Positions 1 through 42,588 of a stretch of 42,588 nt of DNA are shown here, piece by piece (within the stretch, counting starts at the first letter, position 1; every line of letters starts with the position of its first letter). This DNA is from Nanobdellota archaeon (GTDB lineage Archaea > Nanobdellota > Nanobdellia > Pacearchaeales > GW2011-AR1): NCBI GenBank assembly GCA_030641715.1, contig DAOWGX010000012.1, positions 1-42,588 of the forward strand. Reading direction: 5' to 3'. Below the pieces are notes generated by a model that ran no database searches, had not been told where the DNA came from, and saw nothing but the letters and a program-made list of their open reading frames with translations. The position numbers were made by a program, and so were the translations under genes.

Positions 1-291
1 TATTGTTTCTCCGGAATGTTTGTTCAGTTTGCCTTTGACCATCCCATAATGTCTTATAGTTCCACCGTTATTTGTGACATCTCCGTAGACCATTCCGTGG
101 ATAAAAAATGTTCCCTGTCCTTCCACAATCACGTTGCCCCTGATAATTCCATGCAATATTAAAGTAGCACTTCCTCTGACAGAGACATCTCCATAAACTA
201 TTCCGTGAACAACCGCAACTTCAGACTCTTTCAGCTCCAAATTCTCCCTCAACTCATCATGGATTTCAAGAGGATTATCTGCATATACCAT
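1..291 (-). CDS. Partial polymer-forming (bactofilin-like) repeat protein; C-terminus outside window
   Basis: Reverse-strand ORF from ATG at 291: MVYADNPLEIHDELRENLELKESEVAVVHGIVYGDVSVRGSATLILHGIIRGNVIVEGQGTFFIHGMVYGDVTNNGG...; repeated HGxVxGxV pattern. Confidence 0.6.
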   Translation of the reverse strand, partial: MVYADNPLEIHDELRENLELKESEVAVVHGIVYGDVSVRGSATLILHGIIRGNVIVEGQGTFFIHGMVYGDVTNNGGTIRHYGMVKGKLNKHSGETI

Positions 292-394
292 GAATAAATA
301 AGGTGAAACTAGTATAAATAATTTTCTATTTTAAAATTTCAGTATCTTATTCTTATCAACATTTTTCGGCAGAGAAAATTCGTGTGTAAAAACA

Positions 395-2620
395 CTATTT
401 ATTTTTTCGCCGATTCTTAATTATCCTTCTTATTATGATTATTGCAAAAATTGAGAAAACCGCGAGGATCATAGCGATAGAAGATATATTACCCCTCTCA
501 AAATTTGTAGTTGCAAAACCTGAAATTATATTTGAATCGTATACAATTGAACTCTCGACTAACGGCTTATCTTCTCCCTGATTGGTGACGGATATTTTTA
601 GTAATCCCGACGGAACATCACTAAATTCAATGATAACTTCTCTTTCAGTTTTCTCACCTTTTACCAGTTCAACTTCCTGGGTTTGTTCAGCTATCTTTTC
701 TTTATCTGAATAAACAGAAAACTTTAAGGTTGAAATAGAATTTGAATCTGATTCAGCTAGGTATCTAATAAAAATCTCATTGTTATTTTTTAACATAATT
801 TCAGAAAACTCAATATTCAAACTCGGTTTAATCAAGGTTATTTTTAACTGAACAGATTCGTTACCTTCGAGACATTCTAAAAATAATTCGGGTTGTTTCG
901 TATCGGGGAGGGTTAGTGTAAACGCAAACTCCACAATTTCCCCTGTTGCAATATTCTTAATATCTGTGGAAGAAATCCATGACTTTTGTTCTTCTGAAGT
1001 TTTTAATCGACATTTATTTACAGATCTTATCCCGTTGTTTTTAACAATCAGTTCTAAGGATTTTTCTTCGCCAGAATACATGATTGCTTCAATAGGAGTT
1101 AACTCTAGATTCATGGTGGTTTGTGAGGAAAAAGAACCTCCGCCGCCTCCGCCTCCGCCACTTGAAGAAGTTGGAGGATTGGGTGTTGTTGATGTATCGA
1201 CGCTGAAACTTGAATTCTCGAAGTCAGAAGAGCCCAGAGTGTTATTAATATATAAATTGAGAATGTAATTTCCATCTGTTGAAACTTCAAAAACGGAGCT
1301 TGAACAATTTGGAAGAGTAGTATTTGCTATTACTTCTCCTCCAATAGAAGTTTTAACATTGTACCAACAAGTTAGATTATTTCCTGTTGCAGAATATGTT
1401 ATTGGAATCGCTGTTCTTGAGGATTTTGTTCCTGTTGGCTCTGAAATGGAAACACTCACTCCGGTAGCGTCGACGTTAAAACTAACATTATCGCTAGCTT
1501 CTAATCCTTCACTGTCATTGGCATAGATTGTTAACAGATAATTTCCATCTGTTGAAATGTTAAATGTAGTATTTTGACAATTTGTTAAACTTATGTTACT
1601 CCCATCATTTAGATTATACCAGCAAGAATCCAAATTGCCGTCGCTGTCAGAAGTGGAAAAGTTCAAAGCTAAAGATTCGTTATAATCATAAGTTGTACTA
1701 TCTTGGGGGGAGGCTAGAGATATCGACGGTGCCGAGTTCAAAACAGTATAGTCAATTGAAATATTATAGAATTCGGGACTATAAGAATGGTCGTCTGTTT
1801 CAAACTCCAATTTGTATTGGAAATACTGGTTGTTGCTTAACGATAAATTTTGGGGGGATTCGTTAGTTATATCTGTCCAGTTTTCGCCGTCGCAGTTTGC
1901 ATCATTGCAAGCTCTAACGCTTAGGGTTAAATTTGTTCCGGGGAGTTCTGCATATATGTAATCGAATTCTTCTTTGGGGTCAGTTCCACTTCCATTACCC
2001 TCCCCAATCCATATCGTATCTGTTGGTGTCGTCACATTGAGAGTTATGTTATACCAATCCCCTGTCGCGGAATCGACGGTAAATATTCCTAACGGATCGT
2101 TTCCATTAGAATCAGATTGTGCATAAATTCCAATCGCAACTCCAGAATCTTCTCTAGCATAAAACTTCAATAGAGTTCCATCAATTAAATCTTCCGAAAA
2201 ATTAAAATAAAAGTTTTTACTAGAATCTTTCATGTCTGCTAAGTAATAATTTCCGCCTAAGCTAAAAACCTCCGTTCTATTGGTGTCGGAATGCATTGCA
2301 GAATGGAGGTAAGAGTCTAACTTTTCTCTTATTTGGCTTTCCCAAGAAATATTGTTCCAGCTCGCTTCGCCACCTGCATCAAGGACTTTTGAGACATAAT
2401 TTCCGCTCAAATTCTCGCTAACTAAAACAACCGAACTCCCATTATATTCGGTATTTGTATAGTCTCCTTCATCAAAAACGGATTGATTGCCTGATTCAAA
2501 AATAGCGAAGCCGGTAATGCCGTCCCCGTTCAAAACTCCTGAAAGGTAGAACAAAGTTGTAAATATAAGCCCGATGAAAGTTAAAAGCATTATCCTTGCA
2601 ACGATATCTCTTTTTCTCAT
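395..2620 (-). CDS. Large secreted/membrane-anchored surface protein with Ig/cadherin-like repeats and C-terminal TM
   Basis: 741 aa; N-terminal TM, repeated 'PSISLASPQDSTTYDYNESLALNFSTSDSDGNLDSCWYN' type domains, poly-Gly linker, C-terminal TM plus basic tail. Confidence 0.75.
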   Translation of the reverse strand: MRKRDIVARIMLLTFIGLIFTTLFYLSGVLNGDGITGFAIFESGNQSVFDEGDYTNTEYNGSSVVLVSENLSGNYVSKVLDAGGEASWNNISWESQIREKLDSYLHSAMHSDTNRTEVFSLGGNYYLADMKDSSKNFYFNFSEDLIDGTLLKFYAREDSGVAIGIYAQSDSNGNDPLGIFTVDSATGDWYNITLNVTTPTDTIWIGEGNGSGTDPKEEFDYIYAELPGTNLTLSVRACNDANCDGENWTDITNESPQNLSLSNNQYFQYKLEFETDDHSYSPEFYNISIDYTVLNSAPSISLASPQDSTTYDYNESLALNFSTSDSDGNLDSCWYNLNDGSNISLTNCQNTTFNISTDGNYLLTIYANDSEGLEASDNVSFNVDATGVSVSISEPTGTKSSRTAIPITYSATGNNLTCWYNVKTSIGGEVIANTTLPNCSSSVFEVSTDGNYILNLYINNTLGSSDFENSSFSVDTSTTPNPPTSSSGGGGGGGGSFSSQTTMNLELTPIEAIMYSGEEKSLELIVKNNGIRSVNKCRLKTSEEQKSWISSTDIKNIATGEIVEFAFTLTLPDTKQPELFLECLEGNESVQLKITLIKPSLNIEFSEIMLKNNNEIFIRYLAESDSNSISTLKFSVYSDKEKIAEQTQEVELVKGEKTEREVIIEFSDVPSGLLKISVTNQGEDKPLVESSIVYDSNIISGFATTNFERGNISSIAMILAVFSIFAIIIIRRIIKNRRKNK

Positions 2621-2700
2621 AGGGTTAAAGAATCAACATGCTATTTAAATTTTTTTACTTAATCCATTAACTTTAAATATGACTTAGTTCATGTTTCTGC

Positions 2701-3471
2701 ATGGGGGGGAGGATGTTCTTCATAACTTGTGTTCTTTTAGTCGCATCTATCGTTTCTGTTTCTGCAGAGTATTCGATTGATATTTCGGGACTAGAAGAAT
2801 CCTACTCTGTCGGGGAAGAAATCGGTTATAAGGTTCTTTTGTTGGAGGACGGCAACCTAATTGAAAGAAATGTTGAGGTTTTTTTTTCAGACGATTTGGG
2901 AATCTCGGAGATAAAACTGAACGTGGAATCTGGTAGTGAAAATACTCTCCGAGTTTCTGAAAACTTTTCGAGTCTTGGTTGGAGTATTAAAGCAAGATAT
3001 GGGGATAAAGAGGTAAAACGGTCATTTATGGTTCAGGAAAATTTGGAGGTAGAGTTTTCGTTAGAGGGTGGTAAACTGGTAATTAAAAATAAAGGGAATG
3101 TCAGATATACGAGGACGGTTCAGATTACGATAGGTGATGAAACGGAGTCTTATGCGCAAAATATTCCTGTTGGCGGGCAAAGGGTGTGGGTGTTAGTTGC
3201 TCCGGAAGGAAGTTATAATATTGAAATCAGTGATGGGATTGATACTTTTACTAAAAGGAACATTAAGTTAACGAGTATTGGAACGGGTAATGCGATTGGG
3301 GCTATGGATGAAAATCAGCAAATAACTGGATTGTTGGGGGGACCGATAGCTCCTGAAGAGATGGATCGGGCATTCATCCCGTCGGATAAGTTTTATGTAG
3401 CTATTACATTTATTTGCGCTGTTTTTGGTTTGGGGGTTTTGCTTTTTATTGAGAGAAGAAAGAGGAAGTAG
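2701..3471 (+). CDS. Signal-peptide protein with single C-terminal TM anchor
   Basis: 256 aa ORF; hydrophobic N-terminus (FFITCVLLVASIVSVSA) and C-terminal TM followed by RRKRK. Confidence 0.7.
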   Translation: MGGRMFFITCVLLVASIVSVSAEYSIDISGLEESYSVGEEIGYKVLLLEDGNLIERNVEVFFSDDLGISEIKLNVESGSENTLRVSENFSSLGWSIKARYGDKEVKRSFMVQENLEVEFSLEGGKLVIKNKGNVRYTRTVQITIGDETESYAQNIPVGGQRVWVLVAPEGSYNIEISDGIDTFTKRNIKLTSIGTGNAIGAMDENQQITGLLGGPIAPEEMDRAFIPSDKFYVAITFICAVFGLGVLLFIERRKRK

Positions 3472-3613
3472 TTTCTCTATTAACTCTGTTGTTTTTAATA
3501 GGGTTGAGATTGGTATGAATATCATAACAAACGATAGTTCTATAAATTATGATCTCCTAGGGGGTATATGGAAAAAGAAGTGAAAATTATATCGTTGAAA
3601 GGGGGTATAAAAT

Positions 3614-4780
3614 ATGAAAAAAATAATAGCAGTTAGTTTGATTTTGGGAGTTATGTTGATGACGGTGAGTTTGGTTTTTGCTGGGAATAATTACGAAAAT
3701 CAAAGATACTTGGTAAAATCCGATAATGGTGTGCTTAAAATGATGTATGGTGTTCGACATAGTTTTGATAATGGATTTACAACGGATTTGTCGCAAGGAC
3801 AATTAAAAGTCTTGGAAAAATTTGGTGTGGATGTGGAAGAAGTTGAAATGTACTATATAACGGCACCACCAGGAGCTTGTAGTCCTTGGCCTGAATGTAA
3901 GGATGATGAAGAACCGGTTCCAGAAGAAAGAACTTGTGAGCCTTCTATAGATAAACCGTGGGGGATTGTTAAAGTAAATGGTGGAACTGGAGGAGCAGGA
4001 GTTAATGTAGCTGTCTTGGATACAGGTGTTTATACAGACCATTTAGATTTAGATGTAAAAGTATGTAAAGATGCAACAAAGAGAAGAATCAAAGATGGTT
4101 GTGAAGATAGTGTGGGACATGGAACACATGTTGCAGGAACAATTGCTGCAAATGGCGGTAGTGATGGTTTAGGAATTTTAGGAGTAGCACCCGAAGCAGA
4201 ATTAATGGCAATAAAAGTTTGCGGACCGGCTGGTTGTTGGACAGATGATATTGCAGCAGGAATAAGATACTCAGCAGATAATGGAGCGAATATAATTTCA
4301 ATGAGTTTAGGTGGAGATACAGAAAGTTCTCTGGTTAAAGATGCAATTGATTATGCAGTAGGAAAAGGTGTTTTAGTTATTGCAGCAGCAGGAAATGATG
4401 GTCCGGTCGAGGGAAGTATAGATTATCCTGGAGCAAACGTAAAAGTTGTAGCAGTTGGAGCAATTGATATTAATGAAAATGTTTCAAGTTGGAGTTCGAG
4501 AGGAATTAATGATGGAGATTATATCATAGAAGCTAGGGAGGTAGAATTTGCAGCCCCTGGGGTATCGATAGAGTCCACATGGAACGATGGTTGTTATGAT
4601 ACGATTTCGGGAACCTCTATGGCGACTCCGCATGTGGCAGGATTGGCGGCAAAGTTGTGGGATACTGATGCGGGTACAACGAGAACAAAACTACAAGAAT
4701 TAGCAAAAAAGTTACACGATTTGCATATAGAAGGAGATGATACTGCAACTGGATTTGGATTACCAATCGCTACAAGTTAA
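3614..4780 (+). CDS. Secreted subtilisin-like (S8) serine protease
   Basis: Catalytic triad motifs VAVLDTGV (Asp), GHGTHVAGTIAA (His), SGTSMATPHVAGLAA (Ser); signal peptide; upstream GGGGGT. Confidence 0.93.
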   Translation: MKKIIAVSLILGVMLMTVSLVFAGNNYENQRYLVKSDNGVLKMMYGVRHSFDNGFTTDLSQGQLKVLEKFGVDVEEVEMYYITAPPGACSPWPECKDDEEPVPEERTCEPSIDKPWGIVKVNGGTGGAGVNVAVLDTGVYTDHLDLDVKVCKDATKRRIKDGCEDSVGHGTHVAGTIAANGGSDGLGILGVAPEAELMAIKVCGPAGCWTDDIAAGIRYSADNGANIISMSLGGDTESSLVKDAIDYAVGKGVLVIAAAGNDGPVEGSIDYPGANVKVVAVGAIDINENVSSWSSRGINDGDYIIEAREVEFAAPGVSIESTWNDGCYDTISGTSMATPHVAGLAAKLWDTDAGTTRTKLQELAKKLHDLHIEGDDTATGFGLPIATS

Positions 4781-4890
4781 ACAAACAACATTTTTTTATT
4801 TTTTATATAGTAAGGTCATATTATTGTGATGGGTGAGCTATTCGGACTCGGCATAAAACCGAATCTTTTGAAATGGTCAAGAAGGTACAA

Positions 4891-4961
4891 TCCCCCCACC
4901 CAGAGTCGAACTGGGCCACAGCGGGCTACAACCGCCTGCTCTACCGATGAGCTATGGGAGG
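4891..4961 (-). tRNA. tRNA-Tyr(GTA)
   Basis: Cloverleaf folded by hand: CCTCCCA TA GCTC ATCGGTA GAGC A GGCGG TTGTAGC CCGCT GTGG CCCAG TTCGACT CTGGG TGGGGGG A; C1-G72 pair typical of archaeal tRNA-Tyr. Confidence 0.95.
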
Positions 4962-5062
4962 ACGGAACTATCTAACAAAATTCTTTTATAAACTTTATCA
5001 ACTCAGAGCCTGAGAATTTTAATTATGGTAATTTTATAAACGATGGAAAGTAAATCGGTTGT

Positions 5063-6328
5063 ATGGAAATTGGAATTATTGGATTGGGAGATATGGGTAA
5101 GTTATATGCGAGGAAATTCGCTGAATCGGGTTATAGGGTTAATGGATGTGATTTGCCTGAAAAGAGGAACGGATTGGAAAAAGAATTATCTGGAACGGGA
5201 ATTAGTATTTTAGACGATGGTTTTGCTGTTGCGAGAAGAAGCGATTTTCTTTTTTATGGTGTTGAAGCAGAGAATATTGGAAGAGTTGTTGAAAGATACG
5301 GTCCTTCAACAAAAACGGGAGCTATAGTTGCAGGACAGACTTCTATTAAGACTCCGGAGATTGAAGCTTTTGAAAGGTATTTACCGGATGACGTAAATAT
5401 TGTAACTTGTCATTCTTTACATGGACCGACGGTTGACCCAAAAGGTCAGACGTTAGTTGCAATGAGGCACCGGAGTTCTGATGAAGCTTACAAAAAAGCA
5501 TTGGAAACTTTGGAGACGCTGGGTTCAAATATCGTCGAGGTTTCGACATATCAGGAGCATGATAGAATTACTGCTGATACGCAAACAAATACTCAGACTG
5601 GATTTTTGAGTATGGCAACTGCATGGAAACATGCCGGATTTTTCCCTTGGGAAAATGCTTCTTATGTCGGCGGTATTGATAATGTAAAAGTTTTGATGGC
5701 TTTGAGAATCCTTGGTGGCAAAGCGCATGTTTATGCCGGATTGGCTTTATTGAATCCTTATGCGAGGGAACAGATTAAACAGTATGCCCAATCTGAATCA
5801 GAGTTATTTAAAATGATGATTCAAGAAAACGGGGGGGCATTTAGAGAAAGAGTAAAAAAAGCGGGAGATTTTGTATTCGGTGATGATGATGCTCCAATCT
5901 TGTTAGATTATTCGGCTAGGGGGAAATTCGGTTTGGGGATTTCTTCTAAGCAACGAAAGCCAAATTCCCATTTAAGTTTATTGGCAATGGTTGATGCATG
6001 GCATCAGATAGGTATGAATCCTTATGATAATATGATTTGCCAGACACCCCTCTTTAGATTGAGATTGGGAATTACTGAATATCTATTTAAAAATTCGGAC
6101 TTACTTGAAGAATCGTTACATGCCGCAATTTATGATAAAGGAATTCGTGGAGATGATTTAGAGTTTCATTCTGCTGTGAGGGAATGGGCTTCAATAGTTG
6201 AACGTGGGGATATGGCAGGGTACAAACAGCAGTTTGATAATACAAAAGCTTTTTTTAGGGATAGAATACCCGAGGCAAAACAAAGAAGTTCAGAATTGAT
6301 AGAAAAGTTAGCAAAGAGTCCTAACTAA
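5063..6328 (+). CDS. Prephenate dehydrogenase, fungal TYR1-like
   Basis: Rossmann GLGDMGKLYARKF; HSLHGPTVDPKGQ, YQEHDRITADTQ, KAHVYAGLALLNPYA, PNSHLSLLAMVDAW, PYDNMICQTPLFRLRLGITEYLF blocks resemble yeast Tyr1. Confidence 0.8.
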   Translation: MEIGIIGLGDMGKLYARKFAESGYRVNGCDLPEKRNGLEKELSGTGISILDDGFAVARRSDFLFYGVEAENIGRVVERYGPSTKTGAIVAGQTSIKTPEIEAFERYLPDDVNIVTCHSLHGPTVDPKGQTLVAMRHRSSDEAYKKALETLETLGSNIVEVSTYQEHDRITADTQTNTQTGFLSMATAWKHAGFFPWENASYVGGIDNVKVLMALRILGGKAHVYAGLALLNPYAREQIKQYAQSESELFKMMIQENGGAFRERVKKAGDFVFGDDDAPILLDYSARGKFGLGISSKQRKPNSHLSLLAMVDAWHQIGMNPYDNMICQTPLFRLRLGITEYLFKNSDLLEESLHAAIYDKGIRGDDLEFHSAVREWASIVERGDMAGYKQQFDNTKAFFRDRIPEAKQRSSELIEKLAKSPN

Positions 6329-6331
6329 GTA

Positions 6332-7081
6332 TTACTTCAATTTTATTTTTCCCTTCTGCCAGTCGTCAATCACCTTAATCGCAACTCGATGCTCGTCGAC
6401 CTCGCCACCCTTGACCAGAAATCCTTTCTTCTTTCCAATGTCTAAAAACAAATCGTAACTATCCTCGCCAGAAGCTCCGTAGTGTCTCTTCAAAATCTTC
6501 TCGTCTTTCTTCGTCAGAAATTCTATTATTCTTAAGGCGACTTTGTCGGGATTGTTAATCTTATGGGGGTCTTTCGCAGCGGCCATTCCGACTTGTGTTC
6601 TACCGTCGCCAAAGGGGATAATCCCTGGCGAATCCATAATCCTTAGTTGTCCTGTTCTGACCCACTGCGTTTTCTTTGTGGTGCCTGGAACTGAGGACAT
6701 TTTTGCTTTGGCGTTGGGGGCGAGAAGATTAATCAACGTCGATTTTCCGATGTTAGGATAACCTACTAGCCCAATTCTCAGACTCGGTCGATTCCAATTT
6801 GTAGCCATGTTATCTAGTGTTTCTTTCAATTTTCCGATGCTAATTTTCTTTAAGGCTGAGATAAAGAATGCATTAGGATATTCTTTTTTTAATTTAATGA
6901 TATCCTTCTTGCTAATCAAATCGCTTTTATTAAAAACTATAATCACTCTCTTCCCTTTCATCGATTCAACTTTCGAAATAATCTCGGAATTCCGTGTAAT
7001 CTCAGGCATCCGAGCGTCCACTAACAATAACACAACGTCGCTGTTCCGGAGAACGTTTAGAACTATTGGCCAAAATCCCAT
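6332..7081 (-). CDS. Circularly permuted GTPase (YlqF/MMR1-HSR1 type)
   Basis: G4 NKSD precedes G1 GYPNIGKST and G3 DSPG. Confidence 0.88.
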   Translation of the reverse strand: MGFWPIVLNVLRNSDVVLLLVDARMPEITRNSEIISKVESMKGKRVIIVFNKSDLISKKDIIKLKKEYPNAFFISALKKISIGKLKETLDNMATNWNRPSLRIGLVGYPNIGKSTLINLLAPNAKAKMSSVPGTTKKTQWVRTGQLRIMDSPGIIPFGDGRTQVGMAAAKDPHKINNPDKVALRIIEFLTKKDEKILKRHYGASGEDSYDLFLDIGKKKGFLVKGGEVDEHRVAIKVIDDWQKGKIKLK

Positions 7082-7120
7082 GACTATGGTAATGCCACAG
7101 ACAATTATAAATCTTCCTCA

Positions 7121-7762
7121 TTAATCTAAATGTATTGTCTTGGATTCTTTTGAATTGCATATAAAGCAGCCCTCTAAACCAAACTTTGCCACTCCATCAT
7201 AATAAGCTCCAAGTAAAGACAAGTCTGCAGAAAGTATGCCGTTTCCAGAACCAGAATTAAGTGCAGTACAAACAAGGCTTTTATCAACATCTGATAATCC
7301 TTTGTAGTTTTCAATAAATTTTTCCATTCCATTCAGATTAGGAGAGTTATTATTTGAAGAATAAAGTTCAATTCCTTCTTTTAAAATATCATATATGCTA
7401 TTATTCGCTTTCAACCACTCTGCAAAAAGTTTATATCTTTTTTTTGAATTGTCTCCATTTCTTACTCTTTTATACCCTCCAGATCTAAAATATCTTTTAA
7501 CTTTTTTAACTTCTTTCTTTTTTCTAATCCAATAGTTTTTACTCCTTTGAATTTCCTCCAATACTCCTTCACTTGTTGAAATATGTCCCCTTTTTCTGAA
7601 AGTTTTGCAAAAGCTTTTTAATTTTTTTAATGAAGCCTTTTCACTTTTCACATCTCTGCCGTAAATCGGACAAACCCATTCAAACCCACAGGTATCCACA
7701 TAAACAATCCCTTCTTTCGGCAAAAAATCTGTCCGAATATTGTATTTGTTTTTTTCTTCCAT
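7121..7762 (-). CDS. Hypothetical protein, possible PIN-like nuclease domain
   Basis: 213 aa; VYVDTCGF...STSEGVLEEIQR...DVDKSLVCTALNSG...ILSADLSLLGAY spaces acidic residues like a PIN domain. Confidence 0.5.
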   Translation of the reverse strand: MEEKNKYNIRTDFLPKEGIVYVDTCGFEWVCPIYGRDVKSEKASLKKLKSFCKTFRKRGHISTSEGVLEEIQRSKNYWIRKKKEVKKVKRYFRSGGYKRVRNGDNSKKRYKLFAEWLKANNSIYDILKEGIELYSSNNNSPNLNGMEKFIENYKGLSDVDKSLVCTALNSGSGNGILSADLSLLGAYYDGVAKFGLEGCFICNSKESKTIHLD

Positions 7763-7891
7763 TTATTGCCTAAAATTCCTACTATCACTTCTCAGTCAAA
7801 CACTATTTAAATCAAATTATAATCTTAAATATATTTCAAAGTCTATGATTCTATATAAATGGAGGGTTGCTAATAAATTCAAGAGGTAAAA

Positions 7892-8035
7892 ATGATCGTT
7901 AAACTGCAAGTTTTATATGATGACATTAATCGTCCTGGTGGGCGAGAGCGGGACGAGATAATTCGTGCAATTGATGGTGCAATGCATGGCGCAACATGGG
8001 AAGCGAATGGCGACGGGTGGATAGCCCGACGATAA
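7892..8035 (+). CDS. Small ORF, 47 aa, unknown
   Basis: ATG preceded by AAGAGGTAAAA: MIVKLQVLYDDINRPGGRERDEIIRAIDGAMHGATWEANGDGWIARR. Confidence 0.4.
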   Translation: MIVKLQVLYDDINRPGGRERDEIIRAIDGAMHGATWEANGDGWIARR

Positions 8036-8078
8036 GGTCTATGTTTAAACACAATCAATTTTTATTTAGTATCAGCTC

Positions 8079-8477
8079 TCACCTTCTTCTCTGAAGCAAA
8101 AGAGGAAAAATAAGACTTATACCATAATATGCGACTGTAGCTGCTATCTCTTTGGTTCTCTGTGAAGGGGTCCCTCTTTCTTTCAGATAGGATATATTAT
8201 CTTCTACAACTTCTTTAAGCTCCACATCCTCGATTTTACTTACTAACCCTTTGAAGTCCCTCAGAGTAAATTTTCGGCTTGAAGGAATTAGGCTATGTTC
8301 ATAGAATATATATTCACGAAAGCTTGAAGCAACTTCTTCAAGACCGGGGATTCTATGGTAGTTGCCATCTCGATATACTAAATCGTCAACATCTAAACTC
8401 TGAAGAAAGTTGTTTTCATTCCTCGTTCTTAGACGAAGAGATTCATACTTATTATCTTGGTTGGATTGAATAACCAT
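8079..8477 (-). CDS. Hypothetical protein with hydrophobic C-terminal tail
   Basis: 132 aa ORF filling the gap between neighbours; C-terminal 'TVAYYGISLIFPLLLQRRR'. Confidence 0.55.
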   Translation of the reverse strand: MVIQSNQDNKYESLRLRTRNENNFLQSLDVDDLVYRDGNYHRIPGLEEVASSFREYIFYEHSLIPSSRKFTLRDFKGLVSKIEDVELKEVVEDNISYLKERGTPSQRTKEIAATVAYYGISLIFPLLLQRRR

Positions 8478-8517
8478 TCTACTACAAGAGAATCTGAACT
8501 TTATAAGTATTTATGGT

Positions 8518-9360
8518 TTAAACTCTAATCTTCCCTAACTGCCAATCTCTCAAAACCAATCGTGCAGTTCTGTCAGCGTCGACATTACCACCTTTTTTTA
8601 AAAATCCTTTTGTTTTACCTAATTTCTCAACTAATATTTCACTATCGCCACTTGCTTCAATCCCATAAAAATTTTCGATTGCCTTAGCATCTGAAGACAT
8701 TATATAACTTAAGATACCTTCGGGATTTTTAACATCGCTATATGTTCTTGCTCCGAGTTTTACATCTTCTCCAAAAGAGGTCCCCTCTTGGGAGGTATAC
8801 TTAAATGCTGGAATCACCCCTGGCGTATCTAAGATTAAGATTTTTTCGGACATTCTAATCTTTTGCATTCCTTTGGTATACCCTGCTTGTTTTGACGTTC
8901 CGGTTGCCGCCCTTCGACTAATAATATTAATCAATGAACTTTTCCCCACATTAGGATACCCGATAATTCCAACCTGCACTCTTTTACGTGCCTCATCTAA
9001 TTTCACACGTTTAGCCTCAATCTTAATTTTATTACGCAGATTCTCTATCCATTTTTTTGTTTTAACTGAGACAAAAATGTGTGGATTCAAATCTTTGGGT
9101 AAGGTTTTCTTAGATTCTTTAACATTGATTAAATCTGATTTATTCAGAACATAAATCAATTTCTTGCCCTTCTTTCTAATATCTTCTTCAACTTCTAAAT
9201 TTCTTGTTTCTTCGACAAACCTCGCGTCCAAAACTTGCAAAATTATATCCGAAACTCTCACGACATCTCGCATTACATCAGGATATTTTCCTCGCTGTTT
9301 TTTTATATTCGCGATTCTCCCCGTATGCCTTGAACCAAAACTATAACGCACTCTAACCAT
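8518..9360 (-). CDS. Circularly permuted GTPase, paralogue of 6332..7081
   Basis: NKSD before GYPNVGKSS and DTPG; C-terminus KGFLKKGGNVDADRTARLVLRDWQLGKI matches the paralogue. Confidence 0.9.
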   Translation of the reverse strand: MVRVRYSFGSRHTGRIANIKKQRGKYPDVMRDVVRVSDIILQVLDARFVEETRNLEVEEDIRKKGKKLIYVLNKSDLINVKESKKTLPKDLNPHIFVSVKTKKWIENLRNKIKIEAKRVKLDEARKRVQVGIIGYPNVGKSSLINIISRRAATGTSKQAGYTKGMQKIRMSEKILILDTPGVIPAFKYTSQEGTSFGEDVKLGARTYSDVKNPEGILSYIMSSDAKAIENFYGIEASGDSEILVEKLGKTKGFLKKGGNVDADRTARLVLRDWQLGKIRV

Positions 9361-9413
9361 TAGTTATTAAAGATTGGAGAGTTTAAAAATTGAAGCCTGT
9401 AAAACTAAATAGA

Positions 9414-10049
9414 TTAATCTTTTAATTTGTCCAATTTCTTATCTAATTCTATTCTTCCTAGTGCCTTTAATTCTGCCTTTGCCCCACTTTTGTAGGCACT
9501 TCTGATAATGAAGAACGAAAAGAGGCCTGTAAAAAGAATATCAAGTCCGACTAAAAAATAAACGTTATTTTGCACTAGGATGCTATAATCTTTAGAGGCA
9601 TAACCCACCAATCCTTCTTTATTAATTTCGATTGCCTCTTCGTCCTCGATTTTTGGAATGGTCTCTTCAACAACTTCTTTGGAAATATTTTTAACTTCTT
9701 CTTCGGCAACAATGATGTCGGGAGTTTCTCTTAAGTCTACTATGATATCCGAACCATTGATGGCGAAGGGTCCTTTTTCTATATTGAGACAAACCGCGCC
9801 ATTATCGGTAAATCGCAAACTCAAATTAACTTCTGACAATCCTGTTTCAACCTCAAACTTAACTATGCCGACATTCTTCCCTACAAAAACAGGGTAATAA
9901 GAATCGCCTAATTCTTCACTTCCTAAGCTTCGCAATTTTAAGATAGCACCTGTATAAACGTCGTCGCTGACTATGGTAATGTTCGCAGTCATGGCGGAAA
10001 CATTTACCGCTAAAACTAAAAATACTAACGCCACCCAAATTTTTTTCAT
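9414..10049 (-). CDS. Secreted, membrane-anchored protein of unknown function
   Basis: 211 aa with signal peptide and C-terminal TM. Confidence 0.65.
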   Translation of the reverse strand: MKKIWVALVFLVLAVNVSAMTANITIVSDDVYTGAILKLRSLGSEELGDSYYPVFVGKNVGIVKFEVETGLSEVNLSLRFTDNGAVCLNIEKGPFAINGSDIIVDLRETPDIIVAEEEVKNISKEVVEETIPKIEDEEAIEINKEGLVGYASKDYSILVQNNVYFLVGLDILFTGLFSFFIIRSAYKSGAKAELKALGRIELDKKLDKLKD

Positions 10050-10082
10050 AAAAATAGATATTTTAACCTATTATAAAATTTT

Positions 10083-11375
10083 CTAATATCTGCTTTTCTT
10101 AGAATTCCGATTAAATCTCTTGCCCTTCATATTTTTCCCCTGAAAATTCATTCTTCGAGGTCTATCTCTATTGCCAAATCTACCCTGAGGTCTTCTAGGA
10201 GAATCGAACTTAACAAAAATTTTCTTGAACTCTGGCGTCATAACTCTCTCTATAACAAGGCTTTGATTGTGTTTTTGGATATTCATAAAATTATTATAGT
10301 CCCTGCTCGCTAAGATATTTATTACGATACCTTCCGCTCCTGCCCTCGCTGTTCGTCCAATTCTATGAATATAATCTTTCGCGTCCGCGGGCAAATCGTA
10401 ATTATAAACGTGTGAAACTCCGGAGATGTCGAGACCTCTTCCAGCGACGTCGGTGCAAACAAGGACGTTGACTTTTGAGTTGTCGAAACCTTTCAGTACA
10501 CGCGTTCTTTTATTCTGCTCCATCCCACCGTGGATAGCTTGGGCACTGATGTCGTTGTCATTCAAATTTTTGGCGACGAAATCTGTGTTTCTTCGAGTGT
10601 TGCAGAAAATCATAACTAGATGCGATTTTTCTTGTTTTAATAGATGGGTTAATAATGAGAATTTTCCGTCGTCGCGAACATCGTAATAAACTTGTTTTAA
10701 TTTCGACGCATCAACATAATTATTTACTGAAATTTCAATTGGAGTTTTCATATATTTCTCTGAAAAATCCGCAAGCTCAGAACTAATCGTCGCTGAGAAC
10801 AAAAGAGTCTGTCTATCTTTAGGACATGCCCTTACAATCTTCGCGACATCGTCCTTAAAACCCATGTCCCACATTCTGTCCGCTTCATCTAAAACTAAGA
10901 ATTTTATTTTAGCTAAACTTATAGAATTACGATTTAGATGATCTAGTAATCTGCCAGGAGTCGCGACGACAATGTCTGCATAAGCTAGATTTTTGACCTG
11001 ATTGTTTATCGATACACCACCGTATACCGGAACGACTTCGAGTCCTTTGTGATAAGCGAGTTCGCGCATGACTCCTGCGACTTGTTCCGCTAGTTCTCGA
11101 GTCGGCGTTAAGATTAAACTACGAATTCCGGTTTTCTTTTCGGTGTTTTTTATTATTCCTGCACCAAAAGCCAATGTTTTTCCTGAACCTGTCGCTGACC
11201 CTGCTATGACATCCTTTCCTTCAAGAATCAACGGTATCGTTTTCTCCTGAATCTCTGAGGGCTTTTCGAACTTTTTGGCTGAAATAATTTTCAACACGTT
11301 TTCGCAAAGGCCCAATTTTTCAAATTGTTCCATTTTTAATAAATTCCCAAGAAAAATCTCGGACTGAATCCCCAC
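10083..11375 (-). CDS. DEAD-box ATP-dependent RNA helicase (start probably at internal MEQFEKLG)
   Basis: Motifs ATGSGKT, PTREL, DEAD, SAT, HRIGRTARAG; basic C-terminal tail. Confidence 0.96.
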   Translation of the reverse strand: MGIQSEIFLGNLLKMEQFEKLGLCENVLKIISAKKFEKPSEIQEKTIPLILEGKDVIAGSATGSGKTLAFGAGIIKNTEKKTGIRSLILTPTRELAEQVAGVMRELAYHKGLEVVPVYGGVSINNQVKNLAYADIVVATPGRLLDHLNRNSISLAKIKFLVLDEADRMWDMGFKDDVAKIVRACPKDRQTLLFSATISSELADFSEKYMKTPIEISVNNYVDASKLKQVYYDVRDDGKFSLLTHLLKQEKSHLVMIFCNTRRNTDFVAKNLNDNDISAQAIHGGMEQNKRTRVLKGFDNSKVNVLVCTDVAGRGLDISGVSHVYNYDLPADAKDYIHRIGRTARAGAEGIVINILASRDYNNFMNIQKHNQSLVIERVMTPEFKKIFVKFDSPRRPQGRFGNRDRPRRMNFQGKNMKGKRFNRNSKKSRY

Positions 11376-11456
11376 GACTCTCGTCCAAGGACTCTAACTT
11401 ATTTACATAATTTAAAAAAAAGATTGGTTTATAAGTCTTTGCGTGTTAGGATTTTT

Positions 11457-11573
11457 ATGAAGAAATGTCCGGCGTGTAACAGCACGAGATATGAGAAAAT
11501 TGAAGGGGATTTTAGATGTGCGAGGTGTGGTTATGTTAATAAGTCGAAGGAGAATATCCAAAAAGACAAATAA
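11457..11573 (+). CDS. 38-aa zinc-ribbon mini-protein
   Basis: MKKCPACNSTRYEKIEGDFRCARCGYVNKSKENIQKDK; two CxxC motifs; absent from the ORF track because short. Confidence 0.7.
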   Translation: MKKCPACNSTRYEKIEGDFRCARCGYVNKSKENIQKDK

Positions 11574-11614
11574 ACCAAACCTTTTAAAATAAGCAAAATC
11601 TCCATAGCCTATAT

Positions 11615-11685
11615 GAACCCGTAGGCTAATGGTAGACCCTCTCGCTTACACCGAGATGACCCAAGTTCGATTCTTGGCGGGTTCA
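11615..11685 (+). tRNA. tRNA-Val(TAC)
   Basis: GAACCCG TA GGCT AATGGTA GACC C TCTCG CTTACAC CGAGA TGAC CCAAG TTCGATT CTTGG CGGGTTC A; one C12-A23 mismatch in the D-stem. Confidence 0.92.
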
Positions 11686-11811
11686 TCTTCCACGACAAAA
11701 ATAATATTCTTGGTGAACAGCGTGTTTAGGATACTTGTGATCCTAAAAAAGTTTGTATATCTCTATTGATTAACCTTGAAGAGGAAATTTTAGGGGGATG
11801 TAGAAATCACT

Positions 11812-12516
11812 TTACTCTATACTTCCAGCACCACCATAATAAGATTCAAACAATAATTTTAATATCTTTATAGTAGCTTTGTCACAGATTATGATTGTTG
11901 TATTGGGATTTATCATAGTTAGAAACATAAAGTCATCATCAATAATTGACATAGCAACGCCTTCATTATCTATCCTTTTAGATGATTTATGATGTTTAGT
12001 CCATTCAAGAACGTTATCCTTAGTTTCTTTATCGAATCTAACTAAAACCTTATGATTCACTTTCCTTCTCTTATAATTTCTTATTTCATTAATCCAATCA
12101 CCTTTTAATTCAGAGGAGTATTTTATTGTATAATCACTCTTTTTAGCTGTAGGCATTTCTTGAACAACCTTATAGAAATTTTTCTTTCCTTTAATAACAG
12201 TAATTGCTTCCCCAGGATTAGAATCGTAAACTATTTTAAGGTCTTTTATAGAATTTTTAATATCATTCATTTCTTTCTTTTTCTTATCAATAAGTTCAAT
12301 TAGTGATTTAGGATCTGAGGCAATAAATTTTTTAGTCTTCTCAGGAATAACCTTAACCAAACCCTTATTTTCTAGACTGGCTAGAGTAGGATAAATCTTA
12401 CCATAGGGGACATCAGAATCTTGAGAGATTGCCGCAGAGGTACTCTTCCCCAAATTAATTAGTGATTTATAAGCCATTTCTTCATAACTGCTAAATCCAA
12501 GAATTTTAAGATCCAT
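11812..12516 (-). CDS. TrmB-family transcriptional regulator
   Basis: N-terminal wHTH LGFSSYEEMAYKSLINLGKSTSAAISQDSDVPYGKIYPTLASLENKGLV plus coiled segment and sensor-like domain. Confidence 0.85.
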   Translation of the reverse strand: MDLKILGFSSYEEMAYKSLINLGKSTSAAISQDSDVPYGKIYPTLASLENKGLVKVIPEKTKKFIASDPKSLIELIDKKKKEMNDIKNSIKDLKIVYDSNPGEAITVIKGKKNFYKVVQEMPTAKKSDYTIKYSSELKGDWINEIRNYKRRKVNHKVLVRFDKETKDNVLEWTKHHKSSKRIDNEGVAMSIIDDDFMFLTMINPNTTIIICDKATIKILKLLFESYYGGAGSIE

Positions 12517-12554
12517 AATGAATAGAATAAATTAAACAATATAAATGTTTCTAT

Positions 12555-12576
12555 TACAACAACCTTGGTTGTTGTA
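12555..12576. promoter_or_regulatory. Palindromic operator candidate in a divergent promoter region
   Basis: TACAACAACC TT GGTTGTTGTA, 10-bp perfect arms, flanked by TATA-like boxes on both strands. Confidence 0.7.
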
Positions 12577-12629
12577 TAAGTATAAATATGGTTATATATT
12601 ACCCCTATTAAGTAAATAATTGGAGAAAA

Positions 12630-12992
12630 ATGGTAAAAAAGATGGTAAAAAAGTTGGGCATAATAGGAAGAGTTAAATCTTTTTATGAAGATCGCTATCA
12701 ACTTCCAGGATTGGATGAAGAGGCTATCCTAAGAGTGAATAAACTTCTTAAGAGATGGAATAAAGAAGGAAGGAAAAATCCAAATTCTATAGTAAAAAGT
12801 CATTTGAAGATGGAGGAAGGATATACTCCCTGCTTAGTTGTTAGTTATTTTAATGCGAAAGAAAAACTAGATTCTGTAGAAGATGTAGTAGAGGTACTTG
12901 GTGGAAGATATTGTGAAGGCATGGCAGGTCTTGGGGCATTGGTATCAAGAGACTTAGATTATTATAGGCTTCAAGAAATTCCTTATGGATAA
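12630..12992 (+). CDS. Hypothetical protein divergently transcribed from the TrmB regulator
   Basis: 120 aa ORF with upstream TATA-like sequence and GGAG. Confidence 0.6.
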   Translation: MVKKMVKKLGIIGRVKSFYEDRYQLPGLDEEAILRVNKLLKRWNKEGRKNPNSIVKSHLKMEEGYTPCLVVSYFNAKEKLDSVEDVVEVLGGRYCEGMAGLGALVSRDLDYYRLQEIPYG

Positions 12993-13066
12993 GATCCAAG
13001 AGATTAAGATAGGAATAGACCTCTTTTTTAAAAAGATATATATACGACGAAGTTTAATCTTTAATT

Positions 13067-13741
13067 ATGGCTAAGCCCTATACTTGGGAGGAAATAAAGA
13101 AAGTTTTGAAAAAGGAGCTTCAGAAGAGTAAACATATTCTTACTTACGGAACAATAGGCTCATGTGAGATAAATAATGACATTGATACAATCATCACAAA
13201 GAAACCAGAGTCTAAAAGTTCGGAGTTCTATGGAGAAGTTCATAAACTTTTTGAAAAAATAGATGCTTATCTAAGGGAGAAATATTCTTGTAAATTGATT
13301 AGAACTTCAAGGTTTTCTGATGAAGAAGAGACCAAAGCTTTAGGTAAATTTAATCTAAAGGATTTAAACTTTCAAGTTATGACTTATGTTTCCCTATCTC
13401 AAATTAAGAAACATTGGTATGCAGATTTAGCACCAAACGAAAATTTGAAAGACATATTAGATTGCCACCATAAGCTAATTTTTGGAAATAAAGAAAATAT
13501 TTTTAAAGAAAATTTTAAGAAAAATTATTATGATTATCTCTTTATTAGATTGAATGATTCAGATAGAATTAATTCAAATTTTAAAAATTCTTTTCTAATT
13601 GAAAGAATGAATAAATTATTCGATTTTATTTTAAGAAAAAGACTTAGCGAAAAGCCTATCTCAGCTAAAAATTTAACTGAAGTAAAGAAGATATTCTATA
13701 AAATTTGTGACAGATTGGACAGATTAGAAAAGAACCGATAG
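13067..13741 (+). CDS. Nucleotidyltransferase-like protein
   Basis: YGTIGSCEINNDIDTIITKKP resembles a GS...DxD nucleotidyltransferase core. Confidence 0.55.
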   Translation: MAKPYTWEEIKKVLKKELQKSKHILTYGTIGSCEINNDIDTIITKKPESKSSEFYGEVHKLFEKIDAYLREKYSCKLIRTSRFSDEEETKALGKFNLKDLNFQVMTYVSLSQIKKHWYADLAPNENLKDILDCHHKLIFGNKENIFKENFKKNYYDYLFIRLNDSDRINSNFKNSFLIERMNKLFDFILRKRLSEKPISAKNLTEVKKIFYKICDRLDRLEKNR

Positions 13742-13830
13742 TAATCCAAAAATAGTTTAATAACTGCTAGCGGTTTTCATTTAATTTTTAATGTAACAAC
13801 ATTTAAATATCAAAATTTCAACATTTAAGT

Positions 13831-15684
13831 ATGAGTATTTCACACAAAAACACTTCTAATGAGAATTCCGTCGAGCAAAATCTGGCTAAGGATTATGTTC
13901 CTAAGATGAATATGGGAAATCTTCCGATGACGAACCAGATTGATGATGCGTTGAAAACGAAGATGGAGAAGACTCAGAAGGATATCGAGAAGTTTAAAGG
14001 GGAAATTGTTAAGAAGATTAAGGGTGTTGAGGTGATAGGGGTTGTCCCTGCGCAGGCTGCGAAAAAGATTGAGGAGGAGTATGAGATTTCTGAGGAAGAT
14101 GCGAAAAGGGAATTAATCCATGTCTTAATGATTGTCTCGGAAAAGCAATTTAAGAATATTGGGAAAATTCGAGTTGATGCGATTACTACTGCGAAGAAAA
14201 TTAATGATAAGTTTTGGGTTCATATTATGACTCCCGTCGACGTTTGGAATCTCGGGCTTGATTCTAAGTTTGATATTATGGAAGCGTTGTCGATGTCGTT
14301 TCCAATTCTTGATAAGGGATTTCTCGCGGCGTTGAGGGTTACGCAGATTCATAAGTCGCTTGTTTTGAAAAAGTTTGAGAAGTATGTGACGAGTTATGTC
14401 CTCGGAGGTTCTTTAGTTCGTGGTGAGACGAAATCAACTTCAGACATTGATGTTTTCATAGTTATCGATGATACGGACGTAAAACGAATGTCGCGGTTAG
14501 AGCTTAAGGAAAAATTGAGGGGAATTATTTATTCTTATATTCAGGAGGCGGAGGCGATTGCTGGTGTGAAGAATAAATTGTCGCCACAAATTTATTTGAT
14601 GACGGATTTTTGGGAGGCCGTGAAGGATGCGCATCCTGTGATGTTCTCTTTCATTCGGGACGGGATTCCTTTGTACGATCGCGGTGCGTTTCTTCCGTGG
14701 AAATCTCTGCTTCGAATGGGGAAGATTAAGCCAAGTCCTGAGGCAATTGATATGTTTATGTCTTCGGGAAACAAGCTTAAGGAGACTGTTGAGAAGAGGA
14801 TTTTTGATGTTGCGACGTTGGATTTGTTTTGGGGGATTTCTACCCCGACCCAGGGTCTGCTTATGCTTTATGGACTTGCTCCACCGAATGTGTTTGAGAC
14901 AGTGAAGCAGTTTAGGGAAGTTTTTGTTGTTAAGGAGAAGTTGGTCGAGGAGAAATATGCCGATATTTTGGAGGAAATTTTGATTAAGGTTTGGAAGGGT
15001 TATGAGCATGGGAAGATTAAGCCTGGGGATATCGATGGGAAAGAGCTTGATAGGTTGTCGAAAAACGCGGTAGATTATATTGAGAGGTTGAAGGAGTTGC
15101 GGGAACAGATTGAGAAACGGACTCAGGAGAAATCGATTGAGGTGATTTACGACGACGTTTTTGGGATGGTTGGTGCTCTTTTGAAGAAAAAATCTGAAAT
15201 CGCAATACTTACGGAATTCGAAGAGAAGTTGGTTAAGTCGGGAAGATTTCCTCAGAGATTTTTAGAGAATTTAAAGGCGATTTCTAAGACGAGAAGGGAT
15301 GTTGCGAAATCTAAGGAGACTAAAACTAAGAAGGATAATTTGACTGCGAAGCAGAACAGGGCTGTTGATAATGCTCGGAAATTTGCTGCAGAGATTACGA
15401 CGGCATTGATGGAATACACTCAACGATTGGATATCGCGTCGATGGAACGGACACGGTTTGTTTTGAAAAATGAGAATTCAAATGTTGAGGTTTTTTTCTT
15501 GAAGAGTGTTTTTGTTGTGGAGGGTCCGAAGATTCAGAAGCTTAGTGGGATGAAGTTGGTTAAGTCGGATACGAAGGAATTGCAAGAGGAATTGTTGGCG
15601 AATCAGAACAAGGAATCGAAAATTGATTTTAAGGCGTTAGAGGTTTTGAGAAAGATTTTTGGTAAGTTTGAGTTGGTTTATTGA
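13831..15684 (+). CDS. Large protein with nucleotidyltransferase domain
   Basis: 617 aa; YVLGGSLVRGETKSTSDIDVFIVIDD (GS...DIDV core). Confidence 0.8.
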   Translation: MSISHKNTSNENSVEQNLAKDYVPKMNMGNLPMTNQIDDALKTKMEKTQKDIEKFKGEIVKKIKGVEVIGVVPAQAAKKIEEEYEISEEDAKRELIHVLMIVSEKQFKNIGKIRVDAITTAKKINDKFWVHIMTPVDVWNLGLDSKFDIMEALSMSFPILDKGFLAALRVTQIHKSLVLKKFEKYVTSYVLGGSLVRGETKSTSDIDVFIVIDDTDVKRMSRLELKEKLRGIIYSYIQEAEAIAGVKNKLSPQIYLMTDFWEAVKDAHPVMFSFIRDGIPLYDRGAFLPWKSLLRMGKIKPSPEAIDMFMSSGNKLKETVEKRIFDVATLDLFWGISTPTQGLLMLYGLAPPNVFETVKQFREVFVVKEKLVEEKYADILEEILIKVWKGYEHGKIKPGDIDGKELDRLSKNAVDYIERLKELREQIEKRTQEKSIEVIYDDVFGMVGALLKKKSEIAILTEFEEKLVKSGRFPQRFLENLKAISKTRRDVAKSKETKTKKDNLTAKQNRAVDNARKFAAEITTALMEYTQRLDIASMERTRFVLKNENSNVEVFFLKSVFVVEGPKIQKLSGMKLVKSDTKELQEELLANQNKESKIDFKALEVLRKIFGKFELVY

Positions 15685-15688
15685 AGTT
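15656..15688 (+). repeat. Direct repeat copy A (3' end of nucleotidyltransferase CDS)
   Basis: TTTTTGGTAAGTTTGAGTTGGTTTATTGAAGTT. Confidence 0.9.
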
Positions 15689-15716
15689 GGGCATTATAGG
15701 ATTGTAAGAAAAATAA

Positions 15717-15767
15717 CCTATTTGGTACTAAAAAATGATAAAAGTTCTATAAATGATACTAAATAGG
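15717..15767. repeat. Imperfect inverted repeat inside the interval between direct repeats
   Basis: CCTATTTGGTA ... TACTAAATAGG, 10/11 matching arms. Confidence 0.6.
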
Positions 15768-15870
15768 AAGATTAATTACGTTTTGTTTTGGGGAAGTAAA
15801 CTAAAGTAAAATGTGGCGATTCGTACTATTTAGCACTGTTTTTAACAAAATCTGTAACATTTAATACAAA

Positions 15871-16014
15871 ATGGATATCCCCCTAGGTTTATTGGATGAA
15901 TATCTTGGTTATACAAAATGTTCGAAGAAAAGGAACGATAAAAAACTTTTTGGACATCTTCAGAAAGTAATTTTATTCAATCTTAAAAAGATTAATGAGG
16001 GGTTAGGGGGTTAG
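15871..16014 (+). CDS. Small ORF, 47 aa, between direct repeats
   Basis: MDIPLGLLDEYLGYTKCSKKRNDKKLFGHLQKVILFNLKKINEGLGG; no clear family. Confidence 0.3.
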   Translation: MDIPLGLLDEYLGYTKCSKKRNDKKLFGHLQKVILFNLKKINEGLGG

Positions 16015-16015
16015 G

Positions 16016-16048
16016 TTTTTGGTGAGTTTGAGTTGGTTTATTGAGGTT
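16016..16048 (+). repeat. Direct repeat copy B, 360 bp downstream of copy A
   Basis: TTTTTGGTGAGTTTGAGTTGGTTTATTGAGGTT; 31/33 identical to copy A. Confidence 0.9.
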
Positions 16049-16093
16049 TATTATTAGCTTTAATTGGTTGAACAAATGAGATGTGAAATGATA

Positions 16094-16681
16094 CTAATCA
16101 AAATTAAAATCTTTTGGTAAAAACTTCATTAATTTTTTTGGAAGAATATCATCGAGGATTTCAATGTCCTTTTCTGTAAGTTCAATTAAAATCTTATTGT
16201 TATCAGCATAAAATTTCTTTTTAATTTCTTTTCTTTTAAGATACTTTTCATCATCTAATCCCCAGAATTCTATCCACACTTTTTTATCGTAAGGTAAAAA
16301 GAAATCACAGTATACGTCAGAATCTTCTATTGGAACCATCCTTTCGTATGCGTGAGCAATCTTATGGTTATATAACCAATCATCAATTATTTTTTCTGAT
16401 TTAGATCGTACCAAGTGACCATCTAATGTTCTAATCGTTGCAGGAAATTTATTTCTAAAATTATAATTTTCCTTGTCGACTTGGGTAGGTATATAATTTG
16501 TTGACTTTTTCTTTACATCTTTATCCTTTTTCAACCAACATTCATAACATAAGGGTTTATCCCCTTTCTTCCAAATTCCACATTCTTCACATTTAGTGAT
16601 TTTTCCAGAATCTTTAAGTTTATTACAATCTTTACACAAAGGATAAAATCCTGATTTTGCATCACAAATTTGACAAGCCAT
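16094..16681 (-). CDS. Zinc-finger protein with PD-(D/E)xK-like nuclease domain
   Basis: N-terminal CxxC pairs (CQIC..CKDC, CEEC..CYEC) then RSKSEKIIDDWLYNH...YCDFFLP...KVWIEFWG...YLKRKEIKKKFY. Confidence 0.7.
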   Translation of the reverse strand: MACQICDAKSGFYPLCKDCNKLKDSGKITKCEECGIWKKGDKPLCYECWLKKDKDVKKKSTNYIPTQVDKENYNFRNKFPATIRTLDGHLVRSKSEKIIDDWLYNHKIAHAYERMVPIEDSDVYCDFFLPYDKKVWIEFWGLDDEKYLKRKEIKKKFYADNNKILIELTEKDIEILDDILPKKLMKFLPKDFNFD

Positions 16682-16835
16682 AATGTAGATAGATAAAAAA
16701 GAGGGGATATAAATGTTTTGTTACCAAGATTTTTACTTCTTTCCTATTGAATCCATAGGGACCTTCCATCCCTAAACCTCATAAAAACATTTAAAAGTAT
16801 TTCAACCCTAATCCTAACGTAACAACAGGTGAAGT

Positions 16836-18254
16836 ATGACAATAAAAAAATTCTCAAAATCGTTGAATTCGAAACAAGAATCTTACGTGAACCTAGACCT
16901 GCCCAACCCAAAAAACGGAGAATACCTCCTCGCTGTTTTCCACCTCATCCCAAACAACGAACTCAACATTCTCCAAGTTGCATCAGAAGTCGCCGCCGAA
17001 TCCTCAACAGGAACAAACTTCGAAGTCAAAACGGAAACCCCATTTTCGAAAACCCTAAACGCTTTAGTCTACAAAATCGACTTAAAAAAGAATCTAGTCT
17101 GGATTGCATACCCTTGGAGACTTTTCGACCGAGGAGGGAACATTCAAAATATTTTAACGTATCTCGTCGGAAACGTTTTGGGAATGAAACAAATAACAGC
17201 ATTAAAACTTCTTGATGTCTGGTTTCCGTCGGCAATGCTGGAACAGTATGATGGTCCGAGTTATACGTTGGATGATATGAGAAAGTATCTGGATGTTTAT
17301 GATAGACCGATTCTTGGAACTATTGTGAAACCGAAAATGGGGCTCACGTCGGCAGAGTACGCGGAAGTGGCTTACGATTTCTGGGTTGGTGGCGGAGATT
17401 TTGTGAAGAACGACGAGCCTCAGGCGAATCAGGATTTTTGTCCATACGATAAAATGGTGAAACATGTGAAGGAGGCGATGGACAAGGCGGTGAAAAAAAC
17501 GGGGAAGAAAAAGGTTCATTCGTTTAATGTTTCCACTTCGGATTTTGATACGATGATTGAGCGATGCGAGATGATTAGGGACGCTGGTTTTGAATCTGGA
17601 AGTTACGCGTTTTTGATTGATGGGATTACGGCTGGTTGGATGGCGGTGCAGACTCTTCGGAGAAAGTATCCTGATGTGTTTATCCATTTTCACAGAGCTG
17701 CTCACGGAGCGTTTACCCGTCCTGAGAATCCGATTGGTTTTACGGTTTTGGTTCTTTCCAAGTTTGCAAGGTTGGCTGGGACTTCGGGGATTCACACGGG
17801 AACTGCGGGCGTTGGAAAAATGCAGGGAAATCCTGAAGAGGATATTACTTCTGCCAATAATATTTTGAAACTTTTGTCGAAGGGTCATTTTTTCGAACAG
17901 TCCTGGGCGACGGTTCCTGGAGACGACGAGGATGTTTTGAAACTTGTCCACGAGGATGTTGCACGAAAAGTTGTTCTTGAAGACGATGGTTGGAGGGGAA
18001 TGAAAAAATGCTGTCCGATTATTTCAGGAGGACTTAACCCGACGCTGTTGAAACCTTTTATTGACATGATGGGCAATGTTGATTTTATTACGACGATGGG
18101 TGCAGGGTGTCACGCACATCCCCAAGGGACTAAGGCTGGGGCAAAGGCTTTAGTTCAGTCGTGTGATGCTTATGTTAAAAAAATAGACATTAAAAAATAC
18201 GCAAAAACTCATAAAGAATTGGCGGAGGCAATTAGTTTTTTTAAGAAAAAATAG
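16836..18254 (+). CDS. rbcL: RuBisCO large subunit, form II/III-like
   Basis: KPKMGL, GGGDFVKNDEPQANQ, HRAAHGAF, loop-6 GTAGVGKMQG, PIISGG all intact; ~30-aa insertion before the PIISGG strand. Confidence 0.95.
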   Translation: MTIKKFSKSLNSKQESYVNLDLPNPKNGEYLLAVFHLIPNNELNILQVASEVAAESSTGTNFEVKTETPFSKTLNALVYKIDLKKNLVWIAYPWRLFDRGGNIQNILTYLVGNVLGMKQITALKLLDVWFPSAMLEQYDGPSYTLDDMRKYLDVYDRPILGTIVKPKMGLTSAEYAEVAYDFWVGGGDFVKNDEPQANQDFCPYDKMVKHVKEAMDKAVKKTGKKKVHSFNVSTSDFDTMIERCEMIRDAGFESGSYAFLIDGITAGWMAVQTLRRKYPDVFIHFHRAAHGAFTRPENPIGFTVLVLSKFARLAGTSGIHTGTAGVGKMQGNPEEDITSANNILKLLSKGHFFEQSWATVPGDDEDVLKLVHEDVARKVVLEDDGWRGMKKCCPIISGGLNPTLLKPFIDMMGNVDFITTMGAGCHAHPQGTKAGAKALVQSCDAYVKKIDIKKYAKTHKELAEAISFFKKK

Positions 18255-18255
18255 G

Positions 18256-19962
18256 ATGGAAGTATTCATAGAATTAAGCATCATCCTCGGAATAACAGTT
18301 TTAGTTGCAGGAATAACAAGATTGTTAAAACAGCCTCTGATAATAGGGTATATTCTTACAGGAATAATTGTTAGCCCTTATTTTTTAAATATTGTTAATT
18401 CTACCGAAACGATAAAAGTGTTCTCACAGATAGGTGTTGCGTTGTTGCTTTTTATTATCGGTTTGAGTCTGAGTCCGAAGGTTATTAAGGAAGTTGGGAA
18501 GGTTTCGTTGGTTACGGGGATAGGTCAGATTATTTTTACGTCGCTGATTGGATTTTTTATAAGTAGGGCGTTGGGTTTTACGATGATTGTTTCGTTTTAT
18601 ATTGCTATTGCTCTAACATTTAGTAGTACGATTATAATTATGAAATTGTTGTCGGATAAGAAGGACACGGAAAAATTGTACGGAAAAATTTCGATTGGTT
18701 TTTTACTGGTCCAGGATATTTTTGTGATAGTCCTCTTGATGGTGATCTCTTCTTTTTCGGGTAATCTGAGTATGGAGAATATATCTCTTGGGACGATTAT
18801 GATTGGAGTTTTATTAATTGCAGGATTTGTTTTAGTAAGCATTTATATTTTACCTCATCTCTCGAAGTTTTTTGCTAAGTCGCAGGAGTTTTTGTTCTTG
18901 TTCTCGATTGGGTGGGGTCTGGGGCTGGCGGCATTGTTTTATTACTTGGGATTTTCTATGGAGATTGGAGCTTTGATTGCGGGGGTCGCTCTTTCCGTTT
19001 CGCCTTATAATTACGAGATTAGCTCGAAGATGAGACCTTTGAGAGATTTTTTCATAATCCTCTTTTTCATACTTCTCGGATCGCAAATGGTTTTTGGAAA
19101 CATAAGTCACCTTATCGTTCCTGCTGTTATCTTCTCGTTGTTCATTCTTATTGGGAATCCTCTTATTGTGATGATTTTAATGGGAATTTTAGGATACAAG
19201 AAGAAAGTAGGTTTTCAGGCAGGTTTTACTGTAGCCCAGATAAGTGAATTCTCTCTGATACTTATAACATTGGGAGTTAGTGCTGGACATTTGACGGGAG
19301 AGATTCTGTCACTTGTTACGATTATTGGATTGATAACTATCTCGGGTTCTACATATCTCATAACTTATTCGGATAAAATCTATCCTTATCTGTCTAGATA
19401 TTTGTCGATATTTGAAAGGGAAAAACTTAGGGATGATGTTCCGGAATCGAAAGGTTACGACCTGATTTTATTTGGATACAACCGAATTGGTTACGACCTT
19501 CTGAAATCTTTTAAAAAATTGAAGAAGAGGTTCTTAGTTGTGGATTATAATCCTGAAACGAATTCTGAATTGTCTAATGGGGGAATCGAGTGTATTTATG
19601 GGGATGTGGATGACGAGGAGTTTTTGAATGGGTTAAATTTGACGGAAACTAAACTGGTTGTCTCGACGATACCAGAGTTTGAAACGAATATGTTGTTGGT
19701 CAGTAAGATTAGGCAAATAAACAAGGATGCGATTGTCATAGTTATCTCCCATAATATCGAGGAGGCGAACGAATTATATAAAATTGGGGCGACTTATGTT
19801 CTCATGCCTCATTTCTTGGGGGGGAGTCACGCCTCGATGATGATTGAGGAGTACAAATTAGATGTTGACAAATTTTTGAAAGAAAGAAGGAAGCATATTA
19901 AATATCTTAAAACTAGGAAAAGGTTGGGATACGAACATCCCAAGGCAGAAAAGCATAGGTAA
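18256..19962 (+). CDS. CPA2-family cation/proton antiporter with TrkA-N (RCK) domain
   Basis: Multi-TM LLFIIGLSLSPK... followed by GYNRIGYDLLKSF...VVDYNPE Rossmann domain. Confidence 0.92.
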   Translation: MEVFIELSIILGITVLVAGITRLLKQPLIIGYILTGIIVSPYFLNIVNSTETIKVFSQIGVALLLFIIGLSLSPKVIKEVGKVSLVTGIGQIIFTSLIGFFISRALGFTMIVSFYIAIALTFSSTIIIMKLLSDKKDTEKLYGKISIGFLLVQDIFVIVLLMVISSFSGNLSMENISLGTIMIGVLLIAGFVLVSIYILPHLSKFFAKSQEFLFLFSIGWGLGLAALFYYLGFSMEIGALIAGVALSVSPYNYEISSKMRPLRDFFIILFFILLGSQMVFGNISHLIVPAVIFSLFILIGNPLIVMILMGILGYKKKVGFQAGFTVAQISEFSLILITLGVSAGHLTGEILSLVTIIGLITISGSTYLITYSDKIYPYLSRYLSIFEREKLRDDVPESKGYDLILFGYNRIGYDLLKSFKKLKKRFLVVDYNPETNSELSNGGIECIYGDVDDEEFLNGLNLTETKLVVSTIPEFETNMLLVSKIRQINKDAIVIVISHNIEEANELYKIGATYVLMPHFLGGSHASMMIEEYKLDVDKFLKERRKHIKYLKTRKRLGYEHPKAEKHR

Positions 19963-19989
19963 TTTAAACGGTGAAACGATATATTGATT

Positions 19990-22599
19990 ATGAAAAACTT
20001 AAAAGGGTTGACAGAAAAAGAGGTAAGGAAAAAACTAAGCGAGTATGGACCTAATGAACTGAAAGAGATTCTTCATCTTTCCCCAATTAGGATTCTTTTG
20101 AGGCAAGTTAAAAATAATTTTGTTGTCTACCTATTATTGGTGGCGATGCTGATTTCTTTTTTCGTTGGGAAATCTGTTACCGCATATACTATTTTGGTAG
20201 TTATAATCGTCGTGATAAGTGTGGGATTTTTTCAGGAATACAAGGCTGAAAAAGCGATATCTGCTCTGAAAAAAATGATCATGCCTATATCAATCGTTAT
20301 AAGGGATGGCAAAGAAATTGAAGTTCCGTCGAAAGAAATTGTTCCGGGAGATATCATTATTTTAAGAACTGGAGAAAAAATTCCTGCGGATTGTTTGATT
20401 TTGGAAGCGAAAGAATTGAGAGTTAACGAGGCTGTTCTAACTGGTGAAGCTCAGGAAGTTAAAAAATTTGAAACAAAAAATGAGAAAGATTACAAAAAAG
20501 AGAACCAGATTTTTATGGGAACTCTTATTGTTAATGGAAGATGTGTGGCGAAGGTTTTGCATACTGGAATGAATAGTGAGTTTGGAAAGATAGCCGGGAT
20601 GATTTCTACTGCTGAAAAAGAACTGCCTTTGCAAGAAAAAGTAAATAAGATAACGAAGTATATGGTTTATTTGGCACTAACCGTTTCCCTCTTAACTGGA
20701 TTCGTCATGTTGGTAAGGAATTCTCCCCTTTCTTACGAACTATTTATTGATGTTTTAATCGTAGTAATTGCCTTGTCTGTTTCCGCATTTCCCGAGGGGT
20801 TCCCTGTCGTTTTGATGACAACTTTAGCTTCGGGAGCTTATAGAATGGCTCAGGAGAATGCGATAGTTAATAGGATGTCGATTATTGAAACTCTTGGAGA
20901 AACCACAGTTATTTGTTCGGATAAGACTGGAACTATAACGACTGGAGAGATGACTGCAAGAAAGATATTCTGTGACAATAGAATCTTTGAAGTTTCTGGA
21001 GCTGGATATGAGGCAACCGGAGATTTTTTATATAATGAAGAAAAGATTGATGTTAAAAAAAATAGTTCATTAAACCTTCTTTTGAAAGCTGGAACATTGT
21101 GTAATGATTCGAAAATTAAGAGAAAGGGAACTGATAATGAATATTCTTTAAGGGGAACTCCTACGGAAGGGGCATTGCTAATTGCTTCTGCAAAGGCTGG
21201 AATTTTTACAGAGGATTTGAATTTTATGAGAAAGGGGGAGATTCCTTTTAATTCTGAAAGAAAGATTATGTCTGTTAAAATTAAGGAAAAAGACGGAGTC
21301 TATGTGTATGCAAAAGGTGCTCTCGAAATTTTGTTGGAAAATTGCAAGTTTATTCAAAGGGATGGAGGGGTTTTTACGCTTCGGGAGAAGGATAAAAAAC
21401 TGATAATCAAGACGTATCAAGAGTTAACTTCGAAGTCTTTGAGGACGCTGGCACTTGCTTATAAGGAATCGAATTCTAAGGGCTTGTCTGAAAAAGAACT
21501 TATTTTTTTGGGGTTGGTGGGGATGGAAGACCCTCCTAGGGAAGAGGTAAAGGATTCTATAAAGCTCTGTTATGCTGCGGGAGTAAATGTGAAAATGATT
21601 ACAGGGGATAATAAGGAAACGGCGATGGCTATTGCGAAACAAATAGACCTTAGGAAGGGGGGGATTGTCGAGGGGAAGGAAATCGATAGGTTTAGTGACG
21701 ATGATTTGGTTAGGGTTGTTAAGACTGCGGTTATTTTTGCGAGGGTTCGTCCGGAGCATAAGTTGAGAATTGTTAAGGCGCTGAAACAGAACGGGGAAAT
21801 TGTGACGATGACTGGCGACGGCGTGAATGATGCTCCTGCATTAAAGGAAGCACATATCGGCGTCGCTATGGGTATCGGGGGGACGGATGTGACGAGGGAG
21901 GTGGCAGATCTGACATTAAAGGATAATAATTTTTCTACGATAGTTTCTGCAATTAAAGAGGGGAGAACGATTTTTAACAACATCCAAAAGTTTGTTACTT
22001 ACCAGCTTTCCTGCAACTATGCCGAACTTCTTGTCGTCTTTTTAGGTATCTTATTGGGATTGCCTTTGCCCTTACTGGCATTACAAATTTTATTTATGAA
22101 TCTTGTCACAGATAATCTCCCTGCAATTACTCTAGGGTTTAATCCGTCGTCAACGGATGTTATGGAAACAAAACCTCGAAAGAAATCTGAAATTTTAGAT
22201 AAAAAACTTATTACCTTAATTTTAATTGCGGGAACTATAATGGGTCTTGCCGCCCTTGGAGTCTTTTACTTTGTCCTCAATGTTTTGAATCAAGAACTTG
22301 TGATAGCGAGGACGACGGCTTTGGTAACTCTTATATTTTTTGAGATAGCGAACGCTTTTAATTTCAGGTCTTTTAGAAAAAGAGTTTTGAATCGTTCTCC
22401 TTTTACAAATAAGCCTTTGATTTACGCATCGGTTATTTCGATATTGGCTACCTTGCTTATTATCTATTCTCCATTAAACAAGGTATTCGAAACTGCTCCA
22501 ATAGGTTTGTTTAATTTCTTGTTAGCTTTTGTGGCCTCGTTGTCGATAATTCTTGTTTTCGATGTTTTGAAGGTTAGACGGGGGGATTTGAATCGATGA
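19990..22599 (+). CDS. P-type (P2/Ca2+-type) cation-transporting ATPase
   Basis: CSDKTGTITTG phosphorylation site, TGDGVNDAPALKEA hinge, PEGFP in TM4, NLVTDNLPA in TM6. Confidence 0.95.
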   Translation: MKNLKGLTEKEVRKKLSEYGPNELKEILHLSPIRILLRQVKNNFVVYLLLVAMLISFFVGKSVTAYTILVVIIVVISVGFFQEYKAEKAISALKKMIMPISIVIRDGKEIEVPSKEIVPGDIIILRTGEKIPADCLILEAKELRVNEAVLTGEAQEVKKFETKNEKDYKKENQIFMGTLIVNGRCVAKVLHTGMNSEFGKIAGMISTAEKELPLQEKVNKITKYMVYLALTVSLLTGFVMLVRNSPLSYELFIDVLIVVIALSVSAFPEGFPVVLMTTLASGAYRMAQENAIVNRMSIIETLGETTVICSDKTGTITTGEMTARKIFCDNRIFEVSGAGYEATGDFLYNEEKIDVKKNSSLNLLLKAGTLCNDSKIKRKGTDNEYSLRGTPTEGALLIASAKAGIFTEDLNFMRKGEIPFNSERKIMSVKIKEKDGVYVYAKGALEILLENCKFIQRDGGVFTLREKDKKLIIKTYQELTSKSLRTLALAYKESNSKGLSEKELIFLGLVGMEDPPREEVKDSIKLCYAAGVNVKMITGDNKETAMAIAKQIDLRKGGIVEGKEIDRFSDDDLVRVVKTAVIFARVRPEHKLRIVKALKQNGEIVTMTGDGVNDAPALKEAHIGVAMGIGGTDVTREVADLTLKDNNFSTIVSAIKEGRTIFNNIQKFVTYQLSCNYAELLVVFLGILLGLPLPLLALQILFMNLVTDNLPAITLGFNPSSTDVMETKPRKKSEILDKKLITLILIAGTIMGLAALGVFYFVLNVLNQELVIARTTALVTLIFFEIANAFNFRSFRKRVLNRSPFTNKPLIYASVISILATLLIIYSPLNKVFETAPIGLFNFLLAFVASLSIILVFDVLKVRRGDLNR

Positions 22600-22724
22600 G
22601 ATGTTGCAGGGTTTTATGCTAACAATAACCTTAAAAACCCTTATTCCATAAAATTATGTAAAGTGAAACTAAGAACAGACCATGAGAATTCTATTAAAAT
22701 TATTAAATAACACGGGAGGAAATA

Positions 22725-23084
22725 ATGAAATTATATGTAGGTAATTTACCTTGGTCTATTGATGATGGCGGTTTGAAGGAACTTTTCGCAGCTTATACTG
22801 TTGAGGAAGCAAGTCTTATCAAAGATAGATATTCAGGTAGATCTAAAGGTTTTGGTTTTGTGACAATCGCAGATGACGAATCGGCTAATAAGGCTATTTC
22901 GGAAATGAACGAGAAAGAAATCGAAGGGCGAAAGTTGACTGTTAGTGAAGCTCGACCAATGGTTCCGCGAGATGGCGGTTCACAAGCTGGATCTAGTGAA
23001 TCGAGTGAAGCACCAGTTGCTGACTCGGGAGCTATTAATGAAGCTGTTGAAGAAGACAGCGAATCGGAAGCAAGTGCTGAATAA
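22725..23084 (+). CDS. RRM-domain RNA-binding protein with acidic tail
   Basis: RNP2 LYVGNL and RNP1 KGFGFVTI; strong SD GGGAGGAAATA upstream. Confidence 0.92.
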   Translation: MKLYVGNLPWSIDDGGLKELFAAYTVEEASLIKDRYSGRSKGFGFVTIADDESANKAISEMNEKEIEGRKLTVSEARPMVPRDGGSQAGSSESSEAPVADSGAINEAVEEDSESEASAE

Positions 23085-23198
23085 ATCTAGATAGTATCTA
23101 GTAAATTTTTATTTTTTATTTTGGGATTTTTAGTAAGGGATTTTATTAGTATAATCTATTCAACAAATACTTATAAATCAAGTAGATGAATAAATCTT

Positions 23199-23747
23199 AT
23201 GCATGAAACGATTAGAGGTAGGTTAGGTATTAATGATAATCAAAAAAAATTGGTTGATATTGTTAATACTCAGAAACAATTTTCTAAGATTTTTGATCCT
23301 TTAGTTAACAAAAAGATAGTGCTTGCATATGATTCTATATTATCAGATTCTGGAGAAATAATTAGGGGATATTTTAGAGGAGGACCTTTTAAGAAAATTG
23401 AATTTTATGTCACTAAACAAAATCCTAATGGATTTGATGGGCTTATTTGGTTTTCTAGTGGGGGTTATGCAATTGGATTAGATAAAATTTATGATGTCGA
23501 GGTTATCGATGAGAGTGACAAGGAAGATCTGAGCAACTTGGCAGATAATGATTTGAAGATATTCAGATTTGAAGCAAATGCAGGTTCTGAAGAAGAAAAA
23601 GCTCATGTGATTCATAAAGATGTATTTTCAGCTTATAACTCATTATTGGAACGTGGACAGATTAGATCGCGTGAACAAGTTCTAAAAGAAGTTAGTAGAA
23701 TTACTCCAGGATTTTCTATCTATGAATACGCAAGTCATAGAGAATAA
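23199..23747 (+). CDS. Hypothetical protein
   Basis: 182 aa uninterrupted ORF with upstream TATA-like sequence; no family recognised. Confidence 0.6.
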   Translation: MHETIRGRLGINDNQKKLVDIVNTQKQFSKIFDPLVNKKIVLAYDSILSDSGEIIRGYFRGGPFKKIEFYVTKQNPNGFDGLIWFSSGGYAIGLDKIYDVEVIDESDKEDLSNLADNDLKIFRFEANAGSEEEKAHVIHKDVFSAYNSLLERGQIRSREQVLKEVSRITPGFSIYEYASHRE

Positions 23748-23791
23748 ATATTTATCGATAGCTTTTTATAGTAATTTTTGTTAAGTACGTT

Positions 23792-24034
23792 ATGGTGAAA
23801 AAGGGGAAACCTGATATTAATATTCAAGTTAGAAATCTTGATAAAATTTGTGCTGAGGAAAAAAGGAGTAGATGTTGTTTTTCTCATGAGGGGCATTTCT
23901 GGATTTTCGGTTCGGCACTTGCGATGATTCTTTCTTATGAGAGAAGTGCGTCAATTCTTTGGGCAATCCTTCACGGGATTTTTAGCTGGTTCTATATTTT
24001 ATTTAGGGCTATGCAGATTTGGGGCTGGTTTTAG
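23792..24034 (+). CDS. Small membrane protein
   Basis: 80 aa; HFWIFGSALAMILSYERSASILWAILHGIFSWFYILFRA hydrophobic segment. Confidence 0.6.
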   Translation: MVKKGKPDINIQVRNLDKICAEEKRSRCCFSHEGHFWIFGSALAMILSYERSASILWAILHGIFSWFYILFRAMQIWGWF

Positions 24035-24035
24035 G

Positions 24036-24950
24036 TTACTCTTTGTCCCAACCTTCCAAACAAATTTTCCTAAAATTACATCTTGCGCAATAGTAGCCTT
24101 CTTTTTTCTCGAAGTCTTCTTCTTTCGCGATGTTCTCGTCGACGTTTTCTAATAAGTTTTTCATTTCTCGGATGCTCGTTCGGATGTAGTCTTTTATCTC
24201 GTCTAGTTTTTCTACGTTGATTTCGAAGACGTCTTGTTTGTCGAGGGTGATGTTGAAGATTCGTGCTTCAATGTTTTCGGGGGAGATGTTGAATTTCTGC
24301 GCGATGTATAACGCGTAGCAGGTTAGTTGTAAATCGCAATCTGCTAGTCTTTCTTTCCCAGTTTTCCAATCGTAAAGGATTATCTTTCCTTCTTTTTTCA
24401 TCGCGAAATCTATACTTAGGTAGACTTTGTTGCCTTCAAAATCGAACGATAAAAAATCTTCCAAGGTAATCCAGTCTTCGAGGGGGGTTCTTCTAATTTC
24501 CATGAAGATGTCCGAGTTGAAGAAATTTGTTAAGCACGACTCTGCTTTTTTGAATAGGTCTGCTTTTTCCTCGTCGTTGATTTTGATTCCGTATTCGTCT
24601 TCGAAGAATTTGTGTGCTTTACTGCTGAACCCGGTGTATTCTTTTAAGGAGGATTGTATAAAGTCGGCGTTGAATTTTTTCCTTAGGATTGCAATCGCGT
24701 GACTTAGTGTAATTTTATTTCCTAGTCTAAATTGCTTGAGAACGTATTCTATCACTTCATGGACTATCTGCCCAATCCAAATTTCTTTCGTGCTTAATTT
24801 TTTTAGGTAGTAGATTCGTTTGGTTCGGTCTTTTTCTGCGGCGATCCACCCATCCCAGAATCCGTAGTGGTTGAAAAAATATTTTCGGGGGCATTCTTTG
24901 AAGGCGTTGTCTCTTGATTTTGACCACGAGAATTCGTTTTTGAAGACCAT
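24036..24950 (-). CDS. PD-(D/E)xK nuclease, RecB/Cas4-like with predicted Fe-S cysteines
   Basis: SWSKSRDNAFKECPRKYFFNHY; SIDFAMKKEGKIILYDWKTGKE; C-terminal YYCARCNFRKIC. Confidence 0.88.
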   Translation of the reverse strand: MVFKNEFSWSKSRDNAFKECPRKYFFNHYGFWDGWIAAEKDRTKRIYYLKKLSTKEIWIGQIVHEVIEYVLKQFRLGNKITLSHAIAILRKKFNADFIQSSLKEYTGFSSKAHKFFEDEYGIKINDEEKADLFKKAESCLTNFFNSDIFMEIRRTPLEDWITLEDFLSFDFEGNKVYLSIDFAMKKEGKIILYDWKTGKERLADCDLQLTCYALYIAQKFNISPENIEARIFNITLDKQDVFEINVEKLDEIKDYIRTSIREMKNLLENVDENIAKEEDFEKKEGYYCARCNFRKICLEGWDKE

Positions 24951-24995
24951 GTCTCTATGAAGTGATTTGAACTTATAATACTTTCTAAGTCTGCG

Positions 24996-25202
24996 TTACT
25001 TTTTTAGATAAACTCTGTAAAAGGGTCTGATGGCGAAGACTAGGGATGCTGTTAGGAAATACCAAGGGTTTACGGAATGCACCAAGGCCATTGCGGTGGG
25101 CCAGATTGTTATCACGAATAAGACGAAAGTGGCGACGGACCATTTGATTAATCCGATGTCTAAGACATTAAGATTCTTTATCTTTTTTTCAAAATACTTC
25201 AT
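24996..25202 (-). CDS. Small two-TM membrane protein
   Basis: 68 aa: ...WSVATFVLFVITIWPTAMALVHSVNPWYFLTASLVFAIRPFYRVYLKK; SD-like GGAGG upstream. Confidence 0.6.
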   Translation of the reverse strand: MKYFEKKIKNLNVLDIGLIKWSVATFVLFVITIWPTAMALVHSVNPWYFLTASLVFAIRPFYRVYLKK

Positions 25203-25234
25203 GTTTCACCTCCTTTGTTGTTGATACGGGAACT

Positions 25235-25426
25235 CTAAGCTCCTAAAAACTTGAGTGTGTCGAAGACCAGAAACGCGGGCCAGACTAGTGCTTTTAGGAA
25301 TCCGAATACTCCGTCCCAGAATCCGGTTGCGGTGGATATGTGGTAGACTGTTGCTCCGACGAATCCGAGTCCGTATACGGCTCCTCCACAGGCTCCGTGG
25401 TTTCTTTTGGTGTTGGTTTTTGTCAT
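25235..25426 (-). CDS. Small membrane protein
   Basis: 63 aa: GGAVYGLGFVGATVYHISTATGFWDGVFGFLKALVWPAFLVFDTLKFL. Confidence 0.6.
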   Translation of the reverse strand: MTKTNTKRNHGACGGAVYGLGFVGATVYHISTATGFWDGVFGFLKALVWPAFLVFDTLKFLGA

Positions 25427-25495
25427 GGTTTTTTTAGGGGAAGGAGGTTTTTATAGTTTGTGGGGGGATTTTGGGAGGGTAAAGATTTATAAGGA

Positions 25496-25511
25496 TATAT
25501 CATTTGATATA
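25496..25511. promoter_or_regulatory. Palindromic operator candidate at TA-module promoter
   Basis: TATATCA TT TGATATA, 7-bp perfect arms immediately after TTTATAAGG. Confidence 0.6.
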
Positions 25512-25570
25512 ACTAAGATGGTTATGAAAGGTTGTGCCCTGGAAGATTGTGGGAATGGAGAGTGAGATTA

Positions 25571-25861
25571 ATGACAATGGAAAAGAAAACTTTTGCAAGA
25601 TCTCCGAGGTTAGACACAGTCTTGATGGTGGAAAAATTCATACAAGAAAACGATGGAGAATACAAGAAAAAACAACTATGGGAGAACTTACCTAAGAAAA
25701 TGATGTATCAAACATATAGCACAATAATTGACTATCTGTTGGTTTCTGGGAAAATCTCGGTTGACAGCGAGGGGAAAATAGGGTGGATATTTTATCCGGA
25801 AGAGGCAAGGAAAAGACTTGAGATGGCGCATCTAACATGGAGAAGGGGGAGGAAAAGTTGA
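25571..25861 (+). CDS. Winged-helix-like protein, candidate antitoxin
   Basis: MTMEKKTFARSPRLDTVLMVEKFIQENDGEYKKKQLWENLPKKMMYQTYSTIIDYLLVSGKISVDSEGKIGWIF; directly upstream of RelE-like ORF. Confidence 0.65.
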   Translation: MTMEKKTFARSPRLDTVLMVEKFIQENDGEYKKKQLWENLPKKMMYQTYSTIIDYLLVSGKISVDSEGKIGWIFYPEEARKRLEMAHLTWRRGRKS

Positions 25862-25883
25862 TAAGCCCTGCGAAGTTCAATTT

Positions 25884-26177
25884 GTGAATAAGGGGCTACA
25901 AAAAACATTTGAGGAATTTGAGGAAAAACCTCTAAAAGAACAATTAAAAAAAGCGTTATATGATATTGAAGAAAATCCTTTCTGCGGAATTCAAATTCCA
26001 AAAAGACTAATTCCAAAAGACTATATTAAAAAACATAGTATTGATAATGTATGGAAATATAATTTACCTGGAGCATGGAGACTCATCTATTCAATAAGGG
26101 GAGGAACGGCAGTAATTATAACGATTATTTTGGATTGGATGGATCATAAGGAATACGAAAGGAAGTTTGGGTATTAG
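25884..26177 (+). CDS. RelE/ParE-superfamily toxin-like protein
   Basis: 97 aa: NPFCGIQIPKRLIPKDYIKKHSIDNVWKYNLPGAWRLIYSIRGG...ITIILDWMDHKEYERKFGY. Confidence 0.8.
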   Translation: MNKGLQKTFEEFEEKPLKEQLKKALYDIEENPFCGIQIPKRLIPKDYIKKHSIDNVWKYNLPGAWRLIYSIRGGTAVIITIILDWMDHKEYERKFGY

Positions 26178-26230
26178 TTTTTGTTTGGACGCTGAAATGG
26201 TATGAATTAGATTCTACGATAATAACTACA

Positions 26231-26365
26231 ATGTTATGTACTATCCTTCTTTTAACAATATGGCCAAGATTTCTAAACGACGCAATGAGCATCCAATGGT
26301 ATTCTTACGTTATCTTAATAATAATTTTCTCGTTACCAATAATTAGGAAGGGTCTAAAGAAATAG
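26231..26365 (+). CDS. Small two-TM membrane peptide (possibly N-terminally degenerate)
   Basis: MLCTILLLTIWPRFLNDAMSIQWYSYVILIIIFSLPIIRKGLKK; shares TIWP..S..WY..R..KK pattern with 24996..25202; short, not in track. Confidence 0.45.
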   Translation: MLCTILLLTIWPRFLNDAMSIQWYSYVILIIIFSLPIIRKGLKK

Positions 26366-26413
26366 TTGTAGGTAATTTTTCTGGTTGACTTGTTGAAGTT
26401 GTGTAACTTAGAA

Positions 26414-26854
26414 TTATTTTTTCAAGTTTTTTATTCTTTCGCTAATTGGGGGATGTGTTCGAGGATCATATTTTACAACCATGTCATCATAATCCTTCTG
26501 CGCTTTTTTTAAAAATGAAATTGTTGGCGCCCTGCCATTCTTCTTTAAAGAATATTCATCCGCAGAAAATTCTTCTTGCCAGTTCGCTTTTTTAAAGCTT
26601 AGAAATCTGAAAATATTGAAAGAACTCTTAATTATTGATAAAAACTTTTTATGATATTCTTCATGATAAAGTATAGCTAATCTTTCTGCTTCATTATATT
26701 TTTCAAAAAAATGATTATTTACAACAGTACCATAAATTGTTGCCCTAGCAGGAGAATCTTTTATGACATAAACATTAAACTTTTTATTGCCATGAGAGAT
26801 TGTCTTTTTCACACATCTTGTGAATATGAATAGATTACGAATACCCTTAACCAT
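26414..26854 (-). CDS. Minimal M48-like zinc metallopeptidase
   Basis: HEEYH (HExxH), downstream EEFSADEY and C-terminal THPPISERIKNL. Confidence 0.78.
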   Translation of the reverse strand: MVKGIRNLFIFTRCVKKTISHGNKKFNVYVIKDSPARATIYGTVVNNHFFEKYNEAERLAILYHEEYHKKFLSIIKSSFNIFRFLSFKKANWQEEFSADEYSLKKNGRAPTISFLKKAQKDYDDMVVKYDPRTHPPISERIKNLKK

Positions 26855-28370
26855 TTATCAACCTCTTCAAAGTTTCCCCAGCAACCTTAAAATCAGCCCT
26901 TCTCTCTGATAACCTCATCACTTGTCCAATCAAAAAATTCAAACTCGCTGTCTTTCCTGACTTATATTCCTCAACCACGTGCGCATTCTCGTCGATAACC
27001 TGCCGACATAAATTCTCAATCGCCGAATCATCAATATTCGAAATCTCTCCCTTGTGTTCTTTCAGCGAAAACGACTTTGGCACAAAATCATTCATAATCT
27101 GCTTTCCTTTTAAAACTGTAATCTCTCCCTTATTCACTTTATCAACTAACTCTGCCACATGACTTGGCCTTATATCTACCTCTGCATCCTCGAGTGTCCT
27201 TTTGTTATAATTCAAGATTCTAGGTAGTTCTATAGTTATCCAAGAAAGATTTTTCTGAAGTTGTCTCAAGGGCTTCATAGCATTCTCTATTCCTTTTTGA
27301 GATTGCCTTATAGGTTCCATTGCCTTATTCATTTCCCCTTGAACTACCCCTATAGGTTTCATTACTTCATCCATTTTCTTTTGAATTATTCTTATAGGTT
27401 TAGTTATTCTATCTGCAAATTCCTCAAAAAACTCAACCAACTCTAGATTCTTCGTTAAAATCTTTGCGTCTTTTTCTCCAACTTTGTATTTTTTTAAAAG
27501 TCTTGTTAGTTTTACTTCAGGCATTTCGGGTAAATCTGCTTTGATTCCATTAACCATTTTTTTATCTATTGTAATTGTGGATAAATCTGGGTCTGGGATG
27601 AATCTGTAATCTGCGGCACCTTCTTTCGACCGCATCTTAATTGTCTTCCCTGATTTTTCGTCGAATGCTAGGGTGTCCCTTGTCTGAACGATTCCTTTCT
27701 GGTGGTTTTCAATTTGCCGAACAATCTCGTATTCTATCGCCTTCCGAATCTTTTCCAATGAATTTAAATTCTTCATTTCTACTCTTTCGCCGTAGGTCGA
27801 GACGTTGACGTCGACTTTGATTCCGGCGTTTTTCCTGACGGCTTTGATATAACTTAATGATAGAAGTAAACTTTTTAGCCATTCGATGACTTGTTCTGCA
27901 TCGCTGAATTCTGGTTCGGTTACAATTTCAATTAAGGGTAGTCCGCTTCGGTTGTAGTTTATTTTCCCCGAGTCTGGGTTCCATTGTGCGGGGTCTTCTT
28001 CGAGATGTAATTCTGTGAGATTAATTCCTTTAAATTTTCCACCGGTTGCGTTTGTCGTCGCGTGCATTCCTGAAATCGTCGTTTGATATCCCTTGGGCAA
28101 GTCTGCCCAGCTGTAATGTTTCCTCTGCCAAATAATATTAGAATAATTAATTTTCGAACCGAAGACCAATGCGATTTGAATCATTTTTTTGATGGCGTCC
28201 GAATTCGGTGCCATCGGTTTTGAGCCGGGTTGTCCTGTGCAAATTGGACAGACTAAGGAGTTTGGTTTGGAGTTTAAAAAGTCGGTTTTGCACATGCAGA
28301 AAAGTTTCTCGTGCGTGTCTAGGTAGCCGTGGATTTCGAGACCGATTTTTACAGGGAATGCGTTTGTCAT
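26847..28370 (-). CDS. gatB: Asp-tRNA(Asn)/Glu-tRNA(Gln) amidotransferase subunit B, with repeat insertion
   Basis: KIGLEIHGYLDTHEKLFC, GSKPMAPNSDAI, RSGLPLIEIVTEPE, FIPDPDL, NFLIGQVMRLS. Confidence 0.95.
   Translation of the reverse strand: MTNAFPVKIGLEIHGYLDTHEKLFCMCKTDFLNSKPNSLVCPICTGQPGSKPMAPNSDAIKKMIQIALVFGSKINYSNIIWQRKHYSWADLPKGYQTTISGMHATTNATGGKFKGINLTELHLEEDPAQWNPDSGKINYNRSGLPLIEIVTEPEFSDAEQVIEWLKSLLLSLSYIKAVRKNAGIKVDVNVSTYGERVEMKNLNSLEKIRKAIEYEIVRQIENHQKGIVQTRDTLAFDEKSGKTIKMRSKEGAADYRFIPDPDLSTITIDKKMVNGIKADLPEMPEVKLTRLLKKYKVGEKDAKILTKNLELVEFFEEFADRITKPIRIIQKKMDEVMKPIGVVQGEMNKAMEPIRQSQKGIENAMKPLRQLQKNLSWITIELPRILNYNKRTLEDAEVDIRPSHVAELVDKVNKGEITVLKGKQIMNDFVPKSFSLKEHKGEISNIDDSAIENLCRQVIDENAHVVEEYKSGKTASLNFLIGQVMRLSERRADFKVAGETLKRLING
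27243..27404 (-). repeat. 42-bp/14-aa tandem repeat x4 inside gatB
   Basis: TKPIRIIQKKMDEV / MKPIGVVQGEMNKA / MEPIRQSQKGIENA / MKPLRQLQKNLS; Pro and Gln exactly 14 residues apart in each unit. Confidence 0.9.
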
Positions 28371-28404
28371 AGTTGGTTAAGACCTCGAACCTTTTTATGC
28401 TTTG

Positions 28405-28545
28405 CTAAGCATTGATAGTTGCTAATCTATCCTGAATACAAAAGTTTCTTCTCGCAATTTCTGCAACTTGTCCTCCCCCCTTATCCTCGAGAACTCGAAA
28501 CATTTCTCTTGCTAATTTTATTTTATCTGTGAATTTTTTATCCAT
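28405..28545 (-). CDS. Small ORF, 46 aa, overlapping the end of the RHH gene
   Basis: MDKKFTDKIKLAREMFRVLEDKGGGQVAEIARRNFCIQDRLATINA; 8-bp overlap with upstream ORF. Confidence 0.4.
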   Translation of the reverse strand: MDKKFTDKIKLAREMFRVLEDKGGGQVAEIARRNFCIQDRLATINA

Positions 28546-28714
28546 TTAGTTTCACCCCCTTGTCCTCTAATAATTGCATTACGGCCTTGTCGACGAAATT
28601 TCTCTTTGATGGAAACTCGATATTGGTCTTTCTGGTAGAAATGTAATCTTTAACGGCATCGTCTAACCACCGACTTACCTTGATTGCTGTATCTTTTCTT
28701 TTCTTATTTACCAT
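28538..28714 (-). CDS. Ribbon-helix-helix (CopG-like) DNA-binding protein
   Basis: MVNKKRKDTAIKVSRWLDDAVKDYISTRKTNIEFPSKRNFVDKAVMQLLEDKG. Confidence 0.6.
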   Translation of the reverse strand: MVNKKRKDTAIKVSRWLDDAVKDYISTRKTNIEFPSKRNFVDKAVMQLLEDKGVKLNG

Positions 28715-28744
28715 GGTTACTAATAGTATATCTATGGTAACCAT
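28713..28744. promoter_or_regulatory. Inverted repeat over the RHH gene start
   Basis: ATGGTTAC-N16-GTAACCAT; TATA-like ATTTAAATA just upstream on the minus strand. Confidence 0.55.
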
Positions 28745-28804
28745 TAGTATTTAAATGTTATGACAACTCCAAACATTTTTATATCTTCTAAAACTGATTA
28801 GAAT

Positions 28805-30058
28805 ATGAAAACGAAAACTTTCGCTCCGGGTGATAGGGTAGCGTTGCAAACGAAGAGTAAGTTGTGGAAAGGTTATGTTCTTGAGTCACACGATTCGGAA
28901 GTTATTTTGTTGAAGCTGGAATCTGGTTATAATATCGGAATTCGGGAAGGGGAGATTCTTGATGCTAAGGTTTTGGAGAAAGCGAAGCCGAAGGAAAAGA
29001 AGGAAGTTGTTTTGGAGAAAAATACTAAGTTGAAAAATGTCGTGATTATAATTACTGGCGGGACGATTTCGTCGAGGCTTGATCCGAAATCTGGGGGAGT
29101 AATTCCGACAGATGCCGAAGATATTTTAAACATCGCACCTGAAATTAAAGAGATTTGCAATGTCGTAAAAATTGATACACCTTTTATGAAATTCTCCGAG
29201 GATATGGATCCGAAAGATTGGAGGAAATTGGCTGAAACATGTGAGCCTTATCTTAATGACGAATCTGTCGACGGTATAATCATAACGCATGGAACTGATA
29301 CGTTGCATTATACTTCCGTGGCTCTTTCTTTTTTTATCCGAGATTTGAACAAGCCCATCGCGATAACCTACTCTCAGCGTTCGATAGATAGAGCTTCTAC
29401 CGACGCCGCGCTTAATCTGATTTGTTCTGCGGAATACGCGACATCGGATATTGCAGAAATTGCTTTAATTGGACACAAAAATAGCGACGATAAAAGTTGT
29501 ATTGCGATGCCAGCGAAGAGGGTTCGAAAGTTGCACACTTCTCGAAGAGATGCTTTCAAGATTGTTAATGATACCCCCCTCGCAGAGATTACATCGGGCA
29601 AGATTAAAATTTTAAAAACGTTTAATGCTCGCTCGAATAAGAAGCCGAAACTTGATACGAAATTTCAGGAAAAAGTTTCGTTGATAAAGGTTCATCCAGG
29701 GCAAGACCCGTCGATAATTGAGTATTATGAACAGCAAGGGTACAAGGGATTGATTCTTGAAACTACAGGGCTTGGTCAGGTTCCTGGCAAATCCTCCTCG
29801 ACAAACTGGCTTCCAAAAATAAAAAAAGCCATTCAAAATGGGATGGTGATCTGTGCAACTGCTCAAACCATTTATGGTCGATTAAATCCAAATGTGTATT
29901 CTTCCGGACGAGAATTGCAAAAAACAGGCATTATTTTCCTTGAAGATATGTTATCTGAAACCGCACTGATTAAACTTGGTTGGGTTCTTGGACATAAAAA
30001 CTGGAATCCTAAAGAAAAAATGTTGGAGAATGTCTCCAACAGGTTAGATAAAAAATAA
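28805..30058 (+). CDS. gatD: Glu-tRNA(Gln) amidotransferase subunit D
   Basis: N-terminal GatD barrel then IIITGGTISSRLDPKSGGVIPT and HGTDTLHYT asparaginase motifs. Confidence 0.95.
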   Translation: MKTKTFAPGDRVALQTKSKLWKGYVLESHDSEVILLKLESGYNIGIREGEILDAKVLEKAKPKEKKEVVLEKNTKLKNVVIIITGGTISSRLDPKSGGVIPTDAEDILNIAPEIKEICNVVKIDTPFMKFSEDMDPKDWRKLAETCEPYLNDESVDGIIITHGTDTLHYTSVALSFFIRDLNKPIAITYSQRSIDRASTDAALNLICSAEYATSDIAEIALIGHKNSDDKSCIAMPAKRVRKLHTSRRDAFKIVNDTPLAEITSGKIKILKTFNARSNKKPKLDTKFQEKVSLIKVHPGQDPSIIEYYEQQGYKGLILETTGLGQVPGKSSSTNWLPKIKKAIQNGMVICATAQTIYGRLNPNVYSSGRELQKTGIIFLEDMLSETALIKLGWVLGHKNWNPKEKMLENVSNRLDKK

Positions 30059-30060
30059 AA

Positions 30061-30507
30061 TTATTTGAATATTCTTCTTGTTTCTTTCTTAAATATCAAA
30101 TACCAAATAATCACTCCATTTACTAGCAACGAGAATACTCCGCTAGCGAATAATCCATCTGTTAAACTTGATATGGATGTAACAATTCCAAAAACAGAAA
30201 ATATAACGATAGCATTTTTTGCCCAATTTTTCAGTTTAAGAATATCTTTAGCTATAGAATACTCTAAGATTGCAAAACCCAATAAAGCGATTCCGAATAG
30301 AATTAATGTAATTGGACTCGGGACTTCGATTCCTTGTTGAACAAAAAGGGCGGCATTCTGGGAAACATTATCTGAAAAGCTGAATAAAAATCCTCCGACA
30401 ATAAAAGAGATAATAGAGCCAGCAAAATATAATATTGCTAGAATCTTTACTCCTTCTGGAACATTATGAACCGACTTAGCTCCCTCAATAGATTTCTTTT
30501 TTACCAT
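30061..30507 (-). CDS. Four-TM membrane protein of unknown function
   Basis: 148 aa with several hydrophobic segments; GGAGGT upstream of ATG. Confidence 0.7.
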   Translation of the reverse strand: MVKKKSIEGAKSVHNVPEGVKILAILYFAGSIISFIVGGFLFSFSDNVSQNAALFVQQGIEVPSPITLILFGIALLGFAILEYSIAKDILKLKNWAKNAIVIFSVFGIVTSISSLTDGLFASGVFSLLVNGVIIWYLIFKKETRRIFK

Positions 30508-30568
30508 GTAACCTCCTTGTGAGAATTAAGAAGAAAGATTATTTAAAGCTATTGTCTTGAGTATATTT

Positions 30569-31996
30569 ATGGAACACGATTACAAAAAAATCGGGCTTAA
30601 GATTGGATTGGAGATTCATCAGCAACTTAACACGAGGAAGCTTTTTTGCGATTGTCCTTCTATTTTGAGGAATGATGAACCTGAATATACTGTCGAGAGA
30701 ACGTTGAATCCCGTGGTTGGGGAGACTGGAGAAATTGACGTCGCTGCTGCACATGAGAAGATGAAAAATAAAACTTTTATTTATCAGGTTTATGATACTA
30801 ATTGTTTGGTCGAACTCGATGAGTCTCCCCCAGGAAAAATTAATATCGATGCGTTAAAAATCGTGTTGCAAATCGCAGAATTGTTCAAATGCAAGATATT
30901 TCCAATAACTCAAGTAATGAGGAAAACCGTCGTCGATGGGACGAATACTTCGGGATTTCAGAGGACTGTTTTAGTTGCTCACGATGGTTATGTTGAGACA
31001 GGAGAGGGGAAGGTTGGGATTGAGACTATTGCGTTGGAGGAGGACTCGGCGAGGAAGGTTTCAGAGGACGAGAAAACGAAGACGTTTAAGCTGGATAGGT
31101 TAGGGATTCCGCTTGTTGAGATTACGACGAAGCCAGAGATTTATTCGCCGGGGCAGGGGAAGGAAGTTGCTTTGAAAATTGGGGAGGTGTTGCGGGCGTG
31201 TAATGTGAAACGGGGGATTGGGACTATTCGTCAGGATGTTAATATTTCGATTAAGGGAAGTAAACGGGTTGAGATTAAGGGTTTTCAGGATACGAAGATG
31301 ATGGTTAAGACTATTGATACGGAAATTTCGAGGCAGGAAGAATGTGTTGAGAATGGTGAGTGTAAGAATGAGGTTCGGGGTGCGCTTCCCGACGGGAGTT
31401 CGAAATTTCAGAGACCGATGCCGGGGGCTGCGAGAATGTATCCCGAGACTGATGTTCCGCTTTTGAAAATTTCACGAGAGTTGATTAATGAAGTGAAAAA
31501 GAATTTGCCGAAACTTGTTTCGGAACATAAATCTTATTTGAGTGAGTTTGGACTTAATGATGAGTTGGTGAAGTTGATTTTGAAGCAGGGTAAGGTTGAG
31601 GATTTTAAGACGTTGAGTAAGGTGATTGAAAGTCCAGAGTTGATTGCGAAATCGTTGACGCTGTTTCAGAAAGAGATTGCGAGGAAGGAGGGGAAGTCTT
31701 TAATTGAAGTGAATGAGATTTTGAATGCTCATGTATTGGAGGCGATTTTGGAGGAGGTCGGGAAGAAGATTTCGAAGAACGATGTTAGGACTGTGATGCA
31801 GAAGGTTGTTCGAGGGGAGGCTCTCGACGAGGCTATGGAGAAGTCTGATGTTGATTTGAGGGAGGAGGTTGAGAAGTTGGTTCGGGAGAAGCCAGGGTTG
31901 TCGACAGGGGCGTACATGGGGCTGGTTATGGGGAAATTTAAGGGGAAGGTTTCTGGGAAAGAGGTTGCGGATGTTTTGGGAGAGGTTTTGTTTTGA
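30569..31996 (+). CDS. gatE: Glu-tRNA(Gln) amidotransferase subunit E, apparently lacking the GAD insert
   Basis: IGLKIGLEIHQQLNTRKLFCDCPS, GFQRTVLVAHDGYVE, RPMPGAARMYPETDVPLL; ~475 aa. Confidence 0.95.
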   Translation: MEHDYKKIGLKIGLEIHQQLNTRKLFCDCPSILRNDEPEYTVERTLNPVVGETGEIDVAAAHEKMKNKTFIYQVYDTNCLVELDESPPGKINIDALKIVLQIAELFKCKIFPITQVMRKTVVDGTNTSGFQRTVLVAHDGYVETGEGKVGIETIALEEDSARKVSEDEKTKTFKLDRLGIPLVEITTKPEIYSPGQGKEVALKIGEVLRACNVKRGIGTIRQDVNISIKGSKRVEIKGFQDTKMMVKTIDTEISRQEECVENGECKNEVRGALPDGSSKFQRPMPGAARMYPETDVPLLKISRELINEVKKNLPKLVSEHKSYLSEFGLNDELVKLILKQGKVEDFKTLSKVIESPELIAKSLTLFQKEIARKEGKSLIEVNEILNAHVLEAILEEVGKKISKNDVRTVMQKVVRGEALDEAMEKSDVDLREEVEKLVREKPGLSTGAYMGLVMGKFKGKVSGKEVADVLGEVLF

Positions 31997-32037
31997 TTAA
32001 GAAAGCTTAAATAATACGTTTTGTTTTTGAAATAGTT

Positions 32038-32814
32038 ATGGGTGAAAATTATGGTGTGCATACTACTGTTATCCCAAGGTATGGCAAGGCGACGATGGTC
32101 CTTTCTAAATTGGAAGAATTGGCGATATCGTTGCCGTCGAAAATTTCTGAAAAAGTTGAGCAGATAACTGCGTTCCCGGTGGTAATCGCTAGAAAGAATA
32201 TAGATAAACTTAGACATATACGGGATGAGGTTGATTTGATTCTTGTGAAATATCTTACCTCGACTGAGCTGGATAACGAGTATGATTCGCTTTCGTCTGA
32301 GGATTTGAGAGTGTCGGAGAAATGTGTCGTATATTCGCCAACTGCGAAACGACATAAGGGCGAGATGTCTGGTAGTGGGAAATCGTCGGCTTCTTATTAT
32401 TGGCAGATTGATAGGGGTCCGTCGAGAGATAGTTCTCCTGTAAGATTATTATTGCAATCGATAAGTCCTTTTGGGAAAACCTCGCATCATTATCACAAGA
32501 AAACTGTTGAACTGTTTTTGCCTTTGGTCGGAAAGACAATACTGTACTGGCATGATAGGGGTAATAAGGTGTTGCCTCGAAAGGTGCATCGGCTAATGCA
32601 TTCTGTTGTTACGAGGGTTATGCCGAGGACGGGGCATCAGCTTCAGACGCTTGACGAGCCGGCACTAAATGTGTTGGGGATGTGTCCTGGTAATCTGGGT
32701 TTGGAGGATCATATTTATATTTCTGATGAGGGGTTGAAGGTTCTTCAATCTAAAAGCGATAATTTTCTGTTGAACTACATCAAGGATAAAAGAAGTTTTT
32801 CTGAAACGAAGTGA
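32038..32814 (+). CDS. Hypothetical protein with possible cupin-like C-terminal domain
   Basis: SHHYHKKTVELFLPLVGKTILYWHD ... HSVVTRVMPRTGHQLQTLDEPALNVLGM. Confidence 0.5.
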   Translation: MGENYGVHTTVIPRYGKATMVLSKLEELAISLPSKISEKVEQITAFPVVIARKNIDKLRHIRDEVDLILVKYLTSTELDNEYDSLSSEDLRVSEKCVVYSPTAKRHKGEMSGSGKSSASYYWQIDRGPSRDSSPVRLLLQSISPFGKTSHHYHKKTVELFLPLVGKTILYWHDRGNKVLPRKVHRLMHSVVTRVMPRTGHQLQTLDEPALNVLGMCPGNLGLEDHIYISDEGLKVLQSKSDNFLLNYIKDKRSFSETK

Positions 32815-32939
32815 AAGAAAAATTTAGATGGAGAAGTCTGTAAGACTTTGTAATCTTTCATGGCACGTGTGTTTTTTAAATGAAACTATATATTCTAATA
32901 TAGGTATATTTTTAAAATCCAAAATCTTTTTGATAAATT

Positions 32940-33395
32940 ATGGTAAATTTAGATGATAAATTAACAGAATTACGAAATGAAGAAAATAGAATTCTTGGAG
33001 CAATTGATGAAAGAAATAGAAAAAGAAAGATTCAATGTGGTGCGTGTGATGATTTTCATGAAATTGGTAACCTTAAAGCAATCCAAACGCATTGGTACAC
33101 TCCTCCCACGGGATGTACTGAAGGAGACTATTGGAACGACGGAGAATTACAATATGTTTGTCCTGAAACAGGAATTATAAATAGACTATTATTTGATAAT
33201 AATGATGTTCCTTGGAAAGAAAGAAAAGATTTCGACAATAATCCTGAAGAACAATTTAAAAGAAATTATAAAAAATTATTTGAGGAAGTTACAGATAATT
33301 ATGATAGAACAATTCCTGGTAAATGGGTAAATAATTATTATGTGGATAGAAATCGTGAAAAATTTGGACTTGTAGAAAGACGAAAGAGAACTTAA
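32940..33395 (+). CDS. Hypothetical Cys-containing protein
   Basis: 151 aa ORF; CGAC...C...C suggests metal binding. Confidence 0.5.
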   Translation: MVNLDDKLTELRNEENRILGAIDERNRKRKIQCGACDDFHEIGNLKAIQTHWYTPPTGCTEGDYWNDGELQYVCPETGIINRLLFDNNDVPWKERKDFDNNPEEQFKRNYKKLFEEVTDNYDRTIPGKWVNNYYVDRNREKFGLVERRKRT

Positions 33396-33547
33396 GGAAG
33401 TTAGTTTTTTATAATGAAGTGGAATTCTTTGTTTTGAAAAAGTTTAAGTGCGTGTCCGTTCTAAAAATTAAATTCAATTGAAACCGATATTATTGTTATG
33501 AGAGGTTTATTTATGATATCCTTCTAATAAGGATAAAAACAATAATT

Positions 33548-33634
33548 TTATTTTAACATCCCATTAATTCCCCAAGCAATCAAGACCGCGGCGACGGCAG
33601 AAACACAAACAACAACGAACAAGTCGATTCTCAT
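33548..33634 (-). CDS. 28-aa single-TM micropeptide
   Basis: MRIDLFVVVCVSAVAAVLIAWGINGMLK; near-identical C-terminal TM to 34564..34746. Confidence 0.5.
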   Translation of the reverse strand: MRIDLFVVVCVSAVAAVLIAWGINGMLK

Positions 33635-33714
33635 AACATCTTTTATTATCTTGAAGAAATTTGACAAACCAAAGAGTATTTAAAGATTAAAAATGTTATA
33701 CCATTAATATATTC

Positions 33715-33742
33715 CCCGGTATGGTCTTCGGGCAATGCCGGG
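33715..33742 (+). other. Stable UUCG-loop hairpin followed by T-tract
   Basis: CCCGGTATGGTC TTCG GGCAATGCCGGG with one mismatch and G-U pairs, then AGTTTTATTTTT; TATA-like box at 33676. Confidence 0.65.
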
Positions 33743-33753
33743 CAGTTTTATTT

Positions 33754-34278
33754 TTACAATTCTCTAGCTAAATCATTCATGTAAATAAAATCATCGCAAG
33801 TTTTCTTTAATGATGCCGAAGAACTACTCTTGAAATAAGCATTTATAATTTTCTTTCCTAACTTTTGAGCCTTTTTAATTGCAGGAACAAAATCTTCATC
33901 GCCAGAAACAATTATTGCAGTGTCGTATAAATCTTCATAAGCTCCCGAAACTAGGTCAACTGCCAAGTGAACATCGTCGCCTTTTACATCAAAAACATAA
34001 TTTCCGTTTTTTCTTTTATGTTTTCTTAGTTTGCAAAGAACAACATTAAAATCTGGAATTTTTCTTAATTCATTGAAGAACTTTTGTTGTTCCCAGTAAG
34101 TTTTAGGATTTATTTTTATATTTAAGGGGGCATTATAATAAAATGTTGAAATCAGCAGTTTGTTCTTCTTTAACAACTGAAGAAGTTTCTGAAAATCTAT
34201 CCTTTCAATTTTTAGATTCTTTAAACTATAATATAAATTACTTCCATCAATAAAAATAGCAACTCTTTCTTTTGTCAT
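33754..34278 (-). CDS. NYN-domain (LabA/DUF88-like) predicted RNase
   Basis: RVAIFIDGSNLYYSLK ... KGDDVHLAVDLVSGAYEDLYDTAIIVSGDEDFVPAIKKAQKLGKKI. Confidence 0.88.
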   Translation of the reverse strand: MTKERVAIFIDGSNLYYSLKNLKIERIDFQKLLQLLKKNKLLISTFYYNAPLNIKINPKTYWEQQKFFNELRKIPDFNVVLCKLRKHKRKNGNYVFDVKGDDVHLAVDLVSGAYEDLYDTAIIVSGDEDFVPAIKKAQKLGKKIINAYFKSSSSASLKKTCDDFIYMNDLAREL

Positions 34279-34563
34279 ATGGTTAGATACAGCAAGAGAT
34301 TATAAGTTTTGTGTTTAGAAATTTTCATTTTAAACAATAATTTTATACCCTCGCACCTTCTTCATTCATTATATAAACACTTTCTATATTCTCTACTATG
34401 CTGTAAGACCTTCATCCTCTCCAATTATATTGGTCATCCTCTATCCTCTTGCATTATACTGCACTTCCAGTTCCATCCATAATCTATATGAAACTCATAT
34501 CTATTTAAATGTTCTCAATTCAAACTATCTTCCCTGAACATTTAAGATAGTAAAAGTTTAAAA

Positions 34564-34746
34564 TTAATTAAACATCCCATTAATTCCCCAAGCAATCAAA
34601 ACAGCGGCGACGGCAGAAACACAAGTTACGACGGGCAAACTACTCGAACCGCAAACGGCACCCAAGGCACCTCCCGAGGCTCCCGCGATTCCCGCAACTA
34701 AAAGTCTTTTGTTTTCTTCGTTCATGATTGATTGAGATGAAGACAC
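34564..34746 (-). CDS. 60-aa small membrane protein
   Basis: MSSSQSIMNEENKRLLVAGIAGASGGALGAVCGSSSLPVVTCVSAVAAVLIAWGINGMFN. Confidence 0.55.
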   Translation of the reverse strand: MSSSQSIMNEENKRLLVAGIAGASGGALGAVCGSSSLPVVTCVSAVAAVLIAWGINGMFN

Positions 34747-34795
34747 TATAAAAACTTAAGCACAATTTTAAAAACCCTTGATGGTATATTTGGAT

Positions 34796-36175
34796 ATGGA
34801 ACGAACGATGATTGAGGAGCTTTCTGCTCTCGAAGGAAAGGAGGTCGAGATATCTGGATGGGTTGATACGATTAGGGAACATGGGAAACTTATATTTTTG
34901 GAAGTTAGGGACGTGACGGGGGCGGTTCAGACGATTGTTACGGCGAAGGATGGAGGGAATTTTGAGATTGCGAAGTCGTTGACGAAGGAGTCTTGTGTTC
35001 GGATTGTGGGGGAGGTTAGTTCGAGGCCGAAGGGAACGGAGAATAATGATTCGCCTGCGGGGAATGTTGAGGTGAAAATTCAGGAGATTGAGGTTTATAA
35101 TAAATGTTCTGCGTTGCCTTTTGATATTGATAACGACGAGGTTGGCGAGGATATTCGGTTGAAGTATCGGTATTTGGATTTGAGGAGACAGGGGATGCAG
35201 AGGAATTTGATTTTGAGGAGTAAGGTTGTGAGGGTGATTCGGGACACGTTGTATGGGGAGGGATTTAATGAGTTCGAGACTCCGATGCTTGCGAAGTCGA
35301 CGCCGGAAGGGGCGAGGGATTATGTGGTTCCGTCGAGGACGCAACCGGGGAAGTTTTTCGCACTTCCACAGTCTCCGCAATTGTTTAAACAGCTTTTGAT
35401 GGTGGCAGGGTTTGAGAAATATTTTCAGATTGCGAGGTGTATGCGGGACGAGGATCTTCGTTCGGATAGGCAACCGGAGTTTACGCAGTTGGATGTTGAG
35501 ATGTCTTTTGTTAGTCAGGAGGAGATCTTTAAGGTTGTCGAAGGTGTTATGAAAAATGTTTTCAAGGAAGTATTCAATAAGAATCTCAAAACTCCTTTTG
35601 GGAAAATGTCTTATGAGGAATCGATTAAAAAATACAAGTCCGATAAACCGGATTTGAGAGAAGAAACGAAAGAGGAATTTGCTTTCACGTGGATTACTGA
35701 TTTCCCGTTGTTAGAATATTCGAAAGATGAAGATAGATACATCGCATGTCACCATCCATTTTGTATGCCTAAAAATATTGAGGATTTAGAAAAGAATCCT
35801 GAGAAAACGGTTGCACAATCATTTGATTTGGTGTTGAATGGTATAGAGATATTAAGCGGGAGTATTAGGATTCATAAATCTGATATTCAGAAGAAGGTGT
35901 TTGATTTATTGAAGATTTCTGATAAAGAGCAAGAAGAAAAATTTGGGTTTTTATTGGACGCATTAAAATTCGGCGCTCCTCCTCACGGCGGTATTGCAAT
36001 CGGGTTAGACAGATTAATTCAGATTCTGACTGGTGCGGAATCGATAAGGGAAGTGATTCCATTTCCGAAGAATAAGGAAGCGAAGGATTTGATGGTCGAC
36101 GCGCCGAGTTCGGTTTCGGATCGGCAGTTGAAGGATGTTTGTATTAGGTTGGATTTAGGGAAGAAGGGGAAGTAG
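34796..36175 (+). CDS. aspS: Aspartyl-tRNA synthetase, bacterial-type, GAD-less, predicted non-discriminating
   Basis: STPEGARDYVVPSRTQPGKFFALPQSPQLFKQLLMVAGFEKYFQIARCMRDEDLRSDRQPEFTQLDVEMSF; GLDRLIQILTGAESIREVIPFPK. Confidence 0.95.
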   Translation: MERTMIEELSALEGKEVEISGWVDTIREHGKLIFLEVRDVTGAVQTIVTAKDGGNFEIAKSLTKESCVRIVGEVSSRPKGTENNDSPAGNVEVKIQEIEVYNKCSALPFDIDNDEVGEDIRLKYRYLDLRRQGMQRNLILRSKVVRVIRDTLYGEGFNEFETPMLAKSTPEGARDYVVPSRTQPGKFFALPQSPQLFKQLLMVAGFEKYFQIARCMRDEDLRSDRQPEFTQLDVEMSFVSQEEIFKVVEGVMKNVFKEVFNKNLKTPFGKMSYEESIKKYKSDKPDLREETKEEFAFTWITDFPLLEYSKDEDRYIACHHPFCMPKNIEDLEKNPEKTVAQSFDLVLNGIEILSGSIRIHKSDIQKKVFDLLKISDKEQEEKFGFLLDALKFGAPPHGGIAIGLDRLIQILTGAESIREVIPFPKNKEAKDLMVDAPSSVSDRQLKDVCIRLDLGKKGK

Positions 36176-36338
36176 TTGGACAGGGGTTGTTGTTTAATTT
36201 TTATTGGTGGGTTATTTGTAATTCGAGACGCCTCAAACATTAGAATAAAAAACAGGAAATAATATTTTTTCTCCCACCCAATAGGAGGGACGCGCTTAGT
36301 CTTTTCAGGAAAGATAGTCGGTTTCGCCGAAATTTATA

Positions 36339-36779
36339 TTATGCTGTTCCAACAAATCCAGTTCCAGAAGAAACAAAAAAATTCGGAAATTTCCACGAAA
36401 TAATTTTTTCTGCCTTGTCAAAGGTTTCTGAGATTAATCCAGAAACAGATGTAACTTCGGGCATTTTAATCTTATCATTAAATATTTGTCCTCCACTTTC
36501 AAGATGAAAGTGTAGATAATCGTGAGATTGGTTATCTGTTCTAAACCAATTATTATTTCCCCCTCTAAAATCTATTTTGAAATCAATATCTTTTGAACTA
36601 AAATTTTGATGCAATGAAACAGGAAAACTATTTTTAGAAGAAACCGCGATTGAAAGTTTTTGATTATTTCCCAAATCAAATTCATTTTTGAAAGATAATT
36701 CTTTTCTCATCATTCCAGCATCTAAGAGCGGATATATTTTGCTTTCAACACTCCATAAATCTATAATTTTCTTTGCCAT
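36339..36779 (-). CDS. Hypothetical protein
   Basis: 146 aa ORF with TATA-like sequence upstream. Confidence 0.55.
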   Translation of the reverse strand: MAKKIIDLWSVESKIYPLLDAGMMRKELSFKNEFDLGNNQKLSIAVSSKNSFPVSLHQNFSSKDIDFKIDFRGGNNNWFRTDNQSHDYLHFHLESGGQIFNDKIKMPEVTSVSGLISETFDKAEKIISWKFPNFFVSSGTGFVGTA

Positions 36780-36815
36780 TAAATATTAAGGATGAACAAG
36801 TTTATAAAATAGTTT

Positions 36816-37325
36816 TTGCATAATATTATAATGGTTAAAACAAAAATAAAGAAATCTTGGTATAAGCGTTGGTGGGCAATAGTTATTTTTGTCTTTATTG
36901 GATTAGCTTTCATCTCCTATTTGCTTGATGAAAATCCAAAGACTCAAAACATTAAAAATAGTCTCTTTGAACTTACGGGTAATGAGATTATAGCTGGAGT
37001 TGAATTGTGTGGTGAAAAGAATAGTTTTTCAACAGATGTTACCTTGAAGAAATTTGGAGTTGAATTGCCCGAAGGTTGTAGTGGCATTACTTCTTTTGAC
37101 GTGACAAACTATTGTTCTAGGGGGAGTCAAAAAGGAGAAAATATAGAGAATTATTATTGTCGTCCTACAAGATACATAAGTTGTAATATTATTTCCGATA
37201 GTGGCGAAATAGTGGACGTAAAAAAATATGGGATTAAAAAAGAATTAGAACTAATTGAGGAGGTTCCTCTTTCTGAAACATGTACTAATGCAACTTTTAG
37301 ACTAAAGAGCATCATTATTGAATAA
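36816..37325 (+). CDS. Membrane-anchored extracytoplasmic protein
   Basis: 169 aa; N-terminal TM WAIVIFVFIGLAFISYLL followed by a Cys-containing domain. Confidence 0.6.
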   Translation: MHNIIMVKTKIKKSWYKRWWAIVIFVFIGLAFISYLLDENPKTQNIKNSLFELTGNEIIAGVELCGEKNSFSTDVTLKKFGVELPEGCSGITSFDVTNYCSRGSQKGENIENYYCRPTRYISCNIISDSGEIVDVKKYGIKKELELIEEVPLSETCTNATFRLKSIIIE

Positions 37326-37478
37326 TAGCAAGAAAGAATAGAAACAAATGTGGGATATGTTTTTGTTGACGATGCCTCTCTTGTTTTACAGGAATGCACC
37401 ATCTCTATTCCAAAATAAATTCTAAAAACAGCAAACCAAAAGCTATTTATACCTCAATTATCTATTGTAGTCATATAC

Positions 37479-37507
37479 GCCTATCCTTGCTTCGGTAAGG
37501 GGTAGGC
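37479..37507 (+). other. UUCG-loop hairpin followed by T6, upstream of NYN gene
   Basis: GCCTATCCTTGC TTCG GTAAGGGGTAGGC then ATTTTTTC; TATA-like CTATTTATA at 37443. Confidence 0.65.
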
Positions 37508-37517
37508 ATTTTTTCAA

Positions 37518-38066
37518 ATGAAAAGAGTGGCTGTTTTTATTGATGGTAATAACTTTTATTTTGGATTGAGGAAACTTTATGGAAAAAATAAAAGTTTGAA
37601 GGATTTTGATTTTCAAAGTTTTGCTAACTTTCTCGCAGGAGAAGGAAAAGTGGTTGGAATCTGTTATTATAATGCTCAATTAGATAGAGAGTTTAATTCT
37701 AAGAAATTCAAAAGTCAAAAGGAATTTTTTGCTAAACTCAAATCAATTCCTAACTTTAATTTAGTCTTGTGTAAATTATTGAAAAGAAATATAACTGGAA
37801 CAAATAGATATTATTATATAATTAAAGAGGATGATATTCACATGGCTGTTGATATGGTAGATGGTTCAGCAGATGATACTTTTGATACGGCAGTTTTGGT
37901 TTCTGGAGATGGAGATTTTGTTCCCGCTGTTCGTTCTGTTCAGAGAAGAAATAAGAAAATTCAAAATGTTTATTTTAAGGACAGTTCGTCAAGAAGTTTA
38001 AAGAATCATTGTGATAAATCTCTCGAATTAACAAAAGAAATTCTAAATGACTTTTTTAAGAATTAA
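37518..38066 (+). CDS. NYN-domain predicted RNase, paralogue of 33754..34278
   Basis: KRVAVFIDGNNFYFGLRK ... EDDIHMAVDMVDGSADDTFDTAVLVSGDGDFVPAVRSVQRRNKKI. Confidence 0.88.
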   Translation: MKRVAVFIDGNNFYFGLRKLYGKNKSLKDFDFQSFANFLAGEGKVVGICYYNAQLDREFNSKKFKSQKEFFAKLKSIPNFNLVLCKLLKRNITGTNRYYYIIKEDDIHMAVDMVDGSADDTFDTAVLVSGDGDFVPAVRSVQRRNKKIQNVYFKDSSSRSLKNHCDKSLELTKEILNDFFKN

Positions 38067-38176
38067 TCTCCTTCCATGGGAAATTTTTTTAGGAAATGAG
38101 GGATGTACTTTTCTCAAATATATTACCTTAAAAAAATATTATTTCAAAATACAAAAAATCAACGTCTTGAACTCAC

Positions 38177-38512
38177 TTAAACATTCAACCCAAACCCGTC
38201 CCCTTCTCTCCTCGGCAAAACGTGCAAATGAACATGCGAAATCAGCTGCCCTGCAACTCGACCGTTATTCACGACCAAATTAAAATCTTTCACACTTAAT
38301 TTCTCTGCGGTTTTTTTCGCAGTCTCCAAAAATTCCTCATACAACTCCGACGACATATCTAAAAAAGTCTCGTAATGTTTTCGTGAGATTATGAGGGAAT
38401 GATTTGCGACTTTGGGGTTGGCGTCTTTTATTGTGATGAAGTTTTCGGTTTCTAGAATCCTCTCGCAGGGGATTTCTCCTCGAATAATTTTGCAGAATAT
38501 GCATTCTTCCAT
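38177..38512 (-). CDS. HIT-family hydrolase
   Basis: CIFCKIIRGEIP and HVHLHVLPR. Confidence 0.95.
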   Translation of the reverse strand: MEECIFCKIIRGEIPCERILETENFITIKDANPKVANHSLIISRKHYETFLDMSSELYEEFLETAKKTAEKLSVKDFNLVVNNGRVAGQLISHVHLHVLPRREGDGFGLNV

Positions 38513-38562
38513 GAAATGAATAATAACCCCAGATTTATAAACTTCTGCGTCTGGTGATTTTG

Positions 38563-38829
38563 ATGGTGGAAAGTTTTACGTGGCATGAGGTTGGCGAGGA
38601 AGAGAAGGAAGAGATTCGAAAGGATGCGAAGAGACTTTTGAATGAGTTCGCGTCGAAGTTGTCTAAGGTCGGGGCGTCGGAAGGGCATTTTGAGAATGGG
38701 GATGGATTTCGGGAAGAGGGTGATGGCTGGGATACGGATTCGGAGTTTCGGGACTTGATGTTTTTGAATGCTCCTTTTGTCGAGGGTGATTTTGTTGTGG
38801 CGGAGAAGGGGAGGTGGAAAAGTGGATAA
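38563..38829 (+). CDS. gatC: Probable amidotransferase subunit C
   Basis: Small acidic helical protein upstream of gatA; FREEGDGWDTDSEFRDLMFLNAPFVEGDFVVAEKGRW resembles the GatC tail. Confidence 0.65.
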   Translation: MVESFTWHEVGEEEKEEIRKDAKRLLNEFASKLSKVGASEGHFENGDGFREEGDGWDTDSEFRDLMFLNAPFVEGDFVVAEKGRWKSG

Positions 38830-38830
38830 T

Positions 38831-39679
38831 ATGATTATACCTGATATGGAAAAATTAGAAAGTTTAAAAGGAAAAATAAAATTGCAGGGATATAATAATC
38901 TCCATGTAATCTCTGATTTTGACAGAACCTTGACTTATGCGTACCAGCAAGACGGTAAAAAAATACCTTCGATAATATCTATATTAAGGGACAATGATTA
39001 TCTTTCAGAGGAATATTCAGCCGAGGCAAAATCATTGTTTAGTAAATATCACGCAATAGAAATAAGTAAGGATGTGTCAATGGGGGAGAAGAAGGAGTCC
39101 ATGAAGGAATGGTGGACTATGCATAATCGTTTATTAATTAAATCGGGTTTGCACAAAAAAGATTTGGAGAGAATCGTTGAAAGTGGGATTGTAAGATTGA
39201 GAGAAGGTGCGAAGGAGTTGTTTAATTATCTTTATGAAAAAGAAATCCCATTGATAATTTTATCGTCGAGCGGGGTTGGAGATGCAATTTCTAAGGTATT
39301 GGAGAAGGAAGGGATTTTATATGATAATATATCTATTATTACTAATAAATTTGAATGGGATAAAAATGGTGTGGCGGTAAAATCAATAGAGCCTGTAATT
39401 CATTGTATGAATAAAGATGAAACAATACTTTCTGAGTTTCCAGAAATTTATGGAGAAATAAAAGACCGAAAGAATGTTATTTTATTGGGCGATGGAATTG
39501 GAGATTTGGGAATGATAACTGGCTTTGAATATGACAATTTGATTAAGGTTGGATTTTTGAATCCTGGGGAAGAACAGAATCAAAAAGAATATGAGCAAAA
39601 TTTCGATATGATAATCACTAACGATTCTGATATTCACCCAGTAAATAAATTAATTGGAGAACTTTCGAATGACTCTTAA
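38831..39679 (+). CDS. NT5C3/UMPH-1-like pyrimidine 5'-nucleotidase (HAD superfamily)
   Basis: ISDFDRTLT, MKEWWTMHNRLLIKSGL, LREGAKELFNYLYEKEIPLIILSSSGVGDAI, NVILLGDGIGDLGM. Confidence 0.8.
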   Translation: MIIPDMEKLESLKGKIKLQGYNNLHVISDFDRTLTYAYQQDGKKIPSIISILRDNDYLSEEYSAEAKSLFSKYHAIEISKDVSMGEKKESMKEWWTMHNRLLIKSGLHKKDLERIVESGIVRLREGAKELFNYLYEKEIPLIILSSSGVGDAISKVLEKEGILYDNISIITNKFEWDKNGVAVKSIEPVIHCMNKDETILSEFPEIYGEIKDRKNVILLGDGIGDLGMITGFEYDNLIKVGFLNPGEEQNQKEYEQNFDMIITNDSDIHPVNKLIGELSNDS

Positions 39680-41000
39680 ACATAAACTCAAACAACTAAA
39701 GTTAGAGAAACTAACCGCCGTAAAAAATGTCATGGCATTTTCGAAAAAGATAGCGACGCCAGAGACGAAAGATTTGAATATTTTTTTGAACTTAAATGAA
39801 AACGCAATTGAGCAGGCAAAAGCTATCGATAAAAGAATCAAAGATGGAACGGCTGGGAAATTAGCAGGGCTTTGTTTCGCGGTGAAATCGAATATATCGG
39901 TGAAGGGGTTGGAAACGAATTGTGGTTCCAAGGTTCTTGAGGGTTACGTTTCATCTTATAATGCTACAGTAATCAATAAACTTCTTGGGGAAGACGCGAT
40001 ACTTTTGGGGATGGTGAATATGGATGAGTTTGCTTGTGGGGCTTCGGGGGAAACGTCTGCTTTTGGTCCGACGAAAAATCCTCGTAATGTTGAATTGATT
40101 CCCGGAGGTTCATCGTCGGGTTCGTCGTCGGCGGTTGCGGCGGAGCTTTGTGACTTTTCGTTGGGTTCTGATACGGGAGGTTCAATTCGGAATCCTGCAT
40201 CGCATTGTGGGGTAACTGGATTAAAGCCAACTTATGGTGCTGTATCGCGTTATGGGTTGATAGATATGACGATGTCTTTTGATTGTATTGGACCTCTTAC
40301 GAATTCTGCGAAAGATGCGAAGTTGATTTTTAATGTGATTAGGGGGCAGGATAATTTTGACCAGACTACTCGGGAGGCTACTGAAGAAGAACCGTCTAAA
40401 AAGGGAGTGATTGGATTGGTAGATGTCCAGAGGTTTTGTGGTAAGGAAATTGCGGAATTAATTGAACTGAAAACGAAGGAGGTTGCGGAAAAAAATAATT
40501 GGAAAATTAAAAAGATAAATCTGCCTTTGGATATTATGATTCAGACTTATTATATAATTGTTTATACGGAGTTTTTTTCAGCGACGAGGAAATTCGATGG
40601 GAGAAGGTTTGGAAAAAAGATTGAAGAGGTTGCGGGTCCAGAGGTTGTTCGAAGGATTGTTGGAGGTTCGGAGATTACGAAGGCTGAACACGAGGGGAAA
40701 TATTACAGGGAGGCTTTGAAGGCAAGGAATTTTATTAAGGGAGAGTTCGAAAAGATTTTCGATGGGGTTGATGCTGTTATTCTTCCGACGGTTCCTCGAA
40801 CGCCTCACAAGGTTGGAAAGAAAATCTCGATTGAAGATATGTACGCATATGATGTTTTCACGACGCCAGCTTCGATTGCAGGGCTTCCAGCTATTTCGGT
40901 TCCTGTAGGAAAAGTTGAGGGTAAGGATGTCGGACTTCAAATTTTGGCACCGCATTTTCAAGAAGAATTAATTTTTAAACTGGCGAAAAGTTTTGAATAA
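39669..41000 (+). CDS. gatA: Asp-tRNA(Asn)/Glu-tRNA(Gln) amidotransferase subunit A
   Basis: Amidase signature: GLCFAVKSNISVKG, LIPGGSSSGSSSAVAAELCDFSLGSDTGGSIRNPASHCGVTGLKPTYG. Confidence 0.96.
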   Translation: MTLKHKLKQLKLEKLTAVKNVMAFSKKIATPETKDLNIFLNLNENAIEQAKAIDKRIKDGTAGKLAGLCFAVKSNISVKGLETNCGSKVLEGYVSSYNATVINKLLGEDAILLGMVNMDEFACGASGETSAFGPTKNPRNVELIPGGSSSGSSSAVAAELCDFSLGSDTGGSIRNPASHCGVTGLKPTYGAVSRYGLIDMTMSFDCIGPLTNSAKDAKLIFNVIRGQDNFDQTTREATEEEPSKKGVIGLVDVQRFCGKEIAELIELKTKEVAEKNNWKIKKINLPLDIMIQTYYIIVYTEFFSATRKFDGRRFGKKIEEVAGPEVVRRIVGGSEITKAEHEGKYYREALKARNFIKGEFEKIFDGVDAVILPTVPRTPHKVGKKISIEDMYAYDVFTTPASIAGLPAISVPVGKVEGKDVGLQILAPHFQEELIFKLAKSFE

Positions 41001-41001
41001 G

Positions 41002-42017
41002 ATGTCAGAAATAACTTTTAGTCAGGCAAGGGAATTTTTAGATGAGATATCTCGGGAGGACAAGATTGCGATTATTCATCATGACGATGGGGATGGATTC
41101 TGTTCGGGGATTTTATTTTATGATTGGTGTAAGAATAAGAATGCTATGGTCAAGGAGTTTACATATTCTATCCATAAATCAAAACTGAAAAATTTCGATT
41201 TGGAAGAATTCAATAAGGTGATAGTTTGTGACCTCGCTTCAGGTTTTATGGCGGAGGAACTTGAATTGATAAAAGATAAGCGAATACTCTATCTCGACCA
41301 CCACCCTAGAGATGTGTCTCTTCCGAAAGAAGTTTTGGAATTCTCGACGGTAGATAACGGGTACATCCCCTCTTCACGGACGGCGGGAGAACTAACTCGG
41401 ATAAAACCTTGGTTAGCGTTGGTAGGGACTATCACCGATGCGGGAGATTTATATCCTGAAAACCAGGACTTTATCTCTGAACATTTAAAACAGACTAGGA
41501 TGGGCCTTGATAAATTTAAGGAGGATATAACGAGTACCATCACAAATTTTTTAATTTATTTTGAGGGTGATTTTGACAAGGCTTTCGAAATTTTACAAAA
41601 GGTTAATTCTATTGGGGAGGTCTCTCAATTGAAAAATATTCTGAAGCTATAGAAGATGAAATTGAAAAATTTATTGGAGAGTACGAAGATAAAAAGGAGA
41701 AAATTGGCGATGTTAATTTTTATTATTTCAAACCTCATTTTTCAATAAAGGCCCCTGTAACTGGAATAATCAGTCAAAAAAATCATGAGGAGATTTATAT
41801 TTTTGCGACTCCGAAAAAAGATGGGAAGCATTTAACACTTTCGGCAAGGAATACTTCACAAAAGGAGAACATGGCGAATCTTCTTCGGGCTGGAGTTTCC
41901 GGATTGGAAGATGGTTCTGCAGGAGGGCATCCTGCAGCCTCTGGGGGAATGATTCTAGCAGAGGATCTTGGAAAGTTCAAGAGGAACATTAAACAATTCG
42001 TTGAACCACACTCCTAA
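41002..42017 (+). pseudogene. DHH/DHHA1 phosphoesterase with apparent -1 frameshift (or indel) near 41632-41636
   Basis: DHH part IAIIHHDDGDGFCSG...LDHHPRD ends at 41652; the adjacent frame continues as KYSEAIEDEIEKFIGEYE...SARNTSQKENMANLLRAGVSGLEDGSAGGHPAASGGM to 42017. Confidence 0.85.
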
Positions 42018-42228
42018 AAAATTTGTTAGGCCGCCTAGATAACCCATTTTAAACCACATATATCTTTTTAAATTAAAAGTTCTTCGGATTAATAGTAACC
42101 CTGAAAGAAAGTTCGGAAGGCTATCGTGCAGATTTTTATACTTAAAAATTTGAAAGAAAGACCAAAGGTCCATCATACAAATCTTGTCATACTGAAAGAT
42201 TTGAAAGGAGGTTTAATAAAAAAAGAAA

Positions 42229-42588
42229 ATGACATTAGATTTTGCAAAAGAGGCTATTCAATCTGCGGAAGCGAACTCGATTAATTTTGATGATTTAAGG
42301 GCTGGAAAAGCTAACATTAAGGTTTTCGGTTGTGGTGGTTGTGGATGTAATATGGCTACCTGGCTTTTCAATAAAGGTATTAACGGAGCTACAATCTATG
42401 GTGTCAATACTGACGCACTTCATTTATCAATTACAAAATGTGATGAGAAAATTCTCATTGGTAAAGAATTAACGAGAGGTCTCGGATGTGGTGGTTACCC
42501 TAAGAAAGGAAGAGAGGCTGCAAAGGAGTCCCTTACTGACTTGAAGAAAGCTGTTTCGAATTCGGATATGGTTTTTGTTCTGGCAGGA
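42229..42588 (+). CDS. ftsZ: Cell division protein FtsZ (partial, 5' end)
   Basis: IKVFGCGGCGCNMATWLFNKGINGATIYGVNTDALHL, ILIGKELTRGLGCGGYPKKGREAAKES; strong SD AAAGGAGGT. Confidence 0.93.
   Translation, partial: MTLDFAKEAIQSAEANSINFDDLRAGKANIKVFGCGGCGCNMATWLFNKGINGATIYGVNTDALHLSITKCDEKILIGKELTRGLGCGGYPKKGREAAKESLTDLKKAVSNSDMVFVLAG

Follow-up and report, generated by a model that had tools for sequence, protein, structure and literature searches.

The glutamyl-tRNA(Gln) amidotransferase subunit GatE and the bacterial-type aspartyl-tRNA synthetase (AspRS) encoded in the window, the whole 42,588-nucleotide stretch of DNA analyzed here, both lack the GAD domain, and lack it at the homologous place. 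We think it probable that these are two ordinary, likely working enzymes of the indirect Gln/Asn pathway of a Pacearchaeota-type (DPANN) archaeon, from which the same dispensable insert is missing for independent historical reasons. The two enzymes would supply translation with glutamine, aspartate, and probably asparagine. An earlier note on this DNA had reported the double absence, and our analysis bears it out: the Pfam GAD model (PF02938) was not detected in GatE or AspRS at E ≤ 1, and matches to homologs split at the insert site in both. The model was likewise not found in any of 39 GatE rows (alignment A1) or 42 AspRS rows (alignment A2). A PF02938 search of the organism's own 731-kb genome found nothing at E ≤ 10 and was positive in 14 of 14 control genomes; a GAD domain encoded elsewhere in the assembled genome was accordingly set aside. 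The genome is 84% complete; gatE and aspS are both intact and hence unaffected. That misassembly, a frameshift, or pseudogene formation shortened the proteins artificially is extremely improbable. The one point in its favor is that such genomes were probably assembled from metagenomes; the frames are unbroken, active-site columns are conserved, the AlphaFold2 (AF2) models are confident, and the same junctions occur in dozens of independent genomes. Frameshift and assembly error were ruled out by the conservation of the short junctions in relatives. Coordinates of the features are collected in Table 1.

Table 1. Features of the window that bear on GatE and AspRS.
Feature	Position	Strand	Remarks
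gatB of GatCAB, second amidotransferase	26847–28370	−	above cut-off with TIGR00133 (408.8 bits)
gatD, partner subunit of GatE	28805–30058	+	433.5/416.1 bits with the GatD equivalogs, above cut-off
gatE, Glu-tRNA(Gln) amidotransferase subunit E without GAD	30569–31996	+	475 aa
GatE junction EECVENGECK, in place of a GAD insert of ~110–130 aa	31337–31366	+	split match to 2d6f_C/1zq1_C
aspS, bacterial-type aspartyl-tRNA synthetase without GAD	34796–36175	+	459 aa from likely start ATG 34796
AspRS junction SDKPDLR-EETKEEFAFT-WITDFP, 10-residue linker at the usual GAD site	35660–35689	+	split match to 4wj3_M
gatA-like amidase, probable GatA of GatCAB	39654–41000	+	TIGR00132 gatA is the best NCBIfam model; PF01425

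The gatE gene is a single uninterrupted frame (an alternative TTG at 30557 would give 479 aa), and its product exceeds the cut-offs of both NCBIfam GatE equivalogs (499.7 bits against 456 and 446.2 bits against 319.55). It shares with the archaeal GatE proteins of Methanothermobacter thermautotrophicus (2D6F) and Pyrococcus abyssi (1ZQ1) the GatB_N catalytic domain, the C-terminal helical tail, the conserved catalytic-core motifs, and an upstream gatD, but those proteins carry the GAD insert and are 619 and 633 aa long. The HMMER match to either breaks exactly at the insert, and the short junction is likewise present in relatives. The AF2 model (pLDDT 90, pTM 0.81) has the GatE chains 1zq1 and 2d6f as its top PDB matches. 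Size and architecture also match GatB, which natively has no GAD, and Foldseek returned strong matches to GatB chains as well. It is nevertheless most unlikely that the protein is actually a GatB: the equivalog scores set this identification aside, with the GatB model at 153 bits, under its cut-off of 314.8; the best structure matches are to GatE; gatD lies upstream; and the genome has a separate GatB. With GatD (domains GatD_N, Asparaginase, and Asparaginase_C), encoded just upstream, GatE would convert Glu-tRNA(Gln) to Gln-tRNA(Gln).

The open frame of aspS extends from 34778 to 36175 on the forward strand and encodes 465 aa from a TTG start. Its product scores over the cut-offs of bacterial-type AspRS models (TIGR00459, 614.1 bits with a cut-off of 373.85, and 669.5 bits with a cut-off of 443), and the archaeal aspS_nondisc model stays under its own (228.4 bits; cut-off 368.4). 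The match to Pseudomonas aeruginosa AspRS splits at query residues 294 to 297 opposite chain residues ~298 to 432, and the AF2 model (pLDDT 90, pTM 0.87) has the nondiscriminating AspRS (ND-AspRS) of P. aeruginosa, 4wj3, as top PDB match. In structural alignment, the window AspRS is 35 to 41% identical to the bacterial-type enzymes 4WJ3, 1EFW (Thermus thermophilus), and 1C0A (Escherichia coli), with which it has in common the OB-fold anticodon domain, the class II core, and the bacterial C-terminal extension; those enzymes carry GAD and are ~590 aa long, whereas the window AspRS has the 10-residue linker instead and measures 459 to 465 aa. The archaeal-type AspRS of the same order occupies the same locus downstream of gatE, has a similar length, and natively has no GAD, but is only ~30 to 36% identical to the window AspRS. 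Catalytic function of both GatE and AspRS is predicted.

The earlier note proposed that one lineage lost GAD from both enzymes, perhaps through a change of tRNA handling. Its view that both absences are derived stands, and loss recurs in each family; the linkage is not supported, and we regard it as improbable. In favor of linkage, two proteins of one genome are without the same homologous module at corresponding sites, and in this order of GAD-less GatE, none of the 29 bacterial-type AspRS found has GAD either. Against linkage, all four combinations of GatE and AspRS with and without GAD occur. In 40 genomes, a GAD-less GatE coexists with GAD elsewhere in the genome, and in both of the two genomes checked (G174 and G084), the protein carrying it is AspRS; DPANN relatives retain GAD in bacterial-type AspRS. 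Conversely, two members of the window's family (G363 and G297) have a GatE with GAD beside an AspRS without it. Most members of the order combine the GAD-less GatE with an archaeal AspRS, natively GAD-less, and the bacterial-type enzyme is in the minority there. Bacteria, which do not use the archaea-specific GatDE (PMC9499178), commonly have a GAD-less AspRS. A changed tRNA-Gln identity was set aside, since the archaeal A1:U72 pair, given in a passage of the same review (PMC9499178) as the pair recognized by GatDE, is kept in tRNA-Gln.

GatE lacks GAD in nearly all of the 128 genomes of the order that have a match, in 73 of the 80 other members of the class that were searched, and in at least 114 of 263 GatE-bearing genomes drawn from the phylum. 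GAD is therefore not defining for GatE. The earlier note had treated absence of GAD from most archaeal GatE as decisive against its reading; the phylum comes close to that state, GAD-less GatE being far from rare in it. The loss from GatE predates diversification of the order, and the catalytic domain and helical tail are kept.

AspRS has a different history. Of 132 genomes of the order, 29 have the bacterial type and the remainder the archaeal type; none lists both. All 29 bacterial-type genes are open frames of 457 to 511 aa with linkers of 9 to 12 residues. Among AspRS genes on the gatE contig, 21 of 22 of the bacterial type and 65 of 73 of the archaeal type follow gatE on its own strand at a distance of no more than 6 kb. 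The window aspS, a xenolog of bacterial type, occupies the position beside gatE that relatives fill with an archaeal AspRS gene; the incoming gene would have displaced the archaeal one there. A GAD-less bacterial-type AspRS is encoded on 114 or more genome contigs, the majority from Patescibacteria and Omnitrophota, and short linkers were found at no fewer than 83 loci of the genome-contig collection, in a scan that covered GAT-AAR pattern starts only. GAD was detected in only 40 of 145 Patescibacteria genomes and 52 of 78 Omnitrophota genomes. The enzymes of these two phyla have the same architecture and a very similar junction (DKPDLRKDKNDPNELAFCWVVDFP) but belong to clades apart from the window AspRS. 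Our trees came from quick searches with SH-aLRT support only. A single origin, with all GAD-less AspRS in one clade, was rejected (AU test, p-AU 3.8e-6), as was one archaeal GAD-less clade (p = 0.0056), and the GAD state of AspRS changes at least seven times on the tree. GAD-less bacterial-type AspRS probably arose several times, in Patescibacteria, Omnitrophota, and DPANN archaea. The 18 to 23 archaeal members of the clade of the window AspRS form a single clade (98–99*), and the loss of its GAD may therefore have followed the transfer into archaea.

The loss from AspRS alone might have been adaptive, a bacterial ND-AspRS without GAD being better suited to GatCAB. On this reading, GAD helps Asn-tRNA(Asn) to leave the bacterial transamidosome early, and its removal would give a longer-lived, archaeal-style complex; a review passage that refers to Suzuki et al. 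2015 (PMC9499178) describes the archaeal Asn-transamidosome as free of GAD and slower to release Asn-tRNA(Asn). Consistent with this, GatB and a probable GatA (TIGR00132 457.1 bits, under the cut-off of 481.1) are present, and in the 84%-complete genome no asparaginyl-tRNA synthetase (AsnRS) was found, the only other class IIb match reading as LysRS. GatC was not located in it. The REHGK segment of the window AspRS aligns with RDHGG of P. aeruginosa ND-AspRS and shares its His, where the T. thermophilus and E. coli enzymes carry Leu. We take His at this anticodon-domain position, which is Leu in discriminating bacterial AspRS, to be a mark of a nondiscriminating enzyme, and the window AspRS is predicted to be nondiscriminating. 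However, some GAD-less AspRS of the order do not have the His, DPANN relatives keep GAD in the bacterial-type enzyme, and GAD-less AspRS is also the norm in many bacteria, to which the argument from an archaeal partner does not extend. We consider adaptive loss unlikely. Independent loss remains our preferred reading: GAD is probably a dispensable insert, repeatedly removed from both families, mostly in reduced genomes, and we infer that genome reduction is the setting in which it was lost here.

In the literature, a GAD insertion serves as the mark that separates bacterial-type from archaeal-type AspRS (PMC4206432). The window AspRS does not have the mark yet scores as bacterial-type, which makes it a variant, noncanonical form. 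The mark is likewise missing from many Patescibacteria and Omnitrophota; it is therefore the criterion that is at fault and not the membership of the window AspRS. It is mildly new that the equation of bacterial-type AspRS with possession of GAD fails for large lineages, namely across Patescibacteria, in part of Omnitrophota, and in several DPANN archaea, and annotation and evolutionary arguments that rest on GAD consequently need care. Our literature searches turned up no account of a GatE or a bacterial-type AspRS without GAD, though this does not prove that none exists. The role of GAD in tRNA positioning and transamidosome release has so far been addressed in few model enzymes; the many natural pairs with and without GAD, some of them neighbors in the same archaeal family, allow its function to be compared cleanly.

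In the GatE of G363 and G297, the N-terminal and tail segments resemble those of their own family, and the GAD segment alone resembles other families. These resemblances reject acquisition of the whole C-terminal half from a GAD-bearing donor. The two proteins seem to have regained GAD within a clade that otherwise lacks it. A broader scheme, which we hold to be rather doubtful, makes GAD a removable and re-insertable module: its many losses, in GatE and in the AspRS of bacteria and archaea with small genomes, would tune the lifetime of the synthetase–tRNA–amidotransferase complex, and recombination with a foreign GatE would have restored it in-frame to these two proteins.

The two window proteins are GatE and AspRS by profile score: GatE exceeds the cut-offs of both GatE equivalog models and falls far under that of GatB, and AspRS exceeds the cut-offs of the bacterial AspRS models and falls below that of the archaeal model. 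Pfam searches detected no GAD domain (PF02938) in either protein, in the aligned sequences (39 GatE and 42 AspRS rows) or, at E ≤ 10, anywhere in the window's own genome, with all 14 control genomes positive. Alignments of both proteins to solved homologues split exactly at the GAD insertion point. These results bear out the absence of GAD from both enzymes described in an earlier note. Predicted models of the shortened proteins are confident (pLDDT 90), and their best structure matches are 1zq1/2d6f for GatE and the nondiscriminating AspRS 4wj3 for AspRS. The latter alignment spans 591 columns for a 465-residue query; thus, the 4wj3 target has the additional domain. In the deposited GatE chains, only 485 to 522 of 619 residues and 508 of 633 are resolved, and their alignments cover 501 to 504 columns; these counts would be compatible with a disordered GAD in the crystals.

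GAD-less GatE is an old and common state. GatE was matched in 128 of the 132 genomes drawn from the window's order, nearly always as a contiguous frame of ~465 to 530 aa, and in 263 of the 279 drawn from the phylum. At least 114 of these 263 lack the insert, by hand tally of the search tables (~37 in the order, 73 of 80 re-searched class members and four others). In a maximum-likelihood tree, the entire order forms one GatE clade (support 98), and GAD state changes at least five times over the phylum sample. Lacking GAD does not mark out any one GatE lineage as special.

Two genomes (G363 and G297) of the family to which the window belongs carry GatE with GAD (Pfam scores of 42.5 bits in one and 22.7, against a cut-off of 23.4, in the other), placed within the GAD-less clade. 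Their N-terminal parts are closest to their own family (best values 69–71%, versus at most 61% to GAD-bearing GatE), as are their tails (best values 48–51% versus at most 29%). The GAD segment alone is similar to GatE from other families (53–55% to locus L244, 48% to L262), which suggests either in-frame re-insertion, possibly by recombination, or patchy retention amid many surrounding losses.

Bacterial-type AspRS occurs in only 29 of the 132 order genomes, always as a frame of 457 to 511 aa. The window's AspRS shares 93% identity with its counterpart in Candidatus Pacearchaeota archaeon RS_5_10 (L155), which makes a DPANN archaeon of Pacearchaeota type the most likely source. The remaining genomes have archaeal-type AspRS (~30–36% identity to the window's), and none in the order draw lists both. 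Where aspS shares a contig with gatE, it follows gatE in the same orientation at a distance of less than 6 kb in 21 of 22 bacterial-type and 65 of 73 archaeal-type cases. The simplest reading is that the bacterial type replaced the archaeal type in place.

AspRS of bacterial type without GAD is widespread. A DNA pattern joining (S)DKPDLR to W(V/I)x(D/N)FP by at most ~24 residues, impossible for a GAD-bearing gene, matched at least 114 genome contigs, mainly of Patescibacteria and Omnitrophota; some Pacearchaeota and Woesearchaeota and one Diapherotrites are among the other matches listed. Translation confirmed the short junction in 83. GAD was detected in 40/145 Patescibacteria and 52/78 Omnitrophota genomes. 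A 78-row AspRS tree with an E. coli outgroup requires seven or more changes of GAD state, and in it the GAD-less archaeal AspRS are split. One group is the window's clade, another sits inside Patescibacteria (support 96) near Doudnabacteria/Gottesmanbacteria types, and a third, small one adjoins GAD-bearing DPANN AspRS. A single clade was rejected both for all GAD-less rows (p-AU 3.8e-6) and for the archaeal ones (p-AU 0.0056). Loss in the window's clade may predate or follow transfer. GAD-less Patescibacteria AspRS L120, L139 and L153 have frames of 639 to 707 aa versus the usual 460 to 500, and GAD-bearing L001, L002 and L005 (749–751 aa, ~150 aa above usual) possibly carry an additional C-terminal domain.

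The earlier note had proposed that both losses may be linked through changed tRNA handling. This link was not borne out; all four combinations of GAD state were found. The window genome has GAD in neither enzyme, and G363 and G297 have it in GatE and lack it in AspRS. Merging two tables by hand, 40 of 73 class genomes with GAD-less GatE retain GAD elsewhere, seen directly as AspRS in G174 (L001) and G084 (L003). Genomes with two GAD matches, one within the GatE frame (e.g., G081), have it in both. The losses are unlinked, and our verdict is that the window feature is real and not exceptional, a recurrent removal of a dispensable insert. Its novelty is mainly the breadth of the GAD-less state, and GAD is unusable as a test for bacterial-type AspRS.

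Both tRNA-Gln species (UUG and CUG) keep A1:U72 and A73. GatDE reportedly recognises the D-loop and A1:U72 (PMC9499178) using the tail domain (PMC4810234), which is present in the predicted window GatE model. Loss from AspRS may have a mild functional consequence, because the AspRS insertion domain is reported to aid tRNA placement at the active site (PMC4237437), and slower product release is reported for the archaeal Asn-transamidosome, which lacks GAD (PMC9499178, after Suzuki 2015). The spread of GAD-less AspRS over many unrelated small genomes points to dispensability first.

The window AspRS is probably nondiscriminating, since GatB and GatA are encoded and no AsnRS was found in the genome (731 kb, 84% complete; the window is contig 14), where the sole other class IIb match reads as LysRS. 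It has the His of P. aeruginosa nondiscriminating AspRS at a position that is Leu in E. coli and T. thermophilus, which we take to mark the two types. Seven GAD-less AspRS of the order (L051–L053, L055–L058) have Leu, Met or Phe there, and specificity, judged from this residue, may vary within one family.

Genes of the window and GAD-bearing gatE loci
Feature	Sequence	Position	Strand	Remark
gatB	window	26847-28370	-	precedes gatD/gatE/aspS
gatD	window	28805-30058	+	
gatE	window	30569-31996	+	
258-aa protein	window	32038-32814	+	between gatE and aspS
NYN-domain protein	window	33754-34278	-	flanks aspS
aspS	window	34796-36175	+	
NYN-domain protein	window	37518-38066	+	flanks aspS
UMPH-1/HAD-IE hydrolase	window	38768-39679	+	just ahead of gatA
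gatA (probable)	window	39654-41000	+	after aspS
GAD-bearing GatE in GAD-less clade	L069	2729-4585	-	
GAD-bearing GatE in GAD-less clade	L070	6190-8022	-	

The 258-aa protein had no significant match among Pfam and NCBIfam profiles. GatB models match the window protein in two pieces around an amphipathic repeat-like stretch, KPIRIIQKKMDEVMKPIGVVQGEMNKAMEPIRQSQKGIENAMKPLRQLQKNL (residues ~335–385), at which no DNA repeat was detected. The hydrolase belongs to the pyrimidine 5′-nucleotidase family UMPH-1, which is mostly eukaryotic.
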